A stretch of 41,445 bases of DNA from Methanobacteriales archaeon HGW-Methanobacteriales-1 (GCA_002839705.1 PGYO01000012.1:34909-76353), one strand, 5' to 3'; numbered from the stretch's first letter, positions 1 to 41,445 are shown. Notes: generated by a model from the sequence alone, not told the origin. Program-made: numbers and translations.

Positions 1-43
1 TTTACCACTAAATACTAATAATTAATAATTCAGAAGTATCCCC

Positions 44-1093
44 ATGAAAATACTGGCCGTGGATGTGGGTAAAGGTACCCAGGATATCATGCTTTTTGAT
101 TCCCATCAAAACATGGAAAATTCTATTAAACTTGTTTTACCTTCACCGACTCGCATATTAGCTTCAAAAATATCTAAAATTAATCAAAATCTTTTTATAA
201 GTGGCGAAACCATGGGGGGAGGCCCTATAAACCAGGCCATAGAAAAACACATCCAAAAAGGTTATCAGGTGGTTATGGAAGAAAATGCAGCCCGCACCAT
301 AAGGGACGATCTTAAAAAAGTAGCTTCACTAGGGATTAAAATGGTTTTTCCTGATGAAAGTCGAGTAAAATACGACGATTTTGCAAAATTAGAATTAAAA
401 GACATTGATTTAGATAGTATTGGTTCAGCACTATCTTATTTCGGTGTAAAACTCGATTTTGATTATGTGGGAGCGGCTGTACAGGATCATGGTTATAATG
501 AGGATATGGGGGATCGTAATTTCCGGTTTTTAAAAATAAGGGAGAAATTAAATCAACCATTAGCCCCAGAAGAATTTTCATTTCATGGGGATATACCCGA
601 TTACTTCACCCGAATGAAGGCCGTTTCTAGAACCCTATCTAATTATGATCCTTTTTTAATGGATTCCAAGTTCGCTTCAGTTTGTGGAGCCACTGCTGAT
701 CCAATGGTCCAGGAATTAAACAGTTATATTGTTATGGATGTAGGCAATGGGCACACACTAGCGGCATCCATTGAAGATGGGAAAATAAAGGGGATATTTG
801 AGCACCATACCAGTTCTCTTACTCCTGAAAAAATAGAATACTACTTAAAAAAACTGGCAGATGCTACTATAACTCATGAAGAAGTACATGAAGACCACGG
901 CCATGGGGCTTGGGCTCTGGAGTCCATAACTGAAATTGAGAAGGTGGTGGTCACTGGACCCCGTCGTGGTTTGATGGAAAAAGTTCAATTTCCTGTTTAT
1001 CATGCAGCTCCAGCTGGTGATGTAATGATGACGGGACCGGTTGGCCTAATTAAGTGTATTAATCACAGAATTGGAAATAAAAATAATAAATAA
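44..1093 (+). CDS. DUF1786 family protein (actin/Hsp70-like ATPase fold)
   Basis: A 349-residue protein that I recognise as the DUF1786 family of methanogens, sometimes labelled pyruvate-formate-lyase-activating-enzyme-like, although no radical-SAM Cys motif is visible. Two glycine-rich phosphate-binding loops typical of the actin/sugar-kinase superfamily are present: DVGKGTQD near residues 7-14 and MDVGNGHT around 228-235. A late VVVTGPRRG segment (about 303) and a final GPVGLI stretch fit the same fold. An ATP-dependent role is inferred from the fold; the substrate is unknown. There is no obvious SD before the ATG, so translation may be leaderless or start from a short leader. The PHP gene follows on the same strand after 113 bp, which may mean co-transcription. 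The family call is fairly sure; the function is open. Confidence 0.8.
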   Translation: MKILAVDVGKGTQDIMLFDSHQNMENSIKLVLPSPTRILASKISKINQNLFISGETMGGGPINQAIEKHIQKGYQVVMEENAARTIRDDLKKVASLGIKMVFPDESRVKYDDFAKLELKDIDLDSIGSALSYFGVKLDFDYVGAAVQDHGYNEDMGDRNFRFLKIREKLNQPLAPEEFSFHGDIPDYFTRMKAVSRTLSNYDPFLMDSKFASVCGATADPMVQELNSYIVMDVGNGHTLAASIEDGKIKGIFEHHTSSLTPEKIEYYLKKLADATITHEEVHEDHGHGAWALESITEIEKVVVTGPRRGLMEKVQFPVYHAAPAGDVMMTGPVGLIKCINHRIGNKNNK

Positions 1094-1206
1094 TATAATA
1101 ACTAATCATGGTCATTTAAAAGCCATAATCATATCCTCGGACATTAAATATAAAATCAGGTTTATAATCTAATTATAATTATAATTAATCGATAACAGAT
1201 GATAAA

Positions 1207-1857
1207 ATGATAATTGACCCACATATTCACACTATTTATTCTGGCGACGCTACTGGAACGCCTAGGGAGATAATAAAAAGGGCAAGAAGCATAGGCCTGG
1301 ATGCTATAGCCATTTCTGATCACAATACCATGAAAGGATCTTTAATTGCCCAGGAAGAAGTAAAAGAATTTAAAGATATACTAATAATCCCAGCCATGGA
1401 AATTACCACTAACAAGGGCCATATTGTGGCCTTAGGGATAAATGAACAGATTGAAAAAAATCTTTCTCCCGAGGAGACTGTAGATTTAATTCATGACATG
1501 GATGGAATAGCTATTGTACCCCATCCTTTTGTAAGATATAGGGATGGTTTATTTGCAAAAATTAAGCACATGCCGGTGGATGCCATTGAAACCATGAATT
1601 CTCGTTATATTTTTGGATATTCTAACTGGCGGGCCAAAAAACTCTCCATTGAAAAAAATATACCCGAAATCGGGGCCAGTGACTCGCATTTCGTTGGAGC
1701 GGTGGGAAGTTGTGTGACTGATGTAGATACTGATTTTTCGGTGGAAAGTATTTTAAAATCTATAAAAGCTGGAAAAACAACAGCTTATGGTGATAGAACC
1801 CCACTTCCATTGATACTCAAAGAAGTTATCAATAAAAAAATAAAGCGAGTTTATTAA
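1207..1857 (+). CDS. PHP-domain metal-dependent phosphoesterase
   Basis: A 216-residue PHP-superfamily protein, similar in layout to YciV/TrpH-type phosphoesterases but shorter. Metal-binding motifs are present in order: DPHIHT at residues 4-9, AISDHNT near 36-42, PAMEI near 62, VPHPF near 103, and a C-terminal GASDSH near 157-162. These should hold a di- or trinuclear metal centre for phosphoester hydrolysis, possibly of a nucleotide or sugar-phosphate; the substrate cannot be told from sequence. The protein is cytoplasmic, with no signal peptide. An ATG-rich start region (GATGATAAAATG) gives only a weak SD. It follows the DUF1786 gene in the same direction. The C-terminus (NKKIKRVY) is basic and short. 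Confidence 0.85.
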   Translation: MIIDPHIHTIYSGDATGTPREIIKRARSIGLDAIAISDHNTMKGSLIAQEEVKEFKDILIIPAMEITTNKGHIVALGINEQIEKNLSPEETVDLIHDMDGIAIVPHPFVRYRDGLFAKIKHMPVDAIETMNSRYIFGYSNWRAKKLSIEKNIPEIGASDSHFVGAVGSCVTDVDTDFSVESILKSIKAGKTTAYGDRTPLPLILKEVINKKIKRVY

Positions 1858-2185
1858 TACAAAAATTTATTAAAAGTCTTAAATTTATTTGTCATATTTT
1901 TATTTTTTAGGTTTATTTAATTTAAATAACTCACATTAAAATTGTTTAAAGTTTAATTAATGTCGAATAAACCTTTTAAATAATTATTTTTTTCTAATTT
2001 AATTCTTAAAAAAAATTGATTATAACTTCTAAATTATAAGTTATAAGTTATCAGTTTTAACTTATAATAAAAAAATAAGATTTGAATTCTAATTTTTAAC
2101 TCAGATTTTATTATCATCATTGTCTTGTTTGGATGAAATTTCCAAGAGATATTATTAAATGTAAACAGTACAAATTAGATTAATT
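1858..2185 (+). promoter_or_regulatory. AT-rich spacer with perfect inverted repeat upstream of the DUF63 gene
   Basis: This 328-bp spacer has no coding potential that I can support. It holds a perfect 10-bp inverted repeat, TTATAAGTTA (2041-2050) and TAACTTATAA (2058-2067), with a 7-nt loop. A second overlapping left arm, ATTATAAGTTA at 2033-2043, can pair with the same right arm, so TTATAAGT occurs twice in tandem. It lies about 120 bp before the DUF63 start and about 180 bp after the PHP stop, with no T-tract after it, so it reads more like an operator or alternative leader hairpin than a terminator. Function is unproven. Confidence 0.4.
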
Positions 2186-3001
<816 letters not shown>

Positions 3002-3094
3002 ATAATAATTATTAATTAATTATTTTTTCAACTTCATTTTAGCAGTATTATTAACCATTTTCGGCAAATATTTTTATTAGATAAGGTCATGAAA

Positions 3095-3160
3095 TATAAC
3101 TGTTATAAACGAAATTTTGTCCTAATTTCATTATTTAATTGGGATTAATGATTTATAGGA
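3095..3160 (+). promoter_or_regulatory. leuA upstream region: short palindrome and imperfect leader hairpin
   Basis: Two structures lie in the 222-bp gap before leuA. A near-continuous palindrome, TATAAC-T-GTTATA, sits at 3095-3107. Further down, 3120-3133 and 3146-3160 form an imperfect hairpin: TCCTA pairs with TAGGA and TCATTA with TAATGA across a small internal loop, with a 12-nt apical loop. The first looks like a dimeric repressor site, the second like a structured leader. Neither matches a control element that I can name. The basis is inspection only. Confidence 0.35.
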
Positions 3161-3223
3161 TGAAAATCAGCAAATACAGGATCAGATTCTTTCTGAGCCT
3201 AGCCAAACCAAAGAGGAATGTCT

Positions 3224-4741
3224 ATGTACATTGAGAAAATAAAAAAAACCATGAATTTACCGGAAGAGGTAGTAATATTTGATACTACTTTAAGAGACGG
3301 TGAACAAACACCAGGTGTGGCCCTGACCGTGGATGAAAAGATACGGATAGCTAAAAAGCTGGATCATTTAGGTGTGAAAACAATTGAGGTTGGATTCCCT
3401 GCGGCTTCTGAAGGAGAAAAAGAAGCAGCTCGTGAAGTATTATCTCTGGGCCTGGATGCCCAGGTTTGTGGTTTGGCAAGAACTTTGAAAGGTGACCTGG
3501 ATGCTGCAATAGATTGCGACGTTGATTATATTCATACATTTATTGGTACATCGCCTCTGCATAGAGAATTTAAGCTTAAAATGACTAAAGAAGATATTTT
3601 AAGTAAAGCAGTTGATGCTGTGGAATATATAAAAGACCATGGTATAGTGGCTGAATTTTCGGCAGAAGACGCTACCAGAACTGAATTTGAATACCTTTCT
3701 GAGATTTACCAAGCCGTGGATGAGGCCGGGGCTGATTTCATTAATGTACCAGATACGGTAGGGGTAATGATTCCAGGTTCTATGAACTGGATGGTTAGTG
3801 AACTTAAAAAAACTATTAAATCGAGTATAAGTGTGCACTGTCATGATGATTTTGGACTGGCAGTTGCAAATTCACTGGCTGCAGTGGAAGCTGGAGCAGA
3901 ACAGGTACATGTTACTGTAAATGGCCTGGGTGAGAGGGCAGGCAATGCTTCTTTAGAAGAAGTAGTTATGGTGTTAATTGCGCGCTATGATTTCCCTTTA
4001 GATATCAAAACTCAGCAACTAGTTAATCTATCGGAATTTGTCTCCAGAATCACTGGGATAAAAATGCCACCAAATAAGGCTATTGTGGGAGAAAATGCGT
4101 TTGCTCATGAGTCTGGTATTCATGTGCATGGTATTCTCGAAAATGCAGAAACATATGAGCCTATTACTCCTGAAATGGTTGGCCACACTCGTAAAATTGT
4201 TCTAGGAAAACATACTGGGGCCAATGCTCTTAGATCAAAATTAGATGAATATGGTATTGAAATGAATGAAGACCAGTTCTGCACGGTCTACGATCAGATT
4301 AAAACTCTGGGAGATAAGGGCAAAAAAGTCACTGATGCTGATTTAAAAGCCATTGCAGTGACTATTTTAGGTAAAGCAAAAGAAGAAATAGTTAAATTGG
4401 AAGGAATCGCCGTCATGACTGGGGAAAATGTAATGCCGACAGCTACAGTAAAGCTTAGCATACATGATGAAATCAAATCTGCTGCTAAAACAGGGGTGGG
4501 TCCAGTAGATGCTGCAATTAATGCTATTCAGAGTTTAATGAGTGATACATTAGATATTGAACTTCAAGAGTATCATATAGACGCTATAACTGGCGGAACT
4601 AATGCTCTGGCCGAAGTATTTGTTATAATGGGTGATTCAGATGAAAACAATGCTACTGGGCGCTCAACTCGAGATGATGTGGTAATGGCCAGTGTAGAAG
4701 CAGTTTTGGACTCAATAAACAAAATTTTAATGGTTAGATAG
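3224..4741 (+). CDS. leuA: 2-isopropylmalate synthase (LeuA-type)
   Basis: A 505-residue acyl-CoA:2-oxoacid condensing enzyme; the reaction expected is acetyl-CoA + 2-oxoisovalerate to 2-isopropylmalate, the first step of leucine synthesis. The catalytic TIM barrel opens with [14 protein letters not shown] (about 20-33), has EVGFPAAS (about 57-64), the metal-binding HCHDDFG (about 206-212) and the [11 protein letters not shown] loop (about 236-246). A linker with HESGIHVHG and a C-terminal LeuA allosteric/dimer domain (about 375-505) follow, so feedback by an end product is likely. The C-terminal domain separates it from the shorter AksA homocitrate synthases. Citramalate synthase CimA is the main alternative; the EVGFPAAS motif favours LeuA. 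The upstream ATG at 3218 is only 1 nt from GAGGA, whereas ATG 3224 has proper spacing, so 3224 is preferred. Confidence 0.8.
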
Positions 4742-4810
4742 CAATATTGAGCTTATAACAATTTTTCCAAATGGACTAAACTAGTTACAGTTTCTATCAA
4801 CCAAATTTTA

Positions 4811-4840
4811 AATTTTTTCCTTATTTTTTCAGTTTTTCAT
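4811..4840 (+). terminator. T-rich transcription terminator after leuA
   Basis: Successive T-tracts (T6, T6 and T5 runs) lie about 70-100 bp after the leuA stop. Archaeal RNA polymerase stops at such oligo-T stretches without a hairpin. Placement is by eye. Confidence 0.4.
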
Positions 4841-5010
4841 ATAATTCTGTTTAGGATTACTAAACAATAAAATCAACAGATATATTTTATATGATTAAAA
4901 AATATAAATAATTATTAATAAATTTTATATTATCGAATAATGGCGTTTAATTCAATTTTTAAATTTATAATGGATTATTAGATTTTATGGGGATAAATGG
5001 GGAGATAAAA

Positions 5011-5772
5011 ATGGCTGGTGCAAAAATATTGCTTGTAGAAGATGAAAGTATAACTGCAGATGACATCAGTGAAGGGCTTGTAGAATTAGGCTATGATGTT
5101 TTAGCAGCGGTTTCAACTGGTGAGGAAGCAATTAAGAAAGCAGAAGATCTTTCACCAGATATAATCATTATGGATATTCGTTTAAAAGGTAAAATGGATG
5201 GTATTGAAGCCGCACAAGAAATTAGGCGCAGATTTGGGATTCCAATCATTTATTTAACTGCTTATAGTGATGAAAGTACGGTGGAAAGAGCTAAAATCAC
5301 AGAACCTTCTGGATATATTCTTAAAGGAGATTCAAGTTTCTTAAGCAAACCCTTTGATGATAGTGACCTCCATACGGCAATTGAAATTACACTTTACAAA
5401 CATAAAATGGAATTGCGACTTATAAAAAATCAGCAGCAGATGGACAATATATTAAGAAATGTTTCTGACGCAATTATATCTACTGACTCGAAAAGGCAGG
5501 TTAGATTGATAAACTCTAACGCAGAAGACATCACCGGATGGTTAAAAGAGGATGCAATTGGAATGGACCTCATGACTGTTTTAGATCCTATTAGTGGCCA
5601 ATTAGGCCTTTTAGATACGGAAGATATTTCTATGGCTCGCCCATTAGAATTTTCAGATGAGTTAATTAGAACCAAGCTTGGTGAAAAAATAAAAATTAGT
5701 GGAACTTTAAACCCTTCTAAAGATCTAAACGGAAAAATTGATGGATGGGTAATTGTATTCAATGATCTTTAG
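5011..5772 (+). CDS. Response regulator: REC receiver domain plus PAS domain
   Basis: A 253-residue soluble signalling protein. The receiver domain (1-130) has the acidic pair E10/D11, the phospho-acceptor D55 in IIIMDIRLKG, T83 in YLTAY, and the Lys before the conserved Pro. The lysine loop is unusual: GYILK (101-105) and PFDDSDL (114-120) are normally contiguous, but GDSSFLSK is inserted between them. A PAS fold (about 141-253) follows, starting LRNVSDAIISTD. There is no kinase or DNA-binding output domain, as is common in methanogen two-component proteins, where partners are encoded elsewhere. An in-frame ATG at 4987 exists, but GGGGAG at 4999-5004 sits 6 nt before ATG 5011, which is therefore the likely start. 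The gene is monocistronic. Confidence 0.85.
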   Translation: MAGAKILLVEDESITADDISEGLVELGYDVLAAVSTGEEAIKKAEDLSPDIIIMDIRLKGKMDGIEAAQEIRRRFGIPIIYLTAYSDESTVERAKITEPSGYILKGDSSFLSKPFDDSDLHTAIEITLYKHKMELRLIKNQQQMDNILRNVSDAIISTDSKRQVRLINSNAEDITGWLKEDAIGMDLMTVLDPISGQLGLLDTEDISMARPLEFSDELIRTKLGEKIKISGTLNPSKDLNGKIDGWVIVFNDL

Positions 5773-5966
5773 TTCATCCATCTTTCTTATAATTAATTTA
5801 AATGGCCATTTTATCTATTTTTTTAATATTTAATACGGATACCTTCTGAAAATCAGATTTTAAACCGCTTAAATAGAATTAAAATCACTTATTTTCAGTA
5901 TTTGACTTATAATGCTGCTTTTTAAACAAGATTTTTTGTATTATTCTTTTTCGCAAGGATATCACA

Positions 5967-6019
5967 AAATATATATAATAATGGGTTACTGAAAGAATAA
6001 TAGTCATTCTTTCGGAGGT
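5967..6019 (+). promoter_or_regulatory. alba promoter with start-site palindrome and strong SD
   Basis: A TATA box reads AAATATATATAA at 5967-5978, with A-rich BRE-like sequence before it. The start site expected about 25 bp downstream falls in a perfect inverted repeat, GAAAGAAT (5991-5998) and ATTCTTTC (6006-6013), with a 7-bp spacer. A strong SD, GGAGGT at 6014-6019, abuts the palindrome. Because the palindrome straddles the predicted start site it would act as a DNA operator; if transcription starts earlier, it would be a hairpin directly before the SD. Confidence 0.55.
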
Positions 6020-6026
6020 TAAAGTG

Positions 6027-6305
6027 ATGTCAGAGGAAAATGTTGTATACATTGGAAACAAACCCGTAATGAACTATGTCTTAGCAGTTGTAACCCAGAT
6101 GAATGGTGGAAGTAATGAAGTGGTTCTGAAAGCTAGAGGAAGAGCCATTAGTCGCGCCGTGGACGTTGCTGAGATAGTAAGAAACAGGTTTATAACAGAC
6201 ATAGATGTTCAGAATATTGACATAAGCACCGAGGAAATCATTGGTAACGAGGGAACAGCCACTAATGTTTCGGCTATTGAGATACTACTCCAAAAAGATA
6301 ATTAA
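6027..6305 (+). CDS. albA: Alba DNA/RNA-binding chromatin protein
   Basis: A 92-residue protein matching Alba over its whole length: [16 protein letters not shown] (7-22), [20 protein letters not shown] (about 35-54) and a C-terminal IEILLQK strand. Alba dimers coat archaeal DNA and also bind RNA. In the Sulfolobus protein the DNA-contacting loop carries a Lys pair whose first Lys is acetylated; here that position is Asn (N11) and only K12 remains. GTG at 6024 could also be read as a start, but ATG 6027 is better spaced from GGAGGT at 6014-6019. The gene is monocistronic, with its own TATA box and terminator. Confidence 0.93.
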
Positions 6306-6341
6306 ATATACTAATTAGTATTTTATTTTAGAATTATTCCT

Positions 6342-6380
6342 TTGAAACCTTTTGGTTTCAATTTTATTGATTTTTTTAAT
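6342..6380 (+). terminator. Hairpin plus T-tract terminator after alba
   Basis: A perfect 8-bp stem, TTGAAACC (6342-6349) and GGTTTCAA (6354-6361), with a TTTT loop is followed by TTTTATTGATTTTTTT. It ends the alba transcript about 40 nt after the stop and faces the convergent adhesin gene. Confidence 0.65.
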
Positions 6381-6667
6381 CCAGAATTAGCTTGCAATAA
6401 CTTTTTTGATGGAGAATAGCTTCATTTTAAATTCAACTTTTTTAAATATTCTTAATTCATGTTTTCAGGTCAATTGAACTCTAAATCCACGATAGTGGCA
6501 TCAAAAATTGTATTCAACCCTAAAATACAAAAAATCCTAAAAATAAAGAAAATAATCAATAAAAAAACTTATAATTTCACAAAATCTAAGGCCTAAAAAT
6601 TAATTTCAAAACTGATTTTAAAATATATACTTCCAAGGAATATGTTTAAAACTTGTTAAATTGAACC

Positions 6668-6690
6668 AAAAAAGAAAAAAAGAAATGGGG
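6668..6690 (-). terminator. T-rich terminator of the adhesin gene
   Basis: Read on the minus strand, two T-runs (T7 and T6) separated by C follow the adhesin stop codon within 30 nt. This is the usual archaeal oligo-T stop signal. Confidence 0.4.
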
Positions 6691-6694
6691 GAAA

Positions 6695-9600
6695 TTATTT
6701 TATTTTAGATACTAATAATCCACTTAAAATCATTAATATTGCCATTATTAAGTAGTTTATTGGTGTGCCAGTGTTTTGCATGGCTATTGTATTGCTTGCT
6801 GCGCTTACCTGTGCGGGATTTTTTGCGTTTATTGTGATCGGTGTTATTTCTCGTGTATCTCCGTTGTAGGTGGCTGTGGCTATTGATAAACTGAAGAGAT
6901 ATGCACCTGCTTTTTTGAGTTTCCCGGTAACATATAGATATGGATCACCCACTGCAAGGTTGGTGAAGGTCCAAGTTATGATTCTTGTTTTTTCGCTGTA
7001 GGTCCAATTTCCATCACCATTGACATTGGATATTTCAAAGCCTTCTGGTAGTGGAATAGTTATTGTAACGTTTTTTGCAGGGTCTGGTCCATTGTTTCCG
7101 AGTTTGTAAGTCAGGGTGAATGTTTCACTGATCTTTGGATCCTTTTTACTGCTTGTTACCACAACGTAGACACTGGATTGGGGAATTTTGAGTGTTCCTG
7201 TGACATTTGAACTTGCATACTGGTTATCCGCAGCAAATACTGCATCAACAGAGTATTTTCCACCCACAATGTCTATGTAGTACGTTAAGGTGGCCACACC
7301 ATTATTATCAGTAGTAGCATTACCAACAATTGCACCGTTAACCTTGAAAGTCACGTTCTTACCGATGATAACCAAGTTATGGGTAGTGTCAGTTAAAACT
7401 GCTTTGAAAGTCACATTTGTGCCTTTATTTCCCGTTACATTGTCGATGGTTAAATTGGTTGGTTTTGCATTCACAATTAGATTATTTGTTCCGTTACTGG
7501 GTTCGTATTGTGTGGTTGCGTTGAAGGTTGCGTTTATGGTGTAGGTTCCAACGTTTTCTGCGATGTTGTAGTTGCAGGTTGCCAATCCATTGTTATCAGT
7601 GGTGCCCTGGCCTACGTAATCACCGTTTACGTAGAAGTCAACTTTTTCATTCACAACTGCTCTGGCATGGGATGTGTCCCATAGTGTTGCTGTTAGTATT
7701 GTGTTGTCTCCTTTGTAGCCTGAAGCTACATCAATGGTTAAATTGGTCGGTGTTGAATTCACAGTAAGGGTGTTTGTTCCGTTACTGGGTTCGTATTGTG
7801 TGGTTGCGTTGAAGGTTGCGTTTATGGTGTAGGTTCCAATGTTTTGTGTGATTTGGTAGTTGTAGGTTGCCAGTCCATTGTTGTCAGTGGTGTTTTGGCC
7901 TATGTAGTTACCATTCACGTAGAAGTTAATGATTTTGCCAGCAACAGCCTGGTTACTGTTTGTGTCCCATAGTATTGCTGTTAGTGTTGTGTTGTCTCCT
8001 TTGTAGCCTGAAGCAGCGTTGATAGTTAAACTGGTAGTTATTCCATTCACAAGAACTGATGTACTGAGTGTAAAACCATCCAAAGTTGCGCTTATTGTAC
8101 TCAAACCGTATTTCGCAGGACTGAAGATTGTTGTAACCATTGTACTGCCTATGGTTCCATTTAATGGGTTGATGTTTCCTGAATTGTTGACTGTAAATCT
8201 GACAGTTCCCTCTGGCAGTGCTCCACTTGGAATAATGCCATTGGAGTTATATCTCATATCTGCAGTCACGGTTGAAGTACCTAGTAGACCTAACAAAGTG
8301 GTAGGTGATGCATTCCATCTAAACACTATCCATGGATCAGCATCAACATTAGTGTTCACTCTTACGGCTGCAAATGGATTGGTTCCATTGAAGTTGTCAC
8401 CCCACCAGTTGTTTTCTGCATCTATGGCTCCGCTGGCAGAGTACACGTCGCAGTTTCCTGTATTTCCAAATATTCGGTTGAAGTGCATTACACCAGTATC
8501 TGAACCTCTGCTATTCCATAAAACGCTACCCTGTCCTGTTGCACTGTTACCTGTGAAGATACAGCCAGTTATAGTAAAAGGGCCTGTAAATGAATGAGTA
8601 TTGTAATCGGCCCAGATAACTCCACCATTTCCACCAGATGATGTTGCACGGTTACCCGTGAAGTTGCTGTTTGTGATGATCAGGTTTTTACCTAAATGGG
8701 AAATTGCCCCACCGTAACTTGCACTGTTATTGGTAAAATTACAGCTGTTGATGGTCAAGATACCATAGTTCTCAATACCAGCTCCAAAACCTGCAGTGTT
8801 GTTTGTGAAGTTACTACCTGTAACTGTACAAATACCATTACCGGTGTTCCATATTGTACCACTTTCTGCATGGTTTTTGGTAAAGGTACTGTTGATTATT
8901 TGCGTGACATTGTTGCTCCATATGGCAGCACCGTCATAACTTGCATTGTTAGCTGTGAAGGTACAGTTGATCACATCCATTACACCTGTGGTACCGATGG
9001 CACCTCCACCATAACCCCAGTTAGTATTAGTTGCTATGTTACCTGTTAAATTTGAATTAATAACTTTTAAATAACCTTTACTGCTCCATATTGCTCCACC
9101 TTCTTTTGAAGTATTATTCAGGAAATTACTACTTGTTACTGTGCATGTACCATCATTGGAGATGGCTCCACCGAAACCTGTTGATGTGTTATTTTCGAAG
9201 TTGCAATCAGTAACAGTTAATGTACCGTGGATTTGGATGGCCCCTCCAAAGTTGTCTGCGCTGTTGTTTGTGAAGTTACTCCCAGTTATATTAATAATGG
9301 AACTGCCCCAACTGCCTATAGCACCTGCATTGTATTGTGCACTGTTTTTCATGAAACTACAATTGATCACGGTCAACACATCTGGATCGAGGGATGTACC
9401 TTCACTTTTGATGGCTCCACCACTTCCACGATAGACCCAGTTGTCTGTGAAGCTGCTGTTACTAAATTTAGAAGTACTCCTCACACTGTAGATAGCACCA
9501 CCTTCTCCACGCAATGCATTTTGGCCTGTGAAAATACAGTTATCCACAGTCAGATTACCGAGTTGAGTATAAATTGCACCACCACTCCCCTGACCAGCAT

Positions 9601-10348
9601 CATAAGTACCTGCAATGTTTCTTGTGAAAGTACAATTATTTACAGTCACATTACCCACATAAGGAATAGTCTGAGCTTTGTCACCGTCGTTGTAAATAGC
9701 ACCACCGAAGTTAACAACATTGTTAATATTGAATGTGCTGTTATTCACGACCAATGTACCCCAGTTGGAAATAGCACCACCATTTCCCGCCTCGTTACCT
9801 GTGAAGGTGCTATTGTGCACTGATAAAGTTCCAGTTGGGTTGTTGTGGATTGCACCCCCATAGTTATGTGCGTAGTTATCTGTGAAATTGCAGTTAACAA
9901 CGTTCAGAGTACCATTATTACTAATGGCACCACCTGTAACCGGAAGGATGCCTGTTGCACGTCCATTTACGAAGGTTAAATTCGTGATGGTAACTGTAAC
10001 TGAATCTCTGATGTAAAATATTCTGGCGGTATTGCTTCCATTTATTATGGTATCCTTTTGGTTTTGGCCGGTAATAGTCATGTTTTTGCTTATAACTATT
10101 TCACTGTTGTTTAAACCCGCGTAATTTCCATTTGCTATGTATACTGTCCCTTTTTCATCAACAGATCCTACTCCCATGGATATGGTTTGGTAAGGTTGAT
10201 CGATCGTTCCAGGGTTGGTGTCCAATCCAGTAGTACCATTAACATAAACATTTGAGGATGCACTGGCACTGGAAATGGAAAGTAAAACAGCAAAAAGACA
10301 GATTATGAAGAGGATTTTAATTTTATTACTTTTTATTTGTTTTCTTAT
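6695..10348 (-). CDS. Surface adhesin-like protein: Pmp-type beta-helix, Ig-like repeats, DUF11, C-terminal anchor (AUA start)
   Basis: A 1217-residue secreted surface protein if read from an ATA codon at 10348. Residues 1-30 form a signal peptide (basic start, hydrophobic core, SASA cleavage region). About 17 repeats of the type GGAI-x-N-x-GTL plus C/S-x-F-x-x-N (about 70-600) resemble Pmp/beta-helix repeats. A NNWWG motif closes the helix. Three Ig-like repeats (about 768-1053; two nearly identical), one DUF11 domain (about 1055-1165, with LGNNGPDPAKNVT) and the C-terminal MQNTGTPIN plus membrane helix (about 1188-1215) follow. There is no in-frame ATG, GTG or TTG between the upstream stop and codon 42 (TTG, 10225), yet GGAGGTGA (10353-10360) lies at ideal distance from the ATA. 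Starting at 10225 would discard the intact signal peptide. The role is probably adhesion or surface coating; the ligand is unknown. Confidence 0.85.
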   Translation of the reverse strand: MRKQIKSNKIKILFIICLFAVLLSISSASASSNVYVNGTTGLDTNPGTIDQPYQTISMGVGSVDEKGTVYIANGNYAGLNNSEIVISKNMTITGQNQKDTIINGSNTARIFYIRDSVTVTITNLTFVNGRATGILPVTGGAISNNGTLNVVNCNFTDNYAHNYGGAIHNNPTGTLSVHNSTFTGNEAGNGGAISNWGTLVVNNSTFNINNVVNFGGAIYNDGDKAQTIPYVGNVTVNNCTFTRNIAGTYDAGQGSGGAIYTQLGNLTVDNCIFTGQNALRGEGGAIYSVRSTSKFSNSSFTDNWVYRGSGGAIKSEGTSLDPDVLTVINCSFMKNSAQYNAGAIGSWGSSIINITGSNFTNNSADNFGGAIQIHGTLTVTDCNFENNTSTGFGGAISNDGTCTVTSSNFLNNTSKEGGAIWSSKGYLKVINSNLTGNIATNTNWGYGGGAIGTTGVMDVINCTFTANNASYDGAAIWSNNVTQIINSTFTKNHAESGTIWNTGNGICTVTGSNFTNNTAGFGAGIENYGILTINSCNFTNNSASYGGAISHLGKNLIITNSNFTGNRATSSGGNGGVIWADYNTHSFTGPFTITGCIFTGNSATGQGSVLWNSRGSDTGVMHFNRIFGNTGNCDVYSASGAIDAENNWWGDNFNGTNPFAAVRVNTNVDADPWIVFRWNASPTTLLGLLGTSTVTADMRYNSNGIIPSGALPEGTVRFTVNNSGNINPLNGTIGSTMVTTIFSPAKYGLSTISATLDGFTLSTSVLVNGITTSLTINAASGYKGDNTTLTAILWDTNSNQAVAGKIINFYVNGNYIGQNTTDNNGLATYNYQITQNIGTYTINATFNATTQYEPSNGTNTLTVNSTPTNLTIDVASGYKGDNTILTATLWDTSHARAVVNEKVDFYVNGDYVGQGTTDNNGLATCNYNIAENVGTYTINATFNATTQYEPSNGTNNLIVNAKPTNLTIDNVTGNKGTNVTFKAVLTDTTHNLVIIGKNVTFKVNGAIVGNATTDNNGVATLTYYIDIVGGKYSVDAVFAADNQYASSNVTGTLKIPQSSVYVVVTSSKKDPKISETFTLTYKLGNNGPDPAKNVTITIPLPEGFEISNVNGDGNWTYSEKTRIITWTFTNLAVGDPYLYVTGKLKKAGAYLFSLSIATATYNGDTREITPITINAKNPAQVSAASNTIAMQNTGTPINYLIMAILMILSGLLVSKIK
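7485..7840 (-). repeat. Near-identical DNA repeats encoding two Ig-like domains of the adhesin
   Basis: A block of roughly 65 bp starting TTTGTTCCGTTACTGGG at about 7485 recurs at about 7774, a period near 289 bp and thus about one Ig-like domain. Flanking stretches are also similar, and the third domain is more diverged. This suggests recent duplication or gene conversion of a domain within the gene. Confidence 0.75.
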
Positions 10349-10665
10349 CTTTTCACCTCCTTTATTCTATTAATAATCACGAGCTATTGGGTAATGACCC
10401 ACACCAAAAAAATTAATTGAAGCGAATTAAAATCATTGAAACTGTTAATGAACTAATAATGTGATATACTAAAGTATACTAAATTACTACCCATATATTT
10501 AACGAATAAAAATGAATGAAAACATTTATAAAGCAAAATTAAAAGTATGCGATTATTTATTTACTATAGAAATTAATTTAAATCCATAAAAAAACAAAAT
10601 AGATTTTTATTTACTATAAATTTTAAAATAAAAAAAGGATGAGAAATTTTAAGTTCTCATATCAA
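10349..10665 (-). promoter_or_regulatory. Adhesin promoter and leader, and PQQ-gene terminator region
   Basis: Read on the minus strand, a TATA box TTAAATATATGG lies at 10491-10502. The predicted start, about 25 bp on, falls in a direct repeat: TATACTAAA (+ strand) at 10465-10473 and again at 10475-10483, a 10-bp period that places both copies on one DNA face. The leader holds a small hairpin, TGGGT-AATG-ACCCA at 10388-10401, and ends with the SD GGAGGTGA at 10353-10360. The rest (about 10505-10620) is plain AT-rich DNA. No gene is seen. Confidence 0.5.
10624..10660 (-). terminator. Hairpin plus T-tract terminator of the PQQ-propeller gene
   Basis: ATGAGAA (10639-10645) and TTCTCAT (10654-10660) form a 7-bp stem with an 8-nt loop just after the PQQ-gene stop. 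On the minus strand the stem is followed by T-rich sequence (T6-7, then ATTTTAAAA). Confidence 0.55.
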
Positions 10666-11898
10666 TTACTCTTTTTTATTTTTACGTCTGTTTAATACGG
10701 ATCTTAGTCCTAAAAGACCAACTATTACCACTATTACTGCACCCCAAGTGTAATAAGTGAAAATTGAACTTGGCCCTTGTTCTTTATCAGTATTTAATGC
10801 ATACAGATAACCATCTGTACTTCCTGCATAAACTGTTTTCCCATATACTGCTGGAGAAGAAGTTATGGGAGAATTAAATAGATAATAACCTGGTGAGTAA
10901 GACCATTCTTCTTTACCACTATATTTATTGACCACGTAGACCGTACCATCATTTGATCCAAAAACAATTTTATTGTCCATAAGGGCCGCGGTAGATTTTA
11001 TGGCACCGCCTGTTTTGTAAGACCATTTAAATGCTCCGTCACGGGTATCAAGAGCAGTCATATTTCCATCATCAGAACCAATGAATAAACTATTTTCATT
11101 AGATTCTATTGTTGCTGAAGAGGCTATTTTGTTACCCATATCAAATTTCCAGGTTAAAGAACCATTATCGGCACCAAGAGCATACACATTTCCATCATTG
11201 GATCCAACATAAACTGTATTGTTGTAAAATGCTGGTGAAGATTGTATAGCATCTCCTGAAGTATAAGCCCAATTTTGGCTTCCATTATTTATTCCCAGAC
11301 TGAATATTTTTCCATTTTGTGATCCTATATATATGGTTCCATTGTTTACAACAGGAGATGATTTTACGGCATTACCTGTATCAAATTCCCAGGTTTTTGT
11401 CCCGTTTTCTATATCCACAGCATATAATCGTCCATCATTTGAACCTATATAAACTGTATCATTCACCACGGCTGGTGAAGATTCAATGGCGTTCCCAGTC
11501 TTAAATTTCCAGTTAACATCACCATTATCAGTATTTATGGAGTAAAGATACCCATCAGTGGAACCAACGAATAAAGTCTTATTTTGAATGGCTGGAGATG
11601 AAATTAAGCCCCCGCCGGTTTTATAATCCCATAATTTTGTACCATCTTCCATATCTACGGCATATACATTCCCGGCATTTGAACCAAAGAATATTATTTT
11701 ATTCAATATGGCGGGGGATGATTGTATTGGTCCTCCTGCTGGGAAGTACCATACTTGGGATGTGAAATCCGCTGCTTCTTTTAAAAATCCAGTGTGTTCC
11801 TGATTCTCGTGAAACATCTGCCAATCTGCAGCAGACACTGGACCAATCAGTATACACGCTATGAGTAGTCCAATAAAGGCATTTCTCTTTTTAAACAT
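10666..11898 (-). CDS. Secreted, membrane-anchored PQQ-type beta-propeller protein
   Basis: A 410-residue protein with a signal peptide (1-23, ending PVSA), eight repeats of about 40 residues (about 54-370) and a C-terminal membrane helix (about 381-399) followed by NRRKNKKE. Each repeat follows the pattern SSPA-x5-V/IY-x-GS-x-DG-x-LYA-x5-G-x2-W-x-F-x-TG, the PQQ/quinoprotein propeller signature. The N-terminal segment with WQMFHENQEHTG probably closes the ring, giving an eight-bladed propeller outside the cell. No dehydrogenase residues are visible, so a BamB-like binding or scaffold role is more likely than a quinoenzyme. A good SD (GGTGA) precedes ATG 11898. It lies behind the adhesin gene in the same direction but with its own terminator. 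Confidence 0.85.
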   Translation of the reverse strand: MFKKRNAFIGLLIACILIGPVSAADWQMFHENQEHTGFLKEAADFTSQVWYFPAGGPIQSSPAILNKIIFFGSNAGNVYAVDMEDGTKLWDYKTGGGLISSPAIQNKTLFVGSTDGYLYSINTDNGDVNWKFKTGNAIESSPAVVNDTVYIGSNDGRLYAVDIENGTKTWEFDTGNAVKSSPVVNNGTIYIGSQNGKIFSLGINNGSQNWAYTSGDAIQSSPAFYNNTVYVGSNDGNVYALGADNGSLTWKFDMGNKIASSATIESNENSLFIGSDDGNMTALDTRDGAFKWSYKTGGAIKSTAALMDNKIVFGSNDGTVYVVNKYSGKEEWSYSPGYYLFNSPITSSPAVYGKTVYAGSTDGYLYALNTDKEQGPSSIFTYYTWGAVIVVIVGLLGLRSVLNRRKNKKE

Positions 11899-12085
11899 AT
11901 TTTTTCACCACAATTAATATAATAATGGAAAATATTGATAATCAATTTAATCAATTTATATCCATTTTTTACTTTTAATTTGCTCTAAAGTTAGTAATAT
12001 TAATGATTTAAACTTTATAATCAGTTTAAATTATTTTTATTTAATTTATTAATCATTTTATTAAGCATATTCGTAAAATGAGAGA

Positions 12086-12109
12086 TATAATAGGTACATC
12101 TCTATTATA
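12086..12109 (-). terminator. Hairpin at the end of the ABC permease gene (possible terminator)
   Basis: TATAATAG (12086-12093) and CTATTATA (12102-12109) form an 8-bp stem with an 8-nt loop overlapping the permease stop. Only a weak T-run follows on the minus strand, so it may instead protect the mRNA 3' end. Confidence 0.35.
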
Positions 12110-13337
12110 CGTCTCTATTGAAACTTCTAACTCCCATGGCAAAGAATAATAGGGTAAAACCTATTAAAACTGCAACATCTATCCATACATCTCCTAAACT
12201 TGCTCCTTTAAGCATGACTGCTCTTAGTGCATCATTAGCGTATGTTAATGGGACTAGATATGCGATTTTCTGGAATATCCAAGGCATGGTTGCTAGTGGA
12301 TAGAATACTCCTGATACAAACATCATGGGCATGGTAAATGGCATTACCATTTGCACATAATCTTCTTGAGTAGAAACTCTGGCGGATATCATTATTCCAA
12401 ATCCTACAAAACATAGGGCTGTTAGAACCAGTAGTAAGAGCGTGAGTCCCATACTTCCCTTTATTACTATTCCAAATAGAATAACGGCGGCCACAATTAA
12501 TATCAACGCCCTCGCAGTTTCAATTATCAATTTGGATATAATTTTTCCACCTACAACGGTAGAAACATTGGTTGGGGTCATAAATAAACGAGCTAGTTCT
12601 CCTCTTTCTCTTTCACCCGCAATGGACTCCCCCATACCCATCATACAAGACATCATCACGGTCATGGCTATAACTGCAGGTACCAGGAAGTCTATGTATT
12701 TAATATCACCATAAATCTTGTCTACCTGGAAATTAATGGTATTTGCCAGATTTTGTATGCTGGCCACTATTCCTCCAGACCCTGATGAAGATACCTGACT
12801 GGTGTTTACCTGAATTCCTGTCTGATTTGAGGCACTTTGGCTACTCTGAGAACTGGCGGTCGAGCCACTACTGTTCATCTGCATTTTTTCCAGTCCGAGC
12901 TGGCCGGAAATTTTGCTGAATAACGCTTGTGTGGTGGGTATTAATGCCTGGCTGGCCATCTGATCAGATGAGTCAACATACATAACTACGCTTTGAGGCT
13001 GCGAACTAGTAAGATTGTCATAATTGGGTGGCAATATGATGGCTGCTTTTACCTGTCCGCTCTGAACCATCTCTCTACCCTTCTCGGGATCGCTAATAAT
13101 TCCCTTCACATCATACAAACTCATATTTTTTATGGCATTTAGTGTCTGATCGGTTACTGCTCCGTGTGATTGATCAACTACCACTATGGGTATGTTATCA
13201 AGTGTTCCACCCATCCCATAACCAAATAAGGTTATCATAATGATCGGGAAAAGTATAAGGGACATTAAACGAGGTTTATGCCTCCAAAGGACTATTAGGT
13301 CCTTTTTGAGCATCCACATTACTTTTTTAGTCTCCAA
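12105..13337 (-). CDS. ABC-2 type transporter permease
   Basis: A 410-residue permease of the ABC-2 exporter type. One N-terminal helix (about 25-45) is followed by a large external domain (about 46-215) with a Ser/Gln-rich low-complexity stretch at about 157-195. Five more helices follow (about 217-242, 262-290, 296-320, 330-355 and 383-402). The GERERGELARLFMTP segment (about 235-250) is the cytoplasmic coupling loop typical of this family. Translation starts at TTG 13337, and its SD (GGAGGAATAACA) is formed by the last codons of the ATPase gene, only 2 nt away, so the two proteins should be translationally coupled. The exported substrate is unknown; PadR-linked exporters often handle drugs or small peptides. 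Confidence 0.88.
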   Translation of the reverse strand: METKKVMWMLKKDLIVLWRHKPRLMSLILFPIIMITLFGYGMGGTLDNIPIVVVDQSHGAVTDQTLNAIKNMSLYDVKGIISDPEKGREMVQSGQVKAAIILPPNYDNLTSSQPQSVVMYVDSSDQMASQALIPTTQALFSKISGQLGLEKMQMNSSGSTASSQSSQSASNQTGIQVNTSQVSSSGSGGIVASIQNLANTINFQVDKIYGDIKYIDFLVPAVIAMTVMMSCMMGMGESIAGERERGELARLFMTPTNVSTVVGGKIISKLIIETARALILIVAAVILFGIVIKGSMGLTLLLLVLTALCFVGFGIMISARVSTQEDYVQMVMPFTMPMMFVSGVFYPLATMPWIFQKIAYLVPLTYANDALRAVMLKGASLGDVWIDVAVLIGFTLLFFAMGVRSFNRDV

Positions 13338-13339
13338 TG

Positions 13340-14419
13340 TTATTCCTCCTTCTCTTTAGCGGTTACTTTTACAAATACATCTTCCAAAGAGGGATCTTTA
13401 GTTGAAATAGAAGTTATATTCCCTTTATTCTCCATAACTACCCATATAACATCATTTACAGCCGTTTTACATTTTTCGTCCATTTCCATAATGACTCGAC
13501 CGGAATGGTGCTTGCTTACTTCAAATACTACGGGGAGCTTTTGAATTTCTTCTACCATTTTATCATTCAGGTTACTGACCATGATGCTCATTTGTTTGGT
13601 TTTTCCATCTTCTCTTTCAAGATCTGCTACTGCTCCTTTTAAATCTTTAAATGAACTTTCTTCACCAATAGGATTTTCTTGCTCTATTTTATCAATAATA
13701 ATGCCTAATTTGGCCTTTTTAGCATCTTCCTCTTCTCTTATCATGGTATCTTTTAATCCCTGAGGAGTGTCAAAGGCAGCAAGTGTGCCTTGATTAATAA
13801 TTCCCACATTATCACATAGAAGCTCTACTTCATACATATCGTGAGAACAGAGTATTATGGTATGTCCTTTTTCATTCAACTCAGTAATTAAATCCCAGAG
13901 GACTCTTTTGGTTGTAGGATCCAGTCCAATAGTTGGCTCGTCTAAGAACAAAATATCTGGCTGATGCACCAGACTGGCCACTACAGAAACTTTTTGTTTC
14001 TGACCACCAGAAAGTTGTCTAACCAACTTATTTTGAGCGTATTTTATGTCAACCAGTTCCATGAGTTCTTCAATACGTACCTCTTTAAGGTCCCGAGGCA
14101 TTCCATAAAAGTCAGCACATAGCTCCACATTTTCTCGCACAGTAAGATCACCATAAAGGCTCACCAGTTGAGGAACCATTCCTATTTTTTGCCTAACCTC
14201 ATTAGGACTCTCATTAATGTCATAACCAGCTACATTGGCGCTTCCTCCTGTTGGCTGAGCTAGACAAGTCAGCATTTTTATGGTAGTAGTTTTCCCTGCT
14301 CCATTGGGCCCTAAAAATCCGAAAATTGATTTATTCTCAATTTTCATATTTAAGGCATCCACGGCTAGAAAATCACCAAATTTTTTTGTTAAATCGAAGG
14401 TTTCTATTGCGTATTTCAT
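13340..14419 (-). CDS. ABC transporter ATP-binding protein
   Basis: A 359-residue ATPase that powers the adjacent permease. Walker A is GPNGAGKTTT (about 38-47), the Q-loop is MVPQ (about 86), the signature is LSGGQKQKV (about 141-149), Walker B is DILFLDEPT (about 160-168), and the switch His is in LCSHD (about 194). A C-terminal extension of about 120 residues (240-359) resembles the dimer or regulatory tail of exporter ATPases. The SD GGAGG (14430-14434 on the minus strand) lies partly in a hairpin (14426-14444). Order: PadR regulator, this ATPase, permease. Confidence 0.92.
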   Translation of the reverse strand: MKYAIETFDLTKKFGDFLAVDALNMKIENKSIFGFLGPNGAGKTTTIKMLTCLAQPTGGSANVAGYDINESPNEVRQKIGMVPQLVSLYGDLTVRENVELCADFYGMPRDLKEVRIEELMELVDIKYAQNKLVRQLSGGQKQKVSVVASLVHQPDILFLDEPTIGLDPTTKRVLWDLITELNEKGHTIILCSHDMYEVELLCDNVGIINQGTLAAFDTPQGLKDTMIREEEDAKKAKLGIIIDKIEQENPIGEESSFKDLKGAVADLEREDGKTKQMSIMVSNLNDKMVEEIQKLPVVFEVSKHHSGRVIMEMDEKCKTAVNDVIWVVMENKGNITSISTKDPSLEDVFVKVTAKEKEE

Positions 14420-14425
14420 GTTATT

Positions 14426-14444
14426 AACACCTCCGTGTGGTGTT
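14426..14444 (-). promoter_or_regulatory. Hairpin overlapping the SD of the ABC ATPase gene
   Basis: On the minus strand AACACC-ACACGGA-GGTGTT can fold into a 6-bp stem with a 7-nt loop. The SD GGAGGTG is split between loop and stem, and the ATG is 10 nt on. Folding would reduce initiation and uncouple exporter from regulator synthesis. Confidence 0.4.
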
Positions 14445-14535
14445 TTAGCTTATAATAATTTTTTAATAAATTAAATAGCGTTATATTGGTTAAACTAATT
14501 TTAAATCAGCTTACATGGCTAATTTTATTTTATTC

Positions 14536-14937
14536 TTAAATTTCATCATTCCAAAAATCTTCCCAAAGTTTGGCAATATTATTTTCGAAAATGTCTCTTA
14601 TTCTAAGAATTGTAGCTTCTCCTTGGGGGGTTATTTCATAATATTTTAGCTTTCTTTTACCCTGATATTCCCATGTTCCTGTAATAAGGCCTTTTTTTTC
14701 AAGGTCATGTAATATGGGATATATTGTGCTGGGCCCCAGTGGTTTCATTTTCTTAGAGAGATTATGAGAAAGATAAAATTTATTTATATTGGTCATTATT
14801 TCATAACCGTGCAGTCTATGCTTCTTTATCATTCCCAAAATTATTGTTTTGCCGAATCCACGCATGAAAGTTTTTATAAATGTTTTATCATATTTTTGAC
14901 AATCTGAATCGTCAAAATCTTCGCAAGGATTATTCAT
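14536..14937 (-). CDS. PadR family transcriptional regulator
   Basis: A 133-residue winged-helix regulator. After an acidic N-terminal tail (1-21), the PadR domain is clear: ILGMIKKHRLHGYEI (about 33-47), the recognition helix and wing region GPSTIYPILHDLEKKGLI (about 68-85), and KRKLKYYEITPQG (about 93-105). A C-terminal helix (about 107-130) should dimerise. PadR proteins usually repress a neighbouring exporter and release on ligand binding; here the ABC genes follow 116 bp downstream on the same strand. The SD is weak. Internal Met at about residue 26 is an alternative start that would keep the domain. GATATAT repeats 180-270 bp upstream are candidate operators. Confidence 0.88.
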   Translation of the reverse strand: MNNPCEDFDDSDCQKYDKTFIKTFMRGFGKTIILGMIKKHRLHGYEIMTNINKFYLSHNLSKKMKPLGPSTIYPILHDLEKKGLITGTWEYQGKRKLKYYEITPQGEATILRIRDIFENNIAKLWEDFWNDEI

Positions 14938-15428
14938 GTCTTCTGAATTTTCATTGTGATGGTTATTTTTATTTTCATCTAGAATTTACTAACCCCCTAC
15001 ATTCTATTTCTAAATTTAACTGTTTTTTGTTATTTAGACTAAATTTAATTTACTTAAACACCTCATATTCAAATATTAATCCATATTCGATGTTTTCAAT
15101 TTACTATTCTAGATTTTGATATATTAATTTTGGATATATCTATTTTCGTAATATTCAATAATACAAATTCAGATATATAAATATTGCTATTAATTTTGAT
15201 ATATCTGTTTTTGTAATAGATAATAGTACTTTTTAATTAATAATAATATAAAAATTAAATAAGAAATTAAAATTTCTTTTTCTTATTTTCCAGTAAAATT
15301 AAAATTTTATGGTTTATTAATCAATAATAGAAAAAAATAACCTTCAAAAACAAGAATATATCTTTAATGGAGATAAGTGAGAGAACACATATTTTAGGAT
15401 TATTCAATCAATGATGGGTGATAATAAC
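14938..15428. promoter_or_regulatory. Divergent spacer with four GATATAT elements (candidate PadR operators)
   Basis: The DNA between padR (-) and the TIM-barrel gene (+) is very AT-rich. GATATAT-type elements occur at 15118-15125 (GATATATT), 15133-15140 (GATATATC), 15172-15179 (GATATATA) and 15198-15205 (GATATATC). Two sit in a longer direct repeat, ATTTTGGATATATCTATTTTCGTAATA-like at about 15127-15153 and its near copy at about 15193-15218, 65 bp apart. GATATATC is itself palindromic. The distance to padR is long (about 180-270 bp), so the sites may serve either gene. No coding sequence is supported; SD GGGTGAT for the next gene lies at 15416-15422. Confidence 0.45.
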
Positions 15429-16187
15429 ATGAAGTGTGGTTTTTCTAGTTTGGCTCTTTTTATGAATTCTTTTGAAATGATGCTTGATCAGGCAACCCAA
15501 GATGGATTCCAATGCATGGAAATATTATGTGAAGGGCCATATTGGCCTCGCAGCGTCCTGGAAGAATGCAGTAGCTTGGAAGTTTTTCAATCATATGATC
15601 TGGATATTTTTTTGCATGCTCCGACGGTAGATTTAAATCCAGCCAGTATTAACTCCGGAATAAGAGAGGAAACTAGGAGACAAATGGAAGAAACGGTTGA
15701 TTTAGCTGTTAAAATTGAAGCTAAAGCTATAACCACACATCCTGGAATGATTCGCCGTTTAGAAGAGAGAGTTAGGGTCATGGCCATCGATTTCGCGGTT
15801 GAAAATCTCACGGAATGCTCTGAATACGCTGATAGCAGAGGAATATGTTTTTCTATAGAAAATATGCCTAATAAATATGCTTATTTATGTAATAGTGCTT
15901 TAGAGCATGATTTTATGGTGAATGAATGTGGATGCAAGGCCACAGTGGATATGGGTCATGCTAATACTACTGATGACCCTTCAGAATTTTTAAATATTAA
16001 TAAAACCATTTATTACCATTTAAGTGACAATGATGGTCTCAAAGATCAGCATTTACCATTGGGTGATGGATCTCTGGACTTAAATCTCATTAAAAATATT
16101 AAAGTTGGTATTATAGAGCTTAATTCCTATGAATCTGTTTTAAAAAGCAAGAAAATTTTATATAAATTAAATGGCAAGGGTAATTAA
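15429..16187 (+). CDS. Sugar phosphate isomerase/epimerase-like TIM-barrel protein
   Basis: A 252-residue protein of the xylose-isomerase-like/AP-endonuclease-2 TIM-barrel superfamily. Likely metal-binding residues appear in the usual order: EILCEGP (about 34), HAPTV (about 62), TTHPGM (about 102-107), FSIENMPN (about 139-146), VDMGHAN (about 174-180) and a late YHLSDNDG plus HLPLGDG (about 197-214). These fit a divalent-metal isomerase, epimerase or endonuclease IV-like enzyme; the substrate is not evident. In-frame ATGs at 15411 and 15414 exist, but GGGTGAT at 15416-15422 is correctly spaced for ATG 15429. The next gene follows after 38 nt with its own SD, so the two may form a short operon. 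Confidence 0.8.
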   Translation: MKCGFSSLALFMNSFEMMLDQATQDGFQCMEILCEGPYWPRSVLEECSSLEVFQSYDLDIFLHAPTVDLNPASINSGIREETRRQMEETVDLAVKIEAKAITTHPGMIRRLEERVRVMAIDFAVENLTECSEYADSRGICFSIENMPNKYAYLCNSALEHDFMVNECGCKATVDMGHANTTDDPSEFLNINKTIYYHLSDNDGLKDQHLPLGDGSLDLNLIKNIKVGIIELNSYESVLKSKKILYKLNGKGN

Positions 16188-16225
16188 GCTAGAAACAACT
16201 TTTAAGATAAATAGGGGAGATATGC

Positions 16226-16858
16226 TTGGATAAAAGCGTTAAAAAAGATTTAAAAGAAAAATTCATGGATACCAGTCGTATAGAAACTTTGGCCGATGGT
16301 ATTTTCGCCATAGCTATGACTCTCCTAGTTTTAACTCTAGAGGTCCCCAATTTTCCGGATCCAGTGACCAATGCTACTATGATTAATTTTTTAATTTCTA
16401 CTATACCTCAATTTTTTGTTTATGGAATGAGTTTTGTTTTGCTGGCAGTTTTTTGGAGAATAAATCATCGAGAATTTAATAGAATAGAAAAATCAGATGG
16501 CATTCTTTTAAGGATGACTATTATTTGGCTGATGTTTGTAGTTTTGGTACCATTTTCAACGTCTTTAATTGGTGATTATGGTAATTTACAAGTGCCTGAA
16601 CTGTTCTTTCATCTCAATATGTTTATAATAGGAATTTTAGCTTTTATAACTTGGTATTATGCTGTTAATTGGGGACTCACAAGTATTAAATGGACTAAAA
16701 AAGCTTATAAAAGAAGTTTTTACGGTTATTTAATATTTCCATTTTTAGCAGTCCTAGCCATGCTTTTAACATTTATTACTCCCTCATACAGTTCCCTAGC
16801 TTATCTAGGAATATTCTTTTTTGAAACTATGGGGAAAAGATTAATTGGTGATGAATAG
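16226..16858 (+). CDS. TMEM175/DUF1211-like potassium channel family protein
   Basis: A 210-residue membrane protein with the hallmark first helix of the prokaryotic TMEM175 family: RIETLADGIFAIAMTLLVL (about 13-31), in which the conserved F/A-x-D-G-x-F-A-I pattern lines the pore. About six helices are visible (16-35, 52-72, 90-110, 125-148, 164-184 and a short last one). Family members form K+-leak channels with two six-helix repeats or as tetramers of one repeat; this is one repeat. The start is TTG at 16226 with GGGGAG at 16214-16219; an ATG at 16222 is in another frame and soon meets a stop. Function by homology only. Confidence 0.78.
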   Translation: MDKSVKKDLKEKFMDTSRIETLADGIFAIAMTLLVLTLEVPNFPDPVTNATMINFLISTIPQFFVYGMSFVLLAVFWRINHREFNRIEKSDGILLRMTIIWLMFVVLVPFSTSLIGDYGNLQVPELFFHLNMFIIGILAFITWYYAVNWGLTSIKWTKKAYKRSFYGYLIFPFLAVLAMLLTFITPSYSSLAYLGIFFFETMGKRLIGDE

Positions 16859-16938
16859 TGGCTATTTTAGATTCTTAATTAGAAATAATATTCAATTTTT
16901 AATTAGAATAATTAATTAAAAAGAGTATTTGAGTTAAT

Positions 16939-17286
16939 TCACGGCCGTATATAAATCCAGCCTTCTTTTTGCTTTCTTACTATCTCTCCAATTCCGGAAG
17001 GTGCAACTTCAATTCCTTTAATTAGTTCTTCAGGACTCACATTAAGAGAATTTAAGGTATTTGAACAGGCTGCAAAGATCACCTCTTTTTTAAGCAAGCT
17101 AGATATTATGTCTGCATAGGGAGAACTATTAAAAAACATTTTAACTCCCATAGAATAAGCTACAAGTTCTATTTCTAAATTTTCTTCACCCAAATCAGCA
17201 ATTAGATTTTTCATATTATTTAAAACTAGATTAACTCGAAAAGGGTCTTCTTCATTCACTTGAAATATTACTCTATATTGTTCCAT
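16939..17286 (-). CDS. DsrE/DsrF-like protein
   Basis: A 115-residue soluble protein with the DsrE-like alpha/beta fold: YRVIFQVNE (4-12), NLVLNNMKNLIADL (about 19-32), IELVAYSMGV (about 39-48), VIFAACSNTL (about 69-78) and a closing GIGEIVRKQKEGWIYI. Cys at about residue 74 is where many DsrE-like proteins carry a sulfur-relay Cys, so a sulfur-transfer role is possible but unproven. A GGGAG SD precedes ATG 17286. It is transcribed away from the next small gene and convergently to the TMEM175 gene. Confidence 0.78.
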   Translation of the reverse strand: MEQYRVIFQVNEEDPFRVNLVLNNMKNLIADLGEENLEIELVAYSMGVKMFFNSSPYADIISSLLKKEVIFAACSNTLNSLNVSPEELIKGIEVAPSGIGEIVRKQKEGWIYIRP

Positions 17287-17426
17287 TTTTCTCCCTCAAT
17301 AATCAATTCATTAGCAATATTCCTATTTGTTTTATTAATTAAAAAATATAATTAATAATGATTTTTTAAAATATTAACTCACTAAATTTTTTATTATTAT
17401 TTTTATAACGATTTAGGTGAATAGGT

Positions 17427-17654
17427 ATGAGTTGTTATCTTAGACACATGAAAAAGGTTTTAAATGAAGCAGGAATTGACCCGAAAGACAAAAATGAGCG
17501 TAAAGAAGTAGATATTGCTATTCGTAGAGTGGTGGGGAAAACTAGCGAGGATAAATGCAATATTGTCTGGAGAGAAGTTAAAAAATGGATTAATGATGAA
17601 GAAAAAGAGAAAAAATTAGTGGAAGGTCTTAAAAATACTAATGGAGTTAATTAA
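17427..17654 (+). CDS. Small conserved-looking hypothetical protein (75 aa)
   Basis: A 75-residue, strongly charged protein that I do not recognise with confidence. It is predicted mostly helical, with Cys at 3 and about 47 and a C-terminal KKWINDEEKEKKLVEGLKN stretch. A good SD (GGTGAATAGGT) precedes the ATG, and codon use looks normal, so it is probably real. Its stop overlaps the stop of the convergent HAD gene: the palindrome TTAA at 17651-17654 serves both. The two Cys might bind metal in a dimer; this is a guess. Confidence 0.65.
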   Translation: MSCYLRHMKKVLNEAGIDPKDKNERKEVDIAIRRVVGKTSEDKCNIVWREVKKWINDEEKEKKLVEGLKNTNGVN

Positions 17655-18445
17655 AAATCAATATCTAAAATTTCTTCTATATTATGTACTATTAGATCTG
17701 CAGCATCGGAAACTTTTTCAGGAACTTTTTCGTCTTGTTGAAGAGTTAAAACACCAATATCTGCTTCTTTAAAGGCCAATATGTCATTAGCTCCATTTCC
17801 AACCATCATAACTTTGTAGTTTTCTTTTAATTCCTTTACAATCTCTTGCTTTCGCTTGGTGCTAGCAGTTCCAAATACATTTGATTGTGGAATGGAAATA
17901 AATTTGGCCAATTCTTCTAAAGACTTTTTACGGTCTCCAGAGGCTATAAAAATTTCAATATTTCTTTTTTTCAATTCTTCTACAACTTTAATAACTTCTG
18001 GGAAGATTTTACCTCCAGCAGTTATGCTAAATTCTACTTTTCCAGTATCCAGATTCATAATAAATCCAGAGCCGCTACATATTTGTACATTGTATTTCTT
18101 TTCCATTACTGCGCGAATACTATCTTGGATGTCGTTTATAGTAGAACTGTCTTGTTTTAAATCATTTAAAACATCTTCATTACTTATATCTCCACTGGAA
18201 TAACTCACATTGAATTTAACATTATTCCTGGTTATGAACTGATACAAAGTCTGATCACTACGGGCGTTTATCAAACACTCTGCGGGATCAGTTTGAAGGA
18301 CCACCAGAGCACGATTTCCAGTGTAATCCACTATATCCATGGAATTCATGTAATCGCAGATACCCCCGGTTTTAATATTTTTTAAAGCTCGGTACCTTTT
18401 TATTAGAGTTCCTGAGTTGTCAAAAACTACGGCCTTCATTTTCAT
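17651..18445 (-). CDS. HAD superfamily protein resembling a soluble P-type ATPase catalytic domain
   Basis: A 264-residue cytoplasmic HAD protein. Motif I is FDNSGTLI (8-15), so the nucleophile would be D9; the second acidic residue of phosphatases (D+2) is Ser, as P-type ATPases have Thr in DKTGT. Motif II is IASGD (about 180), the Lys motif lies near TKRKQEIV, and motif III/IV is VGNGAND (about 217-223), where most relatives have GDGxND. A cap-like insert spans about 50-140. No membrane segments are present. Soluble P-type-ATPase-like HAD proteins are known in methanogens; their substrates are unclear. The start could be Met1 or Met3. Confidence 0.8.
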   Translation of the reverse strand: MKMKAVVFDNSGTLIKRYRALKNIKTGGICDYMNSMDIVDYTGNRALVVLQTDPAECLINARSDQTLYQFITRNNVKFNVSYSSGDISNEDVLNDLKQDSSTINDIQDSIRAVMEKKYNVQICSGSGFIMNLDTGKVEFSITAGGKIFPEVIKVVEELKKRNIEIFIASGDRKKSLEELAKFISIPQSNVFGTASTKRKQEIVKELKENYKVMMVGNGANDILAFKEADIGVLTLQQDEKVPEKVSDAADLIVHNIEEILDIDF

Positions 18446-18749
18446 ACCATAAGAGTTAGTTGAGAATAATATTTAAAATTTTGTTAAAAATGTATTACTT
18501 ATATTAAAATTTATTCATACTTCGTAATACTAAAATAAGATTAAAATAGAAAGTATTAAAACTATATTACTCCTTTAAATTAGTATATTATGATAATACT
18601 TTATTGGAGGTGAAATATGGGACGTTTTAAAAATTGACATTAATTCAAGTTTAATATTATTTAAAATAGGTGCCTAAATGGCCTAGTTTATAAAATAACG
18701 AATTAGTAATTATTAAAAATAATATTAGATGCAAATATTGGAGGATAAA
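18446..18749. promoter_or_regulatory. Divergent spacer with a 6-codon mini-ORF upstream of the PMBR operon
   Basis: The 304 bp separate the HAD gene (-) and the PMBR peptidase gene (+). AT-rich TATA-like stretches lie near 18559-18568 and 18582-18590. At 18606-18613 there is a full SD (GGAGGTGA), followed by ATG 18617 and a stop at 18635-18637, coding only M-G-R-F-K-N. Further on, GGTG plus ATG-GCC-TAG (about 18672-18687) is another two-codon unit, and TAGG(TG)CC/GGCCTA can form a small hairpin (about 18668-18685). This may be leader-peptide control or a decayed gene start. Confidence 0.4.
18617..18637 (+). CDS. Candidate 6-codon leader ORF
   Basis: ATG-GGA-CGT-TTT-AAA-AAT-TGA stands 6 nt after a perfect GGAGG. 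The SD is stronger than that of most genes here, yet the frame ends after six codons. It could be a leader peptide for the PMBR operon or the relic of a lost gene. There is no evidence of translation beyond the SD. Confidence 0.25.
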   Translation: MGRFKN

Positions 18750-21320
18750 ATGAATAAAATATATTTTATAATAATTGTCCTAATTTTGGCACTATTCATG
18801 AACATTGGTGGCGTATGTGCTGTGAATGTGACGACGGATCAGGTTGCTAATGCATCAGGAACTCTAAAATCGTACGTAGAAGCGAATCATACACTTCCAA
18901 CTAATACGAATGTTAGTGGAAATCAAGTAAGCATGTCGCAGTACTTGAAATTATCAACAACTGCAGTTTTGAATATTAATAACACTTCAAATTCTACTAT
19001 TGCTATTACGAGCTGTAATAATCCCACAGCTCCGTCAGAGACAATTACAACCCGAAACATTAACAAAACTGAGTATTTGGACATTGCTAATCGTGTAAAG
19101 ACATATATTGGTACTAATGGGCGTGCGCCGAATTATGCTTCAACAAGTACTGGAACGATACGTTATGAATCATTAATTTATTTGTACTCACAAATATTGA
19201 GTTCTTATAAAATAAACGGTGTATTGCCGGATTATATTACAATTAATCCGTGGGCAGTTGTTTCAAACGCAAGTACATCATTTATTAGCATTGATCAAGT
19301 AAATAATGCTTCAGACCGTGTAAAGACATATATTGAAACTAATAATAGGCTTCCTAATTATGTGACCATTTCTGGAATCCAAGTAACTATGCCTCAGTTC
19401 TTGGGGCTTTCAACAACAGCATTGTTGAATATTAAAGCTAAATTAAATGCGTCCATCATCCTTAAAAACTATGGAAATGCAACAGATCCCTCTGAAACTC
19501 TTAGAAGTGGAAATATTACATCTACAGAGTATTTGGATATTACAAGTCGTGTAAAATCCTTCATGGAAACTAATGCTAAGGCACCTAATTATGCTTCAAC
19601 AAGCTTGGGGAATATGCGTTTTGAATCATTGGTTTACAATTTCTCAAGAATACTGAGTTATTACAGTACCAGTAACAAAACTTTACCTAGTTCTATTAGA
19701 GTAGCTCCATGGATTAACAGTACCAGTGTAATAGGAAGCAAGAATTATGGTTATGTAGAAAAGGAATTTTATGGAAATCAAAGCTCTAATCAGACTATAA
19801 TGCTTATAATTGGTGTTCATCCACTGGAAAATGGAATACATACTGCTATTTTCAATGCTCTGGTAAATAAGTCACTAGATTTAACAAAAAGGTTTGTTAT
19901 TTATAAAATTCATGTAACCCAAGATGCTGATGATTACAGTAAAGGAAGGATGAACGGACAATTGTTGGGTCAGGAATTTGTGGTTCCGGATGTTACTAAT
20001 GAAAATCCAATGCTGGTTTTAGATAACCATGAAAATCATTATTTAGATAGTGGTTACGATTATTGTAGGTTTTTATACCCTATTTCTAATACCACAATTA
20101 CTACAGCCTATGTAAATGAAATAATCAGTCAAATGCCTTTTTTGGTAAGCTATAGTCCTCCAAATCCAACAAGTACTCAATATATCACAGTTCCAATTGC
20201 AAATCAAGGAATAACTACAATAATCTACGAAACTTACATAAATGACTCTTTGGCTAAAAAACAATCAGATGCCAATGAATTAATCAGTGCACTGGATATT
20301 TTGGGTGTTGAATCTCAAAATAAATTATTTGCTGCTGATTTAATTCCTAGTGTAACTGCTAATCATACTGGTGGAATATTTAATACATCACAAATCGTTG
20401 AGTTAATAAAAACAGATTTAAGCAGTACTGCAATAATTTATTACACTTTAGATGGTTCAGATCCACAAACAAGTGATACGCGAGCGGAATATACGGCTCC
20501 AATTGAGATAGACAGCGATAAAACTTTAAAATTCGTTACTTTTGATTCTACAGATAGTAATTGGAGTTCAGTTTATACTGAAAATTACGTGATTGATGAT
20601 ACAATTCCAACAGCAACTCTTAGCCCTGCTGGAGGGATTTTTAATTCTATTCAAAATGTAGAATTATCAACTGAACCTGGAGCAACAGTTTATTACACTT
20701 TAGATGGGAGTGATCCACGAACAAGTAGTACAAGGCATATATACTCAGATTTAATTTTAATAAACACTTCAAAAACTCTGAAGTTTGCTGCAATTGATTC
20801 TGCGAGTAATTGGAGTCCATTATATGCCGAAACTTATTTGATTGACACTACTGCTCCAACAGTAAACGCTGTTCCTGCAGGAAGAAATTATCATGGCCCT
20901 CAAACAGTGGTTTTGACTTCAAGTGAAGTATCAGATATTTATTATACAACTGATGGAACTGAACCAACAAAAAATAGTACAAAATATCCAGGTCCACTTA
21001 GCATTGAAACTTCAAAAACATTGAAATTCACAGCATGGGATATAGCTGGCAACCAGGCACAGATTTATATAGAAAACTACTCTATTTACAAGCCTGAGGC
21101 CTACAAATACACTGTAAAGGTGCTATATAAGAAAGTAAGGCACAAAGGATGGTACAAAGCTCCATACAAAGTTAAAGTAAAGGCTGGAAAGTACAAAATT
21201 GGAAAAATTTGGAAATACACCTACAAATACGTGACAAAATACAAAATGAAACGAGGATGGCACTCACATCGGCTTTACAGAAATGAGACAAGATGGAATA
21301 ACCATTGGGTGCTAACATGA
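18750..21320 (+). CDS. Secreted pseudomurein-binding protein with zinc-carboxypeptidase-like (M14-type) domain
   Basis: An 856-residue exported protein. Signal peptide 1-23; four pseudomurein-binding repeats at about 27-76, 105-153, 180-228 and 256-305, alternating between an LP..V-x-SG-x-QV type and an APNYAS..G..R.ES type. A peptidase-like domain follows (about 330-540) with H357-x-x-E360 in GVHPLENGIH, H427 and H430 in LDNHENH, and E494 in IIYET, matching the M14/succinylglutamate-desuccinylase arrangement of Zn ligands and general base. Three chitobiase-C-terminal-like beta repeats (YYT-x-DG-x-x-P pattern, about 546-780) and a very basic, Tyr/Lys/Trp-rich tail (about 783-856) end the protein. 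It probably trims wall peptides. SD GGAGG at 18740-18744 fixes ATG 18750 rather than the upstream ATG 18729. The next gene is 28 nt away. Confidence 0.82.
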   Translation: MNKIYFIIIVLILALFMNIGGVCAVNVTTDQVANASGTLKSYVEANHTLPTNTNVSGNQVSMSQYLKLSTTAVLNINNTSNSTIAITSCNNPTAPSETITTRNINKTEYLDIANRVKTYIGTNGRAPNYASTSTGTIRYESLIYLYSQILSSYKINGVLPDYITINPWAVVSNASTSFISIDQVNNASDRVKTYIETNNRLPNYVTISGIQVTMPQFLGLSTTALLNIKAKLNASIILKNYGNATDPSETLRSGNITSTEYLDITSRVKSFMETNAKAPNYASTSLGNMRFESLVYNFSRILSYYSTSNKTLPSSIRVAPWINSTSVIGSKNYGYVEKEFYGNQSSNQTIMLIIGVHPLENGIHTAIFNALVNKSLDLTKRFVIYKIHVTQDADDYSKGRMNGQLLGQEFVVPDVTNENPMLVLDNHENHYLDSGYDYCRFLYPISNTTITTAYVNEIISQMPFLVSYSPPNPTSTQYITVPIANQGITTIIYETYINDSLAKKQSDANELISALDILGVESQNKLFAADLIPSVTANHTGGIFNTSQIVELIKTDLSSTAIIYYTLDGSDPQTSDTRAEYTAPIEIDSDKTLKFVTFDSTDSNWSSVYTENYVIDDTIPTATLSPAGGIFNSIQNVELSTEPGATVYYTLDGSDPRTSSTRHIYSDLILINTSKTLKFAAIDSASNWSPLYAETYLIDTTAPTVNAVPAGRNYHGPQTVVLTSSEVSDIYYTTDGTEPTKNSTKYPGPLSIETSKTLKFTAWDIAGNQAQIYIENYSIYKPEAYKYTVKVLYKKVRHKGWYKAPYKVKVKAGKYKIGKIWKYTYKYVTKYKMKRGWHSHRLYRNETRWNNHWVLT

Positions 21321-21348
21321 AAATTTTTTATCTTAAGGAGGGGAATAA

Positions 21349-24300
21349 TTGCGAAATAAATATTTCATGACAGTGCTATTGATTTTTGGTTTAGCACTGC
21401 TTCTATGTACCAATGTATCTGCAGCGAATGTGACTACAGATCAGGTTGCTAATGCATCAGGAACTGTAAAATCATATGTAGAAACAAATCACGCGCTTCC
21501 AAGCAGTGTTAATGTTAGTGGGAATTCGGTAAATATGCCTCAATATTTAGAACTTTCAACCAAGGCGGTTTTAAATATTAACAATAATTCTAGCTCAAAT
21601 ATTAATATTAGGACTGTTAGTGCACCTACTGCACCTTCAGAAACTATGACGGCGGGAGTTATAAATAAAACCGAATATCTGGATATAGCTAACCGAGTTA
21701 ATACATATATGGTTACTAATGGACGTGCACCTAATTATGCTTCTAGTACTCAGGGAAATATACGTTATGAGTCATTGGTTTATATGTATTCACAAATTAT
21801 GAACTCATACGGTGTTGAAGGTATTTTACCGGACTTCATTCCTACAGATCCGTGGTCTTTAATTTCAAAATCAACTACTAAATTTTTCTCTGTAGCGGAG
21901 GTAACTAATGCATCTGATAGGGTGAAATCATATATAGAAATAAATCATAGGCTTCCAAACTATGTTACAATAGCCGGAAAGCAGGTTAGTATGACTTCAT
22001 ACTTAAAAATTGCAACAACATCTTTGTTAAATACTGTAAGCAATTATTATGCGTCATCAATTCTTGAAAATTTCACAAATGCTTCAGGTCCAACAGAGAA
22101 TATAACTAACCGAAATATGGATATATCTGAGTATGTGGATGTTGCACTTAGAGTTAAAATTTTTATGGACGTCAATAAGCAAGCTCCAAATTATGCGATT
22201 ACCAGTTTTGGAAACATGCGTTTCGAATCACTGGTTTATATGTATTCTCAGCTTCTAAGTTACCACAATTCAACTAAGTACTTACCTCAAAATGTTACAG
22301 TTAACACTTGGTCAGCAATGTCCAATAACAACACGGCTTTTTTCACAGCAGATCAAGTGAATGCTGCTGCAAGTACAGTTAAATCATATATAGAGGCCAA
22401 TCATACGCTTCCAAGTAGTGTTACCATTTCTGGAAAGCAAATTACTATGCCTCAATATTTGAAACTTGCAACTGATGCATTATTAAATATGGGGGGAATT
22501 CTTTGCACATCATTTGCTTCTGTAACCTTTAATGCTGCTGCAAGCCCTTCTGAAAACATTACAAAGATAGACATTAACTCTTCTGAATATGTAGACATTG
22601 CAGGTCGTGTTAATGCTTTCATGTATGCTAATGGGTGTGCCCCTAATTATGCTATAGGTAGCCAGGGAAACATACGGTTTGAATCGTTAGTTTATATGTA
22701 CTCAAAAATACTGGAATCAAGCACTCACACTGATGGAACTCTAGCAGATTACATGCCAGTTGTGCCATGGTCAATTGTTTCTAATTCAAGCACTGTATTT
22801 TTGAATATGAATCAGATAGTTAACGCTACGAGTACTGTAAATGAATATATCATGGTTAATCATGCGCTTCCAAGTAGTGTTACCATTTCTGGAAGACAGA
22901 TAAGTATGCCACAATTTTTAAAACTTGCAGTTAAATCAGTAAAATACCTAGATGGGAATTTATTTACTTCAATTATGTTGGATAATGCGGGAAATGCATC
23001 AAATCCTGTAGAAAATATGACAATTGGGGATATAGTTACAGATGAATATATTGAAATGGCAGATTCAATATGTTCTTACATGGATAATAATGGAACTGCA
23101 CCAAATTACGTCACTGACGCTGTTTTAGGAACTTCAATGCGTTTTGAATCATTAGTTTACATGTATTCACAAATTTTGAATTCCTATAATTCCACGGGAT
23201 CTCTTCCGAACCAGATTAAAGTTATTCCATGGCTGACTGTTTCTAATCCAGATAAATCATATAATTTCAGGACTCAGAAAATGTTTAACAGCATTCAAGC
23301 AGCTATTGATGATAATGACACAATTGAAGGGGATGATATATGGTTAGGAAAGCAAATAATTTCAGAAAATGTAGTTATTAACAAAAGTGTTGCAATTCAA
23401 CCACTCAACGGAAATGTCACTGTACAGGCTTTGAATATGAGTCTTCCAGTTTTCACAATAAATATCAACGGAAACAGTTCAACTATAACTAATCTGATTA
23501 TAAATGGATCAACTGGAAACAGCGGTATTTTTATTAACGGCTCCAGTGATGTAACAATTTCAGATTGTACGTTTTCAAATAACCTTAAAGGGATATTTAT
23601 TAGCAATTCCTCAAATATAGAAATCTCAGAAAATAACATAATGAACAATACTGGGGAGGGTATATTCGCCAGTAACTCTTCTGACAACGAATTTTCAGAT
23701 AATATTATTAAATACAATGGTCTTAGTGGAATAAAGGTTAATAATGGGAATAATACTGTAATATTTAGTAATTTGATTTCAAACAATGGCCAATATGGAA
23801 TAAGTGTTACCAATTCATCTGTAGATATTAATTTCAATCGGATTGTTGCAAACAATGTTTATGGACTTTATAAAGAAGGAAATGGAACACTGAATGCTAC
23901 TAACAATTGGTGGGGTTCAAATAATCCTATTGTATCTTTAAACAACACAAGCGACATTGGTATTATGGGAGGAATAGTGAATTATAACCCGTATATCGTG
24001 CTGACATTAAGTAGTTCTTGTGATCGCTCTAATCGCACTGGAACAAATTATAACTACATTATAAAAGCAGATTTGGCCCATAACAATCAGGGAGCAGATA
24101 CTTCTTCTGAGGGTAATATTCCAGATGGAACACCTGTAAATTTCAGTACAACACTTGGAACTATTAACTCATCTGCATCTACTAGAAAAGGTAAATCTGA
24201 GGCTTTAGTGAATAGTACTAATGCAGGTATTGCTAATGTTTCAGCAATAGTTGATAACAAGACAATAACAACGAATGTTAATATAACTGCAGTTAGTGTT

Positions 24301-26154
24301 CTTGGAATACTTAATAACAGAACTAATGAATCATTCAGCAATATACAAGATGCTATTGATGATGCGGACACTTTAAATGGAGATAATATCACTTTAAGTG
24401 GGGGTACTTACACAGAAAAAGTTCTCGTAAATAAAAAACTTACTATAAGGCCAGTAACTGGTCAAAATGTAACTATTAAACCCGCGGATGGAGATTTTTT
24501 TGTTATAATTATAAGTAATAAAGGAAGCGGTTCAAAAATTCAGGGCTTAAACATAATTGGGAGTATTGATACTTTCGGAATATTGATGAGTTCTACAAAT
24601 AACTGTAATATTACTGGAAATATAATAAATGACAATGAATTTGGAATTTATATGGGTAATTCAACCAATAACACCATATCTGGAAATGTTATAGTTGCTA
24701 ATTGGAATGGAATATTCATTGAAAAATCAAGGAATAATACTATAAGTGGTAACCTAATATCCAACTGCTGGGAAGGTCTTAGCTTAGATAGTTCAATTGA
24801 TACTAAAATAACTGGAAATACAATAAAAATTAACAAATGGGATGGTATTAAAATTGATATTTCAAACAATACAGTAATCTCTGGGAATAATATAACCTAT
24901 AATGGTGGCGGGGTCTGTTATTCTGATTCCAACAGTACAACATTCTCAGGAAACAATGTTTCAGATAACTGGATGGAAGATATATCTCAAATAGATTCTA
25001 CAGGAATAGTAATGGCAAGCAGTGTATTTACCTGTGGGCCGGCATCTCTAGTTACTATATTGAAAAAGTTAGGTGTTAATACCACTGAAGAGGAAATAGT
25101 TAATTTAGCCGGAACAGACCTAACTGGAACTACAATGTATGGTATGTTACAAGCAGCACAATCAAAAGGTTTAATTGCAAAAGGACTTAAATTAAACGTA
25201 AATGAGCTTAGAACTGATAATTTAGTGCTTTTAGCTATTGGTGATCAGGGACATTATATCATAGTGAAGAATGTAACTAACACCACAGTTTACTTAGCAG
25301 ACACCAGTATGGGAAACATGGAGATGTCATTGGAGAAATTTAATTCCCTTTACAGTGGTAATGCGCTGGTTATTACAAATAATGTAAATAATCCTCAATT
25401 AAATAACACCAATGCAATGACTACATCAGAAATGAAGATTGCTAAAGGGCAATTTATCCCTTTACTTATATATGCTGCTGTAATCGCGGCCCCAATAGTA
25501 ATTAGGGTTGTAGCACCTATAGTTTGTAGGTTGGTAGTAAAAGCTGCAATCAGATATGGTCCAAGATTAATATCATATGGATCTAGGGCAATAAAAAGTG
25601 GTACTAGGACTGCAAAATTGACATATAGGGGATCTCAATACGGATCGAAGGCATTAAACTATGGATACCGAACAGTAAATTATGGATCTAAAGTAATTAA
25701 AAATACGAGAAATACAGCATTAAAATACTCAAGTAGAGTAATTAATTATACCACTAAAAAAGTTGCTTCAGTTAAAAAGGTAGCACAAAATGCAAAAAAT
25801 TCAGGCAAAGCAAAAATCGACACAATGTTAAATAGAGTAGAAAAAGAATTCAACAAGAATGCTGAAATATATGGAAAGAAAAACGTCTACCCGTATCTTA
25901 TTAAAGATCAGAAGGGAAAAATCATAGAGTCAACCATTAAAAAAACTAATCAACAACAAGAAGAAGCAGAAGCTATCGGGCAAGCGGCTGCAAACAGTAA
26001 AATAGGATACATTTTAGGATTTTTAAGTGCAGCAGAAGCATCTACAGTTTTCATTAAAGCATTAACAGAACAGTTAAGTAAAGAAGACAATAACAATACA
26101 ACAAATACAACTAATATAACTAAAATTCAGCAGCATAAATACGATGCAGGATGA
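21349..26154 (+). CDS. Giant secreted pseudomurein-binding protein with two beta-helices, C39-like peptidase domain and long basic tail
   Basis: A 1601-residue protein starting at TTG with SD AAGGAGGGG. Signal peptide 1-25; eight pseudomurein-binding repeats (about 28-614) in four A/B pairs; beta-helix 1 (about 647-860, opening SIQAAIDDND, closing NNWWGS); an Ig-like domain (about 875-985); beta-helix 2 (about 999-1210, opening IQDAIDDADT); a C39-like cysteine-peptidase domain (about 1215-1345); hydrophobic segment 1369-1400; YGS-rich basic repeats (about 1400-1475); and a charged tail with a second hydrophobic stretch (about 1551-1572). Catalytic C1229 (FTCGPAS), H1302 (GHYIIV) and D1318 (LADTS) are present with normal C39 spacing, but the Gln expected six residues before the Cys is Ala. 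It is likely wall-bound; pseudomurein cleavage or release of its own C-terminus are both possible. Confidence 0.82.
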   Translation: MRNKYFMTVLLIFGLALLLCTNVSAANVTTDQVANASGTVKSYVETNHALPSSVNVSGNSVNMPQYLELSTKAVLNINNNSSSNINIRTVSAPTAPSETMTAGVINKTEYLDIANRVNTYMVTNGRAPNYASSTQGNIRYESLVYMYSQIMNSYGVEGILPDFIPTDPWSLISKSTTKFFSVAEVTNASDRVKSYIEINHRLPNYVTIAGKQVSMTSYLKIATTSLLNTVSNYYASSILENFTNASGPTENITNRNMDISEYVDVALRVKIFMDVNKQAPNYAITSFGNMRFESLVYMYSQLLSYHNSTKYLPQNVTVNTWSAMSNNNTAFFTADQVNAAASTVKSYIEANHTLPSSVTISGKQITMPQYLKLATDALLNMGGILCTSFASVTFNAAASPSENITKIDINSSEYVDIAGRVNAFMYANGCAPNYAIGSQGNIRFESLVYMYSKILESSTHTDGTLADYMPVVPWSIVSNSSTVFLNMNQIVNATSTVNEYIMVNHALPSSVTISGRQISMPQFLKLAVKSVKYLDGNLFTSIMLDNAGNASNPVENMTIGDIVTDEYIEMADSICSYMDNNGTAPNYVTDAVLGTSMRFESLVYMYSQILNSYNSTGSLPNQIKVIPWLTVSNPDKSYNFRTQKMFNSIQAAIDDNDTIEGDDIWLGKQIISENVVINKSVAIQPLNGNVTVQALNMSLPVFTININGNSSTITNLIINGSTGNSGIFINGSSDVTISDCTFSNNLKGIFISNSSNIEISENNIMNNTGEGIFASNSSDNEFSDNIIKYNGLSGIKVNNGNNTVIFSNLISNNGQYGISVTNSSVDINFNRIVANNVYGLYKEGNGTLNATNNWWGSNNPIVSLNNTSDIGIMGGIVNYNPYIVLTLSSSCDRSNRTGTNYNYIIKADLAHNNQGADTSSEGNIPDGTPVNFSTTLGTINSSASTRKGKSEALVNSTNAGIANVSAIVDNKTITTNVNITAVSVLGILNNRTNESFSNIQDAIDDADTLNGDNITLSGGTYTEKVLVNKKLTIRPVTGQNVTIKPADGDFFVIIISNKGSGSKIQGLNIIGSIDTFGILMSSTNNCNITGNIINDNEFGIYMGNSTNNTISGNVIVANWNGIFIEKSRNNTISGNLISNCWEGLSLDSSIDTKITGNTIKINKWDGIKIDISNNTVISGNNITYNGGGVCYSDSNSTTFSGNNVSDNWMEDISQIDSTGIVMASSVFTCGPASLVTILKKLGVNTTEEEIVNLAGTDLTGTTMYGMLQAAQSKGLIAKGLKLNVNELRTDNLVLLAIGDQGHYIIVKNVTNTTVYLADTSMGNMEMSLEKFNSLYSGNALVITNNVNNPQLNNTNAMTTSEMKIAKGQFIPLLIYAAVIAAPIVIRVVAPIVCRLVVKAAIRYGPRLISYGSRAIKSGTRTAKLTYRGSQYGSKALNYGYRTVNYGSKVIKNTRNTALKYSSRVINYTTKKVASVKKVAQNAKNSGKAKIDTMLNRVEKEFNKNAEIYGKKNVYPYLIKDQKGKIIESTIKKTNQQQEEAEAIGQAAANSKIGYILGFLSAAEASTVFIKALTEQLSKEDNNNTTNTTNITKIQQHKYDAG

Positions 26155-26192
26155 TCAGGGACTTAAAAGAATTATTGGTTTTCCAAGAAGAA

Positions 26193-26231
26193 AATAGAAT
26201 GTAAATTCTATTTTTTATTTTTTATTTTTTC
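26193..26231 (+). terminator. Strong hairpin plus T-tract terminator of the PMBR operon
   Basis: AATAGAAT (26193-26200), loop GTAA, ATTCTATT (26205-26212): a perfect 8-bp stem followed by three T6-7 runs separated by A. It ends the two-gene operon about 40 nt after the stop. Confidence 0.75.
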
Positions 26232-26405
26232 ATCTGCAAATTTGCATTAAAAAAATTTAATATAAAACCTAAATATTTATCTTGACATTCTATTTTTATT
26301 TAAGAAATTTAAGAATTTTTAAAATAAATCATGAAATAACTGAATATTAGTGATATTAAACAGTAGACAATATAACTTGATTTTTTAAAATATGGTTGTG
26401 ATTTA

Positions 26406-27551
26406 ATGGGATTTTTTGATAAATTTAAAAAGAAGGATGATGCTGATTCATTGACTTTTAAAGGCCTTAAATTAGAAAAAAAAGGTAAATATTTGGAATC
26501 TCTGGAATTTTTTGATAAAGCACTGGAGTTAGATCCAAATAAATATGAAGTATGGTATTATAAAGGGAACGGTCTTTACGAACTTGGAAGATATGAAGAA
26601 GCTTTAGAAGCTTTTGATCATAATTTAGAGTTAAATATCAATGCACTGGCATGGCACAATAAAGGCCAGGTTTTTATCAGGCTTAGAAAGTATGAAGAAG
26701 CATTGAAATGTACTAATAATGCGCTGGAAATAAATCCTAATGATGTAGAAACGCTGCTTAACAAAGGAGCTATCCTTTCACAGCTTGGTAGATCTGAGGA
26801 AGCATTGAAATGTTATGATATTGCCTTAAAAATAGACCCTATAGTAAATATATTTATCAATAAAGGAACTGCTCTTAGCAGGCTGGGTAAATGTGAAGAA
26901 GCAATTGAATGTTTTGATAAAGCTTTAGAAATAGATCCCAATTGGGATTTAGTTGTAATGCATTGTAAGAGCTCCGTTTTTCAAGAATTAGGTAAATATG
27001 AAGAAGCATTAAAGTATTTAGATGATGCTTTAGAGATATGCTATGATTATACTGATGGATGGGTTAATAAAGGAGCCATTCTTAGAGATTTGGGGAAAAA
27101 TGATGAAGCAATTGAGTGTTTTGATAAAGCTTTAAAAATAGATCCTAAATCGAGTATAGCTTGGAATAACAAAGGATCTGTCTTAGAAAGGCTTGAGAAT
27201 TATCAAGAAGCTTTGGAAGCTTTCAATAAATCTATAGATATTGATCCAAAGAGTTTAGAAACATGGTACAATAAAAGCCATACATTATGGAAGCTTGGGA
27301 AATATTCAGAATCGATAGACTTTTTTAATCAAGCATTGGAATTATGTCTATCATATTCTATATTGGAACTTCAAGGTTTCTTAGAATATTTAGATAAATG
27401 TATAGAAATCTATCCGGAAGATGCTTTAGTTTGGTTTAATAAAGGAATTATCCTTAAACAACTTGGAAAAAGTCAGGAAGCTTTGGAATGTCTAAATAAA
27501 TCTCGAGACTTAGATCCTGATTTTGAAACTATGTTAAAAGATAAAAAATAA
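26406..27551 (+). CDS. TPR-repeat protein
   Basis: A 381-residue cytoplasmic protein built from about ten tetratricopeptide repeats (from residue 18 to the end), each with the pattern W-x2-KG-x3-LG-x2-EEAL-x2-x-D/NKALEIDP. The N-terminus MGFFDKFKKKDD is a short basic amphipathic segment common in methanogen TPR proteins and may touch membranes or a partner. One repeat (about 320-345) is shortened. TPR proteins are protein-binding scaffolds; the partner is unknown. The gene follows the PMBR operon terminator and has its own AT-rich upstream region. A decayed copy lies immediately downstream. Confidence 0.88.
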   Translation: MGFFDKFKKKDDADSLTFKGLKLEKKGKYLESLEFFDKALELDPNKYEVWYYKGNGLYELGRYEEALEAFDHNLELNINALAWHNKGQVFIRLRKYEEALKCTNNALEINPNDVETLLNKGAILSQLGRSEEALKCYDIALKIDPIVNIFINKGTALSRLGKCEEAIECFDKALEIDPNWDLVVMHCKSSVFQELGKYEEALKYLDDALEICYDYTDGWVNKGAILRDLGKNDEAIECFDKALKIDPKSSIAWNNKGSVLERLENYQEALEAFNKSIDIDPKSLETWYNKSHTLWKLGKYSESIDFFNQALELCLSYSILELQGFLEYLDKCIEIYPEDALVWFNKGIILKQLGKSQEALECLNKSRDLDPDFETMLKDKK

Positions 27552-27636
27552 TATAAATAAAATAAGAAATTTGGAAATGTTTAAAAATGAAATGCTTTGT
27601 TTTTGCATTTCCAAAATAATTCTCTTGGTGGATTTA

Positions 27637-27788
27637 ATGGGATTTTTTGATAAATTTAAAAAGAAGGATGATACTGATTCATTGATGAAGCATTAAAATG
27701 CTTAGATAAAGCTCTAAAACTGGATCCAGAACATTACCTTACTAAAAAACTTAAAAGGAAATTGGAAAGTAAAACAATAAATAGATAA
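27637..27788 (+). pseudogene. Remnant of a second TPR gene (internal deletion and frameshift)
   Basis: From 27637 the DNA repeats the first 16 codons of the neighbouring TPR gene almost exactly (MGFFDKFKKKDD, then T for A, DSL). It then breaks: the first frame ends at M-K-H-stop (27697-27699), while a shifted frame continues as DEALKCLDKALKLDP plus a basic tail ending at 27788. That is a TPR C-terminus joined to an N-terminus with the middle lost. The leader just before the ATG (GGTGGATTTA) also resembles that of the intact gene. It is a tandem duplicate that has decayed. Confidence 0.8.
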
Positions 27789-27841
27789 TTAGAATAAGAT
27801 TTATTTCTCTATTAATTTAAATTAATATTGTAAATAGATAA

Positions 27842-28588
27842 TTAAATCATAATTACTCCTACAGAATTTATAAAAAAATATCCTCCTACAAAGATCATAA
27901 ATACTCCACAAATGCGCATTATAGTTCTATAGTTATCAGGTTGCATCAGGGAACTGCTTCTGGATGAAAAATAAGAAACCGTACTGAACCATGTAAAATC
28001 AGATAACCAGTGCCCTAAAAGAAATGCAAAAATTCCTAAAAATCCGGCCATAGCCATTCCTTTAAATATAAAAGCTCCACCAATTGTGGCCCACCATATA
28101 AAAAAGAATGGATTAGATAAACTAGTTAAAACTCCGTTGATTATGGAACGGAAGCTTGAAGAATTCTCATTTGAGGAATCTGTAGAAGAAATTATATTGC
28201 TTTTGGGATTATATTCTTTAGAAGTTTGTCCAATAAATTCGCCACCAGAATTATTATCCTGAATTTCTCCAGAAGGTGTATTTCCTAATTTAGGAGTTTC
28301 TTTAAAAATTTGAAACCCCATAAATATTAAAACAATTCCTCCCAGAAGGCCGATAATAAAAGAAGCAGTATTGGAACCAATTAACCATCCTAATCCAAAT
28401 AATATGAGCAATACTAGGCATAATTCTGTAATTATATGTCCGCTGGTTATTAAAGGGCCTGCAATAAATCCTTTTTTAAATGAATCTGAAATGGTGACTG
28501 TTAACATGGGGCCCGGAACCAGGGCTCCTGATAATCCCACTAAAAATGATGTAACTGCAAACAGGACAATTTCAATCATAAAAATCAT
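27842..28588 (-). CDS. LysE/RhtB family exporter
   Basis: A 248-residue membrane protein of the LysE translocator family, which exports amino acids or similar small molecules. The N-terminal signature SGALVPGPMLTVTISDSFKKG (about 19-39) is typical. Six helices can be placed (about 6-28, 40-65, 68-92, 150-175, 180-200, 222-245). A hydrophilic linker of about 50 residues (about 97-147), rich in Ser, Asn and Gly, separates helices 3 and 4 and is longer than in most LysE proteins. No SD is visible; Met1 and Met4 are both possible starts. Substrate unknown. Confidence 0.85.
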   Translation of the reverse strand: MIFMIEIVLFAVTSFLVGLSGALVPGPMLTVTISDSFKKGFIAGPLITSGHIITELCLVLLILFGLGWLIGSNTASFIIGLLGGIVLIFMGFQIFKETPKLGNTPSGEIQDNNSGGEFIGQTSKEYNPKSNIISSTDSSNENSSSFRSIINGVLTSLSNPFFFIWWATIGGAFIFKGMAMAGFLGIFAFLLGHWLSDFTWFSTVSYFSSRSSSLMQPDNYRTIMRICGVFMIFVGGYFFINSVGVIMI

Positions 28589-28646
28589 TGAATTAAATTA
28601 ATTGTTACTTATTTGTATTTAATTTGATAATGGCCTACTGATTAGA

Positions 28647-28811
28647 TTAATTGTATTCATTTAATATTCGCATTATTTCGTTTAGATGATAATCTACTTG
28701 ATCCACATCTTCTTTTTTAAATGACTTGGAACGACTTAAAAAGGTGAATCTTTCTAAAACGTGGCTCATTTTGTTTAAAATGTCATTAACATATATTTTA
28801 GACTGGTACAT
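28647..28811 (-). CDS. Small hypothetical protein (54 aa)
   Basis: A 54-residue reading frame with a good SD (GGTGGTTAA directly before ATG 28811). The protein begins MYQSKIYVNDILNKMSH, is predicted as two amphipathic helices joined by a basic SRSKSFKKED turn, and ends RILNEYN. It ends 58 bp before the LysE start, so both could be on one minus-strand transcript. I do not recognise a family. The SD, the helix-like composition and clean codon use support it as a real gene. Confidence 0.6.
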   Translation of the reverse strand: MYQSKIYVNDILNKMSHVLERFTFLSRSKSFKKEDVDQVDYHLNEIMRILNEYN

Positions 28812-28978
28812 TTAACCACCATTTTAACAATTGTTCAGTCGAATATATATTATTTTTTTAAATTTTATCTTAAATTTTAAGCAAAAAGGCAAATAAAAAA
28901 ATAAAATCTAATAAAATCTTCAGAATATAAATAAAATAAATAATTAATTTAAATATTATATATATTATTCATGGGATT

Positions 28979-29971
28979 TTATTCCAGGAAATTAATTCTA
29001 CGGCCTAAATTAAGATCACGGGCCTTTTCATAAACTGTCCAGGCAGTGGTTATGTCTTGAACAGCTAAACCTGTAGAATCAAAAATGGTTATCTCCTCAT
29101 CAGAGGTTCGGCCGGGATTTTTACCAATCATAACATCACCCAGTTTTCCAGATAGGTCGTCCTGTTTTAAAAGGCCTGCGGCAACAGGAACATTGATTTC
29201 TCCACTGTGACTGGCCTGTTCCCAACAGTCAATAAATATTTTGGACTTTAAAAGTGCAGAACTTTCTATTTCCTGCTTGCCCGGCGCATCGGCACCCATG
29301 GCATTAATGTGGGTTCCAGGACTTATCCATTCATCTTTTATAACGGGATGAATTACTGGGGTGACAGTTACCACTACGTCCATATTTTCTACAGCTTTTT
29401 TAGGTGTATCAACTGCTTTTACACTAATTCCATATTCTTCAGATACTCTTTTAGCAAAATTTTCTCGAGCAGAGCAAGTTCGGCAGTAAACATAGGCTTC
29501 TTGAATATCCATTACTTCATTAATGGCCATAAGTTGGGCATATGCTTGTTTTCCAGCCCCTATTATCCCTAAAGTTTCAGAATCTTTTCGGGCCAAGTAC
29601 TTGGTTCCTACTCCTCCGGCTGCACCGGTTCTCATGTTGGTAATCCAGGTACCGTCCATGATGGCCAGTGGAAATCCAGTTGCAGGATCTACTAATTCTA
29701 TCATAGCCATTACGGTGGGCAGGTTATGAAGATTTGGATTATCGGGGTGAACATTGACACATTTTACTCCTGATTCTCCCATGTTTGGTAGGTAACAAGG
29801 CATTATTCTTAAATCGCCATTAAATTCTGTAAAGAAAAGATATTCTTTAGGGGGCATCCGGGCTCTGCTCTGGGCATGTTCAATATAAGCAGTTTCAACA
29901 GCATCAATAACTTTTTTCATTTGTATTAATTCTTTTATTTCACTTTGATTGAGAATTATGGTTTCTTTCAT
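28979..29971 (-). CDS. Alanine dehydrogenase / ornithine cyclodeaminase family enzyme
   Basis: A 330-residue NAD(P)-dependent enzyme of the ornithine cyclodeaminase/mu-crystallin family. The N-terminal dimer domain has RMPPKEYLFF (about 37-46) and GVKCVNVHPDNP (about 68-79). The Rossmann domain starts GIIGAGKQAYAQL (about 136-148), and VTVTPVIHPVI (about 202-212) precedes HINAMGADAPGKQE (about 223-236), where the catalytic Asp is normally found. Archaeal members of this group are alanine dehydrogenases (pyruvate + ammonia to alanine); ornithine cyclodeaminase remains possible. An AGGTAATC SD precedes the ATG. A tandem 12-bp repeat sits directly upstream. T-rich sequence near 28880-28905 probably ends the transcript. 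Confidence 0.85.
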   Translation of the reverse strand: MKETIILNQSEIKELIQMKKVIDAVETAYIEHAQSRARMPPKEYLFFTEFNGDLRIMPCYLPNMGESGVKCVNVHPDNPNLHNLPTVMAMIELVDPATGFPLAIMDGTWITNMRTGAAGGVGTKYLARKDSETLGIIGAGKQAYAQLMAINEVMDIQEAYVYCRTCSARENFAKRVSEEYGISVKAVDTPKKAVENMDVVVTVTPVIHPVIKDEWISPGTHINAMGADAPGKQEIESSALLKSKIFIDCWEQASHSGEINVPVAAGLLKQDDLSGKLGDVMIGKNPGRTSDEEITIFDSTGLAVQDITTAWTVYEKARDLNLGRRINFLE

Positions 29972-30381
29972 CTTTGATTACCTACAAATTATTTAAAGGA
30001 TTATTTAAAGGATTATTAATGGTAATTTAAGCTTTTTTAGATAAACATCTTTCTTTTTTAAGTAAAAAATTATATTAATTTTTATATGCTATTTTTCCAT
30101 GGTTTAAAGGTTATTCATAACTTCAACCTTTTAAATTCCATGACCATTACTATGAAAATATAAAACACATTTGAAATTTCTATTTAACTGATGAGCATAT
30201 TATTCTGATTTAATTTAAAGTTTACTATTTGTGTATATTACTTCTTATTTAGTGAATAAATATGGCTTGATACGATAGGCTTATTGTTTAATTCTAATTA
30301 CATTCCTTCAATGATTCAATTTTATTAAATAATAACTAAGATGTAGTATATTTAATTGATTTAAAATTTTTAATAAGAAAT
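29972..30381 (-). promoter_or_regulatory. Spacer with tandem 12-bp repeats and a long imperfect inverted repeat
   Basis: This is 410 bp without a gene. Directly before the dehydrogenase start, ATTATTTAAAGG occurs at 29988-29999 and 30000-30011, with a degenerate third unit to 30022; on the minus strand each unit gives a TATA-like TTTAAATAAT. At 30097-30112 and 30125-30142 an imperfect inverted repeat (CCATGG-TTTAAAGGTT against AACCTTTTAAA-TT-CCATG) has a 12-nt loop. It could be a structured RNA, the end of the methyltransferase transcript or an operator. The rest is AT-rich without visible features. Confidence 0.45.
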
Positions 30382-31086
30382 TTAAATTATAAAAGGAACC
30401 TTTAACTTGTAATCATTGTACTCCGGATGTTCTTTAGCAACTTCAGCTTCTTCCTTGCGGCAGACATCTAAATACTTGTATATGAGTATGGGCGAAAATA
30501 TCAGGGTAAGTGGAGTGGGCCATCCAAAGAACCATCCTAAAATTATGAAAATAAAGCCTAAATATTGGGGATGGCGACTGTATTTATAAATTCCACTGGT
30601 CACTAAGCCTTCTTTCTTACTATTCCTATAAAGTGTAATCCAGCCAATGATAATTAAGCTCATTCCAATTAAAATTAGAATTGAACCATAAACCATGGCT
30701 ATATCGAGTGCTAAACCTACTCCCATAAATGAAATACTTAAAATATTAGGGGGTAGTTGGGTGCCGGGCACAAAAAAATACTTGGATGCCAGAAGAATAG
30801 TCAGGGGAATGCCATACATTTCTACAAAAAGAGAAACGAAAAATGCAGCTACCAGCCCATATTCTAACCATCCTGCCTTTCTACGATATGAAAGGGGAAT
30901 TAAAAATGCCATAAATAAAATAATGAAAAATAAAACCACTAACCATTGTTTAGTAACTACTTCGGTAATTACATTGCTGGATAAATAAGCGTAAAAATGA
31001 ATATAGAATTGTTGGGCAAATAGGATGGGTAATAAAAATAAAAGGACGATAAATATCCTTAAAAAAAGATTTCTATGGGCGGTCAT
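30382..31086 (-). CDS. Isoprenylcysteine carboxyl methyltransferase (ICMT)-like membrane protein
   Basis: A 234-residue membrane protein with about five helices. The C-terminal part carries the phospholipid/ICMT-type methyltransferase signature: GLVTSGIYKYSRHPQYLGFI (about 157-176) and, after a helix hairpin, the RKEEAEVAKEHPEYNDY segment (about 210-226); the RHPQY and E-x2-E residues bind S-adenosylmethionine in this family. Archaea lack prenylated CaaX proteins, so the substrate is probably a lipid or other membrane compound. SD AAAGGTAATTG precedes ATG 31086. It is divergent from gatA across a 434-bp spacer. Confidence 0.82.
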   Translation of the reverse strand: MTAHRNLFLRIFIVLLFLLPILFAQQFYIHFYAYLSSNVITEVVTKQWLVVLFFIILFMAFLIPLSYRRKAGWLEYGLVAAFFVSLFVEMYGIPLTILLASKYFFVPGTQLPPNILSISFMGVGLALDIAMVYGSILILIGMSLIIIGWITLYRNSKKEGLVTSGIYKYSRHPQYLGFIFIILGWFFGWPTPLTLIFSPILIYKYLDVCRKEEAEVAKEHPEYNDYKLKVPFII

Positions 31087-31520
31087 GTTACAATTACCTT
31101 TAAAATAGAAGCTATTTAATTTATATCTTCTATAAGTTAATTTAAATATTTAATATCAATTAGAAACTTTGATTATTAATTCCTATAATTGCTTAAAATG
31201 TTATTAGTTTAAAATTTTCATGTTAATATTATACTTCTGCAATAGTGTATGATATAACCTTTTTATAAGTATATCTTCATAACTTTATTTTTATATTCAA
31301 TTAATTATAATTTATAAAAGAATTAATTAAGATTAGTACAAAAATTTCCTTAAGTTTAAAAAAATTTATTAAAAATTAAACTAATTAATTAAAAGAATTC
31401 GTAAATTGTATTATTTAACTAGTAATCAAATTCGTATAACTACATGAATTAAATCTTATAGCTAATTTAGAGCATAATCAGTTGTTAATAATATAAAATA
31501 ATTAAAATTTTGGTGTTATC
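31087..31520. promoter_or_regulatory. Divergent AT-rich spacer between the methyltransferase gene and gatA
   Basis: The 434 bp hold no supportable gene. Visible elements are a direct repeat AATTCGTA at 31396-31403 and 31429-31436 (33 bp, about three helical turns apart), and a 7-bp inverted pair AGTTTAA/TTAAACT near 31355-31390. A TATA-like AATATAAAATAAT lies near 31490, which would start gatA transcription close to its ATG; the SD is a weak GGTG about 6 nt upstream. Nothing else stands out. Confidence 0.4.
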
Positions 31521-32903
31521 ATGAACCTCCTGGAAAAATCTAAGGCAATCAGAAATCAAGAAATCACGGCTCTGGATAGTCTGGAGAAATTTAATCAAGT
31601 TATCGCAAGTAAAAACTCGAATATCAATGCTTTTGTGCAAATAAATCACGAAACGGCATTAAAAAAAGCCAATGAAATTGATGCCCGGATAAAAAATGGG
31701 GACCAAGTTGGAAAATTGGCCGGGATGATTATTGGTATTAAAAGCAACATCAATGTTAAGGATTTCACCATTTCTGCAGGATCCAAGACCCTGGAAAATT
31801 ATATGGGAAGTTATGATGCCACCGTAATCCAGCGAATCAAAGAAGAAGACGGTATAATCATAGGGATGACTAACATGGATGAATTTGCTGCTGGAAGCTC
31901 CACAGAAACTTCTTTTCATGGTCCTACTGATAATCCTGCTGCACCAGGCCATATATCTGGTGGATCCAGTGGGGGAAGCGCAGCAGCCATTGCTGCTGAG
32001 ATGTGTGATATTGCTCTGGGATCAGATACTGGCGGATCTATCCGTAATCCAGCATCCCACTGTGGAGTAATGGGATTTAAACCAACCTATGGGGCAGTTT
32101 CCAGGCAAGGTTTGCTGGATTTATCTATGAGTCTGGATCAAATTGGGCCTTTAGCAGCAGATACTTCAGGAATTGCCCTGATGCTGGACACTATTGCTGG
32201 AAATGATCCTAACGAATGCACTTCCATTGACTGGAAAGTTCCTAATTTCAGTGCACTTTTAGATGAAAATCCAGAAGAAGCCTTAAATGGGACGAAAGTG
32301 GGGGTGGTGAAACAGTTCCAGGAAGTCACTGACGATCACATCGTGAATATAATTGAAGATTCCATTGATAAAATGGGTGAGATGGGAGCAGAAGTAGTTG
32401 AATTAAGCTTCGATTATATCGATTTATGTCTACCAACTTACTATCTCATAAACTACGTGGAGTTTTTCTCAGCTACCCGAAAATATGACGGGCGAAAATA
32501 CGGCCACCAGATAGAAGAAGTTTGTGGTGATGAAGTTCTCCGTAGGATACATATGGGATCTTACATCAGCCAGCAGGAGTTTTCAGGAAAATATTATAAA
32601 AAAGCCCTTCAGGCACGTTCACTCATAAGAAAAGAAATTACTAAACTTCTTAATGGGGTGGATATAATAGCTGGACCTACGGTTCCTAAATTGCCACATA
32701 AGCTTGGTGAAACTTTAGAACCTATGGAAATGTATGCTTACGATGTTTTAACTGTAATTGCTAATTTAGCAGGTATTCCTGCCTCCAGCATGAAAGCAGG
32801 TGAAGTTAAGGGAATTCCAGTTGGCCTACAATTCCAGGCCAAGCCATTAGATGATGCTAAAATCATTCAATCAATAGCTGCATTGGAAAATCAGCTTGAA
32901 TGA
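31521..32903 (+). CDS. gatA: Asp-tRNA(Asn)/Glu-tRNA(Gln) amidotransferase subunit A
   Basis: A 460-residue amidase-signature enzyme, the subunit of GatCAB that frees ammonia from glutamine or asparagine so that mischarged Glu-tRNA(Gln) or Asp-tRNA(Asn) is amidated. The Ser-cisSer-Lys triad is intact with textbook spacing: K74 in GIKSNINVKD, S149 in ISGGSSGGSA and S173 in GSDTGGSIRNPA. The rest of the core (FKPTYGAVSRQGL, YKKALQARSLIR, NLAGIPASS, GLQFQAKPLDD) matches GatA over its full length. gatB and gatC are not in this window, so the subunits are not clustered here. In Methanobacteriales GatDE makes Gln-tRNA, so GatCAB probably serves mainly Asn-tRNA. A novel amidotransferase/ATPase gene follows after 96 bp. 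Confidence 0.93.
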   Translation: MNLLEKSKAIRNQEITALDSLEKFNQVIASKNSNINAFVQINHETALKKANEIDARIKNGDQVGKLAGMIIGIKSNINVKDFTISAGSKTLENYMGSYDATVIQRIKEEDGIIIGMTNMDEFAAGSSTETSFHGPTDNPAAPGHISGGSSGGSAAAIAAEMCDIALGSDTGGSIRNPASHCGVMGFKPTYGAVSRQGLLDLSMSLDQIGPLAADTSGIALMLDTIAGNDPNECTSIDWKVPNFSALLDENPEEALNGTKVGVVKQFQEVTDDHIVNIIEDSIDKMGEMGAEVVELSFDYIDLCLPTYYLINYVEFFSATRKYDGRKYGHQIEEVCGDEVLRRIHMGSYISQQEFSGKYYKKALQARSLIRKEITKLLNGVDIIAGPTVPKLPHKLGETLEPMEMYAYDVLTVIANLAGIPASSMKAGEVKGIPVGLQFQAKPLDDAKIIQSIAALENQLE

Positions 32904-32999
32904 GTTGCAATTATCTATATTTTAAATTAATTTTTAATATTTTCATAAATTTTTTTTTAAGGGCTAATAAAATCAATTAAAACATTATGGGAGCAAATA

Positions 33000-34532
33000 A
33001 TGAAAATAGGCCTGTTAAATGTCAAAGGAGCAGTTCCTGCTTTTGAAAACTTTGGAAATCTTCCCACCCATTTGGTTAACAGTAGTGGTTTAGCTGGTGG
33101 CGGAAAAGCTCATGAAGTTTTAGACGGTATTATAATTCCGGGGGGAAGTATTGTAGAGTCGGAAAGTATGACTCCTGAATTGGCCTCTGAAATAAATACC
33201 ATGGCCCGCAATGGAAAGTTCGTGCTGGGGATATGTTCTGGATTTCAGACATTGGCTCTAAAAACAGATATTGGACGTAAATCGCCTTGTCCTATTGAAA
33301 AAGAAGGTCTGGGTCTGGTTGATGTTTCATTTTCTCCCATGATAAGTAACGATCGGGTGGAGGCTAAGATAACCTCTGAATCTTTTTTAACTAAAGGCCT
33401 AGTTGGAAAAACCATCAATGGATTTCACTGCCATACTTATGGCCATATAACTGAAAACGATTCAGATAATGCAAAACCTATATTTTATTCTAAAATTAAA
33501 CGTGTTAATTATACTGATGACACTCGAGAGGTTTTAGCAGGGGTTACTAATGCTGAGGGAAATGTGGTAGGGACCATGATCCATGGATGCCTAGACAATA
33601 ACTCTATTTTAGTTGAAAATATTTTAAAATTCATGGGTGCTGATGATAACGATCGCCTGCAAATATCTGAAGACAATAAAATCCTGGTTGAGAAGATTAA
33701 AGGTCAATTGGGCATTGAAACAAGCCTATATGTGGCTAAAAAAGAAAAAATTAACTCGGGACAAGATATAGGATCCATTTCCAATGGAATGCCGCCAGTA
33801 ATTATGGTGGGAAGTACTGGATCTGATTCTGGAAAAACATTTCTGGTAACGGGTCTGGCCGGTGCTTTTCGTAGAAAAGGACTTAAAGTAGGGGTTTTAA
33901 AGGTAGGTCCAGATGTTAGAGACATTGTTCCATCACTTTATCTTACTAAAGAAAAAATGGAATATCATTCTTCTATTAAAATTGGTCATCTGGGTTGGAT
34001 GGGTCTGGAAGATGTTTTGAAAAGTTTAGAATTATTTAATTATGATCTAGTAATTATTGAGGGTGTTATGAGTGTTTTTACTGGCCTTTTAAATGAAAAA
34101 ATTCCCTATTCTTCTGCAGAAATTGCTCTGGCAGCGAATATTCCAGTTATACTAGTTTCAGGATGTAGTAAAGGGGGCATTGAAACTGCTGCCCTGAACT
34201 TGGTCTCACACAGAGATATGCTGGTGAAAATGGGCATTGAAGTCCCGGGAATTATTTTTAACCGGGTTTACGATTCCCAAATTTTCCAGAAAGCTTCTCA
34301 GATATTTAAAAATGATAATGGTCTGGAAATGATAGGAGAAGTTCCTAAAGTAAAATTAAGTAAAAGGGGAGGCACACCTGAAGTGGAAATAAAATTAGAG
34401 GAATTTTGCTTAATGGCCCTAAAAACTGTTGAAGAAAATCTGGATGTGGATAAAATTATTAGTTTAGCAAAAAAACCTGTTTTTAAGGGATATAAATCTA
34501 TAAAAGAAATTGAAAGGACTTTTAATTTATAA
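33000..34532 (+). CDS. Fused CobQ/CbiP-like glutamine amidotransferase and ATPase, reversed domain order
   Basis: A 510-residue two-domain protein. Residues 1-205 are a triad-type glutamine amidotransferase: IIIPGGS (44-50), nucleophile C79 in LGICSGFQ, and H195 in MIHGCLD. Residues 265-500 are a BioD/CobQ-type P-loop ATPase with GSTGSDSGKT (271-280), LKVGPDV and VIIEGVM (about 351-357). Cobyric/cobyrinic acid and Ni-sirohydrochlorin amidases have the ATPase first; here the amidotransferase comes first. Such proteins are usually labelled cobyrinic acid a,c-diamide synthase-related. ATP-dependent amidation of a carboxylate, perhaps of a corrinoid or F430 precursor, is inferred, but the substrate is unknown. 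SD GGGAG lies 6 nt before ATG 33000. It follows gatA in the same direction. Confidence 0.8.
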   Translation: MKIGLLNVKGAVPAFENFGNLPTHLVNSSGLAGGGKAHEVLDGIIIPGGSIVESESMTPELASEINTMARNGKFVLGICSGFQTLALKTDIGRKSPCPIEKEGLGLVDVSFSPMISNDRVEAKITSESFLTKGLVGKTINGFHCHTYGHITENDSDNAKPIFYSKIKRVNYTDDTREVLAGVTNAEGNVVGTMIHGCLDNNSILVENILKFMGADDNDRLQISEDNKILVEKIKGQLGIETSLYVAKKEKINSGQDIGSISNGMPPVIMVGSTGSDSGKTFLVTGLAGAFRRKGLKVGVLKVGPDVRDIVPSLYLTKEKMEYHSSIKIGHLGWMGLEDVLKSLELFNYDLVIIEGVMSVFTGLLNEKIPYSSAEIALAANIPVILVSGCSKGGIETAALNLVSHRDMLVKMGIEVPGIIFNRVYDSQIFQKASQIFKNDNGLEMIGEVPKVKLSKRGGTPEVEIKLEEFCLMALKTVEENLDVDKIISLAKKPVFKGYKSIKEIERTFNL

Positions 34533-34547
34533 TAACTACTTTTAATT

Positions 34548-34566
34548 CAATATTTTTTTTAAATCA
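34548..34566 (+). terminator. T8 terminator after the amidotransferase/ATPase gene
   Basis: An uninterrupted T8 run lies about 20 nt after the stop, in the convergent gap with the KaiC-like gene; this is typical of archaeal termination without a hairpin. Confidence 0.4.
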
Positions 34567-34707
34567 TTATATGCTTTTATAATTCTACAAATCCTTTTGA
34601 AATAGAATAATTAGCAATTAATTATGGTCATAGTTATTTTTTTATTTTAAATTCTAATTCAAAATTAAATAGAAAAGAGAAATTATGGTATTTAAAGATA
34701 TTAATGG

Positions 34708-35448
34708 TTAAATATCGAAATTTTCCTTTGATTCATCATCATCAAAGCATTCTTCTCCATTTTGTATTTCTATCCCATTTGCTCCAATATCATAAGTTAA
34801 AAACTGAGTGGGAGTTTTCGTACTTCTCATTTTTATAATATCCATAACTCGTTCCCTACGGCCAGTATATGGATTTTCCCTCCTCACTAATTTTATAGCA
34901 CCATAAACCGAGAACAAGGCCAGTTCATTGAATTCACTAGAAGTAGCACTATCTAAAATAAGTACTGATGTAATTCCCCGTTGTTTTAATTCGTAAACAA
35001 GCAAATCGAATTGATTTCTAAAGTCATATGGGGTTAATTTGGCAGTATATCCTCCTAAACTATCAATAATTACCACTTCAGTTTCAGGAGGTATGTCATG
35101 AAGGATTTTAGTGAAATTCCCTTTCATAGGGTCCATATCCATATTGATTTCTGCCTCAGTGATCCGGGCCCTAATACCAGTAAGCTCAATAAAGGTTAAT
35201 AATCCCTGCTCTTCTAGTTCTTGTGTATTCCATCCAAATGTATTGGCCTGAACATGCAAATCATATGAATCTTCTTCTGCAGTTATATAAGCCGTAGCAT
35301 ATCCTTCTTCACAACTAGTTTTTGCAAATCGAAGACCGAAGATAGTTTTTCCACATCCAGCATCTCCGGTTATTAACATGGATCTTCCCACTGGAAATCC
35401 ACCTAGTACTTCATCTAATTTATCAATCCCAATACTAATTCTCTCCAT
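34708..35448 (-). CDS. KaiC-like RecA-superfamily ATPase, single domain
   Basis: A 246-residue protein with one KaiC/RadA-like domain. Walker A is GDAGCGKT (28-35), the catalytic Glu pair follows in YITAEED (about 54-60), and Walker B is [10 protein letters not shown] (about 124-133). The start [15 protein letters not shown] is the usual opening of the family. Cyanobacterial KaiC has two such domains; single-domain archaeal homologues are thought to be signalling ATPases, often near receptor or motility genes, which is not the case here. The acidic C-terminus ends [20 protein letters not shown] sits 7-8 nt before ATG 35448. Role unknown. Confidence 0.87.
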
Positions 35449-35865
35449 AAAATTGCCTCCATCAATAAAACTACTTAGTCCGGTAATTAGATATTAGCAG
35501 CTTAATATCTTATTAAATGCTGTAAAAACCTGTAATATGTATTAATTGTAATTTTTTATTACTATACTTTTAAATAATAATTATACAATTTATTAGATAA
35601 TAATATTGATAATTGTACATATAAATTATAATCATTGATAAATAGTTACTGATTTTTTAATAATTATTTAAAAGCAGGGAACATTACTAAATCCTTTAAA
35701 AATAAAATGAATTTAAAAATAAACCTGAATAAACTTATGATGGGGCCAAAATTATTAAAAAATTTAATAAAAATTAATTAAAATAAAATTTAAGGAGTTT
35801 TATTTCTCCCAATTAATTATTCTGGAGCTTCTGGGTGTACTTTTTATTAAGAGATGTTAATTCTC
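35449..35865 (-). other. AT-rich spacer between the KaiC-like gene and ribB
   Basis: This 417-bp spacer has no gene I can support. TACAATT (35584-35590) and AATTGTA (35611-35617) form a spaced inverted repeat. Near ribB's end, AAGAGA-TGTTAAT-TCTCTT (35849-35867) is a 6-bp hairpin overlapping the ribB stop, and T-rich minus-strand DNA at about 35750-35790 would end ribB transcription. The remainder is featureless. Confidence 0.4.
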
Positions 35866-36543
35866 TTATTTATTTGCATATTCTTTATATGCGGCAATGA
35901 GGTCAGCACCATTTAAGAAAACAAGTCCATGTTCTTCTGCATATTTTCGAGCATTTTCAGTATTTAGGGAACCTCCAGAAACGTCATCCATCATTTCACA
36001 GCATACAGCCACTTCAGTGAGGCCGGCCATTTCCATAAGGGCGATACTCATTTCGGTGTGACCTTTTCTTTTAAGAACATGACCTTCTGCAGCCCTTAAA
36101 AGAGTTACATGGCCTGGTGCCCGGAATAATTTTCCTAAATCTTCCTGTTTACCATTTTTACAAAGTAAAGCAAGCTCTTTCATAGTGAAAGCCCGGTCAT
36201 TATCAGTTATTCCGGTAAAAGTTTCTCTATGGTTAAGGGTAATTGAAAAAGCAGATTTTTCATCATAAGGTATGTCATTAGGGGATAATTGATTTAGTAC
36301 AGGGTATTTATCTCCAGCCTCTTCCATTATATCAGTCATAAATGGAATTCCAAGTTTATCAGAGTTTTCTGAGGATAGGGGAACACAGAATAGGCCTCCC
36401 GCATCATTTCTGATGGTGGTCATATGTTGAGGGGTCATAAACTCAGCGGCCACTATCATGTCCGTTTCTCTTTCTCGATTGTCGGCATCAAATACCAGAA
36501 CTATTTCTCCGTTTTTTAGTGCTTCTAAAGCTTTTTGAATCAT
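35866..36543 (-). CDS. ribB: 3,4-dihydroxy-2-butanone 4-phosphate synthase
   Basis: A 225-residue RibB enzyme converting ribulose 5-phosphate to formate and 3,4-dihydroxy-2-butanone 4-phosphate, the four-carbon unit of riboflavin and hence of FMN, FAD and F420. The acidic metal loop DADNRERETDMI (about 19-30), RNDAGGLFCVPLS (about 45-57), RAPGHVTLLRA (about 141-151) and RKGHTEMSIALMEMAGL (about 158-174) are all present, the last containing the second metal ligand. The enzyme is full length without a GTP cyclohydrolase II fusion, as expected for archaea. It lies 109 bp downstream of ribK on the same strand, consistent with a riboflavin pair. Confidence 0.93.
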   Translation of the reverse strand: MIQKALEALKNGEIVLVFDADNRERETDMIVAAEFMTPQHMTTIRNDAGGLFCVPLSSENSDKLGIPFMTDIMEEAGDKYPVLNQLSPNDIPYDEKSAFSITLNHRETFTGITDNDRAFTMKELALLCKNGKQEDLGKLFRAPGHVTLLRAAEGHVLKRKGHTEMSIALMEMAGLTEVAVCCEMMDDVSGGSLNTENARKYAEEHGLVFLNGADLIAAYKEYANK

Positions 36544-36652
36544 GTAATCACGACTTTGAATTGAAATTTTATTTAATTTAAATATTTTTAGTTACCCTTT
36601 TAAGGGCGGGTTTAATTATCAAATGAGTATAATTTAGCTTTTAAATTAAAGA

Positions 36653-37030
36653 TTAATCAACTGATAATGTTACGAAATCCCCATCTCGGACATTGAGAGT
36701 TTCTCTAACATTTTCAGAAGTAATAAACTCTAAAAATTCTTTGGGATGGTGTGTTTTAGCTGGAAAAATTACGGCACCTTCTAATTTATCTTCAAGTGTT
36801 GCTTTGATGAATTCAACATCTCCAAAGCCTCCTTCACCCTTTACAATTTCCGCATTTTTTTCACGAATTTCATGAATATTTTCCAGATCTTGTTTCTCAA
36901 TAAGAATATTGAAAGTACCTTCAAATGGTTTGAATCCTAACTTTTCTTGAAATTGATGGATATATATTTCTTGAGACATAAAATAACTGCCTTTTTGTGA
37001 TCCGGAAGTTACTAATCCTTTTATTTTCAT
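36653..37030 (-). CDS. ribK: CTP-dependent riboflavin kinase (archaeal type)
   Basis: A 125-residue archaeal riboflavin kinase making FMN from riboflavin with CTP rather than ATP. The start KGLVTSGSQKGSYFMS (3-18), KPFEGTFNILI (about 34-44), and the end FPAKTHHPKEFLEFI plus LNVRDGDFVTLSV (about 94-124) match the small beta-barrel family founded by the Methanocaldococcus enzyme. No N-terminal winged-helix regulator domain is present, unlike many euryarchaeal RbkR fusions, so it is kinase-only. SD AAGAAGGAA precedes ATG 37030. ribB follows downstream. Confidence 0.92.
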   Translation of the reverse strand: MKIKGLVTSGSQKGSYFMSQEIYIHQFQEKLGFKPFEGTFNILIEKQDLENIHEIREKNAEIVKGEGGFGDVEFIKATLEDKLEGAVIFPAKTHHPKEFLEFITSENVRETLNVRDGDFVTLSVD

Positions 37031-37424
37031 TTTAATTCCTTCTTAAATGATTAATTAATATTTTAATAAGTTATTAAAGAATTATTGAAATCATCTCTTA
37101 CATTTCCATTAATTAATTTATAATTTATATATAACTATCTCTATTTCAAATGATTAAAACATTAGTTAATCACTATTATAAATTAATAACAATAGTGGAT
37201 TTGTTATCTTAAATTATTAAATAAGCACAATAAAGATTTTTTATATGATATTTATTTAAAATTAGTTTTTAAAAAGCGGAATAATATAAAATTTTGGCAT
37301 ATTATTTTATTTTTTATTATTATATTAATATTTCTATTTGTTAGTAATAGTATCCTTTATTAATAATATCTTACTCACCTAATCATAAGTAATACTGTAA
37401 TAATTATTTGTGGGTGGGGAATAC
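37031..37424. promoter_or_regulatory. Divergent AT-rich spacer between ribK and the double surface protein gene
   Basis: The 394 bp contain no coding frame I trust. The DNA is nearly pure A/T with several TATA-like runs on both strands, so start sites cannot be fixed by eye. Only the last stretch is distinctive: GGGTGGGGA at 37412-37420 is the likely ribosome-binding region of the following TTG-start gene. No recognised riboflavin-sensing element is visible. Confidence 0.35.
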
Positions 37425-40400
37425 TTGAAAATTTATAATATTTTGTTATTAATATCAATATTTTTGATTTTTAATATGGGCTGTGTATTTGCTGCAGGTC
37501 CAGATACTAATTATACCAATGATTCTGATTTTGATAAAGGGAATTTGAGTGGATTGGAACATAATAGCACGCATAATCAGCTGCAACTTTCTAATAGTTC
37601 TAGTTCAGCAAATCCTTTCATCTGGGTTCCTAATAGCAATGAAGGAACTGTTTCTAAAATAAATACTATCACTGGTATGGAGGTGGCCCGGTATAAAACC
37701 AGTAACCTTACTTATTCCAATCCTTCCAGAACCACCGTGGATCTGGATGGTAACTGCTGGGTAGGAAACCGGAACATAGGTACTGTAGTTAAAATTGGGC
37801 TTTTAGAAAGTGGCCATTGGATCGATCGTAACCATAATGGGGTGGCAGATACTTGTCGTGATGTGGATGGTAATGGGGTAATTAACTCCACTGAGATTCT
37901 TCCCTGGGGCATGGACGAATTTGTATTATGGGAAGTAGTTCTGATTCCCGGAAGTGAAGGTAGCTTTGTTCCAGGTAAATACAATGGTTCTTATGTAAAT
38001 GATTATTACAATCCCGGGCCTCGGGGTCTGGCCATTGATTCCAAAAACAATCTATGGGTGGGAACTTATGGAACTATGAAATATTACTATGTGAATGGTT
38101 CAGATGGTCAGATATTAAAGACAATTGATGTTTCATCTGTGGGTCACACTCCTTATGGTGCAGTAATAGATCAAAATGGGATTCTCTGGTCTTCAGGAAA
38201 TACGGGTAATAATGTTTTGAGGTTAGATACTTCCAATAATACTTTCACTCGAATCAATCTTCCCCATAAATCATATGGTCTGGCTCTGGATCGCAACAAT
38301 CATTTATTTGTCTCAGGACTGGATCACTATCGCATAACTTGTATAAATGTTTTAAATGGGACTATTTTATGGACAAAATCTGCTTCCTATGCTCAGGGGA
38401 TAACTGTTTCTGATGACGGTGATATCTGGACAGCAGATAATGTTAAGGGAACGGTTACTCGTTATTCCAATAATGGTATTTTTAAGGCAACTATTATTGT
38501 GGGAAATACTCCCAGTGGGGTTTCTGTGGATAATATGGGTAAAATCTGGGCAGTGGATACCAATGATGAATATATTCACCGTATAAATCCAGCTAATAAT
38601 CAAACTGATGGTGATGGAAATATTGTTAATGGGGTGGAATTCTCCAAGAGAATAGTGGGGGGAACCCATTATGGATACAGTGACATGACGGGTGCCCTAT
38701 CCAATACCATCACCACTAATCATGGATCATGGACTGTAGTTCATGATTCTGGTATAAATAATGCCTTATGGGGCGTTATATCCTGGAATGCTTATGTTCC
38801 TAATGGTACCAGTGTGAATGTACGGGTTAGAAGTTCTAATGATAAAATTACTTGGTCTATTTGGGAAGATGTTTTAAATGGTGAATATTTAAAATCAACA
38901 CCTAATGGTCGATATTTAGAGGTGGAAACAACTCTGGAGAGATTTAAGGGCAGTGTTTCTCCTATACTTTATGATCTATCAGTTCGGGTATTGAAATCGG
39001 ATATTAATATTATAAATGGTATAAATAATTCAGTTCCTAAATTAGGGGACACTATTAAGCTGGTTACAGTGCTTACCAATAATGGCCCGGATTCTGCCCA
39101 TAACATAACGGTGGTTGTGAATATTCCTCCGGGCTTTAAACCATTAATTCCAAGTATAGGTGTTCTTAATGGTACTGTGTGGACGATTAATACTTTAATT
39201 CCGGGTGAGATTGCTGTACTTGAGATTGTAGGTAATATAACTCAAAATTTAACCAGTAAAAATATTACTTACTCTGCTAATGAAACCCACAGTGAATACG
39301 ACTCTAAAACTAATCCACCTGCCACTATTAACTTCTATGTTCCTTTTTCAGATATTAAACTGGATTATTCTCTTAAAAATGGTAAGCCTACTTTGACTGT
39401 GAGGAATATTGGGCCAGATGGTGCTTTCAATATTAATGTGAAAACTTCTATACCTTCGGGTTATACGCCTAAAACCTCGGGTGGTACTTATAAAGGAGGA
39501 ACCTGGACTATAACTTCTATTCCTTCTAATGGATCCTTTACTATGACTTTGGTTCCATTACGTGGTAATAAGACTCCTAATACTTCTGATCCTTCTAGTC
39601 CAGGGTATCATGGTTCAATTAATAATCATCATGAAGTGAATCAAAATTCTACTCAGGTAAATGCAAGTTCTTCTTCTCAAACTAGAAAAGGTTCTTCAGT
39701 TCCTATGCAGCAGACTGGGGTTCCTATTAATTTCTCTGCCATTGCCATTCTTTTCATGTTCTTTGCAGCCTATCTAAACAAAAATGACAATGAAATCAGG
39801 CCTAATAAATGGTTGATATTGTTTATTGTTTTGTTCTTGGCCTTGCTCTGCATGGGAAATGTAGGGGCGGCTGATACTAATTATACTAGTGATGAGGACT
39901 TCCAAAAGGGTACCTTTAATAATGTTAATGGGTCTGATGGTTCCTTGAAGTTGGCCAATTCATCTAATGCTGCTCGTAACTATATCTGGATACCTAATAG
40001 CAATGAAGGAACTATATCTAAAGTAAATGTGAAAACTGGCCAAGAAGTGGCTCGTTATAAAACTAATCCTAGTTCTGGATCTCAACCAGTTCGTATTGCA
40101 GTAGATACTCAAGGTAATTGTTGGGTTGCCAACCGGGTAACTGGTTCTTTAATTAAAATTGGTTTGTATGAAAATGGGGTTTATGATGATCGAAATCATG
40201 ATGGTATTATTCAAACCTGCCATGATGTGGATAAAAATGGTATTATAACTCCTGAAGAGGTTTTAAACTGGGGATCTGATGAATGTGTAACCTTGGAGAC
40301 AATTATAATTCCAGGTAAAGAGGGAGTATTCCATCCAGGATCATATGGTGGGGGGTATGTGGCTTATGGTACTGGCTTGACCTCCCTAGTACTGGATAAT

Positions 40401-41445
40401 AAAAACAATGTCTGGCTGGGCATTGGTGAGAATCAAACTTTAATGTATATTAATGGCTCCAGTGGAGAGATTTTGAAGAGTTACAATGTTACGGCCTATG
40501 GCCACAGCCCTAATTTTTCAGTTATAGATAAGAATGGCATATTATGGTCTGGAGGAAGTAATTTACTGCGTCTGGATCCAAGTACAGGTTCCATTAGTGT
40601 AACGAATATGGGTTACACTATTTTTGATATGGCCTATGATAATGAGGATCATATATTTGCTTATGGTAATTATCCACATTGGTACTGGCATGACACCCGG
40701 TTTTCAAGGATAAATGTGGATAATAACACCGTAGACTGGACAAAGGTATTGCCCGCTTACATGCACACTGGGTCTCTAGCAGTAAATAGTAATGGTGATG
40801 TGTGGGTAGCACAGTATTATAATCACTGGTGGTGGGGTAAATCTACTAGATTTGGTGTTTATTCTCATGATGGTGTTCTTAAATCGGATGTAATATCTGG
40901 TCCGTCTCCTTTTGGTTTGTGTTTTGATAGTTATGGTAAGCTATGGGTTATGGATTTGGATGGGGAGTATATTCACAGGTTTGATACTAGTATAAATGGT
41001 ATTGATCTTTCTAAAAGATTGGTATCTACTAATCATAATGCTTTAGGTTATTTCACTGTTAAATCACCAGATAAGTATGAAACTGGGGCCTGGAGTGTGG
41101 TTCATGATTATGGTAGCATTACTGGTTGGGATAATATTTCCTGGAACAGTTTTGAACCAGTGGGAACTAAGGTTTCGGTTCATGTGAGAAGTTCCAACGA
41201 TCAAATTAACTGGTCCAACTGGGAAGATGCAGTTAATGGTCTATCACTAAAGATGACACCTCCTGGCCGATATCTGCAAGTAGAAGTTAATTTAGAACGT
41301 TTTAATAATACCGAATCACCTGTGCTTTATGATATTAGTTTTAATCCTTTGAATGTGACTTCTGAGGTCACTGATTTGGCGGTGAGTATAACTGGTAATG
41401 CTAGTAGTGTGGGTATTGGTGATACGGTTCGTTTGGTTATTAGTC
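37425..41445 (+). CDS. Tandem-duplicated surface beta-propeller/DUF11 protein, two copies fused in one frame (3' end outside window)
   Basis: One frame stays open from TTG 37425 to the window end (at least 1340 codons). Copy 1: signal peptide 1-24, a Vgb/YncE-like propeller (about 48-400) with repeats such as IWVPNSNEGTVSKIN, a Ca-type loop (134-164), a beta domain with WTVVHDSG (about 435-525), DUF11-like domains (about 527-740), then MQQTGVPIN (761-769) and a membrane helix (770-784). Instead of a stop, a short basic loop (785-796) leads into a second signal-peptide-like helix (797-816) and copy 2, which repeats the domain order from DTNYT (817) at an offset of 790 residues. Both propellers would lie outside, joined by a membrane hairpin. 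GTG 37410 is an alternative start. Role: surface coat or adhesion, inferred. Confidence 0.8.
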   Translation, partial: MKIYNILLLISIFLIFNMGCVFAAGPDTNYTNDSDFDKGNLSGLEHNSTHNQLQLSNSSSSANPFIWVPNSNEGTVSKINTITGMEVARYKTSNLTYSNPSRTTVDLDGNCWVGNRNIGTVVKIGLLESGHWIDRNHNGVADTCRDVDGNGVINSTEILPWGMDEFVLWEVVLIPGSEGSFVPGKYNGSYVNDYYNPGPRGLAIDSKNNLWVGTYGTMKYYYVNGSDGQILKTIDVSSVGHTPYGAVIDQNGILWSSGNTGNNVLRLDTSNNTFTRINLPHKSYGLALDRNNHLFVSGLDHYRITCINVLNGTILWTKSASYAQGITVSDDGDIWTADNVKGTVTRYSNNGIFKATIIVGNTPSGVSVDNMGKIWAVDTNDEYIHRINPANNQTDGDGNIVNGVEFSKRIVGGTHYGYSDMTGALSNTITTNHGSWTVVHDSGINNALWGVISWNAYVPNGTSVNVRVRSSNDKITWSIWEDVLNGEYLKSTPNGRYLEVETTLERFKGSVSPILYDLSVRVLKSDINIINGINNSVPKLGDTIKLVTVLTNNGPDSAHNITVVVNIPPGFKPLIPSIGVLNGTVWTINTLIPGEIAVLEIVGNITQNLTSKNITYSANETHSEYDSKTNPPATINFYVPFSDIKLDYSLKNGKPTLTVRNIGPDGAFNINVKTSIPSGYTPKTSGGTYKGGTWTITSIPSNGSFTMTLVPLRGNKTPNTSDPSSPGYHGSINNHHEVNQNSTQVNASSSSQTRKGSSVPMQQTGVPINFSAIAILFMFFAAYLNKNDNEIRPNKWLILFIVLFLALLCMGNVGAADTNYTSDEDFQKGTFNNVNGSDGSLKLANSSNAARNYIWIPNSNEGTISKVNVKTGQEVARYKTNPSSGSQPVRIAVDTQGNCWVANRVTGSLIKIGLYENGVYDDRNHDGIIQTCHDVDKNGIITPEEVLNWGSDECVTLETIIIPGKEGVFHPGSYGGGYVAYGTGLTSLVLDNKNNVWLGIGENQTLMYINGSSGEILKSYNVTAYGHSPNFSVIDKNGILWSGGSNLLRLDPSTGSISVTNMGYTIFDMAYDNEDHIFAYGNYPHWYWHDTRFSRINVDNNTVDWTKVLPAYMHTGSLAVNSNGDVWVAQYYNHWWWGKSTRFGVYSHDGVLKSDVISGPSPFGLCFDSYGKLWVMDLDGEYIHRFDTSINGIDLSKRLVSTNHNALGYFTVKSPDKYETGAWSVVHDYGSITGWDNISWNSFEPVGTKVSVHVRSSNDQINWSNWEDAVNGLSLKMTPPGRYLQVEVNLERFNNTESPVLYDISFNPLNVTSEVTDLAVSITGNASSVGIGDTVRLVIS

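Follow-up and report, generated by a model that had tools for sequence, protein, structure and literature searches.

Organization of the fused gene

Does a single archaeal reading frame really encode two large surface proteins, and if so, what does it make? The question is raised by one end of a 41,445-nucleotide stretch of DNA from Methanobacteriales archaeon HGW-Methanobacteriales-1 (the window; G000:C12:34909-76353), which ends where contig C12 of assembly G000 ends (G000:C12:76353). A first-pass annotation had described this region as two complete surface proteins fused in frame by tandem duplication. Translation from the TTG codon at 37425 remained open through 41444 (1,340 residues), in accordance with the claim that the span holds no stop. 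The features of the region are as follows.

36653-37030, minus strand: riboflavin kinase, upstream flank (Pfam)
37425-41445, plus strand: fused open reading frame, TTG start, running off the contig end (a 1,695-codon frame in the relative G001)
37425-37496, plus strand: signal peptide 1, LKIYNILLLISIFLIFNMGCVFAA (from sequence; hydropathy 2.58)
37500-38714, plus strand: beta-propeller 1 (Vgb_lyase/NHL/SGL by Pfam; dN/dS 0.06-0.10)
39000-39311, plus strand: DUF11 (Ig-like) domain of copy 1 (Pfam), followed by another Ig-like domain and a Ser/Asn-rich stretch
39705-39776, plus strand: MQQTGVP plus hydrophobic segment, a wall-sorting-type (LPxTG-like) C-terminal anchor signal in internal position (motif matches in the genome; sortases)
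39777-39812, plus strand: loop NKNDNEIRPNKW joining the two helices and doubling as the n-region of signal peptide 2 (one D/N change only in five alleles)
39813-39872, plus strand: signal peptide 2, LILFIVLFLALLCMGNVGAA, with predicted cleavage at A816/D817 (G-A-A/D invariant in five alleles)
39873-41084, plus strand: beta-propeller 2, the fast-varying carrier half (divergent substitute in G002:C89)
41358-41445, plus strand: beginning of the second DUF11 domain; in relatives (G001 L044:13535-18619) followed by a Pro-rich linker, QLPRDI..VRD, a polymorphic tip and a partner gene

The same riboflavin kinase flank is found in G001 and anchors the locus in its syntenic position. Measured at the copy starts (37503 and 39873), the offset of the second copy is 2,370 bp, the value given in the first-pass annotation; over about 525 residues the copies share 47% identity, which makes the duplication an old one. 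Copy 1 carries the signal peptide, propeller, DUF11 domain and C-terminal anchor signal ascribed to it, the propeller being identified by Pfam as Vgb_lyase/NHL and the anchor signal by its sorting-type motif. Regarding copy 2, the best Foldseek match of a low-confidence AlphaFold model (four sequences, mean pLDDT 49), of which the propeller fold alone was used, was the archaeal YVTN propeller 1l0q (E 6.6e-13), with Vgb lyases at a TMt of about 0.7; the modelled fold is thus of the YVTN/Vgb/NHL type. Elsewhere in the window, at 18729-26154 (plus strand), two adjoining genes encode large pseudomurein-binding-repeat proteins of 863 and 1,601 aa, the longer of which has a beta-helix, NosD and a peptidase C39 domain.

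Conservation of the fusion

The fused frame was found in five alleles from three species, namely on contigs C12 and C13 of G000 (the latter at the contig end), in G001, and on contigs C6 and C89 of G002. Across the junction the alleles differ with dS of 0.10-0.41 and dN of 0-0.028, with no indel or stop; within residues 756-818 there are 4-13 synonymous and 0-4 nonsynonymous differences (dN/dS 0-0.15). Constraint at the junction is about that of propeller 1 and exceeds that of both the DUF11 stretch before the junction and propeller 2 behind it. The junction is under strong purifying selection, and the fusion is real and old. A sequencing error concealing a stop or frameshift at 39785-39840, earlier named as a possible refutation, was considered and rejected, since the same open junction in the other four alleles excludes a base error.

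G000 and G002 have two loci each and G001 has one; the flank of the second locus is present in G001, with no match to the fused gene beside it. On contig C89 of G002 (L045:2-3619), copy 1 and the junction are as elsewhere and propeller 2 is very different (dN about 0.45), from which it follows that the carrier propeller has been swapped as well. The core of the window gene was found in its own genus and as a weak relative in G138, and no further; a single-propeller ancestor was looked for in G138 and not found, an empty result that says little.

The junction: sorting signal and second signal peptide

The two helices and 12-residue loop of the first-pass annotation were recovered as strongly hydrophobic segments at residues 766-784 and 797-815, separated by the loop (785-796) and followed directly by A816|D817. 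Signal peptide 1 ends in F-A-A and signal peptide 2 in G-A-A|D, and the motif DTNYT follows both. Searching the whole genome for the MQxTGxP DNA pattern gave 11 matches, and the reversed control none. All nine matches outside the fused genes lie 27-30 residues from the C-terminus, with a hydrophobic stretch and then a basic end behind them; the motif is internal only in the two fused genes, where a signal peptide comes directly after it. An ordinary terminal signal of this type, MQNTGTPINYLIMAILMILSGLLVSKIK, ends a large Ig/DUF11 surface protein within the window (6698-10366, minus strand). Genomes of the genus encode two sortases each. Given the terminal position of the motif elsewhere and the presence of sortases, copy 1 reads as a standard wall- or membrane-anchored protein that has no stop and is joined to the next signal peptide. 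For Methanobacteriales, large surface proteins described as adhesin-like are on record, as are sortases and LPxTG-like motifs (PMC2812497). The fused gene resembles such substrates in its TG-containing motif, hydrophobic stretch and basic end, with sortases present in the genome, but departs from them in that the signal is internal and is followed by a second signal peptide and more than 870 residues.

Both signals flanking the loop are of the processing kind, which favours cutting of the chain to give two exported products, i.e., a surface polyprotein, over a static hairpin; the terminal position of the sorting signal in the nine other proteins, the sortases and the invariance of G-A-A|D in five alleles all point this way. 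In the hairpin arrangement both helices would stay embedded in the membrane and one uncut chain would display two propellers, and the tip, outside the cell. A pair of neighbouring, strongly hydrophobic stretches joined by a 12-residue loop, kept in five alleles, would suit such a structure, but the first is a signal that is otherwise terminal in a genus with sortases, the second retains a textbook signal peptidase site, and the same DTNYT motif stands behind both signal peptides, which together make an in-out hairpin unlikely, if still a serious contender.

Gene end, tips and orphan cassettes

The window gene ends with its contig before the tip, so that the architecture of the tip was read from relatives. 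G001 has a complete 1,695-codon frame with a stop; its second half contains no anchor, and behind DUF11 come a Pro-rich linker, then QLPRDI..VRD and finally a variable tip. Of the supposed two complete proteins the fused frame therefore stands and the completeness does not, copy 2 being cut by the contig end and lacking an anchor in G001; nor is copy 2 a second anchored surface protein, and its best reading is that of an effector carrier rather than a second anchored adhesin. The gene itself is best read, from its sequence and that of its relatives, as the probable head of a system made up of a polymorphic effector whose C-terminal tip can be swapped, the cognate partner gene and an array of orphan cassettes.

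In G001 the tip is followed directly by the partner gene, then by an orphan unit, in which a fragment of the core is joined to another tip and another partner, and by conserved flanking genes. Tips are about 200 residues long and partners 240-310. The switch from core to tip is sharp, the median similarity falling from 0.88 in the core to 0.07 in the tip, i.e., from near-identical to unrelated, so that a conserved exported body carries a sharply variable C-terminal tip. Most tips include a hydrophobic stretch, and many could be membrane anchors; most partners look cytosolic. Two units (L045:3633-4633 and L017:2478-3547) have short, very hydrophobic tips followed by a different, two-gene set of membrane-protein partners, and in a single unit (L016:508-2303) the partner gene lies on the opposite strand to the adjoining tip, in convergent orientation.

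At least 11 orphan units were found on four contigs of G002. The G000 assembly breaks within the repeat family, with orphan units on C24, on C25 and at the start of C13. No exact end overlap of C12 with C24, C25 or the start of C13 was found. Exact overlaps do exist between the end of C13 and C25 (95 bp), between C25 and C24 (99 bp) and between C24 and the start of C13 (64 bp); these would close C13 on itself and are either repeat-driven or a real tandem arrangement.

Covariation of tip and partner, and exchange of units

Similarity among tips is matched by similarity among the downstream cognate partners (Mantel r=0.86 for 20 pairs; r=0.80 for 15 dereplicated pairs, P=5e-5). In the 13 dereplicated units with a scorable core, the tip-partner correlation was r=0.76 (P=5e-5), whereas the control correlations in the same units were r=0.12 (P=0.18) for tip and core and r=-0.09 (P=0.70) for partner and core; linkage between adjacent tip and partner adds to the covariation, but the core is equally adjacent and does not covary.

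Tips move between fused and orphan positions and between species. The tip of the fused gene in G001 recurs as an orphan in G002 with 97% identity. In the 498 codons of one tip and partner there is just one base difference between G000 and G002 (dS 0); other units shared by these two genomes show dS of 0.02-0.08 and a few of them dS near 0.25, so exchange has not been uniform. The housekeeping flanks of the same two genomes differ with dS of 0.47-0.56. As G002 is a metagenome-assembled genome, mis-binning may explain part of the near-identical cassettes.

Partners are also found apart from the one-tip, one-partner arrangement. One partner of G000 is 98.5% identical to a partner of G002, with the tip lost (90 bp as against about 1,550 bp between the flanking homologous blocks). 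A second such system (L085; G000:C12:2-3800) lies on the contig that carries the window, to the left of the window, and consists of one Lys-rich tip with four divergent partner genes in tandem behind it, which are 64-75% identical to one another. A tip-less partner and a multi-partner array fit antidotes kept for protection.

Distribution and neighbourhood of the partner family

The partner family is present in 25 of 139 family genomes, representing 11 of the 17 genera of Methanobacteriaceae, and a profile search of 152 genomes of the phylum found it in 29, all Methanobacteriaceae. No homologue was found among 50,697 phage records, 72,556 plasmids or IMG/VR, and a phage, plasmid or viral origin was rejected on these grounds. 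At most of 28 loci across the family, the partners lie right behind an open reading frame that bears a variable tail. A secreted protein of at least 900 residues is encoded upstream of 15 of 57 partners and of none of 105 other genes from the same stretches (Fisher P=4e-8); partners within one array are not independent, and ten separate loci show the association. The head proteins include PD40-type propellers and some that, by sequence, look like right-handed beta-helices. Tails outside the genus of the window mostly contain 14-34% Lys+Arg.

These observations bear on two further readings. In the first, an allorecognition-like receptor and adaptor, the tip would be a membrane anchor with a cytoplasmic tail and the partner a cytosolic signalling adaptor, with no antidote involved. 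The hydrophobic stretch in most tips and the cytosolic appearance of most partners would agree with this, and specificity between tip and partner is equally compatible with it. However, orphan cassettes that lack signal peptides, tip-less partners and several partners per tip fit immunity better, and the many very Lys/Arg-rich tails of other genera are unlike an anchor; a receptor-adaptor pair is accordingly improbable. In the second, silent cassettes would alter the tip of an adhesin for surface or host binding, the partner being a chaperone or secretion helper. Cassette arrays and exchange would be expected here, and large secreted proteins of Methanobacteriales are commonly annotated as adhesin-like (PMC2812497), but such variation has no need of a dedicated, covarying and often duplicated partner that lacks export signals, and a chaperone need not match each tip; antigenic or adhesive variation is thus quite doubtful.

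Comparison with known systems

Neither tips nor partners gave a significant match to Pfam, NCBIfam, PADLOC or PDB sequences, which leaves the partner family with no model or sequence relative in these collections and the tips with no recognisable toxin domain. Weak matches of Lys-rich sequences (e.g., ApoLp-III) and to Ntox28 (E 0.1) were judged compositional.

The closest layout is that of CDI and Rhs systems, for which orphan toxin/immunity arrays of this kind are documented (PMC3150448). Shared with them are a large, exported and conserved body, a variable C-terminal tip behind a short conserved motif, an immunity-like gene downstream, orphan tip/partner arrays with pieces of the body, and tips exchanged between full-length genes and orphans. 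Unlike CDI and Rhs proteins, the archaeal body consists of propeller and DUF11 domains, Pfam detecting no two-partner secretion domain, CdiB or haemagglutinin repeats, and there are no YD repeats; QLPRDI..VRD takes the place of VENN, the tips fall outside known toxin families, the partners belong mostly to one family, and the gene has an internal sorting signal and a second signal peptide. The MafB proteins of Neisseria are likewise secreted polymorphic toxins with immunity genes, for which 'silent cassettes' have been discussed (PMC4287609), but their domains and organism are unrelated.

Among archaea, polymorphic toxin systems are reported by Makarova 2019 (mBio), as cited in PMC8416519, with DNase and RNase tips the commonest. 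To the extent of that citation, the likeness lies in a long exported head protein, an array homologous to its C-terminal regions and immunity genes, and the difference in that no DNase or RNase tips were found in the system of the window. The hypervariable Ig modules of Thermococcales (VARTIG, arCOG07710), with no counterpart reported outside that order (PMC8416519), also combine an archaeal surface protein, a hypervariable C-terminus and specific neighbour genes, and their function is similarly debated; here, by contrast, the tips have no Ig match, the host belongs to Methanobacteriaceae, and what varies is a distinct tip, which moves with its partner as a unit within and between genomes. This effector-partner system of Methanobacteriaceae was not found described in the literature searched, which did not include the main archaeal survey (Makarova 2019); the novelty of the partner/effector family is not certain.

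Proposed mechanism

The open reading frame in the window probably covers the first four fifths, from the N-terminus, of a polymorphic effector that has a covarying partner and is of CDI/Rhs/MafB type but on a fused archaeal chassis. The complete effector (about 1,690 residues in G001) would consist of signal peptide 1, propeller 1, Ig-like/DUF11 domains and the internal wall-sorting signal in its N-terminal half, and of signal peptide 2, propeller 2, DUF11, the Pro-rich linker, QLPRDI..VRD and the exchangeable tip in its C-terminal half. Judging from the sequences, the part of the effector that is toxic or active in some other way, and that reaches related cells, would most likely be the tip; the adjoining partner, mostly cytosolic and sometimes a membrane protein, would be the immunity protein to that tip. 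Orphan cassettes, through their core piece, would offer homology for the acquisition of new tips by recombination and may also maintain immunity against the tips of other strains. Cutting by sortase and signal peptidase would most likely yield two products in equal amounts, a propeller-1 protein attached to the wall and, separate from it, an effector made of propeller 2 and the tip. The full proposal, in which sortase and signal peptidase cut an archaeal polyprotein to give, at a ratio of 1:1, a propeller fixed to the wall and a propeller-effector that is released, within a family-wide effector-immunity system hidden among 'adhesins', is put forward tentatively, as possible though short of probable. 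Restart of translation near 39813-39852, giving two separately translated proteins, was rejected as very improbable, because the in-frame TTG and ATG codons there are preceded by no ribosome-binding site of at least 5 bases, C13 and G001 have CTG in place of the first TTG, and no stop separates the copies.

Significance

Little is known of contact weapons in archaea, and the habitats of methanogenic Methanobacteriaceae include guts, rumen, sediment and groundwater. The fused gene is a rare test case in which a wall-sorting signal and a signal peptide stand back to back in one prokaryotic frame, possibly a true surface polyprotein; the choice between polyprotein and hairpin is a genuine question that can now be put more sharply. 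Of wider import, the gene appears to head a polymorphic effector-partner system, with toxicity and cleavage as predictions. If the tips are toxins, many of the large 'adhesin-like' proteins of methanogens may be weapons with dedicated antidotes.
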